From positions 248,001-312,000 of the forward strand of contig NZ_JAIUJY010000002.1 in NCBI RefSeq assembly GCF_020166105.1: 64,000 bases of DNA, given 5' to 3'. The DNA comes from Blastococcus sp. LR1 (lineage in GTDB: Bacteria > Actinomycetota > Actinomycetes > Mycobacteriales > Geodermatophilaceae). The translations under genes were made by a program, and so were the position numbers. Positions 1 to 64,000 of this stretch are shown one piece after another; the first letter of the stretch is position 1; each line of letters opens with the position of its first letter. The notes beneath the pieces were generated by a model, which saw only the letters and a program-made list of their open reading frames with translations, was not told the origin of the DNA and searched no databases.

Positions 1-42
1 AAGCCCGAGCCGTGGCACTGGGAGTTCGGCTACATCTCCTAG
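1..42 (+). CDS. C-terminal end of an M15 (VanY-type) D-Ala-D-Ala carboxypeptidase, truncated by the window edge
   Basis: Frame 1 reads KPEPWHWEFGYIS and then a TAG stop at 40-42. The EPWHWE signature is the C-terminal metal-site motif of M15/VanY carboxypeptidases, in which the His binds zinc. These enzymes trim the terminal D-Ala from peptidoglycan stem peptides outside the membrane. Only 13 codons are visible, so the call rests on this single, very characteristic motif. The gene converges on the minus-strand gene whose stop lies two bases away. Confidence 0.7.
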   Translation, partial: KPEPWHWEFGYIS

Positions 43-43
43 C

Positions 44-808
44 TCAGAGCCAGGGGAGGTCGACGACGTGCCGCCAGGGCAGCGTGACGCTGGCCTCGCT
101 CGTCTGACCGGCCAGCCGCCGGGCCACTCCTGGCGAGGCGCAGACGAGCGGCCGGTGCGGGGTCACGACGAGGTGCATGTCCGGCGTCGACAGCCCGGCG
201 GTGCCGATGCGGTGCAGCATCAGCTCCGGCGCGACCAGTGCCGAGGTCGCGAGGACCGGCACCGTGCGGTGCGACCACAGCGCGAGCGGCCCCTCGACGC
301 GCATGTCGAGCGAGACGTCGTGCGCGCGGCCGGTCGCGGCGGAGCGGGTCCGGTGCAGTTCCACGGTGCGGGCGGCCGGAGAGGGCGCCCACCGGAGGGC
401 GAGGTCGTCGCGCACCACGACCACGGTCCAGCCGACCGCGGTCTCCGCGGCGTCGGACCAGTCGACGACGGCGATGCCCGCGCGGGCCGCGGCGTCGTCG
501 GTGACCGGGCGGCGGGCCACCCAGGCGCGCAGCGCGGTGGCGATGCCCGCGGGAGTCGGCGGCACGCCGGCCCGGCTCATGTCGTCGGCGAGCTCGACCA
601 GCGGGATCTGCTGGGTGCGCTCGTCCTCCTCCACCCGCAGCGCCGTGCCGGCGCCGGGGCGGCGGACCAGCGCGAGGCGCAGCCGGGAGGTCTCGAGGCG
701 GGGCAGCACGTCCGTCGCGACGTCGAGCAGGTCGGTGACGTCCACCGGGACGGCGCGGAGACGGTGCAGGAGGCGCGAGGAGGTGCCGAAGACGCTGGAC
801 GCCGTCAC
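44..808 (-). CDS. Uncharacterised 254-aa protein, second gene of a two-gene unit
   Basis: I do not recognise this protein. It starts with GTG at 808, overlapping the stop of the upstream gene in a GTGA arrangement, so the two are almost certainly translationally coupled. The sequence is mixed alpha/beta, soluble and without a signal peptide or membrane segment. Residues about 115-175 (AVVDWSDAAETAVGWTVVVV) look like beta-strands. Codon use matches the neighbours and the reading frame is intact across the whole length. It lies close to the flagellar locus but nothing in the sequence ties it to motility. Confidence 0.7.
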   Translation of the reverse strand: MTASSVFGTSSRLLHRLRAVPVDVTDLLDVATDVLPRLETSRLRLALVRRPGAGTALRVEEDERTQQIPLVELADDMSRAGVPPTPAGIATALRAWVARRPVTDDAAARAGIAVVDWSDAAETAVGWTVVVVRDDLALRWAPSPAARTVELHRTRSAATGRAHDVSLDMRVEGPLALWSHRTVPVLATSALVAPELMLHRIGTAGLSTPDMHLVVTPHRPLVCASPGVARRLAGQTSEASVTLPWRHVVDLPWL

Positions 809-1155
809 GGGCGCCCCCTCCTGCTGCCGAGGGTGGCGCGCAGGTTCTCGGGCAGCTCGGGCAGCTCCAGCACGCCGGCGAGCTCGGCCGGGCTGAGCCG
901 GACCGGGAGCACGTCGTCGTCCCAGCCGGTGGCGAGCCGGACGCGTGCGGTCGAGGTGGGCCAGACCGCCTCGCGGGCGGCGGCCACGTGCAGCTCGGTC
1001 AGCACGTCCTGCAGGTGGATGGTCGTCACCGGATGTCCGTCCCCGTCGGCCAGAGCGGCCTCGACGGTGGTGGCGAGGAGCCGGCGGGCGGCCGAGTCCA
1101 GCCAGTACGGAACCAGTGTCTGGGAGCCGGCGTCACCGGCGGGCAGCGCGCTCAT
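805..1155 (-). CDS. Uncharacterised 116-aa protein, first gene of a two-gene unit
   Basis: The ATG at 1155 is chosen because a purine-rich GGGGAA lies just upstream and because the open frame further upstream runs through intergenic-looking sequence. The product (MSALPAGDAGSQTLV...) is small, acidic and probably alpha-helical in its first half (YWLDSAARRLLATTVEAALA). A Leu/Pro/Glu-rich stretch follows (ELAGVLELPELPENLR), then a basic tail. No family was recognised. It overlaps the 254-aa gene by 4 bases, suggesting a functional pair such as two subunits of one complex. Confidence 0.65.
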   Translation of the reverse strand: MSALPAGDAGSQTLVPYWLDSAARRLLATTVEAALADGDGHPVTTIHLQDVLTELHVAAAREAVWPTSTARVRLATGWDDDVLPVRLSPAELAGVLELPELPENLRATLGSRRGRP

Positions 1156-1408
1156 CGGTTCCCCGCCCGGTACCACGGTCCGGTTCCCCTGTCCGCCTGT
1201 TCGGCGTGGGAGCGATTGCTCGGACGTGGCGTCACACCGTGGATATCGGCAGCCTCGGGCCCCCGTGTACCCCTTCGCCGGCGGTTTTCCGAAAGCGACG
1301 TCGTGACCGCGCGTGTCGGCCTCCGACGTGACGCCCGTCGCACCTCGTGCGTAACCCCTGGTGAACCGGCGCGTTCTCATGGCGACACCCCACGACCGGG
1401 AGGCTCCC

Positions 1409-2731
1409 GTGCGCCGTACCGCCGCTCCGCTCGCCGTCGCCCTCGGGCTCTGCGCCGCACTCCTCACCGGCGGCACGTCGGCCGCCACCCCGGGGTCGGC
1501 GGACCGCCCCACCGGGAAGTCCGAGGCGCGCCCCGGTGGGGTGCGGGACGTCATGTTCGTCGGCAACAACTGGGACGGGACGGCGACCGTCGTCGACGCG
1601 CGGTCGCACCGGACCCTCTCCACGATCGACACGATCCCCGACCGGGCCGAGCGGATGGCCGAGATCTTCACCAGCCCGGACAAGCTGGTCTTCTACCTCG
1701 CGATCCAGGCGGCGATCGGCGAGGGGCGCGCGCAGTACACGGACGACATGTTCACCACGCACGACGGCCGGCTCCTCGCGGTCAGCCGGCCGAGCTTCGC
1801 CGACGTCGTCGGCCTCGACCTGGCCACCGGCCAGATCCGCTGGCGCTTCCCGATGGAGGGCTACCGCTCCGACCACATGGGCGTCTCCCCCGACGGGGAA
1901 CGGCTGCTCGTCAGCGACTCCACCGCCAACAAGGTGCACGAGCTCGACATCCGCACCGGCACGAAGACCGGGGAGTTCCCCAGCGGGGACAGTCCGCACG
2001 AGAACAACTACACCGCCGACGGCGAGCGGGTGTTCCACGCCAGCATCGGGCGGGTCTACACCCCGACCGACCGGCCGATCCTCCGTCAGCCCCACGACAC
2101 CGCCAAGGGCGAGCGGTACTTCCAGATCGTCCGCACCGACGACATGGCGATCGAGTCGCGCTGGGACATGGGCAAGGAGCTCGCCGAGGCGGGCTACCCG
2201 GACATGGAGTCGGCGGTGCGGCCGATGGCGGTGGCCCCCGACGAGCGCTTCGTCTACCTCCAGGTGTCGTTCTTCCACGGCTGGATCGAGTTCGACACGC
2301 AGGCGGCCGACCTCGACGCGGCCAGCAGCTACGAGGGCGAGCCCACGGTCGGCGCCGTCACCCGGGTGGTCGACCTGCCGAAGCGGACCACCGAGCCGCG
2401 GGAGCTCTACACCCTCGACTCCGCGCACCACGGCCTGGCGATGAACCCGGAGGGGACCACCCTCTGCGCCGCCGGGACCATGGACGGGTATGCGGCGATC
2501 ATCGACCGGGACAGCGAGGAGTACTCCCTCGTCGAGGTCGGCGACAAGCCGTACTGGTCGACGAACGGCGTCTTCGGGGACGAGTGCTGGGTGTCGGTGA
2601 GCGGCGAGGACGAGGTCGTCGTCATCGACTACGACTCGGCGCAGGAGATCGCGCGGATCCCGGTCGGCGACCACCCCCAGCGCGTGCGCGAGGGCGTCGT
2701 CGCCAAGAACGTCCTCAAGACCTGGCGCTGA
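1409..2731 (+). CDS. Secreted beta-propeller (YVTN/WD40-like) protein
   Basis: The GTG at 1409 is preferred over upstream starts. It has a GGGAGG ribosome site five bases before it and gives a textbook signal peptide (RR near the start, then AVALGLCAALLTGGTSAA). The mature part (about 410 aa) has repeated blade-like segments: VMFVGNNWDGTATVVDARS, MGVSPDGERLLVSDSTANKV, AVAPDERFVYL, and VVVIDYDSAQEIARIPVG. These resemble YVTN-type seven-bladed propellers that often bind ligands or other proteins outside the cell. No catalytic motif is visible. It stands alone, divergent from the preceding pair, and is followed by the hairpin cassette. Confidence 0.75.
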   Translation: MRRTAAPLAVALGLCAALLTGGTSAATPGSADRPTGKSEARPGGVRDVMFVGNNWDGTATVVDARSHRTLSTIDTIPDRAERMAEIFTSPDKLVFYLAIQAAIGEGRAQYTDDMFTTHDGRLLAVSRPSFADVVGLDLATGQIRWRFPMEGYRSDHMGVSPDGERLLVSDSTANKVHELDIRTGTKTGEFPSGDSPHENNYTADGERVFHASIGRVYTPTDRPILRQPHDTAKGERYFQIVRTDDMAIESRWDMGKELAEAGYPDMESAVRPMAVAPDERFVYLQVSFFHGWIEFDTQAADLDAASSYEGEPTVGAVTRVVDLPKRTTEPRELYTLDSAHHGLAMNPEGTTLCAAGTMDGYAAIIDRDSEEYSLVEVGDKPYWSTNGVFGDECWVSVSGEDEVVVIDYDSAQEIARIPVGDHPQRVREGVVAKNVLKTWR

Positions 2732-2746
2732 CCGCCCCCTCCCTGA

Positions 2747-2823
2747 TGATCAGGTGGGCTGATCACTAGGCGTCCTGGCTCACCGTCGATGGTGAGCCAG
2801 GACGCTCCATGGTGAGCCAGGAC
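2747..2823. repeat. Left boundary repeat of the AbiEi/DUF559 cassette
   Basis: From outside in: a palindrome TGATCAG-N5-CTGATCA (2747-2765), then a perfect 13-bp hairpin GTCCTGGCTCACC-N6-GGTGAGCCAGGAC (2772-2803), a 7-base spacer, and a further copy GGTGAGCCAGGAC (2811-2823). The same units occur on the other side of the gene in mirror-image order with the same 7-base spacer (3902-3980). The layout looks like a terminal inverted repeat made of REP-like modules. A double-sided terminator is an alternative reading, but it would not require the extra half copies. Confidence 0.85.
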
Positions 2824-2837
2824 GGCGGCGCGCCGGC

Positions 2838-3836
2838 TCAGGCCGCCTCGGATTCCGATCCCGGCTCCGCGGTCGGCACGGCGCGGAACTGCCGCTGTCC
2901 CACGTACGGCGCGGCCAACAGCGACCGGATCCGCGCGACCTTGGCGGCCCACCCCGCACCGAGGTCCTGGTTGCCGACACGGACCACGCGAGCGCCCGTC
3001 TCTCGAAGCCGGTCCTCCCGCCGCTTCTCCTGCCAGAGCACTTCACCGGGCAACAGGCCGTTCCGGGGATCCAGGTACTTCACCTGCCCGTCGAACTCCA
3101 CCGCCACCGCCGCCTCGGCGTACCAGGCGTCCACTCGGCCCACGAAGCCGGCGTCGTCGTAGATGTCCACCTGCAGCTCGGGGCGCGGGAGGCCAGCAGC
3201 CAGCAGCGCCAGCCGGCCCCGAGTCTCCAGCGGGGACTCCGCTCGCCCATCGCTCAGCTGGAGTGCGCGAGCAGCCCCGGCGATCCCGACGCGGTGGCTG
3301 CCGGACAGGACAGCGCGTCGGATCGCGGCCCGCCCGATCTTCCGTTCCTGCATCGCAGCGTCCATCGCGACGACGCTGTCGACGAACGACCACTCGCGCG
3401 CGCAGTCCACGAGGGTGCGCCCGGTCGACGTCGCCCGGAATCCCGTCCACGGGACGAGGTCCTCGTCCGGCAGTGCCGCACGCGCAACGCGGTAGCCCCG
3501 ACCGCGACGCCACTGGTCGACGGCGGTGACGCGCACCTCGACGGGCTGCGCGCGTGGAATCACGAGCCCGTGCAGCTGGGCAGCCGACGCGTGGCTCAGC
3601 ACCGGCCCGGGGCCGAGGCTCAGGAGCACCGCGAGGGCGTCGATCAGATGCCGTGACCGAGCATCTGCTGCGACGACGTCGCCCGACGCGATGTAGACGC
3701 CCTTGCGGAGGCGGATCCAGCGGCGGGTTCTCAGCTCGGAGCGGATGTCGTCGACGAGATAGCCGACGCCGAGCGCCTCCTGGCTGGTGAACACCCCGAG
3801 GCGAGTATCGGCGATGGCACGAAGCTCCGGATGCAT
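2838..3836 (-). CDS. AbiEi-like N-terminal domain / DUF559-type C-terminal domain protein
   Basis: 332 aa. The N-terminal part (FTSQEALGVGYLVDDIRSEL, RTRRWIRLRKGVYI) matches the winged-helix domain shared with AbiEi-type antitoxins. The middle part (VLSHASAAQLHGL; RTLVDCAREWSFVDSVVAMDAAM) is typical of this actinobacterial family. The C-terminal part (VAVEFDGQVKY ... EKRREDRLRETGARVVRVGNQDL) resembles DUF559/Vsr-like restriction-endonuclease folds, with E, D and K placed as in PD-(D/E)XK nucleases. No toxin partner is adjacent. The gene is the only one inside a mirror-image repeat cassette (2747-3980). A paralogue lies at 40204-41130. Nuclease activity is inference; orphan antitoxin is the alternative. 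Confidence 0.8.
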   Translation of the reverse strand: MHPELRAIADTRLGVFTSQEALGVGYLVDDIRSELRTRRWIRLRKGVYIASGDVVAADARSRHLIDALAVLLSLGPGPVLSHASAAQLHGLVIPRAQPVEVRVTAVDQWRRGRGYRVARAALPDEDLVPWTGFRATSTGRTLVDCAREWSFVDSVVAMDAAMQERKIGRAAIRRAVLSGSHRVGIAGAARALQLSDGRAESPLETRGRLALLAAGLPRPELQVDIYDDAGFVGRVDAWYAEAAVAVEFDGQVKYLDPRNGLLPGEVLWQEKRREDRLRETGARVVRVGNQDLGAGWAAKVARIRSLLAAPYVGQRQFRAVPTAEPGSESEAA

Positions 3837-3901
3837 CCGGAAAGTGTGGCCATCTCCACCCGCCGGCTGGGCGAATGCGGCGGTTCCTGTGGACGAGCAC
3901 C

Positions 3902-3980
3902 GTCCTGGCTCACCATGCGGCGTCCTGGCTCACCGTCGATGGTGAGCCAGGACCCCTGTTGATCAGGAGACCTGATCAAC
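3902..3980. repeat. Right boundary repeat of the AbiEi/DUF559 cassette
   Basis: Mirror image of the left boundary: GTCCTGGCTCACC (3902-3914), a 7-base spacer, the hairpin GTCCTGGCTCACC-N6-GGTGAGCCAGGAC (3922-3953), then an outer palindrome GTTGATCAGG-AGA-CCTGATCAAC (3958-3980). The hairpin loop GTCGAT is identical to that on the left. The order and spacing are those expected if the whole interval 2747-3980 were a unit with inverted termini. Confidence 0.85.
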
Positions 3981-3988
3981 AACAGGGG
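3953..3988 (-). terminator. Probable terminator of the sigma-like gene, overlapping the cassette end
   Basis: The arms CCCCTGTT (3953-3960) and AACAGGGG (3981-3988) enclose the GATCAGG/CCTGATC palindrome and form a long stem. It lies 4 bases beyond the stop codon of the minus-strand sigma-like gene, the usual place for an intrinsic terminator. No clear U-tract follows. Confidence 0.5.
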
Positions 3989-3992
3989 AAGG

Positions 3993-5090
3993 TCAGTCGG
4001 CGAGTTCGGCGAGACGGTCCTTGAGCGCGTTCTCCACGCGGTCGGCGTAGACGTTCATGTTCCGCACCGAGGTGTTGAGGTCGGACGACAGCTGCGTCTT
4101 GGTCTGCCCGCCCCAGGTGGTGAGGTACCAGGTCGCCCAGCCGAGCACGTTGGGCTGACCGGCGCGCTGGTCGCGACGGGCCTCGGGGTCCGGGGCGCAG
4201 GCGGCGGTGAGGGCGTGCGAGAGCAGGGTCTGCTCCGCCTCGCCCATGATCTCGTCGGGCGCCTCGCAGGAGTCCGGCAGCAGGATCTCGGTCGCGTCGG
4301 GCGCGCCGTCCAGCGACTGGAGGTTGCGCAGCCCGTTGAGCGTGGCGACGGTCTGGGAGTTGCGGCGCAGGGTGGCGACGCTCTGCCCCATGTAGGCGGC
4401 CAGCTCCTTCTCCGAGGGCCGGCGCTGGTGCTCGGCCATGAAGGAGGCGATCGCCTTCTGCTGCTTGTGCTCGGTGTCGGCGGCGGTGCGCCCGTGCGCG
4501 TTGCGACCGAGGTCGTGCACCCACTTGGAGAGCTGGGTGGCCAGGAACGCGCCGAACGGGACCGACTTCGTCTCGTCGTACTGCGCGACGGCCTTCAGCA
4601 CCCACTCGTAGACCTGCTGGCCGAGGTCGTCGGGGTCGGGCAGGTGCAGCCGGATCGTGCTCATGTTGCGCTGCAGGCGCTTGAGGCTGACCGGTCCGTA
4701 GTGCCGGCACAGGTCGGCGAGGAAGTCCGAGGGCAGGTCGCGCGGCGCCCGGCGGCGGACGTCGGTCTCGGCGCGGAGGCCGATCGTCGTGACGCCGGCA
4801 CCCGCGCACCAGGCCTTGATCCAGTCGGCGAGCACGGCGGCCGTGCCGCAGGCGCCGTCGACCCTGTAGAGGCCGTCGCCCTGGTCGTAGCTGACGGTCA
4901 CGCCGTCGGGGAGCTCGCTGCGGAACTGCTCGAGCGGGAGCTCCTGGTCGGCGCGGAAGTGCACCCGGTCGCGCGGGGTGATGGGCGCCAGCGCCCACCC
5001 CTCGGCCTCGGGGATGCCGCCGAACACCAGGGGCTGGCGGGCGCGGCTGCGGTCGTCGGTGGTGGACGCGTTCGAGATGCGGTCGGACAT
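3993..5090 (-). CDS. Diverged sigma-70-family-like protein in the flagellar locus
   Basis: 365 aa; ATG at 5090 with AGGAG 8 bases upstream. Residues 1-150 are unrecognised. Residues about 155-195 (DLGQQVYEWVLKAVAQYDETKSVPFGAFLATQLSKWV, written in two parts in the protein) resemble sigma region 2. Residues 213-245 (RRPSEKELAAYMGQSVATLR) look like a region 3 helix-turn-helix. Residues 312-360 (LGWATWYLTTWGGQTKTQLS, DLNTSVRNMNVYADRVENAL) resemble region 4. The order and spacing match FliA-like sigma factors, but the sequence has drifted far. It is probably co-transcribed with the 169-aa gene upstream. It could be an alternative or accessory sigma factor, or a protein that has kept the fold only. 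Confidence 0.55.
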   Translation of the reverse strand: MSDRISNASTTDDRSRARQPLVFGGIPEAEGWALAPITPRDRVHFRADQELPLEQFRSELPDGVTVSYDQGDGLYRVDGACGTAAVLADWIKAWCAGAGVTTIGLRAETDVRRRAPRDLPSDFLADLCRHYGPVSLKRLQRNMSTIRLHLPDPDDLGQQVYEWVLKAVAQYDETKSVPFGAFLATQLSKWVHDLGRNAHGRTAADTEHKQQKAIASFMAEHQRRPSEKELAAYMGQSVATLRRNSQTVATLNGLRNLQSLDGAPDATEILLPDSCEAPDEIMGEAEQTLLSHALTAACAPDPEARRDQRAGQPNVLGWATWYLTTWGGQTKTQLSSDLNTSVRNMNVYADRVENALKDRLAELAD

Positions 5091-5162
5091 GGGGATCTCC
5101 TGGGCACTACGGGGAAGAAGGGGTCACCGGAGAGCCGGGGACCCGTACTGCGGAGGAGGCCG

Positions 5163-5672
5163 TCAGGCCGAGATGCGCTCGCCCGGACCGGGGAGACGCG
5201 GAGCGGGGATCGGGGAGACCGGCGCCGAGGCGGGCCGGGCGTCACCCAGGTCGGCGACCAGGTCGTCGACGCGGGCGGTGCCGTCGGCGATGCGGTCGAA
5301 GAGCGCCGTGGCGGCCGCGCGCTCGGCGGCGCTGGGCTCGGCGGTGTAGACCGGCATGTGGTCGTACAGCGAGGTGAACATCGCCGAGACGAAGGCGTAG
5401 GCCGCCTGCGCCTGGGGCGAGAACTTCGCGATGGCGGTGCGCGGACCGAGGTCGATGCCGACGGTCACGCGAGCCACGCGGGCGTCCTTGCTCAGCCCGC
5501 TGACGGTGACGACGACGTCCTCGTGCTCGGCAGCCAGTGCCGCGAGTGCCGCCAGGCACTTGCGGGTTGCGCCGCGCCGCGGTCGCAGCTGCACGTGGAC
5601 CACCACGGACTCCTGCTCACCGGTCTGGTCGCCGGCCACCGAAGTAGCGAATGCGTTCCGTGCCATGTTCAT
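5163..5672 (-). CDS. Uncharacterised 169-aa protein upstream of the sigma-like gene
   Basis: I do not recognise a family. The protein has an N-terminal alpha/beta part (VVVHVQLRPRRGATRKCLAA; VVVTVSGLSKDARVARVTVG), a helical middle (QAAYAFVSAMFTSLYDHMP) and a Pro-rich tail. Two Met codons, at 5672 and 5666, could start translation; a GGGGG stretch lies close to the first. There is no signal peptide or membrane segment. It precedes the diverged sigma-like gene by 72 bases on the same strand, so the two may form an operon and this gene could encode a regulator of that protein. This is inference from position only. Confidence 0.6.
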   Translation of the reverse strand: MNMARNAFATSVAGDQTGEQESVVVHVQLRPRRGATRKCLAALAALAAEHEDVVVTVSGLSKDARVARVTVGIDLGPRTAIAKFSPQAQAAYAFVSAMFTSLYDHMPVYTAEPSAAERAAATALFDRIADGTARVDDLVADLGDARPASAPVSPIPAPRLPGPGERISA

Positions 5673-5760
5673 CGCCCCCTATCACTTGCGTAGGGAGGAA
5701 TCTGCCGCATGAGCGGACCGAACACGGCACACAACTCGCTGTGTCGACGCAGTTGTACGA

Positions 5761-5772
5761 CCGAAGCTTCGG
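5761..5772. promoter_or_regulatory. 12-bp palindrome in the csrA / 169-aa gene intergenic gap
   Basis: CCGAAGCTTCGG is a perfect palindrome in the 194-base gap between the csrA stop and the 169-aa gene start, about 90 bases upstream of the latter. It could be an operator for the 169-aa/sigma-like pair or the stem of a terminator after csrA. No sigma-28-type promoter was found in this gap. Confidence 0.3.
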
Positions 5773-5866
5773 CAATAGTTGCCCGTGTCGCACCCGCCCC
5801 GGTCGGCGATGCCGTCAACTTGGCACGGTTTGCCGAGGAGTCACCCCCTGCTGCCGTGCACTTCTG

Positions 5867-6181
5867 TCAGTCGACGGCGCGCGTCGACGCGTCGGGGGCG
5901 TCCGGAGCGGCGGTCTCGATCTCCACGACCACCTCGACGGTGTCCTCCGCGGCGGGTGCCGGCGCGAACGCCGCCAGCGCGCCGAGGGTGTCGGCGGTGA
6001 CCTGGGCCGCGAGCAGGTTCGCCTCGGCGATCTGCTTGTAGACCTCTTCGCGGTGGATCGCGACCTCGCGCGGGGCCTTGAAGCCCAGGCGGACGGTGCC
6101 ACCGCGGACCTCGACGACGTGGACCTCGATGTCGTCTCCGATGCGGATGGTCTCGCCGACGCTGCGGGTGAGTGTGAGCAC
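5867..6181 (-). CDS. csrA: CsrA, RNA-binding translational regulator with a C-terminal extension
   Basis: 104 aa. Residues 1-60 (MLTLTRSVGETIRIGDDIEV; VRGGTVRLGFKAPREVAIHR) are a clear CsrA domain, including the GxVRLGxxAP core and the R44-region residues used to bind GGA in mRNA hairpin loops. CsrA proteins are usually 60-75 aa, so about 40 Ala/Pro/Glu-rich residues are extra here. It is the last gene of flgN-flgK-flgL-fliW-csrA. The pairing with FliW implies the Gram-positive switch in which FliW sequesters CsrA until flagellin is secreted. The flagellin leader in this window carries a matching GGA-loop hairpin. Confidence 0.95.
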   Translation of the reverse strand: MLTLTRSVGETIRIGDDIEVHVVEVRGGTVRLGFKAPREVAIHREEVYKQIAEANLLAAQVTADTLGALAAFAPAPAAEDTVEVVVEIETAAPDAPDASTRAVD

Positions 6182-6269
6182 GTGTACCCCTCCATGGGTG
6201 TTGTGGTGGCCGTCCGTGGCGGTGCCCGCCGGTGCGGGCGCGGGGTCGCGGAACGCGACCCTCCAGAGG

Positions 6270-6713
6270 TTATCGGCGGAGGCGCCGCCGAAGGGGAAGA
6301 GATCCGTCGGTCAGGACCACCTGGCGGGCCCGGCGCGTCGAGGGGGCGACGACGACAGGAGCGCGGAGGTTGGCCGTGGCCTCACGGACATCGCCGTCGG
6401 GCACGCTGACCAGGCAGTACACCTGGGCGTCCGCCAGGTCGGCCAGGCCGAGCTCTCCCCGCACCGCGGCCGGGATCGCCGGCGCGTAGTCGGGGAAGAA
6501 CTGCTGGGCCGGCACGGCCAGGAACCGCGGCCCGTCCGGGTCGACGGCCTGCAGCCAGAAGAGCAGGCCGGAGGTGTCGCCCGGCACGAGGGCGTACTCG
6601 CGATGAGCGGGGAAACCCGGCACGGGCTCGGCGAACGACAGCACCTGGACCGGGGGCGGAGCCGGTGCTGTCGTCGGAGCCTGGACGGGCGCGCCCGCGA
6701 GTCGGGTGGTCAT
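6270..6713 (-). CDS. fliW: FliW, flagellar assembly factor and CsrA antagonist
   Basis: 147 aa. Matches FliW by the PGFP motif near the start of the domain (FAEPVPGFPAHREYALV), the LFWLQAVDPDGPRFLAVP segment, and the conserved order of strands that follows. FliW binds either flagellin or CsrA and so links flagellin synthesis to export. The first 20 residues (Thr/Ala/Pro-rich) are extra. The ATG at 6713 overlaps the last base of the flgL stop, so translation is coupled to flgL; csrA follows 88 bases later. Confidence 0.92.
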   Translation of the reverse strand: MTTRLAGAPVQAPTTAPAPPPVQVLSFAEPVPGFPAHREYALVPGDTSGLLFWLQAVDPDGPRFLAVPAQQFFPDYAPAIPAAVRGELGLADLADAQVYCLVSVPDGDVREATANLRAPVVVAPSTRRARQVVLTDGSLPLRRRLRR

Positions 6714-7606
6714 CAGCGCAGGTAGTCCAGCAGCGAGGGCGTGATGGCCTTCGCGGTCGCCGCCAGGGCGGCCTCGTAGCCGGTCTGCTGCATCTGCATC
6801 CGCATGATCGTGTTGGGCAGGTCGATGTTCTCGACCTCCGCCAGCTGCGAGTCCAGCGAGATGGACATGTCGAAGTTGATCTGCGACTCGCGGTCCATCC
6901 GCGCCCCGCGGGCACCGATGTCGGCGACCGACGACTGCATGTTCTTCATGACGACGTCGAGGTCCGCGAGGTCCGTCTCGAGCGCCGCGGTGTCAGCGGG
7001 AACAGCGGCGAGGTTCTTGGCGATCCGGTCGACGACGGCGAACAGGCCCGCCTCGTCGGAGCCGAACGCCTCGCGCCCGGTGAGGTCCACCCGGATCGAC
7101 TCGGTGTTCGACACCCGCCGCTCCACCGGGGAGCCCTCGACGCCCTGGAAGGCACCGGTCTCGACGTCGTAGGCCCGCTGCCCCATCGTGATGCCGCCGA
7201 AGAGCGGGCGGCCGGCGACAGCGGTGTTCGCCAGGCCGAGCAGGCTCTGCCGCAGGCTCGCGGTCTCGGTGGCCAGCGCCTTGCGGCTGGACTCCGACAT
7301 CGCGCCGTCGTTGGAGCCCTGGACCGTGAGTTCGCGGACCTTGCGGGTGACGTCGAGCATCTGGCGCAGCGTCGAGTCGGTCTGGTTGAGCCAGCTCTGC
7401 CCGTCAGAGATGTTGCGGGCGAACTGCTCCGTCGAGTCCTGGTCGGCCCGCGTCTGCATCGCGCGGTTCGTGCCGGTCGGCGAGTCCGACGGGGCGCTGA
7501 GCATGCGCCCCGAGGTGAGCTGCTCCTGGAGCCTGCTGAAGGCGTCCAGGTTCCGGTTGAGTCCCTGGAGGCTGGTGAGGGCGACGGCGCGCTGGGTGAT
7601 CCGCAT
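6713..7606 (-). CDS. flgL: FlgL, hook-filament junction protein (HAP3)
   Basis: 297 aa, a normal length. The N-terminal coiled-coil (MRITQRAVALTSLQGLNRNL, then RLQEQLTSGRMLSAPSDSPT) and the C-terminal helix (LPNTIMRMQMQQTGYEAALA) are the flagellin-like ends shared by FlgL and flagellin. The protein forms the upper of the two junction layers between hook and filament and is exported by the flagellar type III apparatus. It sits 5 bases after flgK and overlaps fliW. Confidence 0.93.
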   Translation of the reverse strand: MRITQRAVALTSLQGLNRNLDAFSRLQEQLTSGRMLSAPSDSPTGTNRAMQTRADQDSTEQFARNISDGQSWLNQTDSTLRQMLDVTRKVRELTVQGSNDGAMSESSRKALATETASLRQSLLGLANTAVAGRPLFGGITMGQRAYDVETGAFQGVEGSPVERRVSNTESIRVDLTGREAFGSDEAGLFAVVDRIAKNLAAVPADTAALETDLADLDVVMKNMQSSVADIGARGARMDRESQINFDMSISLDSQLAEVENIDLPNTIMRMQMQQTGYEAALAATAKAITPSLLDYLR

Positions 7607-7611
7607 TCAGA

Positions 7612-9012
7612 TCAGCGCCCCACGAGCCCGGTGCGGTTGATCAGCACGTCGAGCGCCTCGTCGAGCGCGGTGACCATGCGGCCCGCGGCCGCGTAGGCCT
7701 GCTGGTACGAGAGCATGTTCGTGAGCTCCTCGTCGAGGTTGACGCCCGCGACGGACTCCCGCGCGGCGTCGATCGTGGTCGTGATGCTGGTCTGGATGTC
7801 GAGGTTGCGCTGGGACACCGCGGACTGGACGCCGAGCTCGACGATCATCTTGCGGTAGCCGGTGTCGATGCCGTTCGGCGCCTTGGCCAGCTGGGCGATC
7901 CGGTCGGCGTTGCCCCGGTCCAGGTTCGCCGCGCCCGGGACGCCCGAGGCCGCGAGGCGGTCGGTGTCGGTGATCATGACCTTGATGTTGGTCGCGGTGA
8001 CCTTGCTGCCGTCGGGGCTGCCGAGCAGCGGCCCGCCCTTGACGCCGGTGAGGTCGTACCCCTCGCCGTGTGCGGCGTTGAGCGTCTCCGACAGGTTGAA
8101 CGCCATCTCGTCGAGCTGGCCGCGGTAACCGGGCAGGATCGTGTTCAGGGTGTTCACCTGGCCGGCAGCCGTGCCACCCACTCGGACGCTGAAGTTGCCG
8201 ATCGCGGTGGCGATGCGCAGCGGGTCGCTCCCGGTCCCGTCCGGGTCGTTGGTGCCGACGAGCGCGAACTTCGTCGGGGTGCCCCCGGAGACCAGGCTCA
8301 TCCCGCCGACCGCCACGTCCAGGACGCCGTCCTTGCCCTGGCGCACGGTGGCGCCGACGTGGTCGGCGAGCTTCATGACCAGCACGTCGCGCTGGTCGGA
8401 GAGGTCGTTGGCCGGCAGGCCGCTCTGCGTGGCCCGCTGGATGGCGATGTTGAGCTGGGCGATGTTCTCCGCCGCGGCGTTCACGTCGTCCACCAGCACG
8501 GAGAGGTTGTTGCGCGTCTGGTCCCACTGCCCGGTGAGCTGCTCCTGGGCGAAGTGCATACCGCCGACCAGGGTCTCCATGCGCTTGAGGACCTGGCCGC
8601 GCGCCGCCGGCTCGGACGGGCTGTTGGCGACGTCCTGCCAGCCGTTCCACATCTCCGTCAGCATCTTCTGCATGCCCGTGTTGCCGGGCTCGCGGAAGGC
8701 CTGCTCGACCAGCTCGTAGGCGTCGGTCTCGGCGACGAGCTGACCCAGGTTGGCGTGCTCGGTGTGCCCGCGCCCCTCGAGAAAGGCGTCGCGGATGCGC
8801 ATGACGTCGTCGGCGTTGACGCCCTGGCCGATGCCCGAGGACGTCGAAAAGAAGGCCGGCACGCTGCTGCCGCCGATGGCCGCCAGGTCGACCCGCTGCC
8901 GGGAGTAGCCCTCGGTGTTGACGTTGGCGATGTTCTGACCGGTGACGTCGAGGCCGCGCCGGTTCGCCCACAGCGCGGTGGTGGCGGCGTTCAGGCCGGA
9001 GAAGGTGCTCAT
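7612..9012 (-). CDS. flgK: FlgK, hook-filament junction protein (HAP1)
   Basis: 466 aa. The N-terminus (STFSGLNAATTALWANRRGL; VTGQNIANVNTEGYSRQRVD) is the classic FlgK/rod-hook family motif, and the C-terminus (VNLDEELTNMLSYQQAYAAA) is the FlgK coiled-coil signature. Upstream, the ATG at 9012 overlaps the flgN stop by 4 bases, fitting the role of FlgN as the export chaperone of FlgK/FlgL. At its 3' end flgL follows after 5 bases. Confidence 0.95.
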   Translation of the reverse strand: MSTFSGLNAATTALWANRRGLDVTGQNIANVNTEGYSRQRVDLAAIGGSSVPAFFSTSSGIGQGVNADDVMRIRDAFLEGRGHTEHANLGQLVAETDAYELVEQAFREPGNTGMQKMLTEMWNGWQDVANSPSEPAARGQVLKRMETLVGGMHFAQEQLTGQWDQTRNNLSVLVDDVNAAAENIAQLNIAIQRATQSGLPANDLSDQRDVLVMKLADHVGATVRQGKDGVLDVAVGGMSLVSGGTPTKFALVGTNDPDGTGSDPLRIATAIGNFSVRVGGTAAGQVNTLNTILPGYRGQLDEMAFNLSETLNAAHGEGYDLTGVKGGPLLGSPDGSKVTATNIKVMITDTDRLAASGVPGAANLDRGNADRIAQLAKAPNGIDTGYRKMIVELGVQSAVSQRNLDIQTSITTTIDAARESVAGVNLDEELTNMLSYQQAYAAAGRMVTALDEALDVLINRTGLVGR

Positions 9013-9494
9013 AGGGCTCCGTCCAGGGTCACGGCGCGGTTGCTCCCGTCGGAATGCCGACCGGTCGCGCCATAGGTGCCGGCCGAGGGGGTGCGCACCT
9101 GCAGGAGGGCGTCACCGATGGCCGAGAGGCCGCTCTCGATCAGCTCGCGGTTGGCGTCGGAGAGGCTGCGAAGCTCGGTGACCAGCACCAGCAGCGCCTC
9201 GTGGTGCTTGGCGTAGAGGTCGTTCCACGGCGCGGGGGCCACCTCGGCCACCTGCCGGAGCGAGGGGTTCGACTCGATGCCCAGCTGCTGGGCCACGACC
9301 TCGGTCGCGGCGGCCCGCTCCACCTCCAGGGTGCGCAGCTGGTCGAGCACCACCTCGATCTCGTGGGCGATCCGCTGCAGCCAGCGGGTCTTGCCCGTGA
9401 GGATCAGGTACTGCTTCTCCTCTGCCTTGAACAGCAGCAGGTCCAGGAGCTCCTGCTCCCGCCACAGCAACGTCGACAGGTGCTGGTAGTCCAC
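9009..9494 (-). CDS. flgN: FlgN-type export chaperone for FlgK/FlgL
   Basis: The GTG at 9494 gives a 161-aa protein starting VDYQHLSTLLWREQELLDLL, the helical signature of actinobacterial FlgN proteins; GGAAGG lies 10 bases upstream. An ATG at 9527 (172 aa, GGGGAG upstream) is the alternative. The protein is all-helical with a disordered Ser/Gly-rich tail and has no signal peptide. FlgN binds the C-terminal helices of FlgK and FlgL in the cytoplasm and hands them to FlhA. It is the first gene of the minus-strand filament-junction operon. Confidence 0.85.
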   Translation of the reverse strand: MDYQHLSTLLWREQELLDLLLFKAEEKQYLILTGKTRWLQRIAHEIEVVLDQLRTLEVERAAATEVVAQQLGIESNPSLRQVAEVAPAPWNDLYAKHHEALLVLVTELRSLSDANRELIESGLSAIGDALLQVRTPSAGTYGATGRHSDGSNRAVTLDGAL

Positions 9495-9597
9495 GTGTCC
9501 ACCGCCTTCCGTCGTCCTGCTCGTCATCTGCGGCGGTCTCCCCTGCCCTGCACCTCGGCGACGAGGAGGGCCCGGGGTCGAACCGCCATCGGTGCTG

Positions 9598-9625
9598 CCA
9601 TCGGCACCCGTTCGGAGCAGGTCAA
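9598..9625 (-). promoter_or_regulatory. Possible sigma-28-type promoter of the flgN-csrA operon
   Basis: On the minus strand TTGAC, 15 bases, then GCCGATGG. The -10 half matches the locus consensus GCCGATGA in seven of eight positions, but the -35 half is a poor match to TCAAG. It lies about 100 bases upstream of flgN and partly overlaps the first promoter of the divergent sigma gene. Tentative. Confidence 0.4.
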
Positions 9626-9649
9626 GCCGAAGCACCCAAGTGCCGCTCA
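9622..9649 (+). promoter_or_regulatory. Sigma-28-type promoter, upstream member of a tandem pair
   Basis: TCAAG (9622-9626), exactly 15 bases, GCCGCTCA (9642-9649). The -35 half is identical to those of flagellin and flbD; the -10 half keeps the GCCG core. It directly precedes and overlaps a second promoter of the same class (9647-9674). Confidence 0.55.
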
Positions 9650-9674
9650 AGTTCCCCGCGATTTGTGCCGACGG
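9647..9674 (+). promoter_or_regulatory. Sigma-28-type promoter of the FliA-family sigma gene
   Basis: TCAAG (9647-9651), 15 bases, GCCGACGG (9667-9674). It sits about 40 bases before the GTG at 9715 chosen as the start of the sigma gene, so the gene is probably autoregulated. The -35 overlaps the -10 of the preceding copy by three bases, so the two sites could not be occupied at once. Confidence 0.65.
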
Positions 9675-9714
9675 GTGGTGCCGACCCGGCCGAGGCCCGC
9701 CGATCTATACGGAC

Positions 9715-10710
9715 GTGACCCCAGTCCGTGCCCTCGTCTCCGAGCGCCCCCTCCGTGAGCGCTCCGCACACGATCGGCCCTCGCGTGAGCGGCCCCAGAA
9801 CGGCCGGGTGCCGAACCCGGTCAAGGGGCGGACGCCGCGGGAGGTCGACGCGCTGGTGACCGAGCACCTCCCGCTCGCCGCCTTCGCCGTCAACGCGGTC
9901 GCCGCCCGCATCTCGCTGCCGAGCCACGTCAGCCGTGAGGACCTGCTGTCCTGCGCACACGTGGCCCTGGTGGAGGTGGCCAAGCGGTTCGATCCCACCG
10001 CCGGCGCATCGTTCGCCACCTACGCCCTGGCCCGCCTCCAGGGTGCGGTCCTCGACGAGCTGCGCTCCGGTGACTGGGCCAGCCGCTCGGTGCGGGCCGC
10101 CGCCCGGCGGACCGACGCCGCGGCCGACGCGCTGACCATCAGCCTCGGCCGGCCGCCGACGCGGGAGGAGCTGGCCGACAGCCTGGGCGTCGCCCGGACC
10201 GAGCTGGACCACCTGCAGGTCGACGTGCACCGCGCGGTGATGGTCAGCATCGACGCCGAGACCGGCCCCGACGGCACGAGCATCGACCTGCCCGACACCG
10301 GGGAGTCGCCGGAGCGCGCGGTGATGCGCGGCGAGCGCGCCCGCCACCTGCACGAGGCGATCCGCGCGCTGCCCGATCGGCTGGACGAGGTCATCGAGCG
10401 GAATTTCTTCGGTGATGAATCCCTGACCGACATCGCGGAGGACCTCGGGGTGACGCTCTCCCGCGTCTCGCAGATGCGAGCCCGGGCCCTGACCCTGCTG
10501 CACGCCGCGATGGGCGAGATCTGGGACGGCACTCCCGTTCCGGCGAGCGGTGGCGTCCGGGCGCGCAACCAGCAGCGCACGTACCTCGAGCGGCTCACCG
10601 GCCGGTCCGGCTCCGGGATACCGGCGATGCCGGCACCCGCGATGCCGACGGTCTCCCCCGCCCGCGCCCGCTGGGTCACCCCCGACACGGCGACCCGGCG
10701 CCCCGCCTGA
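9715..10710 (+). CDS. fliA: FliA/WhiG-type RNA polymerase sigma factor (sigma-28 family)
   Basis: About 331 aa from the GTG at 9715; a GTG at 9808 is possible and would remove an Arg/Pro-rich low-complexity leader. Region 2 (REDLLSCAHVALVEVAKRFD; ASFATYALARLQGAVLDELR), region 3 (RPPTREELADSLGVARTELD) and region 4 (DESLTDIAEDLGVTLSRVSQ) are all clear and complete. This contrasts with the drifted gene at 3993-5090. An extra Pro/Ala-rich tail of about 60 aa follows region 4. The tandem promoters before it are of the class this factor should read. No FlgM anti-sigma gene is seen nearby. Confidence 0.88.
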   Translation: MTPVRALVSERPLRERSAHDRPSRERPQNGRVPNPVKGRTPREVDALVTEHLPLAAFAVNAVAARISLPSHVSREDLLSCAHVALVEVAKRFDPTAGASFATYALARLQGAVLDELRSGDWASRSVRAAARRTDAAADALTISLGRPPTREELADSLGVARTELDHLQVDVHRAVMVSIDAETGPDGTSIDLPDTGESPERAVMRGERARHLHEAIRALPDRLDEVIERNFFGDESLTDIAEDLGVTLSRVSQMRARALTLLHAAMGEIWDGTPVPASGGVRARNQQRTYLERLTGRSGSGIPAMPAPAMPTVSPARARWVTPDTATRRPA

Positions 10711-10771
10711 TCCCCGTCCCCGTACGGCCGGACGGCTCCGGCCGGCCGGTTCCCAGAGAGGTTCCCGCTCC

Positions 10772-11845
10772 ATGAAGGTGCTCGTCATGCACGCCGGGCA
10801 GGATGCCCAGGACTACTACCGCGTCCGGGAGCCGCTCCAGGCCATCCGCGAGGGCGGGTTCGACGTCGAGATCGAGACGGTCCGCGGCATCGCGACCACC
10901 GTCCGCCCGTCGACGACCGGCGGCGAGGGCGAGGTCGTCGCGGCGGACGCGCGCGGAGCCGACGTCGTCGTCCTCCAGCTGCCCAAGACCGACGCCATGC
11001 TGCAGACCATCCGGGTGCTCCAGGCCGACGGCGTCGCCGTCGTCGTGGAGATGGACGACCTGCTCTCCGCCGTCCCGTTCGGGCACCTCGCCCACCTCGC
11101 CCTGGTCCGGAAGGGCATGGGCCGCAAGGCCTCCGAGTGCGCCCGCGCCGCCGACGTGGTCACGACGACGACGCCCGCCCTCCTGGAGGAGTACGCGCCG
11201 CACGGCCGCGGGCTCGTCGTCCCCAACGCGATCCCCCGCCGGATCGCCGAGCTCCCGCCGGCCTACGAGCGGACGCCCGAGGTCGTCACGGTCGGCTGGA
11301 CCGGCAGCGTGGTCACCCACCCCTACGACCTGCAGGAGATGGGCACCGGTCTGCAGCAGGCGCTGGCCAGCACCCGCGGGAGCAGCCGGTTCATGGTCAT
11401 CGGCCAGAAGCTGAACTCCACGCAGCTGCTCGGGCTCACCGAGGAGCCGGCCGAGCTGCCGTGGCTGGACAGCGTCGACGAGTACGCGACCGCCGTGGGC
11501 GAGAACTTCGACATCGGGATCGCCCCGCTGCGCATCGACCGCTTCAACACGTGCAAGAGCTGGCTCAAGGCACTCGAGTACTCGGCCCGCGGCGTTCCGT
11601 TCGTCCGCTCCCCCAGCGCCGAGTACGAGCGGCTCGGGCTCGGCTGGCGGGCCAAGTCGGCCAAGGACTGGAGCAAGGGCCTGTCCACGTTCATCCGGGA
11701 CCGCGACCGGCGGACCGAGAGCGCCGTCCAGGCCCGCGAGGTCGTCCTCGACCGGCACCTGACCGAGCACACCGCGGAACTGTGGGTGACCGCCTGGCGC
11801 CGGGCCGCGGACCACCGGGCCCGCAGCCTGCGCAAATACGCCTGA
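10772..11845 (+). CDS. GT-B fold glycosyltransferase beside flagellin
   Basis: 357 aa from the ATG at 10772, preceded by AGAGAGG. The sequence shows a GT-B layout: an N-terminal Rossmann half (MKVLVMHAGQDAQDYYRVRE; VVVEMDDLLS), a hinge (VVPNAIPRRI), and a GT4-like nucleotide-sugar half (VGWTGSVVTHPYDLQEM; DIGIAPLRIDRFNTCKSWLK; LEYSARGVPFV). No signal peptide or membrane segment is seen, so it acts in the cytoplasm. Its place between the flagellar sigma gene and flagellin suggests that it glycosylates flagellin before export; the sugar donor cannot be told. A role in another glycan is possible. Confidence 0.8.
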   Translation: MKVLVMHAGQDAQDYYRVREPLQAIREGGFDVEIETVRGIATTVRPSTTGGEGEVVAADARGADVVVLQLPKTDAMLQTIRVLQADGVAVVVEMDDLLSAVPFGHLAHLALVRKGMGRKASECARAADVVTTTTPALLEEYAPHGRGLVVPNAIPRRIAELPPAYERTPEVVTVGWTGSVVTHPYDLQEMGTGLQQALASTRGSSRFMVIGQKLNSTQLLGLTEEPAELPWLDSVDEYATAVGENFDIGIAPLRIDRFNTCKSWLKALEYSARGVPFVRSPSAEYERLGLGWRAKSAKDWSKGLSTFIRDRDRRTESAVQAREVVLDRHLTEHTAELWVTAWRRAADHRARSLRKYA

Positions 11846-11902
11846 CGGTCGCGGAGCCTGCCCCCGATCGGGTGGACGTCGCCAATTCGTGACCCGTTCG
11901 CC

Positions 11903-11930
11903 TCAAGTCCTCCGGCTCCCGAGCCGTAGT
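11903..11930 (+). promoter_or_regulatory. Sigma-28-type promoter of the flagellin gene
   Basis: TCAAG (11903-11907), 15 bases, GCCGTAGT (11923-11930). Transcription should start near 11937 and give a leader of about 65 bases that contains the GGA-loop hairpin and the Shine-Dalgarno sequence. Confidence 0.75.
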
Positions 11931-11944
11931 CATACCTGCACGGC

Positions 11945-11966
11945 CCCGCAGCACGGATGCAGCGGG
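11945..11966 (+). promoter_or_regulatory. Candidate CsrA-binding hairpin in the flagellin leader
   Basis: CCCGC-A-GCA-[CGGA]-TGC-A-GCGGG folds into an eight-pair stem with one A/A mismatch and places GGA in the apical loop, as high-affinity CsrA targets do. The segment GCACGGATGC resembles the CsrA consensus core. A second GGA pair is in the Shine-Dalgarno AAGGAGG (11989-11995). Two sites, one upstream and one covering the ribosome site, is the arrangement of the Bacillus subtilis hag leader. Function here is inferred. Confidence 0.55.
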
Positions 11967-12001
11967 ATCCCCCAGTACGACCCCTTCCAAGGAGGAACAT
12001 C

Positions 12002-13168
12002 ATGGGTCTGCGCGTCAACAACAACATCGCGGCGCTCAACGCTTACCGCAACCTGTCCGTCACCGACGGCCAGATGAGCAAGTCGCTCGAGAAGCTGTCC
12101 TCCGGCTTCCGCATCAACCGCGCGGCCGACGACGCCGCCGGTCTGGCCATCTCTGAGGGCCTCCGCTCCCAGATCGGTGGCCTGAAGGTCGCCGTCCGCA
12201 ACACCCAGGACGGCATCTCGGTCGTGCAGACCGCTGAAGGTGCGCTCACCGAGACGCACTCGATCCTGCAGCGCATGCGTGACCTGACCGTCCAGGCCAG
12301 CAACGACGGTGGCCTCAACGCCGACGCCAAGAAGAACATCCAGTCGGAGATCGGCCAGCTCAAGAACGAGCTGACCCGCATCTCGGACACGACGACCTTC
12401 AACGGCACGAAGCTGCTCGACGGCAACTACGCCGGCAAGTTCCAGGTCGGTGCCAACGCCGGCGAGCAGATCCAGGTCAAGATCGGGACCGCCATGGGCG
12501 CTTCCGGCCTGGGCGTCAACGGCGTGGACGTCACCTCCTCCGCGGCCGGCATCACCGCCACCACCGTGGCGGCTGTGGCCGGCTCGGCGGCGACCGTCAC
12601 CGTCGCCTCCGGCACGGTGGACCCGTCCAAGGCCGAGGACTTCGCCAAGCTCAACGGTTCCCTCACCGTGGGCGGCAAGACCCTCGACCTGTCGTCGGTC
12701 AGCTACAGCGACACGGCCGGCAGCGCTGCCCGCCTGACCGCTCTGCAGAGCGCCGTGACCAACGCCTTCGGTTCCGACGCCAGCGTCGCCATCACCGGTG
12801 GCGAGCTCGTCTTCAGTGGTGTGGCGCCGGGTGCGTCCGCCACCGCGGACGAGGTCGCCAAGGCTCAGGTCACCTTCACGCAGTCCTCCGGAGCCACCGA
12901 GGGCCTGAAGCAGATCGACGAGGCCATCAAGTCGGTCTCGACGATCCGCGCCGACCTGGGTGCACTGCAGAACCGGTTCGACCACACCATCAACAACCTC
13001 AACGTCTCGGTCGAGAACCTGACCGCGTCGGAGAGCCGCATCCGTGACGCCGACATGGCGCAGGAGATGGTCGGGTACACCCGCAACCAGATCCTGACCC
13101 AGGCCGGTACCTCGATGCTCGCGCAGGCCAACCAGGCCTCGCAGGGTGTCCTCTCGCTGCTCCGCTGA
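12002..13168 (+). CDS. fliC: Flagellin, filament protein
   Basis: 388 aa from the ATG at 12002, with a near-perfect AAGGAGG six bases upstream. The N-terminal D0/D1 region (LRVNNNIAALNAYRNLSVTD; KLSSGFRINRAADDAAGLAI) and the C-terminal region (ENLTASESRIRDADMAQEMV; LTQAGTSMLAQANQASQGVL) are highly conserved. The middle, about residues 165-290, is the variable surface domain and is rich in Ala, Thr and Ser, which could be O-glycosylated. It is followed by a strong terminator, so it is probably its own transcript with fliD partly read through. Confidence 0.97.
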   Translation: MGLRVNNNIAALNAYRNLSVTDGQMSKSLEKLSSGFRINRAADDAAGLAISEGLRSQIGGLKVAVRNTQDGISVVQTAEGALTETHSILQRMRDLTVQASNDGGLNADAKKNIQSEIGQLKNELTRISDTTTFNGTKLLDGNYAGKFQVGANAGEQIQVKIGTAMGASGLGVNGVDVTSSAAGITATTVAAVAGSAATVTVASGTVDPSKAEDFAKLNGSLTVGGKTLDLSSVSYSDTAGSAARLTALQSAVTNAFGSDASVAITGGELVFSGVAPGASATADEVAKAQVTFTQSSGATEGLKQIDEAIKSVSTIRADLGALQNRFDHTINNLNVSVENLTASESRIRDADMAQEMVGYTRNQILTQAGTSMLAQANQASQGVLSLLR

Positions 13169-13214
13169 TCCCAGCTGAGTAGCTGAGGGCGCACACACCT
13201 CAGCACCATCCCGG

Positions 13215-13249
13215 GTGAGGGGGGAGGCCGGTCCGGCCTCCCCCCTCAC
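13215..13249 (+). terminator. Hairpin after flagellin
   Basis: Perfect 17-bp inverted repeat: GTGAGGGGGGAGGCCGG, one base, CCGGCCTCCCCCCTCAC. It lies 47 bases after the flagellin stop and 36 bases before fliD. No U-tract follows, as is usual in high-GC actinobacteria. It may also protect the flagellin mRNA 3' end while allowing some fliD expression. Confidence 0.8.
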
Positions 13250-13284
13250 TCACACCCCGCCCACCCCGGACCTGGAGGAAGCGC

Positions 13285-14664
13285 ATGGCAGGCATGAGCG
13301 TCGACGGTCTGGTCTCCGGGCTGGACACCACGAACCTCATCAACCAGCTCATCAGCGCCGAGGGCGCCTCGCAGAAGGCCCTCAAGACCCGGCTCACCGC
13401 CACCGAGCAGGCCGCCTCGGCCTACCGCACGGTCAACACGACCTTCCTGGCCATCTCCGCCGCCGCCGGGAAGCTCACCCCCGACGCCCTCGTCAGCGCC
13501 CGCACCGCGTCGAGCAGCAGCTCCGCGGTCGTCGCCACCGCCACCTCGAGCGCCGTCCCCGGCAGCTCGGTGACGTTCTCCGTGCAGTCCCTCGCCAGCA
13601 CGCAGGTCAGCCTCAGTCGCGGCGTCTGGACCTCGGCAACCGCCGACGCCCGCAGCAGCACGATGGCCTGGCCGATCGAGATCCTCGACGAGAACGAGGC
13701 CTCCCTCGGCACCGTCGACATCCCGGCCGGCGCCACGCTGACCGACGCCGCGAAGGCCATCAACGACGCCGGTCACGGCCTCACCGCGTCGGTGGTGAAG
13801 CTGGGCGAGAACCGCTACACGCTGCAGCTCACCAGCACCACCGCCGGCGAGGCCGGCGGCTTCTCCATCAAGAGCCCCGGCGAGGACGACACCACCCTGG
13901 GGTCGCGTTTCGTCACGACGGCTCCCGCGCGTGACGCGGTGCTGGACCTGGGCGGCGGCGTCGTGGCCAAGTCCGCGACGAACACCTTCCCCGACCTGCT
14001 GACCGGGCTCTCCGTCACCGTGTCGAAGGCGGACCCCGAGGCCCAGGTGACCGTCGGGGTGGCCACCAACAACGACTCGGTCGCGACGAACGTGCAGAAG
14101 CTCGTCGACGCCGTCAACGCGGCCATCAACACGGTCAAGGACTACACCAACAACAGCAAGGGCAGCACGGCCGCGCTGCGGGGCGACTACTCGATCACCT
14201 CGCTGGGCAGCAAGCTGCTCGACGCCGTCTCCTTCGGCGTGGCGCCGCACGGCTCCCCCGCCCAGGCCGGGTTCCAGCTCACCAAGGACGGCCGGATCAC
14301 GTTCGACAAGGCCGTGTTCCTGACCGCCCTCAAGGACAAGCCCGAGATGGCCCAGACCCTGGTGCTCGGCAGCGCCGCCGGCACCGCGCAGGACGGGACG
14401 GCGATCCCGGCGGTCAGGGGCGTCGCCGCCCGGCTGCTGGAGGTCGCGAAGTCCGCCTCGGACGCGACCACCGGCACCCTGGGCTCGATGGCCAACGGCA
14501 AGGACTCCACGGTCAAGGACCTCAAGGCGCGCATCGAGGCCTGGGACCTGCGACTGGAGAAGCGCCGCGAGACGCTCACCAGGCAGTTCACCGCCATGGA
14601 GACGGCGCTGAGCTCGATGAAGAACCAGTCCACCTGGCTGGGCAGCCAGCTCAGCGCCCTCTGA
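13285..14664 (+). CDS. fliD: FliD, filament cap protein (HAP2)
   Basis: 459 aa; ATG at 13285 with CTGGAGGAA upstream. The N-terminus (MSVDGLVSGLDTTNLINQLI; QKALKTRLTATEQAASAYRT) is the FliD signature. The C-terminal coiled-coil (WDLRLEKRRETLTRQFTAME; MKNQSTWLGSQLSAL) closes the family pattern. FliD caps the growing filament and folds flagellin subunits at the tip. fliS and a FliT-position gene follow, matching the usual fliD-fliS-fliT order. Confidence 0.94.
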   Translation: MAGMSVDGLVSGLDTTNLINQLISAEGASQKALKTRLTATEQAASAYRTVNTTFLAISAAAGKLTPDALVSARTASSSSSAVVATATSSAVPGSSVTFSVQSLASTQVSLSRGVWTSATADARSSTMAWPIEILDENEASLGTVDIPAGATLTDAAKAINDAGHGLTASVVKLGENRYTLQLTSTTAGEAGGFSIKSPGEDDTTLGSRFVTTAPARDAVLDLGGGVVAKSATNTFPDLLTGLSVTVSKADPEAQVTVGVATNNDSVATNVQKLVDAVNAAINTVKDYTNNSKGSTAALRGDYSITSLGSKLLDAVSFGVAPHGSPAQAGFQLTKDGRITFDKAVFLTALKDKPEMAQTLVLGSAAGTAQDGTAIPAVRGVAARLLEVAKSASDATTGTLGSMANGKDSTVKDLKARIEAWDLRLEKRRETLTRQFTAMETALSSMKNQSTWLGSQLSAL

Positions 14665-14707
14665 TCCCTCTTCTCGCACCACCCCCCTCGTTCCAGGAGA
14701 TCCCACG

Positions 14708-15094
14708 ATGAGTGCCGCCTCCCTTCGCGCCCGTTACCTCGGCGACTCGGTCGCGACCGCATCCCCGCAGCAGGTGCTGGTGATGCTCTACGACCGGCTC
14801 GCACTCGACCTCGAGCGCGCGCAGCGCGCCGTCGCCACCGGCGACCGGCACGAGGCCAGCGAGCAGCTGCAGCACGCGCAGGCGATCGTCTACGAGCTGC
14901 TCTCCAGCCTCCGGGTCGACGTCTGGGACGGCGGTCCGCGTCTGGCGGCCCTCTACAACTGGCTGATCAGCGAGCTGCAGCAGGCCAACATCAAGCTCGA
15001 CGGCAACCGCATCACCTCCTGCCGCCAGGTCGTGGAGCCGCTGCGCGACGCGTGGCGCCAGGCCGCCGCGTCCCTGGCCGGCTCGGTCTCGTGA
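14708..15094 (+). CDS. fliS: FliS, flagellin export chaperone
   Basis: 128 aa, normal length. The motif ASPQQVLVMLYDRLALDLER near residue 20 and the following four-helix pattern (QLQHAQAIVYELLSSLRVDV; LAALYNWLISELQQANIKLD) are FliS hallmarks. It binds the C-terminal D0 helix of flagellin to prevent assembly in the cytoplasm. CCAGGAG precedes the ATG. The stop overlaps the next gene's GTG start. Confidence 0.94.
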   Translation: MSAASLRARYLGDSVATASPQQVLVMLYDRLALDLERAQRAVATGDRHEASEQLQHAQAIVYELLSSLRVDVWDGGPRLAALYNWLISELQQANIKLDGNRITSCRQVVEPLRDAWRQAAASLAGSVS

Positions 15095-15447
15095 CCGGCT
15101 CGCCGGCCTCGTCCGGCGGGGAGACGACCAGCCCGGTCGACTGGGCCGGCGTGCTCACCCACCTCGAGGGCGAGGTCGTCGCGGCCGAGGCCACGATGGC
15201 CGAGGGCCGCACCGACGAGGTCGCCGCCTGGGGACGACGCAGCGAGGACTGGGTCCCGCCGTCGAGCCTCGGCCCGCTCCCCGACGACCTCCGGGAGCGC
15301 GCCGCGAAGCTGCTGCAGCACCAGCTGGCCGTCGCCGAGGAGCTCGTCGAGCGGATCATGCAGTCCCAGCGCCAGCGCGACCTCGCCGCCCGGATGTCCT
15401 ACGCACCGAGCCGCCCGACCGCCGCCTTCATCGACCGGACCTTCTGA
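15091..15447 (+). CDS. Small helical protein in the FliT position
   Basis: 118 aa from the GTG at 15091, which overlaps the fliS stop as GTGA. The protein is mainly helical (WAGVLTHLEGEVVAAEATMA; LRERAAKLLQHQLAVAEELV; RIMQSQRQRDLAARMSY). FliT, the FliD export chaperone, is a small helical protein that commonly follows fliS, so this is a candidate functional equivalent. Sequence identity to FliT cannot be shown by eye. A terminator follows 22 bases after the stop. Confidence 0.6.
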   Translation: MTGSPASSGGETTSPVDWAGVLTHLEGEVVAAEATMAEGRTDEVAAWGRRSEDWVPPSSLGPLPDDLRERAAKLLQHQLAVAEELVERIMQSQRQRDLAARMSYAPSRPTAAFIDRTF

Positions 15448-15468
15448 GCCCGGCACTCCCGCACCGCA

Positions 15469-15506
15469 GCGCCCCCGCTCCTCCCGCCCGGGAGGGACGG
15501 GGGCGC
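15469..15506 (+). terminator. Nested hairpin ending the fliD-fliS unit
   Basis: Outer arms GCGCCCCCG / CGGGGGCGC with an inner CTCCCG / CGGGAG stem. Placed 22 bases after the stop of the FliT-position gene and about 140 bases before the flgB promoter. The rest of the 350-base gap holds the operator-like palindrome, the promoter and a short upstream ORF, listed separately. Confidence 0.8.
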
Positions 15507-15622
15507 CGTCGTTCGCTCCCCCGACCGCCGGACGGCCCGGTCGCCGCTGCCGCGCCCCCGGCCGCCCGGGCCCACGAGTCACATCTGTGCGATCACGCAC
15601 CGGTCACCCCACCGGGCACCTT

Positions 15623-15640
15623 CCGTCACCCGTGTGACGG
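15623..15640 (+). promoter_or_regulatory. Operator-like palindrome upstream of the flgB promoter
   Basis: CCGTCAC-CCGT-GTGACGG, a perfect 7-4-7 inverted repeat ending 8 bases before the -35 element of the flgB promoter. The position suits an activator or repressor of the main basal-body operon. The binding protein is unknown; GTCAC half-sites occur with several actinobacterial regulators. Confidence 0.5.
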
Positions 15641-15648
15641 ACCGGAGG

Positions 15649-15676
15649 TCAACCCGCTTCCCGGCCGTGCCGATGA
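15649..15676 (+). promoter_or_regulatory. Sigma-28-type promoter of the flgB-flgE operon
   Basis: TCAAC (15649-15653), 15 bases, GCCGATGA (15669-15676). One mismatch in the -35 relative to the flagellin promoter; the -10 is identical to those of flbD, fliM and flhA. It predicts a leader of about 115 bases before flgB. Confidence 0.7.
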
Positions 15677-15766
15677 AGGACTTGCACGGAGAGCAATACC
15701 TTCGCCACGGATCGGCGGCCCCGCACTCGCTCGCGAGTGCTCTTCCGCCTACCCCGGAGGTCGATC

Positions 15767-15802
15767 GTGTCCTTCTCCTACTGCCGGTCCGCCGCTCGAT
15801 GA
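15767..15802 (+). CDS. Possible 11-codon leader peptide coupled to flgB
   Basis: GTG at 15767, preceded by CGGAGG at 9 bases, opens a short frame encoding MSFSYCRSAAR. Its TGA stop overlaps the flgB ATG as ATGA. flgB itself has no ribosome site before its ATG, so ribosomes finishing this leader could restart on flgB. An alternative is that the GTG is simply not used and flgB starts weakly on its own. Confidence 0.45.
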   Translation: MSFSYCRSAAR

Positions 15803-16146
15803 TCGCCGACGCCACGTCGACGGTGCTGAAGGCGGCTCTCGCCGGCCTCGCCCAGCGGCAGCGGGTGACCGCCGACAACATCGCGAACGTCAACACCCCC
15901 GGCTTCCTCGCCGGGCGGACGGACTTCGAGACGTCGTTGCGCGGCGCCGTCAGCAACGGGCAGCTCCCCAGCATCAACGGCGGCACCACCATGCGGTCGA
16001 TGGAGCCGACCAACACCAACGGCAACAACGTCAACCTCGATGCGGAGACGGTCATCGCCACCGAGACCGGCCTGCGCTACCAGTTGGCCCTGAACGCGCT
16101 CGACGGCAAGTACAACTCGATGCGCACGGCGATGAGGACGAGCTGA
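15799..16146 (+). CDS. flgB: FlgB, proximal rod protein
   Basis: 115 aa from the ATG at 15799. The family motif RVTADNIANVNTPGFLAGRT lies near residue 20, and the C-terminal helix (GLRYQLALNALDGKYNSMRT) is the FlgB signature. The open frame extends upstream of 15799 but that part does not resemble FlgB. No Shine-Dalgarno precedes this start; see the leader peptide at 15767. First gene of the basal-body operon. Confidence 0.93.
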   Translation: MIADATSTVLKAALAGLAQRQRVTADNIANVNTPGFLAGRTDFETSLRGAVSNGQLPSINGGTTMRSMEPTNTNGNNVNLDAETVIATETGLRYQLALNALDGKYNSMRTAMRTS

Positions 16147-16147
16147 C

Positions 16148-16552
16148 ATGAGCATGTTCCAGGCACTGAGCATTTCTCAGTCGGGCCTGATGACGCACCG
16201 GAAGTGGCTCGACGCCACCGCCGACAACATCGCGAACATCAACACCGTCACCCGCACCGACGAGGACGCCTTCCAGGAGCGGCTCGTCGTCGCCCAGGCG
16301 GTCGACTACGGCTCCGGCGAGGGCGGCGTGCGCGTCGCGCGGGCCGAGTTCGGTGACCCCGAGGGCCGCATGGTCTACGAGCCGAACCACCCGCTGGCCG
16401 ACGCCGAGGGCTACGTGAAGTACCCCGACATCGACCTGGGCGACCAGATGTCCCACATGATCATGGCGCAGCGCGGCTACCAGGCCAACCTCGCCGTCGT
16501 CGAGCGGGCCACCACCGCCTACCAGGCTGCGCTGCAGCTCGGGAAGCGCTGA
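16148..16552 (+). CDS. flgC: FlgC, proximal rod protein
   Basis: 134 aa, normal length. It shows ATADNIANINTVTRTDEDAF at the N-terminus and the rod family C-terminus (SHMIMAQRGYQANLAVVERA). The segment PLADAEGYVKYPDIDLGDQM is typical of FlgC. It starts one base after the flgB stop; its last base is the first base of the fliE ATG. Confidence 0.95.
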   Translation: MSMFQALSISQSGLMTHRKWLDATADNIANINTVTRTDEDAFQERLVVAQAVDYGSGEGGVRVARAEFGDPEGRMVYEPNHPLADAEGYVKYPDIDLGDQMSHMIMAQRGYQANLAVVERATTAYQAALQLGKR

Positions 16553-16866
16553 TGACGTTCCCGATCGGCGGCATCGCCCCCGTGGGCGTCGGCGGGATCG
16601 CCGGCGTCGCCGGCAGCACCCGCGGCACCCCCGCGGCGGAGGGCACCGACGGCTTCGCCGCCGTCCTGGCCTCCACCTTCGACAAGCTCCAGGCCACGCA
16701 GTCGGTGACCTCCGACCTGGCCGTCCAGGCCGCCAGCGGCGACCTCAAGGACGTGCACGACTACATGATCGCCAGCGCTGAGTCCGGCGTGGCGACCGAG
16801 ATGGTCGTGACCATCAAGAACCAGGCCGTGGCGGCCTTCAACGAGATCATGAGGATGCAGATCTGA
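16552..16866 (+). CDS. fliE: FliE, MS-ring/rod adapter
   Basis: 104 aa. The C-terminal half (VTSDLAVQAASGDLKDVHDY; MVVTIKNQAVAAFNEIMRMQ) is the FliE motif that joins the rod to the MS ring. The N-terminal part is Gly/Ile/Val-rich and poorly conserved, as in other FliE. It is tightly packed between flgC and fliF with one-base overlaps on both sides. Confidence 0.93.
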   Translation: MTFPIGGIAPVGVGGIAGVAGSTRGTPAAEGTDGFAAVLASTFDKLQATQSVTSDLAVQAASGDLKDVHDYMIASAESGVATEMVVTIKNQAVAAFNEIMRMQI

Positions 16867-18461
16867 TGAGTTCGGCACTCGCCGGGACGCTGGAGCGTGC
16901 CCGCTCCACGTTCGCCACCGTCAGCCTGGGGCAGAAGGTCGTCATCGGCCTGCTGCTCGTCGGGCTGACGCTCGGCGGGTTCTTCTTCTACTCCTGGATC
17001 ACCGCACCCACCCAGGCCCCGCTGTTCTCCAACCTCGCCGCGGGCGACGCCTCGGCGATCGTCGAGGAGCTCAACGCCCAGGGCGTCGCCTACGAGCTCG
17101 CCGACGGCGGCGGCACGATCATGGTCGACAAGGACAAGGTCTACGACCTGCGCCTGGCGATGAGCGGCCAGGGCCTGCCCGCCGGCCAGGACACCGGCTA
17201 CGCGCTGCTCGACGAGCAGGGCATCACGACCAGCGAGTTCCAGCAGCAGGTCACCTACCAGCGGGCGCTGGAGGGCGAGCTCTCCAAGACCCTCGAGGCG
17301 CTGGCCGGCGTGAACTCCGCCATCGTCAAGGTGGCGCTGCCCGAGGAGGAGGTCTTCGTCCGCGACAAGGCCCAGCCCACCGCCTCGGTGCTGCTCGACC
17401 TCACCCCCGGCACGCAGCTGACCGGCGAGCAGATCCAGGCGGTCACGAACCTGGTCTCCTCCAGCGTCCAGGACATGGACCCCCAGCAGGTCACCGTCGC
17501 CGACGCCAGCGGCCAGGTCCTCTCCGCGCCCGGCTCCGGCATCACCGCCGCCGCCGGCGACGCCCGCTCCCAGGTGGAGCAGGAGTACGAGAACCGGCTC
17601 GCCGCGAGCGCCCAGAAGATCCTCGACTCCGTGGTGGGGCCCGGCAACAGCGTCGTCTCCGTGCGCGCCGACGTCGACCTCGCCAAGCGGAACAGCACGT
17701 CGGAGACCTACAACTACGACGGCGAGACCCCGCCGGTGTCCGAGCAGACCGACACCGAGCGCTACACCGGCACCGGCGCTCCCGTCGGCGGCATCCTCGG
17801 CCCGGAGAACATGCCCGACGCCGCGAACAACGTCGGCGGCGGCGGGAACACCTACGAGAAGGAGTCCACGACGGCCAACAACGCCGTCGGGAAGACCGTC
17901 GAGGTGGTCGAGGAGGCGCCCGGTGACCTCAACCGGCTGACCGTCTCCGTCGTCATGAACGACGAGGTCGCCGGCAACCTGAACCAGCAGCAGATGACCA
18001 ACCTGATGACCACCGCCGTCGGCCTGGACCCGGCCCGCGGCGACGACATCACGGTCGCCTCGATGCCCTTCGACGACACCGCCGCCACCAACGCCGCCGA
18101 GGCGATGGAGGCAGCGCGCGAGGCCGAGGCCAGCGAGCAGATGTGGTCCATGATCCGCACCGGCGGCATCGCGGCCGGCATCGCGCTGATCGTCCTCATC
18201 GTCTGGCTGCGCTCCCGCCGCGGCCGCGAGGAGATCGAGGACGACTACGAGCCGCTCGAGCTCGACGACGACATGCTCGCCGAGCTCGACCGCCTGCGGG
18301 TGTCCAGCATCCGCGAAGAGCCTCCGCTGACCGACGCGCAGATGGAGCTGGAAGCCGCCGAGCGCGCCAAGGTGCGAGGGGAGATCTCGACGATGGTCAG
18401 CGAGCGTCCGGACGAGGTCGCGGCCATGCTGCGCGGCTGGTTGAGCGAGAACAAGTCATGA
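16866..18461 (+). CDS. fliF: FliF, MS-ring protein
   Basis: 531 aa, usual length. Membrane segments lie at about residues 25-45 (VVIGLLLVGLTLGGFFFYSW) and 437-455 (GGIAAGIALIVLIVWLRSRR). The periplasmic-side ring-building motifs lie between them (PLFSNLAAGDASAIVEELNA; LEGELSKTLEALAGVNSAIV). The C-terminal tail (ISTMVSERPDEVAAMLRGWL) is the FliG-binding motif. The ring houses the export gate and is the base on which the C-ring assembles. The stop overlaps the fliG ATG. Confidence 0.96.
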   Translation: MSSALAGTLERARSTFATVSLGQKVVIGLLLVGLTLGGFFFYSWITAPTQAPLFSNLAAGDASAIVEELNAQGVAYELADGGGTIMVDKDKVYDLRLAMSGQGLPAGQDTGYALLDEQGITTSEFQQQVTYQRALEGELSKTLEALAGVNSAIVKVALPEEEVFVRDKAQPTASVLLDLTPGTQLTGEQIQAVTNLVSSSVQDMDPQQVTVADASGQVLSAPGSGITAAAGDARSQVEQEYENRLAASAQKILDSVVGPGNSVVSVRADVDLAKRNSTSETYNYDGETPPVSEQTDTERYTGTGAPVGGILGPENMPDAANNVGGGGNTYEKESTTANNAVGKTVEVVEEAPGDLNRLTVSVVMNDEVAGNLNQQQMTNLMTTAVGLDPARGDDITVASMPFDDTAATNAAEAMEAAREAEASEQMWSMIRTGGIAAGIALIVLIVWLRSRRGREEIEDDYEPLELDDDMLAELDRLRVSSIREEPPLTDAQMELEAAERAKVRGEISTMVSERPDEVAAMLRGWLSENKS

Positions 18462-19516
18462 CCCTGGCCAGCATCCCCACCGCCCCCGGCACCGCGGTCG
18501 CCACTCCCCCGCGCCCCGAGCTCCCCGGCCTGCGCAAGGCCGCCGTCTTCCTCGCCCAGATGAGCAAGGAGGAGGCCGGCGTCCTGCTGGCGCAGCTGCG
18601 CCCGCGGGAGGTCGAGGCCCTCACCCGCGAGCTGATGAAGCTCGGCTCGGTGGAGCTCGACGACGTCGACGGCGTCATGCGGGAGTTCCACGGCCTGATG
18701 ACCGCCCAGCAGTTCGTCGGCCGCGGCGGCGTCGAGTTCGCCCGCGAGATCCTGGCCGCCGGCCTGGGCCAGGACAAGGCCGAGGGCATCCTCTCCCGCC
18801 TCAACGTCGTCTACACCGAGGTGCCGTTCGCCTCGCTGCGCCAGGCCGATGTCCGCCAGCTGGTGACGTTCCTCAAGGACGAGCACCCGCAGGTGATCGC
18901 CCTGGTGCTCGCCCACCTGACCGCCGCGCAGTCGGCCGAGGTCCTCTCGGGCTTCATCCCCGAGCAGCAGGCCGAGGTCGCCCACCGCATCGCCACCATG
19001 GACCGCACCTCCCCGGAGATGGTCCGCCTGGTGGAAGAGGAGCTGGGCCGCCGGATGGGCTCGATCCTGGCGCACCAGGACATGACCACCGTGGGCGGCG
19101 TCGAGACCCTCGTCGAGATCATCAACCGCTCGCCGCGGCCCACCGAGCGCTCCATCCTCGAGTGGCTGGACAACAGCGACCCGGAGCTGGCCGAGGCGGT
19201 CCGCGCGCAGATGTTCGTCTTCGAGGACATCGTCACCATCGACGACCGGTCCCTGCAGCTGGTGCTGCGCGAGGTCGAGGCCAACGACCTGGCCACCGCC
19301 CTCAAGGGTGTCCGGCCCGACGTCCGCGACAAGGTGCAGCGCAACCTCTCCGAGCGCGCAGCCGAGAACCTCGCCGAGGAGATCGAGCTGCTCGGCCCGG
19401 TGCGCACCCGCACGGTCGAGGAGGCCCAGGCCAAGGTCGTCGGTGTCATCCGCACCCTCGAGGAGCAGGGTGTGCTGACCATCTCGCGCGGCGGAGACGA
19501 TGAGTTCGTTGCGTGA
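18458..19516 (+). CDS. fliG: FliG, C-ring rotor/torque protein
   Basis: 352 aa from the ATG at 18458 (ATGA overlap with fliF). The N-terminal domain (LPGLRKAAVFLAQMSKEEAG), the EHPQVIALVLAHLTAAQSAE middle motif, and the C-terminal torque helix (FVFEDIVTIDDRSLQLVLRE) with its charged residues are all present. FliG couples stator ion flow to rotor rotation. The last 17 bases overlap fliH. Confidence 0.96.
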   Translation: MTLASIPTAPGTAVATPPRPELPGLRKAAVFLAQMSKEEAGVLLAQLRPREVEALTRELMKLGSVELDDVDGVMREFHGLMTAQQFVGRGGVEFAREILAAGLGQDKAEGILSRLNVVYTEVPFASLRQADVRQLVTFLKDEHPQVIALVLAHLTAAQSAEVLSGFIPEQQAEVAHRIATMDRTSPEMVRLVEEELGRRMGSILAHQDMTTVGGVETLVEIINRSPRPTERSILEWLDNSDPELAEAVRAQMFVFEDIVTIDDRSLQLVLREVEANDLATALKGVRPDVRDKVQRNLSERAAENLAEEIELLGPVRTRTVEEAQAKVVGVIRTLEEQGVLTISRGGDDEFVA

Positions 19517-20420
19517 GGGCACGGTCCTGCGCGGCGGTTCCGCCGCGCAGGCCCGCCCCTACCGGGAGGTCATGGCCGAGCGTGCGCTGAGCGCGGCCAC
19601 CGCCGCGGCCGTGCCGACCGCTCGCCCCGCCGTGGAGGACCTGCCGGCCGCCCCGGTGTGGCCGGCGGCCCCGGCGACCCCCGCCCCGGGTGCGCCGTCC
19701 GCCTCTCCCCCGTCCGCGGGCGTGCCGTCCGCGATCGTCCGTTCCTCGGCACCGACCGTGGCGGTCCAGCACCCCGTCGTGGAGCGACGCTCGTCCGTGC
19801 GGCGTGCCGAGGACCAGCCGGTCGCCGGCAGCAAGCCGTCGTTCCGGCTCGGCGACGTGTACGCCGAGGAGCTGGAGCGGCTCCGCTCGCGGGCGCACGC
19901 CGAAGGCTTCACCGCCGGGCACGCCGAGGGCATGACGGCCGCCGAGTCCGTCGTCGCAGAGGTCGAGCGGGCCGCCCAGGAGCGGCTCGCCGAGGTGCAG
20001 GCCCGATGGGAGCGCCGCATGGTGTCCGCGACCGCCGCCCTGGGCGCGGCCGCCCGCCAGCTGGACGAGGCCGCGATCCCGGTGGCCGACGAGATCCGCG
20101 AGTCGATCATCGGCACCGTCCTCACCCTGGTCGAGGAGATGCTCGGCCGGGAGCTCGCCCTCGCCACGCACCCGGTCCTGGACGCCGTCCGCCGCGCCCT
20201 GTCCTTCGTCCCCGCCGACGCCCCGGCGGTCGTCCGCCTGCACCCCGACGACCTCGCCGAGCTGCCCGCGGGCACGCTCGACGAGCTCCCCGACAGCGTG
20301 CTCGTCGTCCCCGACGCGGGGATCGAGCGCGCCGGCGCCGTCGCGGAGAGCGGCCCCCGCCGGATCGACGCCCAGCTGAGCGCGGCGCTGGAGCGCGTCC
20401 AGGCGGTGCTGCGGCCATGA
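19500..20420 (+). CDS. fliH: FliH, negative regulator of the export ATPase
   Basis: 306 aa. The first 110 residues are Ala/Pro-rich and disordered. A long helix follows (YAEELERLRSRAHAEGFTAG; AERLAEVQARWERR-like), then a V/A-ATPase E-subunit-like C-terminal domain (AIPVADEIRESIIGTVLTLV; VVRLHPDDLAELPAGTLDEL). FliH dimers bind FliI and anchor it to FliN. The identity rests on position between fliG and fliI and on this fold pattern; the sequence itself is weakly conserved in the family. Confidence 0.85.
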   Translation: MSSLREGTVLRGGSAAQARPYREVMAERALSAATAAAVPTARPAVEDLPAAPVWPAAPATPAPGAPSASPPSAGVPSAIVRSSAPTVAVQHPVVERRSSVRRAEDQPVAGSKPSFRLGDVYAEELERLRSRAHAEGFTAGHAEGMTAAESVVAEVERAAQERLAEVQARWERRMVSATAALGAAARQLDEAAIPVADEIRESIIGTVLTLVEEMLGRELALATHPVLDAVRRALSFVPADAPAVVRLHPDDLAELPAGTLDELPDSVLVVPDAGIERAGAVAESGPRRIDAQLSAALERVQAVLRP

Positions 20421-21727
20421 GCCTTCCCGCCACGATGCTCGAGCGCGCCCGCGCCGCCGCTCGTCCGCAGGTCACCGGCTCGGTGACGGGCGCGATGGGC
20501 CTGACGCTCAGCGTCGACGGCGTCAGCGCCGCCGTGGGCGACCTCGTCGAGGTCAACCCCACGGACAAGCCGCTGCTGGCCGAGGTCGTCGCCGTCGGCA
20601 AGGACCGGCTGACCTGCATGCCGCTGGGCGGGCTGTCCGGCGTGCACGCCGGCGCCCCGGTGCGCGCCACCGGGCGCCCGCTCCAGGTGCCGGTCGGCGA
20701 GGCGCTGCTCGGCCGCGTGCTCGACGGGCTGGGCCGGCCGGTCGACGGCGGCCCGCCGCTGGGCAGCCGCGTCTCCTGGGTGGACCTGGCGACCGAGACG
20801 CCGCACGCCCTCTCCCGCACCCGGGTCGAGGAGCCGCTCACCTTCGGCGTCCGCGCCCTGGACACCCTCGTCCCCTGCGGCAAGGGCCAGCGTCTCGGCA
20901 TCTTCGCCGGCTCCGGCGTCGGCAAGTCCAGCCTGATGGCCCAGATCACCCGAGGCACCGACGCCGACGTCCGCGTCATCGGCCTGATCGGCGAGCGAGG
21001 CCGCGAGGTCCGCGAGTTCATCGAGGAGAACCTCGGCCCCGAGGGCATGGCCCGCACCGTGGTCGTCGTCGCGACCTCCGACGAGCCGCCGCTGGTGCGG
21101 CTCAAGGCCGCGTTCGTGGCCACCCGGATCGCCGAGGCGTTCCGCGACGAGGGCCGCGACGTGCTGCTGCTCATGGACTCGATCACCCGCACGGCCATGG
21201 CCCAGCGCGAGGTCGGGCTCTCCGCGGGCGAGCCGCCGGCCACCCGCGGCTACCCGCCGAGCGTCTTCGCGATGATGCCGCAGCTGCTGGAGAAGGCCGG
21301 CACCGGCACCGTCGGCTCGATCACCGGGCTCTACACGGTCCTGGTCGAGGGCGACGACCACAACGAGCCGATCGCCGACACCGCGCGGTCCATCCTCGAC
21401 GGGCACATCGTGCTCACCCGCAAGCTCGCCACCGTCGGCCACTTCCCCGCCATCGACGTGCTGGAGTCCATCTCCCGCGTCGCGGGGGCGGTGGTGCCAC
21501 CGGCGAAGATGGCCGACGCACGCGAGATCCGCCGGCTCATGGGTGCACTGCGCGACGTGCGCGAGCTGATCGAGATCGGCGCGTACCAGGCCGGCAGCGA
21601 CCCGCTGGTCGACCGCGCCCGCCAGCTCGCCCCCCAGATCGACGCCTTCCTGCAGCAGCCGCTCGGTGAGTCCACGCAGGCCGACGAGGCGTGGAACTGG
21701 CTGCAGCGGATCGTGAGAGGCGCGTGA
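20417..21727 (+). CDS. fliI: FliI, flagellar export ATPase
   Basis: 436 aa from the ATG at 20417, overlapping the fliH stop (ATGA). Walker A AGSGVGKS (residues 164-171), Walker B region DVLLLMDSITR, and the ATPase signature PSVFAMMPQLLEKAGTG are complete. The N-terminal beta-barrel (VTGAMGLTLSVDGVSAAVGD) follows the F1-beta fold. It forms the hexamer that feeds substrates to the export gate. Confidence 0.96.
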   Translation: MSLPATMLERARAAARPQVTGSVTGAMGLTLSVDGVSAAVGDLVEVNPTDKPLLAEVVAVGKDRLTCMPLGGLSGVHAGAPVRATGRPLQVPVGEALLGRVLDGLGRPVDGGPPLGSRVSWVDLATETPHALSRTRVEEPLTFGVRALDTLVPCGKGQRLGIFAGSGVGKSSLMAQITRGTDADVRVIGLIGERGREVREFIEENLGPEGMARTVVVVATSDEPPLVRLKAAFVATRIAEAFRDEGRDVLLLMDSITRTAMAQREVGLSAGEPPATRGYPPSVFAMMPQLLEKAGTGTVGSITGLYTVLVEGDDHNEPIADTARSILDGHIVLTRKLATVGHFPAIDVLESISRVAGAVVPPAKMADAREIRRLMGALRDVRELIEIGAYQAGSDPLVDRARQLAPQIDAFLQQPLGESTQADEAWNWLQRIVRGA

Positions 21728-22179
21728 AGCGCGGAAAGTTCCGGCTGCAGCCGGTCCTGGAGCTCCGGCGCACCGAGGAGCGTGCCGCGGCGGCCGCGGC
21801 GGCCGCCGCGATGAACGCGGCCGCCGACGCCGACCGGCGCGCCACCGAGTACGAGACGGCGCTGGGCGTCTCGACGATGCCCCGATCGCTGCCGGCCGGG
21901 TCGTTCGTCGCGGCGATGGTGCTGCTGCAGGCCGCGGCCACCGACGCGTCCGACGCCCGTTCCCTGGCCACCGCACAGGCCCAGCAGGCGGAGGCGGTGC
22001 GGGCTCAGTGGACCGCCGCCGCGCAGCGGACCAAGGCCCTCGAGCGGCTCGCCGAGCGGCACCGCGAGGCCCAGCAGCACGCCATGGACATGGCGGAGGA
22101 GCGGGCTGCCGATGACTTGGTCACCGGACGCGCAGGCCGCGCGTCCTCGACCGGGGAGGAGCAGGCATGGACGGACTGA
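21724..22179 (+). CDS. fliJ: FliJ, export ATPase stalk protein
   Basis: 151 aa from the GTG at 21724, overlapping the fliI stop. The N-terminus (KRGKFRLQPVLELRRTEERA) is FliJ-like, and the rest is a long two-helix coiled coil full of Ala, Glu and Arg. FliJ sits in the FliI hexamer like the gamma subunit of F1 and links it to FlhA. The 3' end overlaps the next gene by 13 bases. Confidence 0.88.
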   Translation: MKRGKFRLQPVLELRRTEERAAAAAAAAAMNAAADADRRATEYETALGVSTMPRSLPAGSFVAAMVLLQAAATDASDARSLATAQAQQAEAVRAQWTAAAQRTKALERLAERHREAQQHAMDMAEERAADDLVTGRAGRASSTGEEQAWTD

Positions 22180-23117
22180 ACGCGGTCCAGGCCCGCATCG
22201 GCGAGATCCAGGCCCGTTTCACCGCGGTCACCGGCGCCGCGACGTCCGCGGGCTGGGCCTCGGCCGCCAGCGCGGCGGGGCTGACCGGCACCTCGTCGGC
22301 GACCTACGCGACCAGCACCGGCGGGACCGCCTCGGAGAGCGCGGCGGTCGCGGAGGCGCAGAAGTACATCGGCGTGCCCTACGTCTGGGGCGGCACCGAT
22401 CCCAGCAAGGGCCTGGACTGCTCGGGCTTCACCAAGCTGGTGTTCGGCAACCTCGGCATCGAGCTGCCCAGGACCTCGTCCCAGCAGGCCACCGCGGGCC
22501 GTCCGGTCGCGAACCTCGAGCAGGCGCGGCCGGGTGACCTGGTGTTCTTCGACCACTCCAGCTCCCGCGCCGGCATCGACCACGTCGGCGTGTACATCGG
22601 CAACGGCCAGATGATCGCCGCGCCCCAGCCGGGCGAGTCGGTGAAGGTGCAGGCGGTCGGCAACCCCTCGATCATCCGCCGCGTGCTGCCGGAGGCCTCC
22701 GCCGCCGTCGCCCCGGCGGCCGCCGGTGGTGCGCTGGCCGGCGTCCCCTACGGCGACCTCTTCGCGCGCGCGGCGAGCAAGCACGGCGTCGACCCCTCGC
22801 TGCTGGCCGCCGTCGCCAAGCAGGAGTCGAACTTCAACACCTCCGCCGTCTCGCCGGCCGGTGCGCAGGGCCTCATGCAGTTCATGCCGGCCACCGCGAA
22901 GGGCCTCGGCGTCAACGCCATGGACCCGGCCTCCGCGATCGACGGCGCGGCCAAGTACCTCAGCTCCCTGACCAAGCAGTTCGGCTCCACCGAGCTCGGG
23001 CTGGCGGCCTACAACGCCGGGCCGGGCAACGTCAGCAAGTACGGGGGCATCCCGCCCTTCCCCGAGACCCAGAACTACGTCCGCTCCGTGCTGAGCAAGG
23101 CAGAGGCCTACCGATGA
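22167..23117 (+). CDS. Bifunctional NlpC/P60 + lytic transglycosylase in the FlgJ position
   Basis: 316 aa. An NlpC/P60 endopeptidase domain spans about residues 56-173, with catalytic Cys85 in LDCSGF and His139 in GIDHVGVYIG. An SLT transglycosylase domain spans about 195-316, with Glu220 in VAKQESNFN, then SPAGAQGLMQFMPATAKGLG and LAAYNAGPGNV. Both active sites look complete. There is no signal peptide, so export through the flagellar apparatus is likely. The protein could both cut stem peptides and cleave glycan strands to let the rod pass the thick wall. It lies between fliJ and fliK, and no separate flgJ is seen. Confidence 0.9.
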   Translation: MDGLNAVQARIGEIQARFTAVTGAATSAGWASAASAAGLTGTSSATYATSTGGTASESAAVAEAQKYIGVPYVWGGTDPSKGLDCSGFTKLVFGNLGIELPRTSSQQATAGRPVANLEQARPGDLVFFDHSSSRAGIDHVGVYIGNGQMIAAPQPGESVKVQAVGNPSIIRRVLPEASAAVAPAAAGGALAGVPYGDLFARAASKHGVDPSLLAAVAKQESNFNTSAVSPAGAQGLMQFMPATAKGLGVNAMDPASAIDGAAKYLSSLTKQFGSTELGLAAYNAGPGNVSKYGGIPPFPETQNYVRSVLSKAEAYR

Positions 23118-24577
23118 CCGCTCCCGTGACCGTCGCTGCTCCTCCCGCGCGCGCCACCTCCACCTCCTCCTCGGACGGGGGCTCCACCGACAGCGCGGCC
23201 CCGTTCGCCTCCGCGCTCGACGGCGCGCTGGCCGGCGGCCAGGGCCCCGTGCGCGACGCCACCACCGGCAACGGCCAGAAGCAGTCCGGCGAGGCCGCAA
23301 CCGGCGAGGAGACGGCCGCGGCCGAGGAGGCCGCCGTCCCGGTGATCGACACGGCCTCGGCCGGCGTCGCCGCCGCGCTCTGGGCGCTGGCCCTCGGCGG
23401 CGGCGCTCCGACGGCGACGCCGGTGGCGGCGCCGGTCGTGGTCACGGCTGCCGGCGAGGGGCTCGCCGGGGTGGGTGCCGCGATCGCGGCCACCGCCTCC
23501 GCGCCGATCCCCGGGGAGACCGCTGCCGTGGCCGCGGACGGAGCACCCGTCGTCGCCGCGCCGGTTCCCGCCCTCCCGGGCACCCCGGCTGCCATTGCTG
23601 CTGCGGCTGCGGCGGCTGCGGCGGCTGCCGCGGCGCCTGCCGTCCGGCCCGCCGGCGCCACGCCCGCCGGTCCCCAGCCCGCCGCTCCGGTTCCCGGCAC
23701 GATGCCAGCCGTCGCGACCGCGGCGCAGACCCCGGTCGAGCTCACCGTCGTTCCCACGCCCGGGCAGCCGACGACCTCCGTCCCTGTCGGCACGGCGGAG
23801 GCCACCGGCGCCGCGGCACCCGACACCGAAGGCACCTCCGGTCCGGCCCCCGCGGTTCCCGCCGCCGCGGCATCCGGCGCCGGTGGAGCCGGCGCCCAGG
23901 CCGGCGGCACCTCGTCCGGTGGTGCCGGTGCCGGCGGCACCGGGTCCGGCGCCGCCCGCACCGACGCGGTCAGCGGTGCCCGTGCCGACGTGGAGGTCCA
24001 GGCAGGATCCGAGACCGTGGTCCTGCCGTCGGTCGGCTCCGCGGGCGCTCCGACTGCGGCCGCACCGGTCACCGCCACCGGCGCCGCCACCGGGACCGCG
24101 GCCACGCTGCCGGTCGCCGGACAGGTCGCCCGGCACGTGGCGGTGCTCAGCGCCGCGGGCGACGGGTCGCACACCATGACGATGGTGCTCAACCCCGAGA
24201 ACCTCGGCCCCGTCGAGGTCCAGGTGACGGTCGCCCAGGGCAGCCTCGACCTGCAGCTCCGCAGCGCCCACGAGCAGGGCCGGCTGGCTCTCCTGGACGC
24301 GCTGCCCGAGCTCCGCCGCGACCTGGAGGCCGCCGGTCTCAGCCCGTCGCGCGTGGAGGTCGACGCGGACACGGGCGGCTCGTGGCTGGCCAAGCACGCC
24401 GCCGAGCAGCAGGCCCAGCAGCAGCAGCTCGCCCAGCAGGGCTTCGCCGACCGGCAGTCGCAGCAGAACCAGCCCGGCGAACGGTCACGGTCCTGGGGGC
24501 GCACTGCCGATAACGGGGAAGGACGGGCTCTGCCGTCCAACGGATCCACGTCGTCCGGCGTGGACGTACGTGTCTGA
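23114..24577 (+). CDS. fliK: FliK, hook-length control protein
   Basis: 487 aa. The ATG overlaps the preceding stop. Residues 1-340 are a low-complexity Ala/Pro/Gly/Thr ruler region with a long poly-Ala run near residue 160. Residues about 350-430 form the conserved C-terminal domain (MTMVLNPENLGPVEVQVTVA; LDLQLRSAHEQGRLALLDAL), which contacts FlhB and triggers the substrate switch. A Gln-rich tail follows. Length of the ruler varies widely in the family. Confidence 0.9.
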   Translation: MTAPVTVAAPPARATSTSSSDGGSTDSAAPFASALDGALAGGQGPVRDATTGNGQKQSGEAATGEETAAAEEAAVPVIDTASAGVAAALWALALGGGAPTATPVAAPVVVTAAGEGLAGVGAAIAATASAPIPGETAAVAADGAPVVAAPVPALPGTPAAIAAAAAAAAAAAAAPAVRPAGATPAGPQPAAPVPGTMPAVATAAQTPVELTVVPTPGQPTTSVPVGTAEATGAAAPDTEGTSGPAPAVPAAAASGAGGAGAQAGGTSSGGAGAGGTGSGAARTDAVSGARADVEVQAGSETVVLPSVGSAGAPTAAAPVTATGAATGTAATLPVAGQVARHVAVLSAAGDGSHTMTMVLNPENLGPVEVQVTVAQGSLDLQLRSAHEQGRLALLDALPELRRDLEAAGLSPSRVEVDADTGGSWLAKHAAEQQAQQQQLAQQGFADRQSQQNQPGERSRSWGRTADNGEGRALPSNGSTSSGVDVRV

Positions 24578-24595
24578 GAAGGAGGCCGACGACCG

Positions 24596-25024
24596 ATGCC
24601 GGACGCAGTGAGCGGCGCAGTCCCGACGGGGCCGACCTACGGCGCCAGCACCGCCGTCGACCGTGGCGACCAGATGGGGAAGGACACCTTCCTCAAGCTG
24701 CTGGTGGCCCAGATGAAGTACCAGGACCCCAGCAACCCGGCCGACACCAACCAGATGATGTCGCAGACGGCGACCTTCACCCAGGTGGAGAAGCTGGAGG
24801 AGATCGCGAAGCAGAACGCCTCCATGCTGGCCCTGCAGCGCTCCAGCGCCGCCGGCGCGATGGTCGGACAGACCGTCACCTACACCGACGACACCGGCGC
24901 CAAGGTGACCGGAGTCGTCTCCTCGGTGCGCCTCGCCACCGACTCGGCGGAGGCCGTGGCCACGGTCGCCGGCCGTCCCGTGCCGCTGGGCCGGATCACC
25001 GACGTCGGCACGACCGCCGGCTGA
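24596..25024 (+). CDS. flgD: FlgD, hook cap scaffold protein
   Basis: 142 aa. The N-terminal motif MGKDTFLKLLVAQMKYQDPS and SNPADTNQMMSQTATFTQVE is diagnostic for FlgD. The C-terminal Ig-like part seen in proteobacterial FlgD is missing, as in other short Gram-positive versions. GAAGGAGG lies upstream of the ATG. It caps the hook during FlgE polymerisation and precedes flgE. Confidence 0.93.
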   Translation: MPDAVSGAVPTGPTYGASTAVDRGDQMGKDTFLKLLVAQMKYQDPSNPADTNQMMSQTATFTQVEKLEEIAKQNASMLALQRSSAAGAMVGQTVTYTDDTGAKVTGVVSSVRLATDSAEAVATVAGRPVPLGRITDVGTTAG

Positions 25025-25092
25025 CCCGCGCCCCACCCCGGCGCCGCCGCGCGCCCCTGAACCACCGACCCCCACCCCGGAGGGACCCCCCG

Positions 25093-26352
25093 ATGCTGCG
25101 CTCCATGTTCTCCGCCATCTCCGGTCTGCGTGCACACCAGACCAAGATGGACGTCACCGCCAACAACATCGCCAACGTCAACACCGTCGGCTTCAAGAGC
25201 AGCGCCACGGTGTTCCAGGACACGCTCTCCCAGGTCGTCCGCGCCGGCGGCCAGCCGGCCGCGGACCGCGGCGGCACAAACCCGGCGCAGATCGGCCTGG
25301 GCGTGAAGCTGGCCGGCATCACCACGAACTGGACCAACGGTGCGCAGCAGTCCACCGGCCGGTCCACCGACTTCATGATCGAGGGTGACGGGTTCTTCGT
25401 CGTCGAGGGCGCCGGCGGGCAGCAGCTGTTCACCCGCGCGGGCTCGTTCGACTTCGACTCCAACGGCAACCTGGTCACCCCGGACGGTTCGATCCTGCAG
25501 GGCTGGATGGCCGAGGCGGACGGCACCGTCAACGCCAACGGCCCGGTCGGCCCGCTGTCGGTGCCCTACGGCGCGATGGTCAACCCGACCTCGACCGAGA
25601 CCGGCCGCATCCAGGGCAACCTCCCCTCCGACGTGCCCGTCGGCACCTCCTACCAGCTCGGCGCCGACATGTTCGACAGCCAGGGCGTGCTGCAGAAGGT
25701 GTCCTACAACCTCACCAAGGCCGCGGACAACACCTGGAACGTCACCGTCCTGCACGCCAACGGGACCACGCTGCTCCCCGAGCCGCCGATCGACCCGGCG
25801 GTCACCCCGCTCCAGATCACCTTCGACACCAACGGCGTGCTCACCAACCCCGCCGGCCCCGGCTTCAACCTCCCCGCGTTCACCCCCACCGGGAACCCGA
25901 GCTGGACGAACGACGTCACGATCAGCCTCGCCGGCCTGACCCAGTTCGGTGGGGCCAACACCCTCGCGGCCCCGAAGCCGGACGGCTACGCCCTGGGCTC
26001 GCTCCAGTCGTTCACCCTCGGCAACGACGGCACGATCATGGGGGTCTACTCCAACGGCCTGCGCCAGCCGATCGGCCAGCTGGCCCTCGCCGCGTTCGAC
26101 AACCCGAGCGGCCTGGAGAAGGCCGGCAACTCCTCGTTCCGGGTCGGCGTCAACTCCGGCATCGCGAACATCGGGCAGCCGGGCCTCGGCGGTCGTGGCG
26201 AGCTCGTGTCGGGCGCGCTGGAGATGTCCAACGTGGACCTCAGCGAGGAGTTCACCGGGCTGATCATCGCCCAGCGCGGCTTCCAGGCGAACAGCCGCGT
26301 CATCACCGCCTCCGACGAGCTCCTCCAGGACCTGGTCAACCTCAAGCGCTGA
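25093..26352 (+). CDS. flgE: FlgE, hook protein
   Basis: 419 aa. The N-terminus (SMFSAISGLRAHQTKMDVTA; NNIANVNTVGFKSSATVFQD) and C-terminus (LSEEFTGLIIAQRGFQANSR) are the rod/hook family ends. The middle contains the FlgE D1/D2 domains (GDGFFVVEGAGGQQLFTRAG). CCGGAGGG precedes the ATG. This is the only hook/distal-rod type gene in the window, as flgF and flgG are absent. A dispersed repeat starts two bases after its stop. Confidence 0.94.
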   Translation: MLRSMFSAISGLRAHQTKMDVTANNIANVNTVGFKSSATVFQDTLSQVVRAGGQPAADRGGTNPAQIGLGVKLAGITTNWTNGAQQSTGRSTDFMIEGDGFFVVEGAGGQQLFTRAGSFDFDSNGNLVTPDGSILQGWMAEADGTVNANGPVGPLSVPYGAMVNPTSTETGRIQGNLPSDVPVGTSYQLGADMFDSQGVLQKVSYNLTKAADNTWNVTVLHANGTTLLPEPPIDPAVTPLQITFDTNGVLTNPAGPGFNLPAFTPTGNPSWTNDVTISLAGLTQFGGANTLAAPKPDGYALGSLQSFTLGNDGTIMGVYSNGLRQPIGQLALAAFDNPSGLEKAGNSSFRVGVNSGIANIGQPGLGGRGELVSGALEMSNVDLSEEFTGLIIAQRGFQANSRVITASDELLQDLVNLKR

Positions 26353-26354
26353 CT

Positions 26355-26415
26355 AAGGACCTCGCTGCCCCTCGCCCTTCGCAGGCTCAGGGCGAGCCTC
26401 TGCAGCGAGGCCGTT
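26355..26415 (+). repeat. 61-bp intergenic repeat, copy 1 (after flgE)
   Basis: Starts 2 bases after the flgE stop. Its ends pair (GGACCTCGCTGC with GCAGCGAGGCC) and an inner stem CTCGCCC / GGGCGAG forms around TTCGCAGGCTCA. A second copy of equal length occurs directly after flhB (34521-34581), with different stem bases that still pair. It may end transcription or stabilise mRNA ends. Confidence 0.75.
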
Positions 26416-26430
26416 CCAGCACGTCACCAC

Positions 26431-26472
26431 GGATGGCCCGGTCACCTCCTGGAGGTGGTGACCGGGCCGTCC
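26431..26472 (+). terminator. Terminator hairpin of the flgB-flgE operon
   Basis: GGATGGCCCGGTCACC, a 10-base loop, GGTGACCGGGCCGTCC: 16-bp stem with one mismatch. It follows the 61-bp repeat and lies 41 bases before the flbD promoter. Confidence 0.8.
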
Positions 26473-26513
26473 GTCACATTGCCCCCAGAGGCCTCCGGCC
26501 TGGGCGTTTCAGC

Positions 26514-26541
26514 TCAAGGCAGGCCCTCCGTGGGCCGATGA
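26514..26541 (+). promoter_or_regulatory. Sigma-28-type promoter of flbD-motA-motB-fliL
   Basis: TCAAG (26514-26518), 15 bases, GCCGATGA (26534-26541). The best match of all to the consensus derived in this window. It lies 55 bases before the flbD start, right after a terminator. Confidence 0.8.
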
Positions 26542-26596
26542 CAAGAGTGCCGTTCCTGCCCGTTCCCGGGCACCCACCGAGCAAGAGGAACCGACC

Positions 26597-26878
26597 GTGA
26601 TCCGTGTGACGCGCCTGAACGGCGATCAGTTCGCGCTGAACCCCGACCTCATCGAGAAGGTCGAGGGCCACCCCGACACGGTCGCCTTCCTCGTCGACGG
26701 CACGAAGTACCTGCTGAGGGAGAGCGTGGACGAGGTCCTGCAGGAGATCCGGGAGTACCGCGCCGGCATCCTCGCCCTCTCCTACGAGATGGACCGCACG
26801 ACGTACCCGCTCGCCGTTCCCGAACAGGTCTCCTCCGACTCGTCGGTCGTGCCGTTCCCGAGCCGAGAGGAGCGCTGA
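26597..26878 (+). CDS. flbD: FlbD/SwrD family flagellar protein
   Basis: 93 aa from the GTG at 26597 (AGAGGAACCGACC upstream). The sequence IRVTRLNGDQFALNPDLIEK, then VEGHPDTVAFLVDGTKYLLR, is the FlbD (DUF/PF06289) domain. SwrD, the Bacillus member, raises flagellar power by increasing stator function. Its place directly before motA and motB supports that role here. The C-terminal 25 aa are extra. Confidence 0.9.
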   Translation: MIRVTRLNGDQFALNPDLIEKVEGHPDTVAFLVDGTKYLLRESVDEVLQEIREYRAGILALSYEMDRTTYPLAVPEQVSSDSSVVPFPSREER

Positions 26879-26881
26879 CCC

Positions 26882-27649
26882 ATGGATCCGGCCACTCTCA
26901 TCGGCTTTGCGATCTCCGTGATCGCCCTGTGCGTCTTCATGGTGCTCGAGGGCGTCTCGCCGATGACGCTGATCTTCCTGCCGGCGATCGTCCTGGTCAT
27001 CGTCGCGACGTTCGGTGCGGCGGCGGCCAGCCAGACGATGGACGACCTCAAGAAGATGCCCGGCTGGTTCAAGATGGCCGTGATGCCGGCCAAGGTGCCG
27101 GGACCGACCGAGCAGATCCAGACCCTGGTCAGCCTCGCCGAGAAGGCCCGCAAGGAGGGCCTGCTCGCGCTGGAGGCCCAGGTCAAGAACATCGAGGACG
27201 AGTTCCTCCGCCGCGGCCTGCAGATGGGCATCGACGGCACCGACCCCGAGGAGCTGCGGGCGGTGCTGGAGAGCGAGATCGAGGCGAAGAAGACCGAGGA
27301 CAAGGTCGCCGCCAAGTTCATGAACAACATGGGCGGCTACGCGCCGACCATCGGCATCCTCGGCTGCATCGTCGGCCTGATGAACGTCATGGGGAACCTG
27401 AACGAGCCCGAGCTGCTGGGGCCGATGGTCTCCGCGGCCTTCATCGCCACGCTGTGGGGCGTCATGGCGGCCAACTTCTGGTTCCTCCCGATGGGCGCCA
27501 AGATCCTCCGGGTCAGCGCGCTGCAGGCCGCGCAGATGGAGCTGCTCGTGGAGGGCATCACCGAGATCCAGGCCGGCACCAGCCCGCGGGCGGTCCGCAT
27601 GAAGCTGACCTCGCTCGTGCCGCCGGGCGCCGTCAAGGACGCGGCGTGA
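26882..27649 (+). CDS. motA: MotA, stator proton-channel subunit
   Basis: 255 aa. Four membrane segments are visible: two near the N-terminus (LIGFAISVIALCVFMVLEGV; LIFLPAIVLVIVATFGAAAA) and two near residues 150-205 (APTIGILGCIVGLMNVMGNL; MVSAAFIATLWGVMAANFWF). The cytoplasmic loop has the charged pair needed for torque (EKARKEGLLALEAQ). It forms the MotA5-MotB2 stator that pushes on FliG. motB follows 31 bases later. Confidence 0.95.
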   Translation: MDPATLIGFAISVIALCVFMVLEGVSPMTLIFLPAIVLVIVATFGAAAASQTMDDLKKMPGWFKMAVMPAKVPGPTEQIQTLVSLAEKARKEGLLALEAQVKNIEDEFLRRGLQMGIDGTDPEELRAVLESEIEAKKTEDKVAAKFMNNMGGYAPTIGILGCIVGLMNVMGNLNEPELLGPMVSAAFIATLWGVMAANFWFLPMGAKILRVSALQAAQMELLVEGITEIQAGTSPRAVRMKLTSLVPPGAVKDAA

Positions 27650-27680
27650 CCCCGTCCTCCCCCCACGACGGGGGCTCACC

Positions 27681-28583
27681 GTGAGCGCCGGTCACGGCCG
27701 GCGCCGCAAGAAGCACGAAGAGCACGAGGAGCACGAGAACCACGAACGGTGGCTGGTGTCGGCCTTCGACATGATGACGCTGCTGTTCGTGCTGTTCGTG
27801 GTGCTGTTCGCGATGAGCAAGGTGGACGAGCAGAAGTTCGCCGCCCTGGCCAAGGGCATGGCCGAGTCGTTCGGCGGGCCGATCACCGTGCAGCCGGGTC
27901 CCACGCCGGAAGGCTCGGTGCTCGACGGCCTGCCCGGCGTCATCGACATCGCCTCGGCCATCCCCTCGGACCCGACCGTGGAGCAGGCCGAGATCGACAA
28001 GGCAGCAGCCGCCGCCGCCATCCAGCGCGCGGAGAACATCGCGTCGGAGGCCAAGGCCGAGTACGCCGAGCTCGCCGCGGCCCGCGACAAGATCGAGGCG
28101 GCCCTGGCCGCGGCCGGCTATTCCGGTGCCGCGCGCTACGAGATCGACGAGCGCGGCCTGATCGTGCACATCGTGGCCGACCAGGTGCTCTTCGACGCCG
28201 AGCAGGCAGTGCTGCGCCCCGAGGGCCGGCAGATCCTCTCCGCCGTCGCACCGACGCTCACCGGGCTGCCCAACGAGTTCGGGGTCGAGGGCCACGCCAA
28301 CCACCTGCCGGTCACCCCCGGTGGCATGTGGCCGTCCAACTGGGAGCTGTCGGCGACCCGCGCCACCACCGTCGTGCGCTACCTCGCGAGCGCAGGCGTC
28401 CCCGAGCCGCGGCTCACCGCCGTCGGCTACTCGTCGACCAGGCCGCTGGTGCCCCAGACAGACCCCACCGCACTCACCGTCAACCGGCGGGTCGACGTCG
28501 TCGTCCTGTCCGACGCCTCGGCCGAGGCCAATGCGCTCCTGCCGGACCTCGACGCCGCCGCCCAACAGGGAGAGACCCCATGA
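27681..28583 (+). CDS. motB: MotB, stator peptidoglycan-anchored subunit
   Basis: 300 aa from the GTG at 27681. A single membrane segment follows Asp30 (WLVSAFDMMTLLFVLFVVLF), the predicted proton carrier. The OmpA-like peptidoglycan-binding domain spans about residues 150-280 (GVEGHANHLPVTPGGMWPSN; WELSATRATTVVRYLASAGV). The first 25 residues form an unusual His/Glu repeat (RKKHEEHEEHENHERW), which might sense metal or pH. The stop overlaps the fliL ATG. Confidence 0.94.
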   Translation: MSAGHGRRRKKHEEHEEHENHERWLVSAFDMMTLLFVLFVVLFAMSKVDEQKFAALAKGMAESFGGPITVQPGPTPEGSVLDGLPGVIDIASAIPSDPTVEQAEIDKAAAAAAIQRAENIASEAKAEYAELAAARDKIEAALAAAGYSGAARYEIDERGLIVHIVADQVLFDAEQAVLRPEGRQILSAVAPTLTGLPNEFGVEGHANHLPVTPGGMWPSNWELSATRATTVVRYLASAGVPEPRLTAVGYSSTRPLVPQTDPTALTVNRRVDVVVLSDASAEANALLPDLDAAAQQGETP

Positions 28584-29071
28584 GCAAGGACAAGAACGCA
28601 CCCGCCGAGGGCGAGGAGACCGAGGCGAAGGGCGGCAAGAAGAAGCTCATCATCATCCTGGCCGTGGTCCTGCTCGCCGCGGCCGGCGCCGCCTACTTCT
28701 TCCTCTTCGCCAGCTCCGGCGAGGCGGAGGCCGAGGTCCCGCCGCCCGAGCACGGTGGCTACACCGCGCTCGAGCCGGTGGCGGTCAACCTCGCCGGCGG
28801 GGGGTACCTCAAGATCGGCGTGACGCTCGAGTACACGCTCGCGGCTGCCGGTGACGGCCACGGTGCCGGCGGCGTGGACGGCGCCAAGGCCTACGACAAG
28901 ATCATCTCCACGTTCTCCCAGGCGCAGCCGGCCGACGTCGTCGGCGCCCGCGAGGCGCTCAAGGAGGCGCTCGAGGAGAAGATCATCGAGGCGTACACCG
29001 AAGAGGTGGAGGGAGAAGCGCCAGTGCAGATGGTCATGGGCATCTACTACACGGAGTACGTGACCCAGTAA
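28580..29071 (+). CDS. fliL: FliL, stator-associated membrane protein
   Basis: 163 aa from the ATG at 28580 (ATGA overlap with motB). It has a Lys-rich cytoplasmic start, a membrane segment (KLIIILAVVLLAAAGAAYFF), and a periplasmic-side stomatin-like domain (GYTALEPVAVNLAGGGYLKI; VVGAREALKEALEEKIIEAY) typical of FliL. It surrounds and stabilises the stator. A perfect terminator follows. Confidence 0.9.
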   Translation: MSKDKNAPAEGEETEAKGGKKKLIIILAVVLLAAAGAAYFFLFASSGEAEAEVPPPEHGGYTALEPVAVNLAGGGYLKIGVTLEYTLAAAGDGHGAGGVDGAKAYDKIISTFSQAQPADVVGAREALKEALEEKIIEAYTEEVEGEAPVQMVMGIYYTEYVTQ

Positions 29072-29087
29072 CGCCTGCGCTCGACCA

Positions 29088-29125
29088 CTCAGGGGTGCCC
29101 TCCGCTCACGGAGGGCACCCCTGAG
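29088..29125 (+). terminator. Terminator of the flbD-fliL operon
   Basis: Perfect 17-bp stem CTCAGGGGTGCCCTCCG / CGGAGGGCACCCCTGAG with the 4-base loop CTCA, 16 bases after the fliL stop. Confidence 0.9.
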
Positions 29126-29188
29126 GCGCATCAGGAGTCCCACGGGTCACGCGCTCCCCGGGCGACACGGACGCCGTGGTCCGCCCGG

Positions 29189-29216
29189 TCAGGGTGCCCC
29201 CGGGGAACGCCGATGA
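29189..29216 (+). promoter_or_regulatory. Sigma-28-type promoter of fliM-fliN-fliOPQR-flhB
   Basis: TCAGG (29189-29193), 15 bases, GCCGATGA (29209-29216). The ATG at 29213 that would start the longest fliM frame is inside this -10 element. Transcription should begin near 29222-29224, so fliM would start on an essentially leaderless message at GTG 29225. Confidence 0.7.
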
Positions 29217-29224
29217 GGGGGTTT

Positions 29225-30274
29225 GTGACCACCCCCGAGACCGGACCGGCCCCGGCCGCCGCGCCGGCCCCGGACGCGGCCCCCGAGGCCGCTCCGCCCG
29301 CGGCCCCCGAGGCCGCGCAGGCTGCGCCTACCCCCGCTCCCCCGGCTCCTCCGGTCGGCGGGCGACGCGCCCGCGGCGCCGCACGGACCTACGACTTCCG
29401 CCGCCCGACGAAGCTCTCCCGCGAGCACGTGCGGGTCATGCAGATCGCGCAGGAGGAGTTCGCCCGCCAGGCGACGACGATCCTCACCACGTTCCTGCGG
29501 GCCGGCGCCCGCATGGAGCTGGTCGGCATCGAGCAGTTCGCCTACGACGACTACATCGGGACGCTGCCCAACCCCAGCTTCCTGTCGACGTTCTCCATGG
29601 AGCCGCTGGCCGGCAAGGGCCTGCTGGCCTTCCCGCTGGACATCGCCATGTCGATGGTCGACCACATGCTCGGCGGCTCCGGCAACGCGGCGCAGCCCAA
29701 CCGGCCGATGACGGCGATGGAGACCACCATCACCAACCACCTGCTGGAGCGGCTGCTGGACGAGTTCGCCCGCTCGCTCGGCGCCCTGACCGAGATCCAG
29801 CCGGTGCTGATCGGCCGGGAGTACAACCCGGCCCTGGCCCAGGCGGCCGCCGGCTCGGACACCGTCATGGTGGCCACCTACGAGATGGCCGTCGGCGCCC
29901 GCGAGGGCGAGGCCACGGTCGTGCTGCCGTTCTCCTCGTTCGCGCAGTCGCTGAACAACGCGGCCTCCCCGCAGCTCTCCGAGCAGGCGCTGCGCAAGCG
30001 CCAGCGTGCCCGCGAGGCCCTCACCGAGCGGCTGAACTGGGTGCCGGTCGACGTCAGCGTCCGCTTCGCCCCGCTGAGCGTCTCCTCCTCCGACCTGCTC
30101 TCCCTGGCCGTCGACGACGTGCTGCTGCTCCGCCACCCGCGGGACAGCCCGCTGGAGGTCACCACCAACGACGTGACGTTCGCCTACGCGATCGCCAGCA
30201 ACCACCGGCGCCGACTGGCCGCCTCCATCGTCCCCACCCCGCACGCTCCGCACGCCGCGAAGGACTCCGCATGA
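29225..30274 (+). CDS. fliM: FliM, C-ring switch protein
   Basis: 349 aa from the GTG at 29225, chosen because the upstream ATG (29213) lies inside the promoter -10. A Pro/Ala-rich disordered N-terminus of about 45 aa precedes the switch domain (DFRRPTKLSREHVRVMQIAQ; FLSTFSMEPLAGKGLLAFPL; MVDHMLGGSGNAAQPNRPMT). The C-terminal SPOA part (LNWVPVDVSVRFAPLSVSSS) is present. The canonical N-terminal CheY-P-binding motif LSQxEIDALL is not visible, so direct CheY binding is doubtful. fliN follows with an ATGA overlap. Confidence 0.94.
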   Translation: MTTPETGPAPAAAPAPDAAPEAAPPAAPEAAQAAPTPAPPAPPVGGRRARGAARTYDFRRPTKLSREHVRVMQIAQEEFARQATTILTTFLRAGARMELVGIEQFAYDDYIGTLPNPSFLSTFSMEPLAGKGLLAFPLDIAMSMVDHMLGGSGNAAQPNRPMTAMETTITNHLLERLLDEFARSLGALTEIQPVLIGREYNPALAQAAAGSDTVMVATYEMAVGAREGEATVVLPFSSFAQSLNNAASPQLSEQALRKRQRAREALTERLNWVPVDVSVRFAPLSVSSSDLLSLAVDDVLLLRHPRDSPLEVTTNDVTFAYAIASNHRRRLAASIVPTPHAPHAAKDSA

Positions 30275-31008
30275 CCGCGCCCCGCACCGACTCGCAGGAC
30301 TCCCAGACCGTCACGGCGGTCGTCGCCGCCGCTGCCCGGGCCGCGGCCGCTTTGGTCCCCTCGACCTCCGCGCTCGTCCCCGGCACGCCGGTCAGCGACC
30401 CGGACACCGTCCCGCTCCCGCCGTCGGCCGCGCTCGCGGTCACCGCCGGGCTCTCCGGCGAGGTCTCCGGCGACGTCGTCCTGGTGGTGTCCGGCGAGGT
30501 CGTCGACGCCCTGCAGAACTCCCCCGTCGGCCAGATGGACGTCTCCGCCGCGCTGCGCCCGGCCCTCGAGGCCGCCGCCGCCACGCTGGGCCGCGTCCGC
30601 GTCGCCTCCGAGCGCACCGAGGAGCCGGTCGCCGCGCTGGACGGGCTGCGCGACAAGGGCATGTTCGTCGCGATCCCCCTCATGGCCGACGGCGAGCACC
30701 AGGCCACCTTCGCCCTCCAGGTCACCCTGCCCGCCACCCGCGAGCGGCGCGGCAGCCTCGAGCTGCTGCGGCACGTGGCCATGGAGGTCACCGTCGAGAT
30801 CGGCCGGACCCGGATGACCGTGCAGGAGCTGCTCTCGCTGCACCCCGGCGAGGTCGTCGAGCTCGACCGGGCCGCCAGCGCGCCGGCCGACCTGCTGGTC
30901 AACGGCACGCTCATCGCCCGCGGCGAGGTCGTCGTCGTCGACGAGGACTTCGGCCTGCGGATCAGCGAGATCGTCACCGACGCCGCCGAGCTCGGGGCGG
31001 CGTCATGA
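30271..31008 (+). CDS. fliN: FliN, C-ring switch protein with an extended N-terminal domain (FliY-like layout)
   Basis: 245 aa, about twice the length of a minimal FliN. The C-terminal 75 aa are the SPOA domain (LLRHVAMEVTVEIGRTRMTV; SLHPGEVVELDRAASAPADL; LIARGEVVVVDEDFGLRISE). Residues about 60-160 (LSGEVSGDVVLVVSGEVVDA; MFVAIPLMADGEHQATFALQ) resemble the middle CheC/FliY domain. The CheC-type phosphatase motifs are not obvious. It starts inside the fliM stop and ends inside the fliO start. Confidence 0.92.
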   Translation: MTAPRTDSQDSQTVTAVVAAAARAAAALVPSTSALVPGTPVSDPDTVPLPPSAALAVTAGLSGEVSGDVVLVVSGEVVDALQNSPVGQMDVSAALRPALEAAAATLGRVRVASERTEEPVAALDGLRDKGMFVAIPLMADGEHQATFALQVTLPATRERRGSLELLRHVAMEVTVEIGRTRMTVQELLSLHPGEVVELDRAASAPADLLVNGTLIARGEVVVVDEDFGLRISEIVTDAAELGAAS

Positions 31009-31460
31009 CCTGGATGATCATCCGGCTCGTCCTCTCCCTGGCCCTGATCGGCGGCGTGCTCCTCTTCGCCGCGAAGCTGGCCAAGAAGCGCGGCCTCGGC
31101 CAGGGCAACGGCCTGATCGAGGTCGTGGCCCGCCACCGCATGGGCCGCACCAGCACCGTCAACGTGGTCCGGATCGCCGATCTGGTGCTCGTCATCGGCG
31201 CGACCGAGGAGCAGGTCACCCTGCTCGCCGAGGTCGACCCCGACGCCGTCGACGCCGCGATCCGCGAGCGTCGTCCGGCCCGCGCGAAGGTCGCCGCCGA
31301 CGCCGAGGACGACGACGCAGCGCCCGTCCCCGCCCCGGCTCTCGTGCCCTCGCGGGCCGCCCGCTCCTCCGAGGGCGTGCTGGCCGGATCGGTCCTGGAC
31401 CGCAACGGCTGGGGCTCCCTGGTCGACGAGCTGCGCGAGCGGACGGTGCGGCGGACATGA
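31005..31460 (+). CDS. fliO: FliO, export-gate assembly membrane protein
   Basis: 151 aa. One membrane segment (MIIRLVLSLALIGGVLLFAA) is followed by a small SH3-like cytoplasmic part (LIEVVARHRMGRTSTVNVVR; LVLVIGATEEQVTLLAEVDP) typical of FliO, then a disordered tail. It assists assembly of the FliP ring and sits directly before fliP with overlapping ends, which supports the call in this weakly conserved family. Confidence 0.87.
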   Translation: MTWMIIRLVLSLALIGGVLLFAAKLAKKRGLGQGNGLIEVVARHRMGRTSTVNVVRIADLVLVIGATEEQVTLLAEVDPDAVDAAIRERRPARAKVAADAEDDDAAPVPAPALVPSRAARSSEGVLAGSVLDRNGWGSLVDELRERTVRRT

Positions 31461-32302
31461 CGGCTCCGGTGCGCCCGCTGCCCTCCGGGGCCGGTTCGCG
31501 GACCCGCCGGCGCGCCGGCCTGGTCCTCCTCCTCACCCTGCTCGCGGTGTTCGCCGCGATGCTGCTGGCCGACCCCGCCTCGGCCGCCCCCGTCGCGCCG
31601 ACCGCGCCCGTCGCGCCGACCGCCCCGGCGGTCGACGGCAACGTGGACATCTCCATCGGCAACGGCTCGCCGTCGAGCTCCATCACGCTGATCCTGGCCA
31701 TCACTGTCCTGTCCGTGGCGCCCTCGGTGCTGCTGCTCGCCACCTCGTTCACCAAGATCATCGTGGTGCTCGGCCTCACCCGGAACGCGCTCGGCATGGC
31801 CACCTCGCCGCCGAACCAGGTGCTCACCGGGATCGCCCTGTTCCTCACGCTGTTCGTGATGGGCCCGGTGTTCTCCGACATCAACGAGGTCGCCGTCCAG
31901 CCCTACATGAGCGGGGCCATGTCGACGTCCCAGGCCTACGAGGCCGGCGTCGTGCCGCTGCGCGGGTTCCTCCTCGACAACACCCGCGAGGACGAGCTGA
32001 AGCTGATGATCGGCCTCTCCGGCGAAGAGGCACCCGAGGACGCCACCGCGGTCAGCATGACCACGCTCATCCCGGCGTTCGTCCTCTCGGAGCTCAAGAG
32101 CGCCTTCATCATCGGGCTGGTCATCTTCATCCCGTTCCTGGTGCTGGACATGCTCGTCAGCGCCGCCCTGATGGCCCTGGGCATGATGATGGTCCCGCCG
32201 ACCATCGTGTCGCTGCCCTTCAAGCTGCTGCTCTTCGTCGTCGTCGACGGCTGGGCGCTGATCACCACCGCACTGGTGGGTAGCTACGGGGGTACCGGCT
32301 GA
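31457..32302 (+). CDS. fliP: FliP, export-gate protein
   Basis: 281 aa. It has a signal peptide (RRRAGLVLLLTLLAVFAAML, ending DPASAA) and a short VAPTAP tandem repeat. Core motifs follow: VLLLATSFTKIIVVLGLTRN, PPNQVLTGIALFLTLFVMGP, and LIPAFVLSELKSAFIIGLVI. All are characteristic of FliP/SctR. Five copies with FliQ and FliR form the core of the export gate. The last base of its stop is shared with the fliQ start. Confidence 0.96.
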   Translation: MTAPVRPLPSGAGSRTRRRAGLVLLLTLLAVFAAMLLADPASAAPVAPTAPVAPTAPAVDGNVDISIGNGSPSSSITLILAITVLSVAPSVLLLATSFTKIIVVLGLTRNALGMATSPPNQVLTGIALFLTLFVMGPVFSDINEVAVQPYMSGAMSTSQAYEAGVVPLRGFLLDNTREDELKLMIGLSGEEAPEDATAVSMTTLIPAFVLSELKSAFIIGLVIFIPFLVLDMLVSAALMALGMMMVPPTIVSLPFKLLLFVVVDGWALITTALVGSYGGTG

Positions 32303-32577
32303 TGAGCGACGCCGACGTCACCGACATCGCGGCCCAGACCATGATGGTCGCCGCGAAGGTCGCCGCCCCGATCCTGCTGACCGCGCTCCTGGTCGGCTTC
32401 CTGATCTCGCTGTTCCAGGCGGCGACCCAGATCCAGGAGGCGACGCTCTCCTTCGTCCCCAAGATGATCGCCGTCTCCCTGGCCCTGCTGGTCACCGGGA
32501 ACTGGGTGCTCTCCGAGCTGGTCAGCTTCACCCAGACCCTGTTCGACCAGCTGCCGGCACTGCTCGACCGGACGTAG
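32302..32577 (+). CDS. fliQ: FliQ, export-gate protein
   Basis: 91 aa with two membrane segments (VAAPILLTALLVGFLISLFQ; IAVSLALLVTGNWVLSELVS) and the invariant FQAATQIQEATLSFVPKM motif between them. Standard length, directly after fliP. Confidence 0.95.
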   Translation: MSDADVTDIAAQTMMVAAKVAAPILLTALLVGFLISLFQAATQIQEATLSFVPKMIAVSLALLVTGNWVLSELVSFTQTLFDQLPALLDRT

Positions 32578-32582
32578 CCGCC

Positions 32583-33347
32583 ATGGACCTCTCGGTCCCG
32601 GCAGTCACGCTCGCGGCCCTTCTCCTCGGGACGGCGCGCGCCGCCGGTTTCGTCCTGATGGCGCCTCCCTTCAACTCCCGGGTCATCCCCGGTGCGGTCA
32701 AGGGCGCGCTCGCCCTGGCCCTGTCCGTGCTGCTCTCCACCCAGATCGCCCCCACGCTGCCGGAGCCCACCGCCGGCTTCCTGCTGGTCGCCACGGTCAC
32801 CGAGGTGGTCATCGGGGCGGCGCTCGGTTTCGTCGTCCAGGTGCTGTTCACCGCCGTGCAGATGGCCGGCGACATCCTCGACGTCGCCGGTGGTTTCTCG
32901 CTCCAGCCCGGCTACGACCCGATGGCGATGACCCAGAACAGCTCCCTGGGCAAGCTGCACTACATGCTGGCGAGCACGCTGCTGTTCACCAGCGGCGGGC
33001 ACCTGCTCATGGTCAAGGGCTTCGCGGCGTCCTACGAGGGCCTGCCGGTCGGCGCTGACGTGCCCGCCGACCAGATCGCGCAGGTCGTGATCACGGCCTT
33101 CTCGATGATGTTCCTCGCCGCGATCCAGATCGCCGGCCCGATGGTCGCCGTGCTGCTCCTGGCCGACGTCGCCCTCGCGCTGCTGAGCCGCGCCGCGCCC
33201 GCGCTCAACGTCTTCACCCTCGGCTTCCCGGTGAAGATCATGCTCACGCTCACCATGCTCGGCCTGACCTTCCCGCTGCTCCCGCCGGCCCTCGACGGCC
33301 TGCTCGAGCACGGCGCCCGCGCCATGACGTCCTTCGGCGTCGGCTGA
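32583..33347 (+). CDS. fliR: FliR, export-gate protein
   Basis: 254 aa with about six membrane segments. It shows the N-terminal RAAGFVLMAPPFNSRVIPGA motif and the inner part VGFSLQPGYDPMAMTQNSSL-like segment with the FliR ending PVKIMLTLTMLGLTFPLLPP. FliR caps the FliP5Q4R1 complex. It starts 5 bases after fliQ. Confidence 0.94.
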   Translation: MDLSVPAVTLAALLLGTARAAGFVLMAPPFNSRVIPGAVKGALALALSVLLSTQIAPTLPEPTAGFLLVATVTEVVIGAALGFVVQVLFTAVQMAGDILDVAGGFSLQPGYDPMAMTQNSSLGKLHYMLASTLLFTSGGHLLMVKGFAASYEGLPVGADVPADQIAQVVITAFSMMFLAAIQIAGPMVAVLLLADVALALLSRAAPALNVFTLGFPVKIMLTLTMLGLTFPLLPPALDGLLEHGARAMTSFGVG

Positions 33348-33369
33348 TGACCCAGCTGATGGAGGCCTG

Positions 33370-34518
33370 ATGGCCAAGGACGGCCCGGGCGGTGAGAAGA
33401 CAGAAGCGCCAACTCCCCAGCGCCTGAAGAAGGCGCGCAAGGAAGGCCAGATCCCACGGACCCAGGAACTGGGCACGTGGCTCGGCGTCGCGGCGGCCAG
33501 CGCGCTGCTGCCGATCATGGTGGGCAACGCCTTCGAGGCGGTCCAGGAGCTGTTCGTGCACGTGGGCACGGCGGTGAAGACCCCCGAGGTCGAGACCGTG
33601 ACCACCTTGCTGGGGACCGCGCTGAAGCTGTTCCTGACCACGCTGCTGCCGACCGCCCTCGCGCTGCTGGTCGTGGGTGTGGCGGCCTCGGCGGCCCAGG
33701 GCGGCGTGCACTTCGCCACCAAGCCGATCAAGCCGACGCTGAAGAAGTTCAACCCGCTGCCCGGCCTGAAGCGCATGTTCGGCACCCAGGGTCTCTGGGA
33801 GACCAGCAAGGCGCTGATCAAGACGGCGGCGCTGCTGACCGTCGTCCTCATCACCAGCGACCGGGCCCAGGCGCTGGTCGCGGCCTCCGGCGCGCTGCCC
33901 CTGTCGGCCGTCGCGGCCACCTTCGCCGACTCCGCCGTCCTGATGTTCCGCGTCGTGGCCGTGACCGGCCTCGTCCTCGCCGTCGCCGACTACATCGTCG
34001 TCCGCAAGAAGATGATGAAGCAGCTGAAGATGAGCAAGTACGAGATCACCCAGGAGCACAAGCAGGCCGAGGGTGACCCGTACATGAAGGCGCACCGCCG
34101 CGGGATCCAGATGTCGATGTCGCGCAACCGCATGATGGCCGAGGTGGCCGAGGCCGACGTGCTGCTGGTCAACCCCACCCACGTCGCCGTCGCGCTGAAG
34201 TACGAGGCCGCGAAGGGCGCTCCCCGGGTGGTCGCGAAGGGCGCCGGCGAGGTCGCCGCCAAGCTGCGCGAGCGCGCCGCCGAGGCCCGCGTCCCGCTGG
34301 TGCAGGACATCCCGCTCGCCCGTGCGCTGCACGCCTCCTGCGAGATCGGCCAGGAGGTGCCGCCGCAGCTGTTCAACGCCGTCGCCCGCGTGCTCGCCTT
34401 CGTCATGCACCTCGGCACGCGCGGGGTGAAGGGCGGCTTCCACCGGCCGGGCTTCGAGGCGCCCGACGTGGCGGACCTGCCCAAGGCCGGACGCCGCCGG
34501 GCCCCCACCGCCGCCTGA
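33370..34518 (+). CDS. flhB: FlhB, export substrate-specificity switch
   Basis: 382 aa. The N-terminus GEKTEAPTPQRLKKARKEGQ is classical. Four membrane segments lie between about residues 35 and 210. The self-cleaving NPTH motif is at 268-271, followed by VAVALKYEAAKGAPRVVAKG. FlhB cuts itself at Asn-Pro and, with FliK, changes export from rod/hook to filament proteins. The last gene of the fliM operon; a 61-bp repeat starts two bases after its stop. Confidence 0.96.
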   Translation: MAKDGPGGEKTEAPTPQRLKKARKEGQIPRTQELGTWLGVAAASALLPIMVGNAFEAVQELFVHVGTAVKTPEVETVTTLLGTALKLFLTTLLPTALALLVVGVAASAAQGGVHFATKPIKPTLKKFNPLPGLKRMFGTQGLWETSKALIKTAALLTVVLITSDRAQALVAASGALPLSAVAATFADSAVLMFRVVAVTGLVLAVADYIVVRKKMMKQLKMSKYEITQEHKQAEGDPYMKAHRRGIQMSMSRNRMMAEVAEADVLLVNPTHVAVALKYEAAKGAPRVVAKGAGEVAAKLRERAAEARVPLVQDIPLARALHASCEIGQEVPPQLFNAVARVLAFVMHLGTRGVKGGFHRPGFEAPDVADLPKAGRRRAPTAA

Positions 34519-34520
34519 CG

Positions 34521-34581
34521 AAGGACCCCTCTGCCCCCAGCCGCTCGCAGGCTCGCGTCCGGATCCTGCAGAGGGGCCGTT
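34521..34581 (+). repeat. 61-bp intergenic repeat, copy 2 (after flhB)
   Basis: Same length and position as the copy after flgE (26355-26415). The shared core is CTCGCAGGCTC or TTCGCAGGCTC, with AAGGACC at the start and GGCCGTT at the end. The outer stem here is CCCCTCTGC with GCAGAGGGG, so bases that changed on one side are compensated on the other. Confidence 0.75.
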
Positions 34582-34583
34582 GG

Positions 34584-34611
34584 TACCACCGCCTCCTCGG
34601 CCTGCCGATGA
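34584..34611 (+). promoter_or_regulatory. Sigma-28-type promoter of flhA-flhF-orf89
   Basis: The -10 element GCCGATGA (34604-34611) is identical to those of flgB, flbD and fliM. The -35 position holds TACCA, a poor match to TCAAG. It follows the 61-bp repeat by two bases and precedes the flhA GTG by 42 bases. Probably real but weaker, or helped by an activator. Confidence 0.55.
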
Positions 34612-34653
34612 AGCAGGGGTGAGTCAGCCGTCGTCAGCGCCCGGAGCGGGCCA

Positions 34654-36699
34654 GTGAAGGGGCTGGGCAAGGCCGCCGTCCCGATCGGCGTCGTCGCCAT
34701 CGTGCTCATGCTGGTGGTGCCGCTGCCCGCGGCGATGATGGACCTGCTGATCGGCGTCAACCTCGCCGTCTCACTGCTGGTCCTGCTGGTGTCGATGCAG
34801 ATCAAGAAGCCGCTGGACTTCGCGGTCTTCCCCTCGCTGCTGCTCGTCGCGACGCTGTTCCGGCTGTCGCTGAACGTCAGCTCGACCCGCCTGGTGCTCA
34901 CCGACGGCTACGCCGGCAAGGTGATCGAGGCCTTCGGCCACATCGTCATCGGCGGCTCGCTGATCGTCGGCATGGTCATCTTCCTGATCCTGACCATCGT
35001 GCAGTTCGTGGTCATCACCAACGGTGCCGGCCGCGTCGCCGAGGTCGGCGCCCGCTTCACCCTCGACGCCATGCCCGGCAAGCAGATGGCGATCGACGCC
35101 GACCTGAACGCCGGCCTGATCAACGAGAAGCAGGCCCGCAAGCGCCGCCAGGAGGTCACCGCCGAGGCCGACTTCTACGGCTCGATGGACGGTGCGTCCA
35201 AGTTCGTCAAGGGCGACGCCATCGCCGGCATCGTCGTCACGCTGGTCAACCTCATCGGTGGCTTCGCGATCGGCGTCATGCAGCGGGGCATGGCCCCCGG
35301 CGAGGCGGTCTCCACCTTCTCGCTGCTGACCGTCGGCGACGGCCTGGTCTCGATGATCCCGGCCCTGCTGATGTCCACCGCGACCGGCATCATCGTCACG
35401 CGCTCGGCCACCGAGGGCGACATGGGCACGGACCTGATCGCCCAGCTGGGCCGGTTCAAGCAGTCGGTGCGCATCGCCGGCGGCGCCGCCCTGGCCCTCT
35501 GCCTCATCCCGGGCCTGCCGAAGCTCCCCTTCCTGCTCGTGGGCGGGCTGTTCCTCTTCCTCGCGACCCGGATGACCGACGTCGAGGAGGTCGACGAGGA
35601 GGCCGAGGCCGCCGCCGAGGCCGCCGAGAACGAACCGGCCCCGGACTCCCCCGAGGCGATCGCCGAGAAGATGCGCGTCGATCCCCTCGAGCTCGAGGTC
35701 GCCTTCGACCTGGTCGAGCTGGTCGACACCACCCGCGGCGGCGACCTGCTCGACCGCGTGAAGGCCCTGCGGCGGAAGGTGGCGATGGAGACCGGTCTGG
35801 TCATCCCGCTCGTCCGCACCCGCGACAACCTCGACCTCCCCTCCTCCCAGTACGTCATCTGGCTCAACGGCGTCCCCGTCGCCAAGGGCATCTCCCCGTC
35901 CGGGACCGTCCTGGCCATCGGCGACGCGCTCGACGGCCTGCCCGGCAAGCCGACCCGCGAGCCGGTGTTCGGCCTGGCCGCCAAGTGGGTTCCCTCGGAG
36001 CTCCAGCGGGCCGCCGAGATGGCCGGCGCCACCGTCGTCGACCGGTCCTCGGTCATCACCACGCACCTGGCCGAGGTCGTCCGGCAGAACGCCCCCGACC
36101 TGCTCGGCCGGGAGGACGTGCGGCTCCTCGTGGAGATGGTGCGCCGCTCGCACCCCATCGTCGTCGAGGAGATGACGCCCACTCTGCTCACCCTGGGAGA
36201 GGTGCAACGCGTGTTGCACGCGTTGCTCGGTGAAGGTGTGTCGATCCGGGACCTGGTCCGCATCTTCGAGGCACTCTCTGTACGTGCGAAGCAGTCGACC
36301 GAACTCGACGGTCTGGTCGAGGCGGCTCGCGCGGCGCTGGGCTCGGCGATCAGCCAGCCCTACGTCACCCCGGACGAGCGACTGCACGTCTTCACCCTCG
36401 AGCCCGGCTTCGAGCAGCGACTGCTGGAAGCGGTCCGCCAGACCGACATGGGGGCAGTCCTCGCCCTCGACGCCGGCGCGGTCGACGCCCTGGTCAGCGG
36501 CTGCAGCGGAATGCTCGAGGACGCCGAGCGGTCCGGCCTCTCGCCGGTCCTCGTCTGCTCGCCGCAGGTCCGCCCGGCCCTGTCGCGCCTGATGCGCCAG
36601 ATTCTTCCCCGGCTGCCCGTCATCTCCTACGCGGAGGTGTCCCGGACAGCGCAGATCGAGTCGCTGGGAGTGGTGAGCGGTGCCGTTGCGATCCGTTGA
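34654..36699 (+). CDS. flhA: FlhA, export-gate protein
   Basis: 681 aa from the GTG at 34654 (CCGGAGCGGGCCA upstream). Eight membrane segments occupy about residues 8-310. The FHIPEP-type signature appears as NGAGRVAEVGARFTLDAMPG KQ, and the cytoplasmic linker follows (VDEEAEAAAEAAENEPAPDS). The C-terminal domain (EEMTPTLLTLGEVQRVLHAL; GVSIRDLVRIFEALSVRAKQ) receives chaperone-substrate complexes from FlgN, FliS and FliT. The 3' end overlaps the FlhF-like gene by 20 bases. Confidence 0.96.
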   Translation: MKGLGKAAVPIGVVAIVLMLVVPLPAAMMDLLIGVNLAVSLLVLLVSMQIKKPLDFAVFPSLLLVATLFRLSLNVSSTRLVLTDGYAGKVIEAFGHIVIGGSLIVGMVIFLILTIVQFVVITNGAGRVAEVGARFTLDAMPGKQMAIDADLNAGLINEKQARKRRQEVTAEADFYGSMDGASKFVKGDAIAGIVVTLVNLIGGFAIGVMQRGMAPGEAVSTFSLLTVGDGLVSMIPALLMSTATGIIVTRSATEGDMGTDLIAQLGRFKQSVRIAGGAALALCLIPGLPKLPFLLVGGLFLFLATRMTDVEEVDEEAEAAAEAAENEPAPDSPEAIAEKMRVDPLELEVAFDLVELVDTTRGGDLLDRVKALRRKVAMETGLVIPLVRTRDNLDLPSSQYVIWLNGVPVAKGISPSGTVLAIGDALDGLPGKPTREPVFGLAAKWVPSELQRAAEMAGATVVDRSSVITTHLAEVVRQNAPDLLGREDVRLLVEMVRRSHPIVVEEMTPTLLTLGEVQRVLHALLGEGVSIRDLVRIFEALSVRAKQSTELDGLVEAARAALGSAISQPYVTPDERLHVFTLEPGFEQRLLEAVRQTDMGAVLALDAGAVDALVSGCSGMLEDAERSGLSPVLVCSPQVRPALSRLMRQILPRLPVISYAEVSRTAQIESLGVVSGAVAIR

Positions 36700-39600
36700 G
36701 GCCGCCACCCGTGACGACGCCATCGCCGCGGCGCGGGAGCAGTTCGGTCCCCACGCACGCGTGGTCGGCGTCCGCCGGGTGCGTTCCGGTGGGGTGCTCG
36801 GGTTCTTCACGACCGAGCGCTACGTCGCCGAGGTGGCCGACCAGTTCGTCCGCCCCGGTGTGCCGACGCCGTCGACCGGCTCCTCGCCGGCCGCTCCCGT
36901 CAGCTCGTTCGACTCCCCCCTGGCCTCCGCGACGCCCGCTCGTGCGCGGGCTGCCGCCCCCGCCCGCAACGGGGCTGCCGCCTGGGCCGCCGAGGCCGCA
37001 CGCTCCGGCGACGCCGTCCGCGGGCCGGCGACCGGTCCCCGCCCGGTCTCCTCCGCAGCTCCCGACCACGACCGGCTCGACGAGCTGGCCGGGCTGCTCG
37101 GTGGGCTCCCTGCCGCCGCTCCGCGCACGCCGACGACGTCGTCCTCGCCGTCGCCCGCGCCCTCGTTCTCCGGCGGCCCCTCGTTCTCCGGCGGGTCCCC
37201 GGCCTCGTCGGGTTCCTCGTTCTCCGGCAGTTCCTCCTTCTCGTCCGGGTCCACGTTCTCCGGCGGCTCCTCGGCCTCCCGCACGGCAGCCGCCGCGAGC
37301 AGGCCGGCCGCCGAGCCCCCGGTGGCGAGCGGAACGCCCCGCGCCACCTTCCCGCGGGCGACCGCGACCAAGAGCTCCCGCACTGCTCCGCCCGCGCCGA
37401 CCGAGGAGAGCGCCCCCGTCGTCTCCCCGTTCGCCGCGGCTCTCGACTCGGCCGGCGCCCCCTCGCCGTTCACCGCCGCGCTCGCCCGCATGGTGTCCAG
37501 CGATCGCGAGGTGCGGCAGGCGGTCGCCCAGGCCCTGGAGGAGCCGGGGATCCCGGCCCTCGAGGAGCCGCCGCCCTCGGCGCCGGAGCCGGCGGCCCGC
37601 AGCGCCGAGCACCTGGTGGACGTGCCGGACACCCCGGCACCCCGGCCGTCACTCGCCGCGGCCATCCGTTCAGCAGATTCATCGACGCGGTCCCGGACCG
37701 TGCACCAGGAGGAGATCACCGTGGGAGAACAGGTCGTCACGGCGCCCTCCACCAGCCCGTCCGCTCCCGTCGTCCCGACCTGGGCCGCCGAGGAGGAGGT
37801 CGCCGTTCCGGCGTCGTCCTCCCGCCAGGAGGAGATCGCCGAGACCCTGCGCGCGGCACTCGCCCAGGGGCACTCGGACGAGGCCCTCGCCGGGATCCTG
37901 CGCAAGATGCTGGCCGGCAACTCCCCGCAGGAGGTCCTCGTCGAGCCCGCCGCCGTCGGGGCCGCCACGGTCGAGCCCGCCGCGGTCGTCGTCGAGACGC
38001 CCGTCGCCGAGGTCGCGGACGAGCTGCCGGTCCTGGCCGAGATCCCGGCCGACGTCCCGGCTCCGGTCGAGGCCCCGATCGAGGTCTTCGCCCCTGCCGA
38101 GCAGGTGGCCGCCCTCCCCGAGCCCGCTCCCGCCGCGCCCGTCTCGTGGGCCCCCGCCGCAGCCGTCGCCTCGCCTGCGGTGTTCCCGCCCGTCGTTCCC
38201 GTGTCCGCGCCGGCCTGGGACCTCGTCTCCTCGAACCACTCGCTCTTCGGCCCGCCGGCCCCCGCGACGGGCGGCACCGGGCTGGGCTGGGACGCCCCCG
38301 CCCCCCGCGTGGCCGACACCCCGCTGTGGGGCGAGCCCGCCACGGCAGCCGCTCCGGCCACCGGCAGCGACTCCCCCATCTGGGCCGAGGTCGTCCTCAG
38401 CGACCCCGCGCCCGCGCCCGTCGCCGAGTCGTCGACGGTCGAGCCGATGCCGGCTGCGGCCCTCTTCGAGACGGCCGAGACGCCTGCTCCCGTCGTCGAG
38501 ACCCCTCGCGAGGAGCCGATCCTCCCGGTCCTCGACGTGGAGCCGGTCGCAGCCGTCGCGGTTCCGTCCGCCGAGGCCACGCCCGCCCCCGTCGTGGAGC
38601 AGCCCGCTCCCCTGGCCGCCGAGGCCGAGGGCACCCGGGAGCTCGTGGCGGAGACCATCGCCGAGGAGGCCGGCGAGCTCGCTCCCCTGCTGGCCCGCAC
38701 GGCCAGCGACCCCGCCCCCCTGGGCATGTCGATGGACGCCACGACCGTGATGCCGCGGATCTCCATGCTGCCCTCGCGCTCCGGGTCCCGTGGCCGCGGT
38801 CTGCCGCCGGTCCCGCCGTCGACGGGCCGCCCTCCCGTTCCCCCGTCGCGGTCGGCCCGGACCGAGACGCCCGAGCCGGCCGACGTCGAGGACGCCGACA
38901 CCACCCCTGCCGCCGCGCCGCAGGCCCGCGCCCCTCGCGCTCCCCGCGCGCTGGCGACGGTCACCCGCCTGCCGGTGGCCCCGCTCATGGCCGGCCCGGA
39001 CGTGCTCGACATGCACGAGCTGGACGACGAGGCGGACGACGCCGCGACGACCGCGGCGCAGCAGGCCGCCACCGAGGTCACCACCCGCCTGACCGGCCTC
39101 GGCCTCCCCGAGCAGCTGCTCGGCCCCGACTTCGCCGACGCCCTGTCCGCCTCCGGTACGTACGCGGCGCTGACTCGGGCGCTCGCGCGGAACCTCCCCG
39201 AGGTCCCGGCGATGCCGTCGGGTCCCGGAGAGGTCCTGTTCGTGGTGGGTCCGGGCCTGGAGACCCTGCGCGCCGCGCAGTCCCTGGCCGCCACCCTCCG
39301 GCTCGACCGCGACCGGGTGCAGTGGGCGACCCGTGGCGACCTCGCCGGCCTCGCACCCCAGGCCAGCCGGGTCACCACGATCGACGCCGCCGTCGACCGC
39401 CGTCAGGAGGCTGCCGAGAGCAGCACGCTGACCATCGTCGCCGTCGACGCCCCGCTGCGCGCCGACACCTACTGGATGTCCCGGATGCTGGAGATCTGGG
39501 CGCCGGCCGCGGTCTGGGCCGTCGTCGAGGCCACCCGCAAGCCCGAGGACGTCGAGGCGTGGCTCGACGGACTGGTCCGGGTGGACGCGCTCGCGGTCCA

Positions 39601-39739
39601 GGACACCGACCTCAGCGCCGACCCGGCCGCGGTCCTCCGCCGGCTCACCCTGCCCGTGGCCCTCCTCGACGGCGTCCGGGCGACCCCCCACCGCTGGGCC
39701 TCGCTGCTCTGCGAGCGTCTGGAGAGCCCACAGGCATGA
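36680..39739 (+). CDS. flhF: Giant FlhF-like protein with a degenerate SRP-GTPase domain
   Basis: 1019 aa from the GTG at 36680, more than twice the usual FlhF length. Residues 1-55 (AATRDDAIAAAREQFGPHAR; VVGVRRVRSGGVLGFFTTER) match the FlhF N-terminus. Residues 60-780 are Ala/Pro/Ser/Glu low complexity with one helical island (EIAETLRAALAQGHSDEALA). Residues about 849-1019 follow the FlhF NG-domain order, but the P-loop is GPGLETLR instead of GxxGxGKT, and the VDTAG and TKxD motifs are also lost. It probably does not bind GTP in the normal way. FlhF normally sets flagellar placement, and flhA-flhF order supports the assignment. Confidence 0.75.
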   Translation: MPLRSVEAATRDDAIAAAREQFGPHARVVGVRRVRSGGVLGFFTTERYVAEVADQFVRPGVPTPSTGSSPAAPVSSFDSPLASATPARARAAAPARNGAAAWAAEAARSGDAVRGPATGPRPVSSAAPDHDRLDELAGLLGGLPAAAPRTPTTSSSPSPAPSFSGGPSFSGGSPASSGSSFSGSSSFSSGSTFSGGSSASRTAAAASRPAAEPPVASGTPRATFPRATATKSSRTAPPAPTEESAPVVSPFAAALDSAGAPSPFTAALARMVSSDREVRQAVAQALEEPGIPALEEPPPSAPEPAARSAEHLVDVPDTPAPRPSLAAAIRSADSSTRSRTVHQEEITVGEQVVTAPSTSPSAPVVPTWAAEEEVAVPASSSRQEEIAETLRAALAQGHSDEALAGILRKMLAGNSPQEVLVEPAAVGAATVEPAAVVVETPVAEVADELPVLAEIPADVPAPVEAPIEVFAPAEQVAALPEPAPAAPVSWAPAAAVASPAVFPPVVPVSAPAWDLVSSNHSLFGPPAPATGGTGLGWDAPAPRVADTPLWGEPATAAAPATGSDSPIWAEVVLSDPAPAPVAESSTVEPMPAAALFETAETPAPVVETPREEPILPVLDVEPVAAVAVPSAEATPAPVVEQPAPLAAEAEGTRELVAETIAEEAGELAPLLARTASDPAPLGMSMDATTVMPRISMLPSRSGSRGRGLPPVPPSTGRPPVPPSRSARTETPEPADVEDADTTPAAAPQARAPRAPRALATVTRLPVAPLMAGPDVLDMHELDDEADDAATTAAQQAATEVTTRLTGLGLPEQLLGPDFADALSASGTYAALTRALARNLPEVPAMPSGPGEVLFVVGPGLETLRAAQSLAATLRLDRDRVQWATRGDLAGLAPQASRVTTIDAAVDRRQEAAESSTLTIVAVDAPLRADTYWMSRMLEIWAPAAVWAVVEATRKPEDVEAWLDGLVRVDALAVQDTDLSADPAAVLRRLTLPVALLDGVRATPHRWASLLCERLESPQA

Positions 39740-40005
39740 GCCCGCTGCGCTGGGACGTGCTGCTCGTCGGGTTGGTGCTGGCCCTGCCGGTGCTGGCGCT
39801 CGGACTGCGCGGGGACTTCACCACCGAGGAGATGGTGAGCAGGCTCCCCTGGTGCCTGCTCGCGGGATGGGCCGCCGTCGCGCTGGTGCGCGCCGTCTTC
39901 GCCCCGCCGAAGCCGGCCCCGGAGCCGAAGCGTCGTCCGGCGAAGCGGCCGGTTCCCGCTGCCGCCGAGGAGATCGAGGACGACGAGGAGTCGGCCGCCG
40001 CCTGA
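39736..40005 (+). CDS. Small two-segment membrane protein ending the flagellar locus
   Basis: 89 aa from the ATG at 39736 (ATGA overlap with the FlhF-like gene). Two membrane segments (DVLLVGLVLALPVLALGLRG; LPWCLLAGWAAVALVRAVFA) are followed by a Lys/Pro-rich and then acidic tail (PKRRPAKRPVPAAAEEIEDD). No family recognised. Tight coupling to the FlhF-like gene suggests a membrane partner of that protein; no flhG/parA-type gene is seen. Inference from position. Confidence 0.7.
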   Translation: MSPLRWDVLLVGLVLALPVLALGLRGDFTTEEMVSRLPWCLLAGWAAVALVRAVFAPPKPAPEPKRRPAKRPVPAAAEEIEDDEESAAA

Positions 40006-40203
40006 CCCGCTCCGGCCGCCCCCACCCTCGCCCCGCGCCCCGCCCTCGGCTCCGCTCTGGCCACCGAACTCGCGGTGTGGCCACGCTGCAGCGTCGGCTG
40101 AGCGGGAGCTGCGGCACAGAGCAGCCGTCCACAGGGGCCGGGGCTGTCCACCGAGGTGTCCCGCCGGTGGCCGCTCGGCCCGCGCACGCCCGACGGTGGG
40201 CGC

Positions 40204-41130
40204 ATGTCCGAGCCGCCGGTTCCCGTCCCCGTCATCCTCCGCCGCGACGCGCTGGCCGACGGCTGGGACGACGACGAGCTGGCGCGAACGGTCCGCGCGG
40301 GCGGGCTCGTCCGGGTGCGGCGGGGCGCCTACGCAGAGGACGCCGCCACCGGCGTCCATCAGCACGCTCTGCTGGTCCGGGCCACGGTGCCCCAGCTGCG
40401 ACGGACCGCCGTGGTCAGCCACCAGTCGGCCGCCGTGCTCCTCGGACTGCCGCTGTGGAACGTCCCCCTCGACCGGGTGCACGTGACCCGCCCGCCCGGG
40501 ACCTCGACTGCGCGCACGGCCGTGCTCTGCGGCCACGTCGCCCGCCTGCGCGACGACGAGGTGGTCCAGGTGGCGGGCGTGGCGGTGACCGATGCCGTGC
40601 GCACCGTCCTCGACCTCGCACGCTCGCTGCCCCACGAGACGGCGGTGGTCGCGATCGACGCGGCGCTCCATCAGGGACTCGTGACGCACGAGACCCTCCG
40701 CGCCCGGCTGTTCGACGTCGTCGGCTCCCCCGGCAGCCGCGCCGCCGCCCGGGCGATCGCCTTCGCGGACGCGCGCAGCGAGAGCGTCGGCGAATCACGG
40801 AGCAGGGTCGTCCTCGCCCGCTGGAAGCTGCCGGTGCCCGAGCTGCAGTTCGAGGTCCGCTCGCCGGCCGGCCTGCTGGTGGCACGCACGGACTTCGCCT
40901 GGCCGGAGGACCGGCTCGTCGGCGAGTTCGACGGGCGGGTGAAGTACGGCCGCCTGCGCCGCCCCGGGGAGTCCGCTGGTGACGCCGTCCACCGGGAGAA
41001 GCTCCGCGAGGACGCCATCCGAGACGAGAGGTGGGGCGTGCTGCGCTGGGGGTGGGCCGACCTGGAGACGCCGCACCGCCTCGCCGCCAAGGTCCGGCGC
41101 GCGCACGAGCGGGCCCGGCGGCCGACGTGA
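40204..41130 (+). CDS. AbiEi-like / DUF559-type protein, second copy
   Basis: 308 aa from the ATG at 40204. Same layout as the gene at 2838-3836: AbiEi-type winged helix (DDDELARTVRAGGLVRVRRG), middle part (VSHQSAAVLLGLPL; VRTVLDLARSLPHETAVVAI), and a C-terminal DUF559-like part (LVGEFDGRVKYGRL ... EKLREDAIRDERWGVLRWGW) with the E-x-D ... E-K spacing of a nuclease fold. No toxin gene is adjacent. The flanks lack the GTCCTGGCTCACC repeats, so it is not in the same kind of cassette. The 198 bases upstream contain only imperfect repeats. Confidence 0.78.
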   Translation: MSEPPVPVPVILRRDALADGWDDDELARTVRAGGLVRVRRGAYAEDAATGVHQHALLVRATVPQLRRTAVVSHQSAAVLLGLPLWNVPLDRVHVTRPPGTSTARTAVLCGHVARLRDDEVVQVAGVAVTDAVRTVLDLARSLPHETAVVAIDAALHQGLVTHETLRARLFDVVGSPGSRAAARAIAFADARSESVGESRSRVVLARWKLPVPELQFEVRSPAGLLVARTDFAWPEDRLVGEFDGRVKYGRLRRPGESAGDAVHREKLREDAIRDERWGVLRWGWADLETPHRLAAKVRRAHERARRPT

Positions 41131-41134
41131 CCGC

Positions 41135-41204
41135 GCTCTGCGGGCGTTCCTCGCGATCCGGGCGTCCTGCAGGAGGCGCAGAGCACGAGGAACACCCGCA
41201 GAGC
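41135..41204. terminator. Large hairpin between convergent genes
   Basis: GCTCTGCGGGCGTTCCTCG (41135-41153) pairs with CGAGGAACACCCGCAGAGC (41186-41204), 19 bp with one mismatch, around a 32-base loop. It separates the plus-strand DUF559 gene from the minus-strand phoH2-like gene and could end both transcripts. Confidence 0.7.
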
Positions 41205-41232
41205 GGGCGATCGATCCAGCGGGCGGGAGCCG

Positions 41233-42606
41233 TCAGATCGGGAGGTCCTCCAGCATCTCGGTGACCAGGGCCGCGATCGGCGAGCGCTCGGACCGGGTGA
41301 GGGTCGTGTGCGCGAAGAGGACGTGCCCCTTGAGCTTCTCGATGACGGCGGTGATGCCGTCGTGCCGGCCGACCCGCAGGTTGTCGCGCTGGGCGACGTC
41401 GTGCGTCAGGACCACCCGGGAGTTCGTGCCCAGCCGGGACAGAACCGTCAGCAGCACGCCCCGCTCCAGCGACTGGGCCTCGTCGACGATCACGAACGAG
41501 TCGTGCAGCGACCGGCCGCGGATGTGGGTCAGCGGCAGCACCTCGATGAGGTCGCGGGCGGCGATCTCCTCGAGGACCTCCTTGGAGACCAGCGCACCCA
41601 GCGTGTCGTAGACCGCCTGCGCCCAGGGCGACATCTTCTCGCCCTCGCCGCCGGGCAGGTAGCCGAGCTCCTGACCGCCCACGGCGTACAGCGGCCGGAA
41701 GATGACCACCTTCTTGTGCGCCCGGCGCTCCATGACCGACTCCAGGCCTGCGCAGATGGCCAGCGCCGACTTGCCGGTGCCCGCGCGGCCACCGAGGGAC
41801 ACGATGCCGATCTCCGGGTCGAGCAGCAGGTCCAGCGCGATCCGCTGCTCCGCCGACCGCCCGTGGACGCCGAACGCCTCGCGGTCGCCACGGATCAGCC
41901 GCACCTGCTTGTCCGGCGTCACGCGGCCGAGGGCCGACCCGCGCGAGGAGAGCAGCACCAGCCCCGTGTGCGTGGGCAGTTCAGCGGCCGCGGGGAGGAA
42001 CGCCTCCCCGCTCTCGTACAGGGCGTCGAGTTCGGCGTCGTCCAGCGAGAGCTCCGCCATGCCGGTCCAGCCGGCGTCGACCACGTCGTGCGCGCGGTAC
42101 TCGTCGGTGTCCAGCCCCACCGCGGCCGCCTTGACCCGCAGCGGCACGTCCTTGGTGATCAGGCAGACGTTCCGGCCCTCGGCCCGCAGGTTGAGGGCGA
42201 CCACCATGATCCGCGAGTCGTTGCTGTCGTTGCGGAAGCCGGCCGGGAGCACCGACGGGTCGCTGTGGTTCAGCTCGACGTGCAGCGTGCCGCCGGCCTC
42301 ACCGATCGGGACAGGGGCGTCCAGCCGGCCGTGCGTGACCCGCAGGTCGTCGAGCATCCGGAGCGTCTGCCGGGCGAACCAGCCGAGCTCGGGGTGATTG
42401 CGCTTGTCCTCCAGCTCACCGATGACGACGAGCGGCAGCACCACGTCGGCGTCCCCGAAGCGCAGCAGCGCGCGAGGGTCGGAGAGCAGGACAGAGGTGT
42501 CGAGGACGAACGTGCGGCGGGCAGTGGTCGTGCCAGGTCCTCGCTGGCGCTCGTCCCGGGTACGCCCAGGGGTGCTGTTCTCTACGGACCTCGCGAGCTC
42601 GGTCAT
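41233..42606 (-). CDS. PhoH2-type PIN domain - PhoH ATPase fusion
   Basis: 457 aa from the ATG at 42606, with GGGAG 7 bases upstream. The N-terminal PIN ribonuclease domain (about residues 30-170) has acidic residues Asp36 ([12 protein letters not shown]), Glu64 (VIGELEDKR) and Asp130-region NDSNDSRI. The PhoH domain has Walker A GRAGTGKS (273-280) and Walker B VIVDEAQ (372-378). PIN-PhoH proteins unwind and cut RNA. In mycobacteria they pair with a small upstream antitoxin, phoAT; no clear equivalent overlaps this start. Confidence 0.93.
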
Positions 42607-42874
42607 GTGTCGGCTCCCGTGGGACGCGGCCTCGTGACAGAGGCGCGCCCCGGTTCGAAGGTGGCCGGGCCCCGGCGCAGAGGCCGGGTACCGGCCCCCC
42701 TGATCGACGAACGCAGTCGCACCAACCGGGCCTCCCGTGGACGGCGAGGACACCTCGCCTTCCACCCCGGACGGTAGGCCCGCCCACCGACAAAGGCGCC
42801 TGCACCGACCCGGCCGGTACCTGAAGTTCACTCAACGGGGTAACCGCCGTCACATCTGCCCCAGGAGATGGAAC
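42607..42874. other. Intergenic region upstream of the PIN-PhoH gene
   Basis: Part of a 327-base gap between the PIN-PhoH start and the ABC permease stop. It should hold the PhoH promoter, but no convincing -35/-10 pair could be picked. GTAACCGCCGTCAC (42840-42853) contains two GTNAC half-sites in direct repeat, similar to sites of MtrA-like regulators; this is weak. No small ORF with a good ribosome site was found. Confidence 0.4.
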
Positions 42875-42892
42875 GGCCCCCACGCAGGGGCC
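42875..42892 (-). terminator. Short hairpin after the ABC permease
   Basis: GGCCCC-CACGCA-GGGGCC, a 6-bp GC stem about 40 bases beyond the stop of the permease gene at 42934. Confidence 0.4.
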
Positions 42893-42933
42893 CGGCGCCA
42901 GCATGCGAGTGCCGGGGGCGTCGGAGTCCTTCA

Positions 42934-43692
42934 TCAGCTGGACTCGCGCCGGAAACGTCGCACGCCGAAGTACCACCCGAGCACCGCCAGCAGGAGCGTC
43001 ATCGCCACGCCCCACCACGCCGTGGAGGTGTCGTAGCCCCCGACGAAGAAGGCCCGCGCCCCCTCGACGACGTGCTTGAGCGGGTTGACGTCGCTCACCG
43101 CCTGGAGCCAGCCCGGCGCCAGCGACATCGGCAACAGGATCCCCGACAGCAGCAGCACCGGGAGCACGAAGGCGTTGAGCAGCGGTGCGAACGCGTCCTC
43201 GCTCTTCAGCGTGAGCGCCAGCGCGTAGGAGACCGACGCGAACGCCGCACCGAGCAGCGCGATCACCACCAGCGTGAGCAGCACCCCGAGCAGCGGCGCC
43301 CGCAGACCCAGCGGGAGCGACACCAGCACCAGCAGGGTGCCCTGCACCAGCAGCACGACGACGTCGCGCAGCACCCGGCCCAGCAGCAGCGCGGTGCGGC
43401 TGGCCGGCGTGACCCGCTGGCTCTCGATGACGCCGGCCCGGTACTCCGCGATCAGCCCGAAGCCGACGAACAGCGCCCCGAAGATGCCCAGCTGCACCAG
43501 GATCCCGGGCACGAAGATCTGATAGGCGTTCCCCGAGCCCAGCTGGCCGGAGAGCGGCTCCAGCAACGGGCCGAACAGCAGGATGTAGAGCACCGGCTGC
43601 AGCAGGCTGATCACCAGCCAGGCCGGATTGCGCAGGGAGAGGCGCATGGCCCGGGCGAAGACGACCCCGGTGTCGTGCAGCAGCGTGCTCAT
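42934..43692 (-). CDS. ABC-2 type transporter permease (DrrB-like)
   Basis: 252 aa from the ATG at 43692, overlapping the ATPase stop (ATGA). Six membrane segments are visible, including NPAWLVISLLQPVLYILLFG, IFVPGILVQLGIFGALFVGF and LLNAFVLPVLLLSGILLPMS. The arrangement matches ABC-2 exporters of the daunorubicin-resistance type. With the upstream ATPase it forms an efflux pump for an unknown drug, lipid or polymer. Confidence 0.9.
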   Translation of the reverse strand: MSTLLHDTGVVFARAMRLSLRNPAWLVISLLQPVLYILLFGPLLEPLSGQLGSGNAYQIFVPGILVQLGIFGALFVGFGLIAEYRAGVIESQRVTPASRTALLLGRVLRDVVVLLVQGTLLVLVSLPLGLRAPLLGVLLTLVVIALLGAAFASVSYALALTLKSEDAFAPLLNAFVLPVLLLSGILLPMSLAPGWLQAVSDVNPLKHVVEGARAFFVGGYDTSTAWWGVAMTLLLAVLGWYFGVRRFRRESS

Positions 43693-44687
43693 CGGGTCGC
43701 CACCTCCTGGACCGCGGCCGGGGCGGCGCCCGTCTCGCGCAGGGAACGGCCGGTCAGGCCGAGGAAGACGTCGTCCAGGCTGGGCCGGCGGCTCTCGATG
43801 CCGCTGACGGCGACGTCGGCGCGGTCCAGCCCGCGGACCAACTCCACCAGCGCGGTACCGCCGTGCGGCACCCGGACCACCACCCGGTCGTCGACCACCT
43901 GCGGCGGCTCCGCCCCCGGCAGCGCGGCCGCCAGACGGGCCACCTCGGTTACCACCTCCCGGTCGGCGGTGACGGTGACGACGTCGCCGCCCACCTGCGA
44001 CTTCAGCTCGTCGGGGGTTCCCGCGGCGACGATCGAACCGTGGTCGATGACCAGGATCCGGTCGCAGAGCGCGTCGGCCTCGTCGAGGTAGTGGGTGGTG
44101 AGGAAGACGGTGGTGCCGCGCTCCTCGCGCAGCGCCCGGATGTGCTGCCACAGGTTGGCCCGGGCCTGCGGGTCGAGGCCGGTCGTCGGCTCGTCGAGGA
44201 AGACCAGACCCGGTTCGTGGATCAGCCCCATCGCGATGTCCAGCCGGCGCCGCTGACCACCCGACATCGCCTTGGGCTGGCGCTCCCAGAGACCGTCCAG
44301 GTCGAGCTCGGCGAACAGCCGCTGCCCGCGGGCGGTCGCGTCCGCACGGCTCATCCCGTACAGCCGGGCGTGGTCGACGACCTCCTCCCCCGCGCGCGCC
44401 TCCGGAGCGGTCGAGCCGCTCTGCGAGACGTAGCCGATCCGCCGTCGCACACCGACCGGGTCCGTGCGCAGGTCGCAGCCGGCGACCGTGGCCTCCCCGG
44501 CCGTGGGCTCGATCAAGGTGGTGAGCATCCGCAGCGTCGTCGTCTTCCCGGCGCCGTTCGGGCCGAGGAAGCCGACGATCTCGCCGGCGGCGACGTCCAG
44601 GTCCACGCCGACGACGGCGTGCACCTCCTGCTTGCGCTTGCGGAAGGTGCGGGCGAGCCCGCGGGCGGAGATCACGCAGGACAGCAT
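43689..44687 (-). CDS. ABC transporter ATPase, DrrA family
   Basis: 332 aa from the ATG at 44687; a GTG at 44705 is an alternative. Walker A GPNGAGKTT, signature MSGGQRRRLDIAMGLIHEPG, Walker B LVFLDEPTTGLDP and the switch His (FLTTHYLDEAD) are complete. A DrrA-type C-terminal domain of about 100 aa follows (ELKSQVGGDVVTVTADREVV; ESRRPSLDDVFLGLTGRSLR). It drives the permease downstream. Confidence 0.92.
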   Translation of the reverse strand: MLSCVISARGLARTFRKRKQEVHAVVGVDLDVAAGEIVGFLGPNGAGKTTTLRMLTTLIEPTAGEATVAGCDLRTDPVGVRRRIGYVSQSGSTAPEARAGEEVVDHARLYGMSRADATARGQRLFAELDLDGLWERQPKAMSGGQRRRLDIAMGLIHEPGLVFLDEPTTGLDPQARANLWQHIRALREERGTTVFLTTHYLDEADALCDRILVIDHGSIVAAGTPDELKSQVGGDVVTVTADREVVTEVARLAAALPGAEPPQVVDDRVVVRVPHGGTALVELVRGLDRADVAVSGIESRRPSLDDVFLGLTGRSLRETGAAPAAVQEVATR

Positions 44688-44720
44688 CGGGGATCCCACC
44701 GACACGGAGCCAGCGATTTC

Positions 44721-44742
44721 GCCGAAGGCGTCAGCCTCCGGC
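44721..44742 (-). terminator. Terminator after the small membrane protein gene
   Basis: On the minus strand GCCGGAGGC-TGAC-GCCTTCGGC, a 9-bp stem with one G-U pair, just after the stop at 44745 and before the ABC ATPase start. Confidence 0.65.
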
Positions 44743-44744
44743 GC

Positions 44745-45110
44745 TCACCACCGGTCGTCCTCGCGCGGATCCGGGCGACGACGCACCGCCGGGCGCTCCA
44801 CGGTGTCGGTGCGCGTGCTCGGCGGAAGGCTCGGGTCGTCGTACAACGGCAGCCCGGAGTCGTCGTCCCACGGGATCTCCTCCGGCTCCTCGCGCCGGCG
44901 CCGGGACGGCGGTTCGCGATCCGCCCCCGCCGTCCGTGCACGGCGTCGCGGCCGCAGCGCGACCAGCGCCCAGAGCGCGGGCACGAGCAGCACCGGCCAC
45001 TGCACGGCCGGGTCGCCGAACCGGAGCATCCCGAGCACGAGCAGGAGGGCGAGCCAGCCCGCGGACCAGAGCCCGAGGAACCTGGCCTGCGCAGGTGATC
45101 GGCGGGACAC
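44745..45110 (-). CDS. Small membrane protein with acidic/basic tail, unknown function
   Basis: 121 aa from a GTG at 45110, three bases after the stop of the DUF885 gene. Two membrane segments (FLGLWSAGWLALLLVLGMLR; QWPVLLVPALWALVALRPRR) precede a charged, disordered cytoplasmic tail (RRRREEPEEIPWDDDSGLPL). No family recognised. Confidence 0.65.
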   Translation of the reverse strand: MSRRSPAQARFLGLWSAGWLALLLVLGMLRFGDPAVQWPVLLVPALWALVALRPRRRARTAGADREPPSRRRREEPEEIPWDDDSGLPLYDDPSLPPSTRTDTVERPAVRRRPDPREDDRW

Positions 45111-45113
45111 GGC

Positions 45114-46331
45114 TCAGGCGGTCCGGAGCTCGGCGGTGACGCGGCCGGGGGTCAGCGGCTCGTCCAGCAGCCGCAGGAAACGGTCGGCGACCGGCTGATC
45201 GGCGGGCCGGGCATCCAGCCAGCGCGACAGCAGTGCGAAGCCCTCCACGTAGGTGGAGGTGTAGGCCCGCCACAGCGGATCGGTGAGGAAGCGGATCTGC
45301 TGGCGGGCGCGCTCCGGGCTCACCAGCGACCAGCGCTGCAGGAATGCGCTGACCTCGTCGGCGCCGGCCCCTCGGTCGTGCAGCAGCACGGCGGCGTCCT
45401 GCCGCACCCGGTTCAGCGGAGCGGCGGCCGCCGCGATCCGCTCGGCGAGATGCCCGTCGAAGCGCAGCCCGAGGTCGCCCAGGATGTCCGCCGCCCACGG
45501 GCCCCAGCCCTCGCCGATCGCCGCTTGCACGCCGAGGTCGGCCAGCCCCTCCGCCATGAGGCATTCCGGGGTGTTCACGAGGAAGACCGTGTGCTCGATC
45601 CGGCCGGTGCGCTCCACCAGCCCGCGCTCCTTGCGGCAGTGCTCGGTGTGGTGGCCGGGGTAGGACTCGTGCGCCACCAGGTGCGGGAGCTGGCTGAGCC
45701 GGTGCGGCAGGTCGGCGTTGATGGCCACCCTCGAGCGGAAGCCGCCCTCGTAGTAGTTGAAGCCCGACCACGGCTTGTCGGTGACGACCTCGTACCGGAC
45801 CGTTTCCACCTCGGGCAGCCCGTACTGGCCGCGCACCCGGTCGCGCAACGCGCTGGAGAGGGCGTGCACCGCGACCTCCAGGCGGGCCGGCGGGCACTCC
45901 TCACGACGGCGGTGGGCGGCGTAGCGCTCGGCGAGCGTCCCGTCGCCGGGCAGCAACGAGTCCAGGTCCGCGTGCGCGGCGGCGTAGACCGCCTCGTCGC
46001 CGAGCTCGACGTCCACCTCGAAGTAGCTGCGGACCTCCTCGACGAACCCGACCGGCTCACCGCTGAACTTCCGCGCGCTGCACTCCAGCCCGGTCAGCTG
46101 CCCGCGCAGGAAGTCCGCCCGGTCCTCCGGCAGCTCCGCGGCGTCCAGTTCGGCCAGCAGCTCGCGCGCCCGGTCCCGGAGCTGCTGCGGCGTCGGCGCC
46201 GGCTCGTCCAGAACCTGCGCCCGGATCCGCGGATCGCCGGTGTAGGCGTCGACGAACCCGGGCTCCACGCGGTCGAAGCGCAGTCCCAGCCGCACGTACT
46301 CCAGGGCGACGTCGAGGGCTCCGGCGGTCAT
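45114..46331 (-). CDS. DUF885 family metallopeptidase-like protein
   Basis: 405 aa. The motif VAHESYPGHHTEHCRKE at about residue 217 matches the HExxxGHH-type zinc site of DUF885 proteins. RYEVVTDKPWSGFNYYEGGF and the later LMAEGLADLGVQAAIGEGWG complete the family pattern. No signal peptide, so it is cytoplasmic. Substrate unknown; DUF885 proteins are thought to be carboxypeptidase-like. It is shorter than the usual 550-600 aa. Confidence 0.82.
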   Translation of the reverse strand: MTAGALDVALEYVRLGLRFDRVEPGFVDAYTGDPRIRAQVLDEPAPTPQQLRDRARELLAELDAAELPEDRADFLRGQLTGLECSARKFSGEPVGFVEEVRSYFEVDVELGDEAVYAAAHADLDSLLPGDGTLAERYAAHRRREECPPARLEVAVHALSSALRDRVRGQYGLPEVETVRYEVVTDKPWSGFNYYEGGFRSRVAINADLPHRLSQLPHLVAHESYPGHHTEHCRKERGLVERTGRIEHTVFLVNTPECLMAEGLADLGVQAAIGEGWGPWAADILGDLGLRFDGHLAERIAAAAAPLNRVRQDAAVLLHDRGAGADEVSAFLQRWSLVSPERARQQIRFLTDPLWRAYTSTYVEGFALLSRWLDARPADQPVADRFLRLLDEPLTPGRVTAELRTA

Positions 46332-46353
46332 GGACGCAGTTTCGCAGCTCCGC

Positions 46354-47133
46354 CTACCCGCCGAAACGGCGGTGCCGGGCGGAGTAGTCGCGCAGCGCGC
46401 GGAGGAAGTCGACCCGGCGGAAGTCAGGCCAGTACACGTCGGTGAAGTGGAACTCGGTGTTCGCCGTCTGCCACAGCAGGAAGCCCGAGAGCCGCTGCTC
46501 GCCGCTGGTGCGGATCACCAGGTCGGGATCGGGCTGGCCGCGGGTGTACAGGTGCTCGGCGATGTGCTCCACCTCGAGCGCCTGCACCAGCTCCTCCAGG
46601 GAGGTGCCGCGCTCGGCGTGCTCGGCCAGCAGCGACCGTACGGCGTCGGCGATCTCCTGCCGCCCGCCGTAGCCGACGGCGAGGTTCACCGTCGCACCCG
46701 CGCGGGTGCAGGTGTCCCGCTCGGCCTGCTCCAGGACCGCCACCGTGCGCGCCGGCAGCACCTCCGGAGCGCCCATGGAACGCACCCGCCAGCGCCGCCC
46801 GGGCCGGGACAGGTCGACGGCGACGTCCTCGATGATCCCGAGCAGCGCCTCGAGCTCGGACTCCGACCGGCGCAGGTTGTCGGTGGACAGCATGAAGAGG
46901 GTGACCACCTGCACGCCGGCGTCGTCGCACCAGCCGAGCAGGTCGACGATCTTGTCCGCGCCCCGGCGGTGGCCGTGCGCGACGTCGTCGAGGCCGATCG
47001 AGCGCGCCCACCGGCGGTTGCCGTCCATGATCACGCCGACGTGGCGGGGGACGTCGGCGTTCACCAGGGCACGGGCCAGCCGGCGCTCGTAGACCTGGAT
47101 CAGGGCGTCCCTGACCTGCCGACGCACCCCCAC
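46354..47133 (-). CDS. Cis-prenyltransferase (undecaprenyl/Z-farnesyl diphosphate synthase family)
   Basis: 259 aa. VGVIMDGNRRWAR with catalytic Asp37, LFMLSTDNLRRSESEL, VNLAVGYGGRQEIADA and DLVIRTSGEQRLSGFLLWQT are the conserved blocks of UppS-type enzymes. They add isopentenyl units in cis to make the carrier lipid for wall polymers. By neighbourhood (hemolysin III divergent, mca and greA nearby) it corresponds to Rv1086, the short-chain Z-farnesyl diphosphate synthase. Chain length cannot be read from the sequence. Confidence 0.93.
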   Translation of the reverse strand: MGVRRQVRDALIQVYERRLARALVNADVPRHVGVIMDGNRRWARSIGLDDVAHGHRRGADKIVDLLGWCDDAGVQVVTLFMLSTDNLRRSESELEALLGIIEDVAVDLSRPGRRWRVRSMGAPEVLPARTVAVLEQAERDTCTRAGATVNLAVGYGGRQEIADAVRSLLAEHAERGTSLEELVQALEVEHIAEHLYTRGQPDPDLVIRTSGEQRLSGFLLWQTANTEFHFTDVYWPDFRRVDFLRALRDYSARHRRFGG

Positions 47134-47224
47134 GCGGTCACAGTAGGCCTCGCGCTGCCCTCCGGCCCGCAGCTCCCCGGCCCGTCGGACGCGGCGCTGG
47201 CAGCAAGCTCACAGGGCTGTCGTG

Positions 47225-47253
47225 GTGACGCCGTACCTACGGCTCCGTAACCT
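47225..47253 (+). promoter_or_regulatory. Probable SigA-type promoter of the hemolysin III gene, with an internal palindrome
   Basis: GTGACG (47225-47230), 17 bases, TAACCT (47248-47253). The start codon at 47260 is 7 bases after the -10, so the mRNA is probably leaderless. The spacer holds TACGGCTCCGTA, an imperfect palindrome that could bind a TetR-type regulator. Confidence 0.5.
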
Positions 47254-47259
47254 CGGGCC

Positions 47260-48075
47260 ATGAGCGTCTCTCCGCACGATCGCGACACAGTCCGGGTGGA
47301 GGCGGACGGCTCGGAAGTCGAGGCCCCCGCGCAGGAAGCCGTCGCCACCGTCGTCGCCGAGGGCGAGCAGGTCGAGCGCGCCTGGGACGCCACGGACTTC
47401 GCCGACTCCGACTGGACCCACCCGGACACGCGACCCCGGGCACGCGGCTGGATCCACCTCGTCTCGTTCTTCGGCGCGATCATCGCCGGCGCCGTGCTCA
47501 TCCCGCTCGCCGCGAACCAGGGGGCGCGGGCCGGCTGGTCGGTGGCCGTCTACTGCGTGACGATCTGCGGCCTGTTCGGGATCAGCGCGCTCTACCACCG
47601 CCGCCGCTGGTCACCCCGCGGCTGGAAGATCATGAAGCGGCTCGACCACTCGATGATCTTCCTGTTCATCGCCGGGACGTACACGCCCTTCGCCCTGCTC
47701 GCCGTCGACCAGCCCACCGGCTACTGGGTGCTCGCCTTCGTCTGGGCCGGCGCGCTCGCCGGCGTCACGCTGAAGATGAGCTGGCCGACCGCGCCGCGCT
47801 GGGTGGGGGTGCCGCTCTACATCGGCCTCGGCTGGGTGGCGGTGTTCGTGCTGACCGACATCCTGCACATCGCCGGCGTCGCCTCGATGGTGCTGCTCGC
47901 CGTCGGTGGCGTGCTCTACACCCTCGGCGGCATCGCCTACGGCATCAAGAAGCCCAACCCGTGGCCGGCGACCTTCGGCTACCACGAGGTCTTCCACGCG
48001 ATGACCGTCGTCGCGGCGATCTGCCACTACATCGCCGTCTACTTCGCGGTGTTCAACTCCCCGTTCGTCGGCTGA
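47260..48075 (+). CDS. Hemolysin III (YqfA/PAQR-like) membrane protein
   Basis: 271 aa. Seven membrane segments follow an acidic N-terminal tail. Conserved blocks: SALYHRRRWSPRGWKIMKRL, DHSMIFLFIAGTYTPFALLA, KKPNPWPATFGYHEVFHAMT and VAAICHYIAVYF. The Ser, Asp and three His residues expected for the metal site of this family are present. Role in bacteria is unclear; members have been linked to membrane lipid homeostasis. Divergent from the prenyltransferase. Confidence 0.9.
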   Translation: MSVSPHDRDTVRVEADGSEVEAPAQEAVATVVAEGEQVERAWDATDFADSDWTHPDTRPRARGWIHLVSFFGAIIAGAVLIPLAANQGARAGWSVAVYCVTICGLFGISALYHRRRWSPRGWKIMKRLDHSMIFLFIAGTYTPFALLAVDQPTGYWVLAFVWAGALAGVTLKMSWPTAPRWVGVPLYIGLGWVAVFVLTDILHIAGVASMVLLAVGGVLYTLGGIAYGIKKPNPWPATFGYHEVFHAMTVVAAICHYIAVYFAVFNSPFVG

Positions 48076-48083
48076 GACCGGCC

Positions 48084-48659
48084 ATGAGCGCCTCTGCGAC
48101 GTCGTCCCGGGAGGACCGCCGGGCCGGACTGCTGACGCTGGCGGTGCTGGCCGGCGTCATGTGGGTGGCGGAGATCGTGCACGTGGTGCTCGGCGGGCGA
48201 CTCGACCTGCTGGGCATCGAGCCGCGGGAGGTCGACGGGCTGACCGGCGTGGTCCTGGCTCCGTTCCTGCACGCGGACTTCGGGCACCTGGCCGGGAACA
48301 CGGTGCCGTTCCTGGTGCTCGGCGCGGTCGTGGCGCTCAGCGGGCTGGCCCGCCTGCTGGCCGTCACGGTCATCGTCGCGCTGGTGGGCGGGCTCGGCAC
48401 CTGGCTGTTCGGCGCCGACGGCTCGCTGCACATCGGGGCCAGCGGTGTGGTCTTCGGATTCGCCGCCTACCTGGTCGCCCGGGGCCTGTTCGACCGGCGA
48501 CTGCACTACCTCGCGATCGGCCTCCTGGTGGCGATCGTCTACGGCGGCACGCTGCTGGGCGGACTGCTGCCGAGCCCGGGGATCTCCTGGCAGGGACACC
48601 TGTTCGGCGCGGTGGGCGGGGTGCTCGCCGCCCGGGTCCTCGCCCGGCGGGTCAGCTGA
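48084..48659 (+). CDS. Rhomboid family intramembrane serine protease
   Basis: 191 aa from the ATG at 48084. It has about six membrane segments. Catalytic Ser120 lies in HIGASGVVFGF and His172 in ISWQGHLFGAVGG. The HADFGHLAGN motif in the first segment also fits. Short form without an extra domain. It starts 8 bases after the hemolysin III gene and its 3' end overlaps the convergent flavoprotein gene by 8 bases. Confidence 0.88.
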   Translation: MSASATSSREDRRAGLLTLAVLAGVMWVAEIVHVVLGGRLDLLGIEPREVDGLTGVVLAPFLHADFGHLAGNTVPFLVLGAVVALSGLARLLAVTVIVALVGGLGTWLFGADGSLHIGASGVVFGFAAYLVARGLFDRRLHYLAIGLLVAIVYGGTLLGGLLPSPGISWQGHLFGAVGGVLAARVLARRVS

Positions 48660-49902
48660 ACGGCTTGCGCTCGTCCAGCTTCACCGAGGCCTTGCCGGCG
48701 AGACGCCAGAGCCGGCCGGTCAGGTCGCGGTCCTCGTCGGTGACCAGGTTGCCCATCACCCGCAGGGCGACCGTCATCAGCGGGCGGGACCGCATGCCCA
48801 CCGGACCCGCAGCGGGCAGGAAGCGCGGCACCGTCAGCAGGCCGGCCAGCCGCCGGGCGATGGAGAACGCCTCGCCGTAGTGCCGGCGCAGCGTCGCCGG
48901 CCAGGACGTCGTCCAGTCGTCCTCGCCCAGCATCCCGACCAGCGTGCGGCCGGTCTCCAGGCCGTAGTCGATGCCCTCGCCGTTGAGCGGGTTCACGCAG
49001 CCGGCGGCGTCACCGATCAGCGCCCAGTTGCGGCCGGCGACGCCGGAGACCGCGCCACCCATGGGCAGCAGCGCGGAGGTCACGTCCCGCACCGCCCCGT
49101 CGAGCTGCCACTCCTCGCGACGGCTCTCGGCGTAGAACTCCAGGAGCGACTTCAGCTGCACCCCGGCCGGCCGCTTCGACGTCGCCAGGGTGCCGACGCC
49201 GAGGTTCACCTCGCCGGCCTCGCGGCCCAGCGGGAAGACCCAGCCGTAGCCCGAGAGCAGCTCGCCCTCGGTGCCGCGCAGCTCCAGGTGCGAGCTGATC
49301 CACTCGTCGTCGCTGCGGGCCGAGCGGACGTAGCTGCGCGCAGCGACGCCGTAGGCGGTGTCCCGGTGCCAGGTGCGACCCAGCACCCGGCCGAGCGGGG
49401 ACCGGACGCCGTCGGCGACGACGAGCCGCCGGCACCCCACGGTCGTCCGGCTGTCGTCGGCGAGCTCGAAGACGACGCCGGTCACGCGGTCCCCGTTCCG
49501 CTCGACGTCGACGGCGCGGGCGCCCTCGAACGGAACCGCGCCGGAGTCGACGGCGACCTGCCGGATGCGGGCGTCCAGCTCGGTGCGCGGCACCGCGCTG
49601 CCGTGGTCGGCAAACTTCCCGCCCGGCCAGGGCAGCTCCCACTGGCGCCCGAAGCCCGCCGCGCGCAGGCCCCGGTTGCGGGCCTTCGAGCGCGCCCAGT
49701 CCCCCAGCCCCAGCAGGTCCAGCTCGGCGATCGCCCGCGGGGTGAGGCCGTCGCCGCAGGTCTTGTCCCGCGGGAAGACCGCCGCGTCGGCGAGGACGAC
49801 GTCGTGCCCCGCACGGGCCGCCCAGGCGGCGGCCGAGGAGCCGGCCGGCCCGGCACCGACCACGAGGACGTCGGTGGCGGCGGGGACGGGCGCGGAGGTC
49901 AC
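48652..49902 (-). CDS. Geranylgeranyl reductase family FAD-dependent oxidoreductase
   Basis: 416 aa from a GTG at 49902. The dinucleotide-binding motif is VLVVGAGPAGSSAAAWAARA. A KTCGDGLTPRAIAEL segment and the FAD-binding LIGDAAGCVNPLNGEGIDYG motif mark the GGR family. These enzymes saturate isoprenoid chains, for example menaquinone side chains or archaeal-type lipids. In Actinobacteria the likeliest substrate is menaquinone or polyprenyl phosphate (inference). Confidence 0.9.
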   Translation of the reverse strand: MTSAPVPAATDVLVVGAGPAGSSAAAWAARAGHDVVLADAAVFPRDKTCGDGLTPRAIAELDLLGLGDWARSKARNRGLRAAGFGRQWELPWPGGKFADHGSAVPRTELDARIRQVAVDSGAVPFEGARAVDVERNGDRVTGVVFELADDSRTTVGCRRLVVADGVRSPLGRVLGRTWHRDTAYGVAARSYVRSARSDDEWISSHLELRGTEGELLSGYGWVFPLGREAGEVNLGVGTLATSKRPAGVQLKSLLEFYAESRREEWQLDGAVRDVTSALLPMGGAVSGVAGRNWALIGDAAGCVNPLNGEGIDYGLETGRTLVGMLGEDDWTTSWPATLRRHYGEAFSIARRLAGLLTVPRFLPAAGPVGMRSRPLMTVALRVMGNLVTDEDRDLTGRLWRLAGKASVKLDERKPFS

Positions 49903-49945
49903 CGGCCCAGTGTCCCTGGTCGGGACGACAGGGCGAGCACCCCGC

Positions 49946-50554
49946 TCAGTCCTCCTGCTGCGGCCCCCGGGCGCGGACCTCCTCGACGGCCGTCATCGCG
50001 ACCCGCAGCTCGCTCAGCCACGCGTCGGCGTTGCGGCCCACCAGCCGCACCGCCCACACCAGCGCCTCCGAGCGGGAGCGGGCCACCCCGGCGTCGACGA
50101 GCGTGTCCAGCACCAGGCGCTCGGGCTGCCGCAACCGGGTCATCACCGGGACCGAGGCGTGCGTGAAGAGCTGTCGCGTCCCGCCGCACGCGGCGCCCCA
50201 GGCCACCGAGCGGCCGTACCGCTGCTGAGCGGCGTCGGCGACCGCCATGCGCTCGCTGCGGGTCTCCTCCCGGAAGCGCTCGATGCGTCCGATCCGCGCC
50301 GAGTCGGCGTCCCCCTCGCCGGCCTCGGGCTCGGGCAGGGTGCCGACGACGGTGATCTCGTCCCGGTCCACGGTCAGCTCCACCGGTCCCGTGAACCAGC
50401 CGTCCGGCAACCGCCCGGCTAACCAGCCGGCGACCTCGGTGCGGTCGATCGGCGGCGGCGCCTCCGAGCCGCGTCCCCGGCCTCCCCTGCCGCGGCCGGC
50501 GCCGAGCCCTCCGCCGGCGAAGGGGAACTGATCGGGAGAACGGTGTCCGAGCAT
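49946..50554 (-). CDS. Unknown protein with a ribbon-helix-helix-like C-terminal segment
   Basis: 202 aa from the ATG at 50554 (GGAGGTCACC upstream). The N-terminus is Gly/Arg-rich (GAGRGRGGRGRG). The middle part has a beta-rich WFTGPVELTVDRDEITVVGT segment. Residues about 138-175 (MTRLRQPERLVLDTLVDAGV; ARSRSEALVWAVRLVGRNAD) fit a ribbon-helix-helix DNA-binding pattern. Short GTGTAA repeats lie just upstream of the gene, so autoregulation is possible. Confidence 0.65.
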   Translation of the reverse strand: MLGHRSPDQFPFAGGGLGAGRGRGGRGRGSEAPPPIDRTEVAGWLAGRLPDGWFTGPVELTVDRDEITVVGTLPEPEAGEGDADSARIGRIERFREETRSERMAVADAAQQRYGRSVAWGAACGGTRQLFTHASVPVMTRLRQPERLVLDTLVDAGVARSRSEALVWAVRLVGRNADAWLSELRVAMTAVEEVRARGPQQED

Positions 50555-50574
50555 GGTGACCTCCAGTGGTCAAC

Positions 50575-50595
50575 GTGTTGATTACACGCTTACAC
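50575..50595 (-). promoter_or_regulatory. Candidate operator of the ribbon-helix-helix-like gene
   Basis: On the minus strand GTGTAA-GC-GTGTAA in direct repeat (50582-50595), and the second copy is also one arm of the palindrome GTGT-N5-ACAC (50575-50587). The cluster lies about 20-40 bases before the start codon, where a promoter should be. AT content is locally higher than in neighbouring DNA. Confidence 0.5.
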
Positions 50596-50675
50596 GGTAA
50601 GCCGCTCTCGCGTGCTGCGGGAGTTCCACGACTACGCCCTGAGCGGACCGCGCCGGCCCTCGCGAACCCGGCCGG

Positions 50676-51341
50676 TCAGCCGAACAGGGGGAAGGCCGCG
50701 ACGCGCTCCCCCAGCTCGGCGCGGTCCGAGGCGGTGAGCGGCTCCCGGCCGGTTCCCCGGCGGGCCGCGGTGACGTCGTCCCAGGCGACCGGCAGCGGTC
50801 CACCTGCCAGGCCCTCGAGCACCCGGCGCACTTCCGCCAGGGGCCCGGCCGACGGCCCCGGCCGGTCGAGGTGCGCCACGAGATCGACGTGGTGGACGGC
50901 GGCCTCCACAGCCAGCGTGGAGAGCAGCGCGTCGACCGTCAGCACCCGGCCCTGCGTCCGCACGAACTCCCCCGGGGCGATCCGGGAGGCCGCCACGAGC
51001 ACCGCCGCCGTCGTCTCCGCGTACTCCTCGACGAGCTCCGCGGAGCTCAGCGCCACGCCGGCCACGGTCCGGGTCCGGAGCATGGCCGCGTCGTCGTCCG
51101 AGCCGGGCGGCTGCCACGCCCGCCAGTAGCTGACGGCGTCTCGCTCCGCAGGCCCGCCGGCGGGCGTGTTCAGGCCGACGAGGGCCCGGCGGGCATCCCC
51201 GAGCAGGTGGAACGTCAGGTCGTGCACGGCCCAGCCGCGGCACCCCGTCGGCGACCACTGCTCGCCGGCCAGCGCGACGTCGCCCAGGACCCCGCGGAGG
51301 TCGTCGTACGCGGTGCGCAGCAGGTTCGTCGTCTCGAGCAC
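50676..51341 (-). CDS. DinB-like / mycothiol-dependent maleylpyruvate isomerase N-terminal domain protein
   Basis: 221 aa. The pattern LRTAYDDLRGVLGDVALAGE, SPTGCRGWAVHDLTFHLLGD, and a later EAAVHHVDLVAHL is that of the MDMPI N-terminal (DinB-like four-helix) family, with His residues that can bind a metal. Members use mycothiol or act as metal-dependent transferases. The nearby mca gene fits a mycothiol context. Exact reaction unknown. Confidence 0.8.
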   Translation of the reverse strand: MLETTNLLRTAYDDLRGVLGDVALAGEQWSPTGCRGWAVHDLTFHLLGDARRALVGLNTPAGGPAERDAVSYWRAWQPPGSDDDAAMLRTRTVAGVALSSAELVEEYAETTAAVLVAASRIAPGEFVRTQGRVLTVDALLSTLAVEAAVHHVDLVAHLDRPGPSAGPLAEVRRVLEGLAGGPLPVAWDDVTAARRGTGREPLTASDRAELGERVAAFPLFG

Positions 51342-51369
51342 CCCGGGAGCCTGGCACGGCTCCCGGAGG

Positions 51370-51696
51370 TCAGCGCTCGGTAGCGGTGCCGTCCTCGTCG
51401 CGCCGGGGCGCCTCGATCGCCAGCGGCGCCCTGCGCAACGTGTCCAGGAGCTCCTGGCCCGGCTGTGCCGGGTCGTCGAGCTCCGAGATGTCGTCGGGAA
51501 CCTCGACGACCGGCTCCCGGTCGGCCGGGTCGAAGCTGTGCGGCAGCTTGTTGAGGTGCCCGCTCATCGACTTCACCAGCAGCGCGGCGGCGATGAGCAG
51601 CAGGACGACGAGCAGCAGGCCGAAGGGGCCGGACTTGCCGACGTCCTCGGGCAGCTGCTCGCCGGCGGTGATCAGGACCTGTGCCGCGGAACTCAT
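51370..51696 (-). CDS. Small membrane protein next to mca (Rv1083-like)
   Basis: 108 aa. One membrane segment (SGPFGLLLVVLLLIAAALLV) is followed by a cytoplasmic tail (HLNKLPHSFDPADREPVVEV). A protein of this type stands beside mca in mycobacteria. The ATG at 51696 overlaps the mca stop. Function unknown. Confidence 0.8.
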   Translation of the reverse strand: MSSAAQVLITAGEQLPEDVGKSGPFGLLLVVLLLIAAALLVKSMSGHLNKLPHSFDPADREPVVEVPDDISELDDPAQPGQELLDTLRRAPLAIEAPRRDEDGTATER

Positions 51697-52586
51697 CGGA
51701 CGCCCACCTCGCTTCGGATGCCGGCGAACAGATCGTCCTCCGGCGTGGTCGAGTCCACCAGGGAGCGGACCAGCTCGTAGTCCTCCGTCGGCCAGATCTC
51801 CTGCTGGGTCTCCACCGGGCAGGCGAACCAGCGGCCGAGCGGATCGATCTGGGTGGCGTGCGCGATCAGGGCGGCGTCACGCACGGGGAAGTACTCGCCG
51901 CAGGGCACCCGCGTGGTGACCCGGTGGGAGATGTCGTGCGCGGGATCCCAGTTCGCCAGCCACTCGGTGTAGGGCGACTCCTCACCGCTGGCCAGGATCG
52001 CCTCGTGGATCGCCTTCGTCCGGGGCAGCGTGAAGCTCATGTGGTAGTAGAGCTTGCTCGCCTGCCAGGGCTCGCCGAGCTCCGGATAGCGGTCCGGATC
52101 AGCGGCGGCGTCGAAGGCGTACATCGAGATCTCGTGGGTCTTGATGTGGTCGGGGTGCGGGTAGCCACCGCGCTCGTCGTAGGTGGTGATCACCTGCGGC
52201 TTGAACCGGCGGATCAGCGCCACGAGCGGCGCGGCCGCCTCCTCGAGCGGCACCAGCGCGAAGCAGCCCTCGGGCAGCGGCGGCAGCGGATCGCCCTCGG
52301 GCAGCCCGGAGTCGACGAAACCGAGGAACTCCTGCTCGATCCCGAGGATGTCGCGGGCCCGCTCCATCTCCTCGGCGCGGATCTGCGGCAGCCGCTCCCA
52401 CACCTCGGGGCGGTCCATGGCCGGGTTGAGCACCGAGCCGCGCTCGCCTCCGGTGGCGGTCGCCACCAGAACGCGAACACCCTCGGCCACGTACTTCGCC
52501 ATCGTGGCGGCGCCCTTGCTCGACTCGTCGTCCGGATGAGCGTGCACGGCGAGCAGGCGCAGCTGGTCGGGTTGGGTCACCCGCAC
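51693..52586 (-). CDS. mca: Mycothiol S-conjugate amidase
   Basis: 297 aa from the GTG at 52586 (GAGGGA upstream); a GTG at 52580 is equally possible. The HPDDES motif (residues 17-22), TGGERGSVLNPAMDRPEV, and YDERGGYPHPDHIKTHEISM are zinc-binding and family motifs of the LmbE/MshB/Mca group. The length and the neighbouring Rv1083-like gene favour Mca over MshB. It cleaves mycothiol-toxin conjugates so that the mercapturate can be exported; its presence marks the organism as mycothiol-producing. Confidence 0.93.
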   Translation of the reverse strand: MRVTQPDQLRLLAVHAHPDDESSKGAATMAKYVAEGVRVLVATATGGERGSVLNPAMDRPEVWERLPQIRAEEMERARDILGIEQEFLGFVDSGLPEGDPLPPLPEGCFALVPLEEAAAPLVALIRRFKPQVITTYDERGGYPHPDHIKTHEISMYAFDAAADPDRYPELGEPWQASKLYYHMSFTLPRTKAIHEAILASGEESPYTEWLANWDPAHDISHRVTTRVPCGEYFPVRDAALIAHATQIDPLGRWFACPVETQQEIWPTEDYELVRSLVDSTTPEDDLFAGIRSEVGVR

Positions 52587-52827
52587 AGTGTCCCTCGCCC
52601 GGCGGCGGTGATGACGGATGCCCACGAGGTGTGGCCCACACCTCGCCCGGAAGGACCACCCGGACAGCCCTTGCAGAGGCCCGATCCCGTGCCGGTACGT
52701 CGCGGTTCAGGTGCCCGGCGTCCGCGGCGGATCGATGCACCGGGCCGAGCGGCGGTGTTAGCTTGGCCGGATCGACCCGCGGCGGCCCGACCGGGCCGCC
52801 ACCCACGAGTTCCAGGAGTTCTCCCCC

Positions 52828-53331
52828 GTGTCCACCCCCACTGACGAGCAGGACCAGGGCATCTGGCTGACCCAGGAGGCCTACGACCGGCTGAAGGCCG
52901 AGCTCGACCAGCTGGTGGGGAACCGCCCGGCGATGTCGGCGGAGATCAACGCCCGCCGCGAAGAGGGCGACCTCAAGGAGAACGGCGGCTACCACGCGGC
53001 CAAGGACGAGCAGGGCAAGCAGGAGGCCCGCATCCGTCAGCTCACCGACCTGCTCCGCAAGTCGCACGTGGGCGAGCCCCCGACGAAGGTCACGAACGCC
53101 GGCGTCGGCACCGTCATCACCATCCGGTTCGAGGGTGACGACGACACCGAGAAGTTCCTCCTCGGCTCCCGCGAGATCGCGGGCACGACCGACCTGACCG
53201 TCTACTCCCCCGAGTCGGCGCTGGGCGCGGCGATCATGGGCGCGAAGCCGGGCAAGAAGGTGACGTACCAGACCCCCAACGGGAAGGCCATCACCGTCGA
53301 GGTCGTCGGCATCGAGCCGTTCGTCCCCTGA
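52828..53331 (+). CDS. greA: GreA transcription elongation factor
   Basis: 167 aa from the GTG at 52828 (CCAGGAG upstream). An N-terminal coiled coil (QEAYDRLKAELDQLVGNRPA; REEGDLKENGGYHAAKDEQG) carries the acidic tip residues that enter the RNA polymerase channel. The FKBP-like C-terminal domain follows (YSPESALGAAIMGAKPGKKV). It rescues backtracked polymerase. Divergent from mca, as Rv1080c is near Rv1082 in M. tuberculosis. The 241-base divergent gap holds a weak TAGCTT -10-like sequence at 52759. Confidence 0.95.
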   Translation: MSTPTDEQDQGIWLTQEAYDRLKAELDQLVGNRPAMSAEINARREEGDLKENGGYHAAKDEQGKQEARIRQLTDLLRKSHVGEPPTKVTNAGVGTVITIRFEGDDDTEKFLLGSREIAGTTDLTVYSPESALGAAIMGAKPGKKVTYQTPNGKAITVEVVGIEPFVP

Positions 53332-53338
53332 TCAGTCG

Positions 53339-53671
53339 GTGACCGGACCTCGCGGCCGCTCCCGCCGCGCGGAGAACACCGGCTTCCCGTGCGTGCACTG
53401 CGCGGCACCCGTACCGGCGAACACCGACGGGCACTACCGCAACCACTGCCCGTACTGCCTGTGGTCGCTGCACGTCGACGAGCTGCCCGGTGACCGGGCC
53501 AGCGAGTGCCGGCAGCCCATGGAGCCGGTCGGGCTGGTGGAGAAGTCCGGCAAGGGCTGGCAGGTGGTGCACCGCTGCACGGCGTGCGGCCACCGCCAGC
53601 CCAACCGGCTGGTCCGCGACGGCGACGCCCCCGACGATCTGGACCTGGTGCTCTCGCTCCCCTGGCTCTGA
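53339..53671 (+). CDS. RNHCP domain protein
   Basis: 110 aa from a GTG at 53339, 7 bases after greA. The name-giving motif YRNHCPYCLWSLHVD is present, with zinc-ribbon pairs CVHC, CPYC and CTAC. RNHCP proteins are small and of unknown function, possibly RNA-binding. Likely co-transcribed with greA. Confidence 0.88.
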   Translation: MTGPRGRSRRAENTGFPCVHCAAPVPANTDGHYRNHCPYCLWSLHVDELPGDRASECRQPMEPVGLVEKSGKGWQVVHRCTACGHRQPNRLVRDGDAPDDLDLVLSLPWL

Positions 53672-53697
53672 CGCCCGGGTCCGTGGCCGTTCGGGCG
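53672..53697. terminator. Hairpin between convergent genes
   Basis: CGCCCG and CGGGCG arms around a 14-base loop fill the 30-base gap between the RNHCP and DUF5996 genes. It could serve both. Confidence 0.5.
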
Positions 53698-53701
53698 AGG
53701 C

Positions 53702-54628
53702 TCAGCCCCTGCGCGCGGGGTCGGTGATGCCGTTCCGGCAGGCCAGCGCCTCGACGTCCCACCCGGCTCGCGTGGCCCCCGCGAGGTAGGCCGCCTCGAG
53801 GAAGGCCGACACGGCTGCTCTCGGGTCGTGGGCACTCCGCGCTGTGTCGTAGGGCAGGACGGCCAGGTGGCTGCCCCCGCGCTCGACCCACGTCGCGCCG
53901 GCGGGCAGCTCGGCGTCGGCCAGCCCCGCAGGCTCCGGCGAGGTGTAGGAGTAGAACGCCGGGTCGGGATAGGTCGGATCCCCGAACCAGAACCCCGAGC
54001 TGACGACCTCGCGGGAGTAGGCCTCCCTGGTCACCGCGTCGGTGCCCTCGGCGGGCGGGACCACCCGGTCGGAGAACCGGGTGACGGCCACGTCGAACGT
54101 GTGCCAGAAGTGGTGCACCGGGCTGGTCTTGCCGGAGAAGTGACCCGCGAACTCCTCCAGGACGACGTTGACCTGGCTGAGCACCTGCCAGTAGCGGGTG
54201 ACCGCGGCAGGGTCGTAGCTCGCGTGCTCGGTGTCCTCGGCGAAGGGCCGGTCGGCGTCGGGCAGGTCGAACGGGCGCGCACCGGCAATGTCGACGCCGG
54301 AGACGCCGACGGCGGCCAGGGAGACCTGCAGCTCCCGGTGGAACGACGCGACCGAGCGCCCGACCATGCCGAAGGAGGCGCGCCGACCGTCGACGGTGGT
54401 GACGTCGACGCGGTGGTCGAGCAGGTCGAGGTCGATGGTGAACGTCGGGTCCAGGCCCATGGGGCGGGTCGTGATCCCGCGGCCGGTGAGGTGGAAGGGA
54501 ACGTTCCACCAGTGGTTGCGCCGGGGGCTTGCGAGCAGCCGCACGCGGCCGACCACCTGCGCGAACCGGTGCACCGTGGCGAGGGTGTCCGACCACCCCG
54601 CGTACGGGATCGGCGGGAACAGCTCCAT
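53702..54628 (-). CDS. DUF5996 family protein
   Basis: 308 aa from the ATG at 54628 with AGGAGG 7 bases upstream. The start MELFPPIPYAGWSDTLATVH and the motifs HHFWHTFDVAVTRFSDR and WFGDPTYPDPAFYSYTSPEP fit DUF5996. No function is known for the family. No signal peptide or membrane segment. Confidence 0.82.
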   Translation of the reverse strand: MELFPPIPYAGWSDTLATVHRFAQVVGRVRLLASPRRNHWWNVPFHLTGRGITTRPMGLDPTFTIDLDLLDHRVDVTTVDGRRASFGMVGRSVASFHRELQVSLAAVGVSGVDIAGARPFDLPDADRPFAEDTEHASYDPAAVTRYWQVLSQVNVVLEEFAGHFSGKTSPVHHFWHTFDVAVTRFSDRVVPPAEGTDAVTREAYSREVVSSGFWFGDPTYPDPAFYSYTSPEPAGLADAELPAGATWVERGGSHLAVLPYDTARSAHDPRAAVSAFLEAAYLAGATRAGWDVEALACRNGITDPARRG

Positions 54629-54660
54629 CGGGTACCTCCTGGCGGACGGGCCCGTCGGCG

Positions 54661-54984
54661 TCAGGCCTGGGCGGCAGGCACGGCCGGGGAGCGGTGCAGC
54701 GAGGCTACGACGGAGCACGTGGCCGCGGCGAGGGCCAGGACGAGCCAGGAGCCGCCCGCGACGACGCTGCCCTGCCCGCCGGTGCGGTCCGCCCACTCCA
54801 TGTGGTCGTTCGCGGCGATGACCCAGGCGGCCACGAACGCCAACGCGGCCAGGTAGGCGCCGGCCGCCAGCAGGGGACGGCGTCGTCCCACCGCCAGCAG
54901 GACCGGCGGGAGGAGCACCGCCGCGATCGCACTCGCCGGTACGAGCATCGCCACGATGCCGATCAGGACGTCCATGCCCGGCAT
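54661..54984 (-). CDS. Small membrane protein, unknown
   Basis: 107 aa with three membrane segments (VLIGIVAMLVPASAIAAVLL; LLAAGAYLAALAFVAAWVIA; SWLVLALAAATCSVVASLHR). Either Met1 (54984) or Met4 (54975) may be the start. No family recognised. Confidence 0.6.
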   Translation of the reverse strand: MPGMDVLIGIVAMLVPASAIAAVLLPPVLLAVGRRRPLLAAGAYLAALAFVAAWVIAANDHMEWADRTGGQGSVVAGGSWLVLALAAATCSVVASLHRSPAVPAAQA

Positions 54985-55040
54985 CGTGGCGCACCGGCCC
55001 CACCGCCGGGGTCACTGCGTGCGGGGTGTCCCCCGATCGA

Positions 55041-57098
55041 TCAGGCCGCCGGTGCCAGACCGCGACGACGGAGCAGCGGCCCGGGGTCGGCGTCGCGGCC
55101 CCGCACGGCCCGGAAGGCGGCCAGCGGGTCCACCGATCCGCCCACGGCCAGCAGCCGCTCGCGGAAGACGTTCCCGTTGTCGCGCCGGAGGCCGCCGTTC
55201 TCCTTGAACCACTCCACCGTGTCGGCGTCCAGCACCTCCGACCAGATGTAGGAGTAGTAACCGGCGGAGTAGCCCCCGGCGAAGATGTGCTGGAAGTACG
55301 TCGTCCGGTAGCGCGGCGGCACCAGCTCGGAAGCGACCCCGGCATCCTGCAGGGCCTTGGCCTCGAACTCCACCGGGTCGCCGACCTCGGTCTCCGGCGT
55401 GATCCGGTGCCAGGCCTGGTCGAGCAGGGTGGCGGAGAGGTACTCCAGCGTCGCGAACCCCTCGCCCCAGAGCTGGGCGGCGTCGATCGCCTCGACGACG
55501 GCGGCCGGCAGCGGCTCGTCGGTCTCCACGTGCCGGGCGTAGTGCCGCAGCACCTCCGGCCAGAGCGCCCACATCTCGTTGACCTGGCTCGGGAACTCCA
55601 CGAAGTCCCGCGGCACGCTCGTGCCGGAGAACCGCGGGAAGGTGACGGCGGAGCTCAGCCCGTGCAGCGCGTGCCCGAACTCGTGGAAGAGCGTGTTGAC
55701 CTCCTCGAGGGTCAGCAGCGTGGGCTTCCCCTCGGGTGCCCGGGAGACGTTGAGGCAGTTGAAGACGACGGGCCTGGTGCCGAGCAGCGCCGACTGGCGG
55801 ACGAAGGAGCTCATCCAGGCCCCGCCCCGCTTGCCCTCGCGGGCGAAGAAGTCACCGAGGTAGAGCCCGACCTCGGCGCCGTCGGCGTCGGTGACCTCCC
55901 AGACGCGGACGTCGGGGTGGAAGCCGGTGAGGTCCGGGCGCGGGGTGAAGCGGTAGCCGTAGAGCAGCTCGGCGGCGTGGAAGACGCCGTCGACCAGCAC
56001 CCGGTCGAGCTCGAAGTACGGCCGCAGCGCCGCGGTGTCGACGGCGTAGCGATCGGCCCGCACCCGCTCGCTGTAGTACGCCCAGTCCCAGGCCGCCAGC
56101 TCGACGCCGTCCCGCTCCGCGGCTTCGCGGAGCACCGCCGCCTCGGCCTCGGCGTTGGCCGCCGACGCCGGGACCATCGAGGCCAGCATCGCGTCGACCG
56201 CCTCGGTCGTCGCCGCCGTCTGGTCGGCGAGGACGAGGTCGGCATGGGTGGCGAAGCCCAGCAGCCGGGCCCGCTCGGCGCGCACCCGGGCGATCCGCTC
56301 GGCGACCGGCCGGTTGTCGTGCTCGCCCCCGGAGGCACGGGCAATGGATGCCTCGAACACCCGGCGGCGCAGCTCCCGGTTGCGCAGCTTGGCCAGCAGC
56401 GGCTGGCCGGTGGGCAGCACCAGGGTCAGCAGGTAGCCGTCGACCCCGCGGTCGGCGGCGGCACGCGCGGCGGCCGCCACCTCCTCGTCGCTCAGCCCGT
56501 CGAGCTCCGCGGCGTCCGCGACCCGCACGCCCGCGGCCTCGGTCGCCAGCTGCAGGTTCTGGCCGAAGGTCGTCGACAGCTCCGACAGCTCCTGGTTCAG
56601 CTCGCTCAGGCGCGCCCGCCCCGCGTCGTCCAGCCGGGCACCGGCGAGCACGAAGTCCAGGTGGTACCGCTCGACCAGCCGCAGCGACTCGGCGTCCAGC
56701 CCGGCGGTCTCGCGGTAGGCGTGCACCGCGTCGACGCGGGCGAACAGCGCCGGGTCCAGGCGCAGGGCGTCGTCGTGAGCGGCGGCCAGTGGCGCGATCT
56801 CGCGCTCGATCTCGCGGAGCCGCGGCGTGGCGACCGACGAGGAGAGGTTGCCGAACACCGACCACGCCCGGTCGAGCAGGGCGCCGGCCCGCTCCAGTGC
56901 GACGATCGTGTTCTCGAAGGTCGCTTCCTCGGCCGATCCGACGATGCCGGCGACCTCACGGCGGTGCTCGGCCATTCCGGCCAGCAGCGCCTCGCGGCAG
57001 TGCTCGAGGGTGATGTCGGCGAACGGCGGCAGCCGGAACGGCAGCTCCGACGGCGCGGCGAGAGGGTTGTCAGCGGCGAGGGCGTCAGCAGTGCTCAT
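55041..57098 (-). CDS. M3 family oligopeptidase (peptidyl-dipeptidase Dcp/OpdA-like)
   Basis: 685 aa, full family length. The zinc motif HEFGHALHGL is at about residue 467, followed by the distal Glu and the family ending (GYYSYIWSEVLDADTVEWFK). The N-terminal helical part (IEREIAPLAAAHDDALRLDP) is typical. A cytoplasmic enzyme that finishes degradation of short peptides. Confidence 0.93.
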   Translation of the reverse strand: MSTADALAADNPLAAPSELPFRLPPFADITLEHCREALLAGMAEHRREVAGIVGSAEEATFENTIVALERAGALLDRAWSVFGNLSSSVATPRLREIEREIAPLAAAHDDALRLDPALFARVDAVHAYRETAGLDAESLRLVERYHLDFVLAGARLDDAGRARLSELNQELSELSTTFGQNLQLATEAAGVRVADAAELDGLSDEEVAAAARAAADRGVDGYLLTLVLPTGQPLLAKLRNRELRRRVFEASIARASGGEHDNRPVAERIARVRAERARLLGFATHADLVLADQTAATTEAVDAMLASMVPASAANAEAEAAVLREAAERDGVELAAWDWAYYSERVRADRYAVDTAALRPYFELDRVLVDGVFHAAELLYGYRFTPRPDLTGFHPDVRVWEVTDADGAEVGLYLGDFFAREGKRGGAWMSSFVRQSALLGTRPVVFNCLNVSRAPEGKPTLLTLEEVNTLFHEFGHALHGLSSAVTFPRFSGTSVPRDFVEFPSQVNEMWALWPEVLRHYARHVETDEPLPAAVVEAIDAAQLWGEGFATLEYLSATLLDQAWHRITPETEVGDPVEFEAKALQDAGVASELVPPRYRTTYFQHIFAGGYSAGYYSYIWSEVLDADTVEWFKENGGLRRDNGNVFRERLLAVGGSVDPLAAFRAVRGRDADPGPLLRRRGLAPAA

Positions 57099-57125
57099 CG
57101 CCGTCCATCCTCCCGCCCCGTGCCC

Positions 57126-57163
57126 GGCCCCGCTGCAGGGACCGGGCGTGGGGCGGCGGGGCC
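57126..57163 (-). terminator. Hairpin after the second ABC permease
   Basis: GGCCCCGC (57126-57133) and GCGGGGCC (57156-57163) pair perfectly around a 22-base loop that has its own GC pairs. It lies 5 bases beyond the permease stop. Confidence 0.65.
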
Positions 57164-57167
57164 TTCG

Positions 57168-57977
57168 TCAGCGACCGGCGGCGCGGCCGTAGCTGCGCAC
57201 CGACAGCGGCACGAAGACGGCCAGGATGAGAACCACCCAGATCAGCGTGTAGAGCACCGGGTTCTGCAGTGACCAGGCGTCCGGCACGGGCGACAGCGGC
57301 GAGGAGTTGCCGAAGAGGTCTCGCGCCGCCTGGACCACGGCCGACACCGGGTTCCACTCCGCGAAGGTGCGCAGCGCCGACGGGAACGACTCCAGCGGCA
57401 CGAACGTGTTGGCCACGAACGTCAGCGGGAAGATCACCATGAAGCTGGCGTTGTTGACCACCTCCGGCGTCCGGACGAGGAGGCCCACCAGTGCCATCAG
57501 CCAGGAGACCGCGTAGGCGAACAGCAGCAGCACGAAGAACCCCGCGACCGCCTCGCCCACGGAGGAGTTGATCCGCCAGCCCACCACCAGCCCGGTCAGC
57601 CCCATCACCACGATGGAGATGGCGTTGAGCCCGAGATCGGCCACCGTGCGCCCGACCAGGACCGCCGAACGGGCCATCGGCAGCGAGCGGAAGCGGTCGA
57701 TGAGGCCCTTCTGCAGGTCCTCGGCGATGCTCGCCCCGGTCGTCGTGGACCCGAGCACGATCGTCTGGGCGAAGATCCCCGGCAGCAGGAACTCCGCGTA
57801 GGAGACGCCCGGCGGCAGCCCACCGATCGCGCCACCGAACACGTAGCGGAACAACAGCACGAACATGATCGGCGAGAGCGTCGCGAACACGATCAGGTCC
57901 GGCACCCGCTTGACCTTGATCAGGTTCCGCTTGGTGATGACGACGCTGTCGGAGAACGTCGCGGCCAGGCTGCTCAT
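57168..57977 (-). CDS. ABC-2 type transporter permease (DrrB family)
   Basis: 269 aa from the ATG at 57977, overlapping the ATPase stop. Six membrane segments are seen, with the ABC-2 family motifs LPPGVSYAEFLLPGIFAQTI, DLQKGLIDRFRSLPMARSAV and FPLTFVANTFVPLESFPSAL. It works with the upstream ATPase as an exporter, substrate unknown. Distinct from the pair at 42934-44687. Confidence 0.92.
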   Translation of the reverse strand: MSSLAATFSDSVVITKRNLIKVKRVPDLIVFATLSPIMFVLLFRYVFGGAIGGLPPGVSYAEFLLPGIFAQTIVLGSTTTGASIAEDLQKGLIDRFRSLPMARSAVLVGRTVADLGLNAISIVVMGLTGLVVGWRINSSVGEAVAGFFVLLLFAYAVSWLMALVGLLVRTPEVVNNASFMVIFPLTFVANTFVPLESFPSALRTFAEWNPVSAVVQAARDLFGNSSPLSPVPDAWSLQNPVLYTLIWVVLILAVFVPLSVRSYGRAAGR

Positions 57978-58969
57978 CGGGCACCTCCGGTCATGGCCGG
58001 CTCGGTCGTCGGGTCGTCGGTGGCGACCTCTTCGGCCGCCCGTCCGGTGAGGGCGAGGAAGACGTCGTCCAGGTCGGGGCGGCGCAGCCCGACGTCGAAG
58101 ATCTGGTCGGTGTCGCCGTCCAGCAGGCGCAGCGCCTCGGCCAGCACCTCCGCACCGCCGCTGACCGGCAGCGACAGGCGCCGGGCCTGCTCGTCGACCA
58201 CCGGGTCGTCGACCCCCAGCGGGCGGAGCCGCTCGACCATGCGGGGCAGCACGCCGGCATCGGTGACGGTGAACTCCAGCCGCTGACCGCCGACCTGGGC
58301 CTTGAGCTCGTCGGAGGTTCCGCGCGCGATCACGCGGCCGCGGTCGATGACGACCATCCGGTCGGCGAGGCGGTCGGCCTCCTCCAGGTACTGGGTGGTG
58401 AGCAGGATCGTCGTCCCGCCGTCGGCGAGCTCGGCGATAAACTCCCACATGGCCAGCCGGCTGCGCGGGTCGAGGCCGGTGGTCGGCTCGTCGAGGAACA
58501 GCACCCGCGGGCGGTTGATCAGCGAGGCGGCGATGTCCAGGCGGCGACGCATGCCGCCCGAGTAGGTCTTGGCCGGCCGGTTCGCCGCGTCGGTCAGGTC
58601 GAACCGGTCCAACAGCTCCCCCGCCCGCTTCCGCGCCTCGCGCTTCCCGAGGTGGTAGAGCCGCCCGACCATCTCCAGGTTCTCGAACCCGGTGAGGTAC
58701 TCGTCGACGGCGGCGTACTGGCCGGTGAGGCCGATGGCCGCGCGCACCTCGTCGGCCTGCCGGGCCACGTCGAGCCCGACCACCTCCACCCGGCCCTCGT
58801 CCGCGCCGAGCAGCGTGGCGAGGACGCGCACCACCGTCGTCTTCCCGGCGCCGTTCGGGCCGAGGAGCCCGAGCACCGAGCCCTCGGCCACGGTCAGGTC
58901 CACTCCGTCGAGAGCGGTGGTGGCGCCGAAGCGCTTGACCAGCCCCTCGACCACGATGGCGTCTGTCAT
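57974..58969 (-). CDS. ABC transporter ATPase, DrrA family
   Basis: 331 aa from the ATG at 58969; no Shine-Dalgarno precedes it, so it may be leaderless. Walker A GPNGAGKTT, signature YSGGMRRRLDIAASLINRPR, Walker B VLFLDEPTTGLDP and a DrrA-type C-terminal domain (ELKAQVGGQRLEFTVTDAGV; VGLRRPDLDDVFLALTGRAA) are present. Co-transcribed with the permease. Confidence 0.93.
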   Translation of the reverse strand: MTDAIVVEGLVKRFGATTALDGVDLTVAEGSVLGLLGPNGAGKTTVVRVLATLLGADEGRVEVVGLDVARQADEVRAAIGLTGQYAAVDEYLTGFENLEMVGRLYHLGKREARKRAGELLDRFDLTDAANRPAKTYSGGMRRRLDIAASLINRPRVLFLDEPTTGLDPRSRLAMWEFIAELADGGTTILLTTQYLEEADRLADRMVVIDRGRVIARGTSDELKAQVGGQRLEFTVTDAGVLPRMVERLRPLGVDDPVVDEQARRLSLPVSGGAEVLAEALRLLDGDTDQIFDVGLRRPDLDDVFLALTGRAAEEVATDDPTTEPAMTGGAR

Positions 58970-59041
58970 GCCGCGGACGCTAGGCCTGCCCACTGACAGT
59001 TCCCCACCGGTTTTCTCCGTCCCGTACACGCGCAGGCCTTC

Positions 59042-59068
59042 CTGTCCCGCCCCGCGGATGCGGGACAG
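59042..59068 (-). terminator. Terminator after threonine dehydratase
   Basis: CTGTCCCGC and GCGGGACAG, a perfect 9-bp stem with a 9-base loop, about 60 bases beyond the ilvA stop and 70 bases before the ABC ATPase start. Confidence 0.7.
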
Positions 59069-59128
59069 CAACCAGGACTCGCGGCAGCCCGAGAACTCAT
59101 CGGTCGCGGCCATGCTCCGCGGCGGCGA

Positions 59129-60343
59129 CTACTCCGAGGTGACGGCGTAGCCCGCGCCGCGCAGGGCGGCGATGACCTCGCCGGCGTGCACCGGGCCGCG
59201 GGTCTCCAGGACGACGAAGATCTCGACCTCGCCGATCCCGAGGCGCGTCGTCGTCCGCTCGTGCTCGACCTCCAGCACGTTGGCCCCCACGGTGGCCAGC
59301 TCGGCCAGCACCGCGGCCAGCGAGCCGGGCCGGTCGGGCACCCGCAGGCGCAGGGAGAGGTAGCGGCCGGCCGCGGCCATGCCGTGCTGGACGACCTTCA
59401 GCATGAGCACCGGGTCGATGTTGCCGCCGGAGACGACGGCGACCAGCGGCGCCCGGAACGCCGTCGGATCGGCCAGGACCGCGGCCACCGCCGCGACCCC
59501 CGCGGGCTCCACGACCAGCTTCGCCCGCTCCAGGCAGAACAGCAGCGCCCGGGACAGGTCCTCCTCGCTGACCGTGCGCACCTCGTCGACCAGGCCCTGC
59601 ACGTGGGCGAACGAGAGGTCCGAGGGCTTCGGGACGGCGATCCCGTCGGCCATCGTGCTCATCGACGTCAGCGCCACCGGCCGGCCCGCGGCCAGCGAGC
59701 CGGGCAGCGCAGCCGCCGTCTCCGCCTGGACCGCGACCACCCGGACGTCGGGACGGCGCTCCTTGACCACCGCGGCGATCCCGGAGACCAGTCCCCCGCC
59801 ACCGGCGCACACCAGCACCGTGGCCAGCTCCGGGCACTGCTCGAGGACCTCCAGCCCGACCGTCCCCTGCCCGGCGATGACGTCGGGGTGGTCGAAGGGG
59901 TGGATGAAGACGGCGCCGGTGCGCTCGGCGTGCTCGGCCGCGGCCAGCAGCGGCTCGGCGAGCGACAGCCCGAACATCTCGACCCGCGCCCCGTAGGCCT
60001 CGGTCGCGGCGACCTTGGGCAGCGGCGCGGTCTCGGGCATGTAGACGGTCGCCTCGGCGCCCAGCAGGCGGGCGGCCAGCGCGACCCCCTGGGCGTGGTT
60101 CCCGGCGCTGGCGGCCACCACGCCCCGCGCGCGCTCGGCGTCGGTCAGCCGGGCGATCCGCGTGTAGGCGCCACGGAGCTTGAAGGAGCCGGTGCGCTGG
60201 AGGTTCTCGCACTTGAGCCAGACCGGGCCGCCGACCCGGTCGGCCAGGCCCCGCGAGTGCTCCAGCGGGGTGCGGCGGACGACGCCGGCCAGCAGCTCCG
60301 CGGCCGCCTCGACGTCGGCGCCGGTGACGAGGGGCACGGACAC
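59129..60343 (-). CDS. ilvA: Threonine ammonia-lyase with C-terminal ACT domain
   Basis: 404 aa from the GTG at 60343 (GAGGA 8 bases upstream); the open frame continues far upstream but antisense to the AAA gene, so that part is rejected. PLP lysine 55 lies in TGSFKLRGAY, with the SAGNHAQGVA and CAGGGGLVSGIA loops. The ACT domain (about 330-404, LRVPDRPGSLAAVLAELATV) allows feedback or ligand control. It converts threonine to 2-oxobutanoate, either for isoleucine synthesis or catabolism; this layout is the shorter TdcB/IlvA1-type. Confidence 0.92.
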   Translation of the reverse strand: MSVPLVTGADVEAAAELLAGVVRRTPLEHSRGLADRVGGPVWLKCENLQRTGSFKLRGAYTRIARLTDAERARGVVAASAGNHAQGVALAARLLGAEATVYMPETAPLPKVAATEAYGARVEMFGLSLAEPLLAAAEHAERTGAVFIHPFDHPDVIAGQGTVGLEVLEQCPELATVLVCAGGGGLVSGIAAVVKERRPDVRVVAVQAETAAALPGSLAAGRPVALTSMSTMADGIAVPKPSDLSFAHVQGLVDEVRTVSEEDLSRALLFCLERAKLVVEPAGVAAVAAVLADPTAFRAPLVAVVSGGNIDPVLMLKVVQHGMAAAGRYLSLRLRVPDRPGSLAAVLAELATVGANVLEVEHERTTTRLGIGEVEIFVVLETRGPVHAGEVIAALRGAGYAVTSE

Positions 60344-60522
60344 GTCGCGATCCTCGCAGCAACCGTCGGCCACCGCGGCGATGCCGTCGGTGCGTCGCTC
60401 ACGGGGGTCTGGCCACCTCGGCCGACGTCGGGCCGAGCCGTGGCCCGGCTGGACGTCCGGTGCCGCGGCCGGGCCCACGTCGCGGCGCAGCGCGAGCCGT
60501 CCCGCGTGTCGCATCCCCGTCG

Positions 60523-60528
60523 TACCGT
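60523..60528 (+). promoter_or_regulatory. -10-like element of the AAA ATPase gene, leaderless arrangement
   Basis: TACCGT ends 7 bases before the GTG at 60536, the distance at which the transcript would begin on the start codon. No ribosome site is present. The -35 is not clear. Leaderless mRNAs are common in Actinobacteria. Confidence 0.4.
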
Positions 60529-60535
60529 TTCGGGG

Positions 60536-61999
60536 GTGACGGAGACCCCCGCACCCGCGTCCGCTTCCCCCGCACCCACCACTCTCGGCGAGCTCCGTGC
60601 CACCGGGGCCACCTTCCGGCCGGTCAAGGCCGAGATCCGCGCCAACCTGCTGACCCGGCTCTCCGCCGGCGAGCCCTCGCTGCCCGGCATGGTCGGGTTC
60701 GAGGACACCGTGCTGCCCGAGGTCGAGCGGGCGCTCATCGCCGGCCACGACCTCGTGCTCCTCGGCGAGCGCGGCCAGGGCAAGACCCGGCTGATCCGCA
60801 CCCTCGTCGGCCTGCTGGACGAGTGGACCCCGGTCCTCGTCGGCAGCGAGCTCAACGAGCACCCGCTCCAGCCCATCAGCGTCTGGGCGCACCGCCAGAT
60901 CGCCGAGCACGGCGATGCCACCCCGGTCGGCTGGCTGCACCGCAGCGAGCGCTTCGGGGAGAAGCTGGCGACGCCGGACACGAGCGTCGGCGACCTCATC
61001 GGCGACGTCGACCCGATCAAGGTCGCCGAGGGCCGCACGCTCGGCGACCCGGAGACGGTGCACTACGGCCTGGTCCCCCGCACCAACCGCGGCATCTTCA
61101 GCGTCAACGAGCTGCCCGACCTCGCCGAGCGCATCCAGGTCGCGCTGCTGAACGTGCTCGAGGAGCGCGACATCCAGATCCGCGGCTACCGCGTCCGGCT
61201 GCCGCTGGACCTGCTGCTGGTGGCCAGCGCGAACCCGGAGGACTACACCAACCGCGGGCGGATCATCACCCCGCTGAAGGACCGGTTCGGCGCCGAGGTG
61301 CGCACCCACTACCCGATCGAGCTCGCCGACGAGATCCGGCTGCTCCAGCAGGAGGCGGCGCTGAGCTGGCCGACGGCGTTCGGCGCCGACCACCTCGCGC
61401 AGCCGGTGGTGCCGGCGCACCTGGTGGAGATCGTCGCCCGGTTCACCCGCCTGGTCCGCGAGTCCAGCCACGTCGACTCCCGCTCCGGCGTCAGCGCCCG
61501 GTTCGCGATCGCCGGGCTGGAGACCGTCGCCGCCTCCGCCGTCCGCCGTGCCGCGGTCGCCGGGGAGACCCGGCCGGTCGCGCGGGTGGTCGACCTGCCG
61601 GCGATCGTCCCGGCCAGCCGCGGCAAGGTGGAGTTCGCCGACTCCGGCTCCGACCCGGACGACGACCGCGAGCTGGAGATCCTCGACCACCTGCTGCGCC
61701 AGGCCACCGCCCAGACCTTCCGCGCCCGGTGCGCGGGGCTGGACCTGACCGGGCTGCAGGAGCACTTCACCGGCGGGGAGACCGTCGAGTCCGGCGAGCT
61801 GGTGCCGGCGCCGGCGCTGCTCGGCCAGCTGGGCACCATCCCGAAGCTGGCGGAGCTGCTCGGCCGCCTGGGCGTGCCGGAGGGCGACCAGTCCGCCGAG
61901 CAGGCCGCGGCGGCTGTCGAGTTCGCGCTCGAAGGCCTCTACCTGACCCGCCGGCTGGCCAAGGACACCGACGGCGGCCGCACGGTCTACGGGGCCTGA
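60536..61999 (+). CDS. MoxR/magnesium-chelatase-like AAA ATPase (Rv0958-type)
   Basis: 487 aa from the GTG at 60536. Walker A GERGQGKTRL (residues 77-86), the Walker B region GIFSVNELPDLAERIQVALL, and sensor 1 LLLVASANPEDYTNRGRI are complete. A helical lid and an acidic segment follow. It forms a pair with the VWA protein that starts one base after its stop. Such AAA+VWA pairs act as chaperone-like machines that assemble metal sites or complexes; the target is unknown. Confidence 0.9.
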   Translation: MTETPAPASASPAPTTLGELRATGATFRPVKAEIRANLLTRLSAGEPSLPGMVGFEDTVLPEVERALIAGHDLVLLGERGQGKTRLIRTLVGLLDEWTPVLVGSELNEHPLQPISVWAHRQIAEHGDATPVGWLHRSERFGEKLATPDTSVGDLIGDVDPIKVAEGRTLGDPETVHYGLVPRTNRGIFSVNELPDLAERIQVALLNVLEERDIQIRGYRVRLPLDLLLVASANPEDYTNRGRIITPLKDRFGAEVRTHYPIELADEIRLLQQEAALSWPTAFGADHLAQPVVPAHLVEIVARFTRLVRESSHVDSRSGVSARFAIAGLETVAASAVRRAAVAGETRPVARVVDLPAIVPASRGKVEFADSGSDPDDDRELEILDHLLRQATAQTFRARCAGLDLTGLQEHFTGGETVESGELVPAPALLGQLGTIPKLAELLGRLGVPEGDQSAEQAAAAVEFALEGLYLTRRLAKDTDGGRTVYGA

Positions 62000-62000
62000 G

Positions 62001-63986
62001 ATGGCGCACCGCGCCCCCAAGGGGTACCGGTACGGGCGGTGGCAGGGCGGGCCGGACCCGCTCGCCCCGCCCTACGACCTGGGCAACGCCGTCGACGAGA
62101 TCGGCGACTCGGTGCTCGGCGGCAGCGGCGTCCGCGAGGCGCTGCGCGAGCTGCTGCGCCGCGGCGCCGAGGGCCGCCGCGGGCTGGACGAGCTGCGCCG
62201 GGAGGTCCGCGACCGGCTGCGCAAGGCGCGGACCGCGGGCCGGATGGACGGGACGCTCCAGGAGGTGCGCGAGCTGCTCGACCGCGCCGTCGAGGCCGAG
62301 CGGCGCGAGCTGTTCCCCGACCCGGACGACATGGCGCGGCTCAAGGAGGCCGAGCTCGACGCGCTGCCCGAGGACACCGCGGGCGCGGTCCGGTCGCTCA
62401 AGGACTACGACTGGCGCTCGGCCGAGGCCCGGCAGGCCTACGAGCAGATCCAGGACCTGCTCCGCCGGGAGGTGCTCGACAGCTCCTTCGCATCGATGAA
62501 GCAGGCGCTGGAGAACAGCTCGCCCGAGGATCTGCAGGCGGTCAAGGACATGGTCGCCGACCTGTCCCGGCTGGTCGACGCGCACAACCGCGGCGAGGAC
62601 ACCGACCAGCAGTTCGCCGACTTCATGGAGCAGCACGGCCAGTTCTTCCCCGACCAGCCGGGGACGGTCGAGGAGCTGATCGACTCCCTCGCCCGCCGCG
62701 CCGCCGCGCAGGAACGCATGATGGCCGGCCTCTCCCCCGAGCAGCGCGCGGAACTGGGCGAGCTGATGGCCCAGACCATGGAGGACATGGGGCTGGCCAG
62801 CGAGATGAGCCACCTCTCCGACGCGCTCCGCCAGGCCCGGCCCGACCTCCCGTGGGGCCAGCGCGGCCAGGTGCCCGACGGCGAGCCGTCGCTCGGTCTG
62901 GGTGACGCCACCAGCGCCGTCGCCGAGCTCGCCGACCTGGAGGCGCTGTCCAACCAGCTCTCCCAGGGATACGCCGGCGCCTCGCTGGCCGACGTCGACC
63001 AGGAGCTGCTGGAGCGCGCCCTGGGCCGCTCGGCCGCCGACGACCTCGCCGCACTCCGTGAGCTGGAGCGGGAACTCGAGCGACAGGGCTACCTGAACCG
63101 GACCGAGGGCAAGCTCGAGCTCTCGCCCAAGGCGGTGCGCCGGCTGGGCGCGACCGCGCTGCGCCGGGTGTTCGCCCAGCTCGACGCCACCGGCCGCGGT
63201 GAGCACGACGTCGCCGACGCAGGAGCCGCCGGGGAGCTCACCGGCAGCTCGCGCGAGTGGCGGTTCGGCGACGAGCAGCCGCTGGACGTCGTCCGCACGG
63301 TGAAGAACGCCGTCCTGCGCACGGCCTCCGAGCCGCGGGGTGAGGGGCAGCGGCGGGTGCGCATCGCCGTCGACGACTTCGAGGTGGTGGAGACCGAGCG
63401 GCGCACCGGCGCCGCCGTCGCCCTGCTCGTGGACCTCTCCTACTCGATGGCGCTGCGCGGCACGTGGGGCGCGGCGAAGTCGACGGCGATGGCGCTGCAC
63501 TCGCTGGTGACGACGAAGTTCCCGCAGGACGCGATCGAGATCATCGGCTTCTCCTCGACCGCCCAGGTGCTGCGTCCGGAGACCCTCGCCGAGCTGTCCG
63601 TCGACACGCTGCAGGGCACCAACCTGCAGCACGGCCTGATGCTCGCGCGGCGGTTCCTCGCCAGGCACAGGGACGCCGAGCCGGTGGTCCTGGTGGTCAC
63701 CGACGGCGAGCCCACCGCCCACCTGGAGGACGACGGGGCGCCGTTCTTCTGCTGGCCGCCGATGCCCGAGACCATCGCCCGCACGGTGGCCGAGGTCGAG
63801 CGGGTGGCGCGGTCCGGGGCGACTGTGAACGTCTTCGCCCTGGACCCCGACCCCGGCCTGGTGCACTTCGTCCACGACCTCACCCAGCGGGCGGGTGGCC
63901 GGGTGTTCCAGCCCGACGCCGACCGGCTGGGCGAGTACGTGGTCGCCGACTACCTGCGGACGAGGAAGGGGCGCCGATCTCGTTAG
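62001..63986 (+). CDS. VWA domain protein paired with the MoxR-type ATPase (Rv0959-type)
   Basis: 661 aa. Residues 1-440 are helical and charged with no known domain (ELRREVRDRLRKARTAGRMD; LSRLVDAHNRGEDTDQQFAD). The VWA domain starts at about residue 470 with the MIDAS motif LLVDLSYSMA (DxSxS), then a Thr in TLQGTNLQHGLML and VVTDGEPTAHLE. The complete MIDAS suggests metal-dependent protein binding. Last gene of the window; the stop is at 63984-63986. Confidence 0.9.
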   Translation: MAHRAPKGYRYGRWQGGPDPLAPPYDLGNAVDEIGDSVLGGSGVREALRELLRRGAEGRRGLDELRREVRDRLRKARTAGRMDGTLQEVRELLDRAVEAERRELFPDPDDMARLKEAELDALPEDTAGAVRSLKDYDWRSAEARQAYEQIQDLLRREVLDSSFASMKQALENSSPEDLQAVKDMVADLSRLVDAHNRGEDTDQQFADFMEQHGQFFPDQPGTVEELIDSLARRAAAQERMMAGLSPEQRAELGELMAQTMEDMGLASEMSHLSDALRQARPDLPWGQRGQVPDGEPSLGLGDATSAVAELADLEALSNQLSQGYAGASLADVDQELLERALGRSAADDLAALRELERELERQGYLNRTEGKLELSPKAVRRLGATALRRVFAQLDATGRGEHDVADAGAAGELTGSSREWRFGDEQPLDVVRTVKNAVLRTASEPRGEGQRRVRIAVDDFEVVETERRTGAAVALLVDLSYSMALRGTWGAAKSTAMALHSLVTTKFPQDAIEIIGFSSTAQVLRPETLAELSVDTLQGTNLQHGLMLARRFLARHRDAEPVVLVVTDGEPTAHLEDDGAPFFCWPPMPETIARTVAEVERVARSGATVNVFALDPDPGLVHFVHDLTQRAGGRVFQPDADRLGEYVVADYLRTRKGRRSR

Positions 63987-64000
63987 TCGGCCGGCAGGGG

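Follow-up and report, generated by a model that had tools for sequence, protein, structure and literature searches.

A predicted AbiEi-Vsr-type nuclease gene flanked by its own dispersed palindromes in Blastococcus: probably a REP-like system with a different enzyme

When bacterial genomes are considered as a whole, REP-like palindromes are common, and the sources drawn on here name only tyrosine transposases (the RAYTs and their relatives) as enzymes dedicated to them. RAYT genes are described as flanked by their own REPs, each RAYT having a single REP group of its own (PMC3116915), and another group, the CGTC REPs, with complementary A/T residues at the first two stem positions, is described as apparently having no dedicated transposase (PMC3733652). 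On the protein side, AbiEi and Rv2827c are reported to bind inverted repeats, through which AbiEi proteins autoregulate (PMC7319586). A DUF559 gene has been assigned to the EDxHD homing endonuclease family (PMC9403480), and the Caulobacter DUF559 protein VsrA has been connected with DNA damage and with a predicted mismatch repair (PMC12907096). In the mostly open literature covered, no report was found that links DUF559 to dispersed palindromic repeats, so that the novelty of such a link is provisional. Here, we describe an interval of the Blastococcus sp. LR1 genome that is probably the gene-bearing member of a REP-like system, the dedicated enzyme of which would be a nuclease of AbiEi-Vsr/DUF559 type that spreads or homogenises the repeats by cut and repair.

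The interval lies at positions 2748-3977 of a 64,000-nucleotide stretch of DNA (the window, C2:248001-312000 of its own 4.02-Mb genome, G000). Two kinds of unit, A (a 17-nt palindrome-like unit, GATCAGnnnnnCTGATC) and B (GTCCTGGCTCACC, with b as its reverse complement), are placed around a single gene in mirror order, namely A-7-B-6-b-7-b, gene, B-7-B-6-b-7-A, as follows:

2748..2764, no strand: A unit at the left outer end, a 17-nt imperfect palindrome, GATCAGGTGGGCTGATC
2772..2803, no strand: left B-6-b hairpin, GTCCTGGCTCACC GTCGAT GGTGAGCCAGGAC (B 2772-2784, b 2791-2803)
2811..2823, minus strand: extra inner b copy on the left, 7 nt beyond the hairpin
2838..3836, minus strand: gene for a 332-aa protein
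3887..3896, minus strand: motif TCGTCCACAG, which we take to be DnaA-box-like, 60 nt upstream of the start codon
3902..3914, plus strand: extra inner B copy on the right
3922..3953, no strand: right B-6-b hairpin (B 3922-3934, b 3941-3953)
3961..3977, no strand: A unit at the right outer end, GATCAGGAGACCTGATC

The mirrored succession of palindrome, hairpin, half copy, gene, half copy, hairpin and palindrome, which an earlier note on this DNA had described, is borne out by these unit coordinates and by inverted arms at 2744-2825 and 3900-3981, which are 82 nt each and 87% complementary. Folding of both ends beats 200 of 200 shuffles each (z of -6.1 and -8.4). The same note took the loop and the 7-base spacer to be identical on the two sides in inverted order. 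The loop GTCGAT is indeed identical on the plus strand, but not in inverted order (ATCGAC), and the spacers are equal in length but not in sequence (GCTCCAT versus ATGCGGC, 5/7 alike when inverted). The signal for conserved pairing that would continue outward from the A stem was weak, and no claim is made for it; three matches to known RNA families all fell below the gathering scores and were taken as chance.

The 13-base unit is not special to the cassette: B occurs in 31 exact copies throughout G000, against 2 for a reversed-pattern control. Six of these copies lie inside the cassette and the other 25 are distributed over 19 sites, and all 17 parsed sites outside the cassette (with up to three mismatches tolerated per B unit and two per A) show the rigid order A-7-B-6-b-7-(A or b) with exact spacings, 7 of them as A-B-b-A and 10 beginning with A-B-b-b. 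One further site (L006) is a lone 13-mer within a gene. According to a simple, purpose-made gene caller based on codon usage, 18 of the 19 checked loci, cassette included, are intergenic and next to the 3' end of a gene. The elements are found near stop codons, often where two genes converge, and their B units are spaced 19-20 bp apart. The repeats of this genome are, in short, palindromic, dispersed and extragenic, and each of them is short. As a separate observation, a 735-bp sequence is 100% identical between L020 of this genome and L083 of another species, both adjoining repeat sites.

Across the 23 Blastococcus genomes, 22 of which encode homologues of the gene at E<=1e-50, the unit varies at two bases, being either GG (GTCCTGGCTCACC) or CC (GTCCTCCCTCACC), and the number of repeats follows the type of the gene, flank types having been assigned by reading the loci. 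The 7 genomes that have a GG-flanked gene contain 17-59 exact GG units (median 33), against 0-32 (median 2) in the remaining 16; for CC units, the range is 21-55 (median 30) in the 9 genomes that have a CC-flanked gene and 0-18 (median 1) in the 14 that lack one. Forward matches to the A unit amount to 9-42 (median 24) where either gene is present (15 genomes) and to 0-17 (median 5) where neither is (8 genomes). One-sided Mann-Whitney tests give p-values of 2e-4, 4e-5 and 1e-4 for GG, CC and A, respectively, and of 7e-4, 1e-4 and 2e-4 once the cassette's own copies are subtracted; these statistics ignore kinship and, since the genomes are related, the p-values overstate independence. G008 contains both genes, one GG-flanked and one CC-flanked, together with 27 GG and 21 CC units; the gene of G022 is at a contig end and its frame is apparently shifted. 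Exceptions also occur. Units without a detected cognate gene are present in G005 (32 GG and 17 CC), G014 (16 GG), G004 (13 GG and 7 CC), G011 (11 CC) and G021 (8 GG), and G019 carries 18 CC units, yet its sole gene type is GG-flanked. Such units, those of G005, G014 and G019 among them, are possibly remnants after gene loss. In Geodermatophilus, the three genomes with GG-flanked genes contain 47, 34 and 46 GG units, and among the other ten genomes in that search nine contain 0-2 and G. aquaeductus, where the gene fetched belongs to another clade, contains 28. The "clade 3" repeat GTCGCCGTCCTCGCG is at most slightly enriched, with 10 matches in G004, 11 in G009 and 0-8 in the other 21 genomes. 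The pairing of gene and palindrome is real, specific and co-varying, exceptions notwithstanding. Besides these counts, five of the six B units at G032:C19:68806-68917 follow one another in tandem every 20 bp exactly, which suggests local array growth.

Differences of type are also found at shared sites. G000, G002, G008, G013 and G016 have the cassette at one common site beside a sigma-factor-like gene, where the flanks of G013 and G016 are of CC type (those of G016 partly degenerate). In the protein tree, the genes of the five genomes form one clade (99/94), in which the CC pair is sister to the GG trio; this indicates a joint change of type on both flanks around a gene that remained in place. 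Among the dispersed elements, L013 (GG) of G000 and L092 (CC) of G008 share an intergenic site, where they are ordered and oriented alike; L018 of G000 and L077 of G011 have an identical left A unit and hairpins of GG versus CC type. When the two variable bases of the pattern are left free, and sequences rather than independent events are counted, 58 of 63 distinct hairpins have matching arms, against 0.44 expected if the arms were independent, and none of the 63 combines GG and CC within one hairpin. In 38 B-b-b triplets, again counted as sequences and not as independent events, GG and CC are never mixed, AC and GG are mixed once, and the third copy equals its neighbour in 34. Since this unpaired third copy keeps its type, recognition of double-stranded DNA is favoured over a role for the hairpin only.

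The lone third unit, which agrees with its neighbour at the two variable bases in 34/38 triplets despite having no hairpin partner, would also suit the best-surviving alternative, which we nevertheless consider unlikely: that the repeats are sites of a DNA-binding regulator or chromosome organiser, the gene's own copies being autoregulatory, the sites being neither moved nor homogenised, and the nuclease part performing repair of the Vsr kind. The 19-20 bp spacing of the B units, the described autoregulation of AbiEi through inverted repeats (PMC7319586) and what is described for Caulobacter VsrA (a role in DNA damage and, by prediction, in mismatch repair; PMC12907096) point in the same direction. 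Autoregulation, however, needs neither copies past the 3' end of the gene nor mirrored A units, and the presence and absence of the cassette and of solo elements at orthologous sites fit gain and loss better than fixed operators.

The sigma-like gene is present in all 23 genomes, and the A/B cassette lies downstream of it in 5 of the 22 readable flanks (G010, which ends 68 nt after the sigma-like gene, was left out of the flank reading). G015 and G003 have no nuclease gene there, the sigma and propeller genes being direct neighbours. A second site holds the cassette in G009, G019, G020 and G022, and in G000 it holds a solo A-B-b-A (L003). Typing by neighbouring genes distinguishes four neighbourhoods common to several genomes plus at least one single (L123); one of the four, whose genes the tree does not firmly group, is common to Geodermatophilus, Modestobacter and a Jatrophihabitans MAG, and there too the flanking unit varies, being of GG type versus GTGGGCACCTACC. 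A solo element can also be matched by something else altogether: where G000 has an A-B-b-A between convergent genes, G011 has an unrelated hairpin with the core GGGGCCAAAATGGCCATTTTGGCCCC, the flanks being 90% and 97% identical. At the sigma-propeller site itself, G011 (L098) carries a different gene, a 304-codon frame with a GGGGCCAAAATGGCCATTTTGGCCCC-core hairpin on both sides and TTGTCCACAG upstream, G006 (L117) a third gene, a 318-codon frame bordered on one side by a GATCTGCACAC hairpin and on the other by at least a half-hairpin, and G015 (L099) the GATCTGCACAC hairpin alone. The 304- and 318-codon frames match AbiEi models (E of 5e-11 and 4e-17) and score above the DUF559 cut-off of 20.6 bits (23.8 and 37.2 bits). 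The hairpins GGCCAAAATGGCC and GAGATCTGCACAC are dispersed but sparse, with 1 copy of the former in a 396-kb sample of G011 and 5 half-copies of the latter, including two complete hairpins, in a 400-kb sample of G006. Different genes, each with hairpins of its own, thus indicate that one intergenic site has been used by several nuclease-palindrome pairs. The search of relatives that the earlier note proposed has in this way yielded units in Blastococcus and Geodermatophilus as well as empty and solo sites, and the outcome it named as refuting, that is, the same gene without the repeats at the same locus in all relatives, is contradicted by a cassette in 5/22 flanks and by the nuclease-free G015 and G003.

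The 332-aa protein consists of an AbiEi-like N-terminal part (approximately residues 1-196), recognised by sequence profile and by fold, and of a predicted nuclease part of Vsr/EDxHD type (approximately residues 196-312), the fold of which was assigned with the VIA table, where a family missing from the table is not thereby ruled out. D236, E247 and D249 are invariant in 29/29 aligned homologues, and K253 is conserved in at least 90%. At E<=1, neither Pfam DUF559 (PF04480) nor a Pfam transposase family matches the protein. The DUF559/Vsr-like C-terminus put forward earlier therefore stands as a predicted nuclease fold and falls as a Pfam DUF559 assignment, and it is from the predicted fold that the protein is called a nuclease, because the Pfam family does not reach the gene. 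With an AbiEi part and a Vsr-like fold as predicted, the enzyme is not a Y1 HUH tyrosine transposase. AbiEi profiles from a defence library match the protein at E 4e-21, as would be expected of a defence or addiction module, in which the nuclease would attack DNA according to its repeat content or an AbiE-type antitoxin would act with a toxin encoded elsewhere. We regard this as very unlikely, as no AbiEii-like toxin gene directly adjoins the gene, whose direct neighbours match sigma-factor and beta-propeller families, and the predicted nuclease fold of the C-terminal part likewise argues against it.

Upstream of the gene, NNNTCCACA is found within 200 nt in 69/77 homologues, and DnaA might exert some control there. 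Motifs of the DnaA-box-like TTGTCCACAG type mostly stand about 60 nt before the start, other positions being near -50, -69, -78, -87 and -110. Further related genes were noticed in the same genome: a distant nuclease homologue in the window (L034, about 40231-41121, plus strand), at which a flanking inverted repeat was not detected; a paralogue (L032) without a flanking repeat pair; and a DUF559-type gene (L036/L228, C2:374350-375177) with a different hairpin, TGTGCGCAGATCGTGGTGAT, on both sides.

Across named genomes of Blastococcus and other genera, 80 homologue loci were collected, 75 of them with enough flank, and compared with 574 same-locus shifted controls. The inverted repeat across the gene exceeds the 99th control percentile (16.0) in 54/75 loci and the control maximum (18.5) in 48/75, while 21/75 fail; the passing loci include Blastococcus, Geodermatophilus, Modestobacter, Trujillonella, Kribbella, Rhodococcus (1/6) and two MAG groups. 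Some loci score higher in direct than in inverted orientation, because hairpins match either way. One Modestobacter genome contains 5 copies of the tested repeat, 4 of them at the gene, and one Kribbella genome 4 sites, 2 of them at the gene; given this scarcity away from the gene, strong dispersal is a trait of some lineages. Ordinary 3' hairpins, acting as bidirectional terminators and flanking the gene by chance, are the least probable account, marginally behind a defence role. In its favour, the elements lie near stop codons, often between convergent genes, and at one such site a relative carries another hairpin. Against it, a consensus scan detected no terminator with a T-run at either element of the window, the flanking pair surpasses the 99% level of same-locus controls in 54/75 loci, and at one locus the two flanks differ between species in concert. 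The second refuting outcome named in the earlier note (ordinary terminators beside unrelated genes) did not occur either: the repeats are also found beside unrelated genes, but in the same rigid array, and their number and type go with those of the gene.

Of 44 plasmid records with stand-alone DUF559 genes, 22 were analysed. In 10/22, an inverted repeat flanking the gene scores higher than the maximum (16.5) of 165 controls; in the other 12/22, none does. The 10 passing loci belong to Deinococcus (4), Azospirillum (2), Sinorhizobium, Qipengyuania, Picosynechococcus and Pseudanabaena, so that stand-alone DUF559 genes with flanking repeats span three other phyla. Direct repeats beside two of the DUF559 genes (L233 and L238) do not exceed direct-repeat controls. 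A tie between DUF559 genes and CGTC repeats was also considered and rejected, a CGTC(A/T)(A/T) hairpin being near the gene in 1/22 plasmid loci. As to their placement, one stand-alone DUF559 gene stands between paaD and paaZ in Deinococcus psychrotolerans (L240) and another between sufB and sufC in Sphingomonas (L244).

The reading that we prefer, a REP-like system served by a nuclease of AbiEi-Vsr/DUF559 type, involves binding, cleavage, repair-driven spread and movement, all of which we infer, as the earlier note did for mobility. The AbiEi part would bind the 13-bp B units, just as the AbiEi proteins studied so far bind double-stranded inverted repeats, and the Vsr-like part would then nick or cut at these units. 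Repair from other copies would spread the short elements and keep them alike, in a manner comparable to conversion driven by homing endonucleases. The solo elements (A-B-b-A and A-B-b-b) would be non-autonomous partners, and the whole cassette would rarely move to a new intergenic site or be lost, leaving a solo element behind. A broader proposal, for and against which we see about equal weight, is that Vsr/DUF559-fold nucleases, alone or fused to AbiEi, form a second widespread class of REP-associated enzymes independent of HUH, each lineage spreading or converting its own palindrome by cutting and repair, with the pairs competing for intergenic sites. If this were true, such nucleases could be the partners that many orphan palindromic repeats of bacteria have so far lacked. 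A small nuclease family travelling with its own, co-differing palindromes would give REP-like repeats a second kind of partner and would also explain what a domain family of hitherto unknown function does, and one protein plus a 13-bp site would be a directly testable system for how short genomic repeats persist and stay alike.

Several described systems resemble the cassette in part. Unlike EDxHD/Vsr-like homing endonucleases such as I-Bth0305I, its gene is free-standing and intergenic, with dispersed cognate repeats, and its protein includes a DNA-binding part of AbiEi type; nothing in the context pointed to an intron or intein. The CGTC-tagged palindromic repeats, as described (PMC3733652), are dispersed hairpins as well, and 36 of the 40 B arms listed in G000 start with CGTC; however, the foot of B is GGTC in the remaining 4/40 and in several congeners, and its stem runs on with CTGG after CGTC, without the opening A/T pairs. 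With the AbiEi antitoxins (S. agalactiae AbiEi and Rv2827c), the protein shares its N-terminal part, by profile and fold, and the gene likewise has inverted repeats, which these antitoxins are known to bind, but there is no adjacent toxin gene, the AbiEi-like part is fused to a predicted nuclease and the repeats are dispersed in the genome. In organisation, the cassette resembles REP/REPIN elements and their RAYTs (REPtrons). Here, the differences are that the predicted enzyme is of AbiEi plus Vsr/DUF559 type and not a Y1 HUH transposase, that the array combines two unrelated modules (A and B), and that the GTAG at the hairpin foot has no counterpart, neither GTAG nor CTAC occurring in 2741-2830 or 3895-3985 of the window. 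The cassette thus works in a REP-like way but falls outside REP/RAYT membership by its enzyme. A REP/RAYT-like layout with a different enzyme, as the earlier note had suggested, is supported by a gene that is mirror-flanked in several genera and by repeat numbers that follow the type of the gene; common to both systems are short, palindromic, extragenic and dispersed repeats in inverted pairs, an enzyme gene flanked on both sides by its own repeat (in 54/75 homologues) and, with exceptions, a separate repeat type for each type of enzyme.
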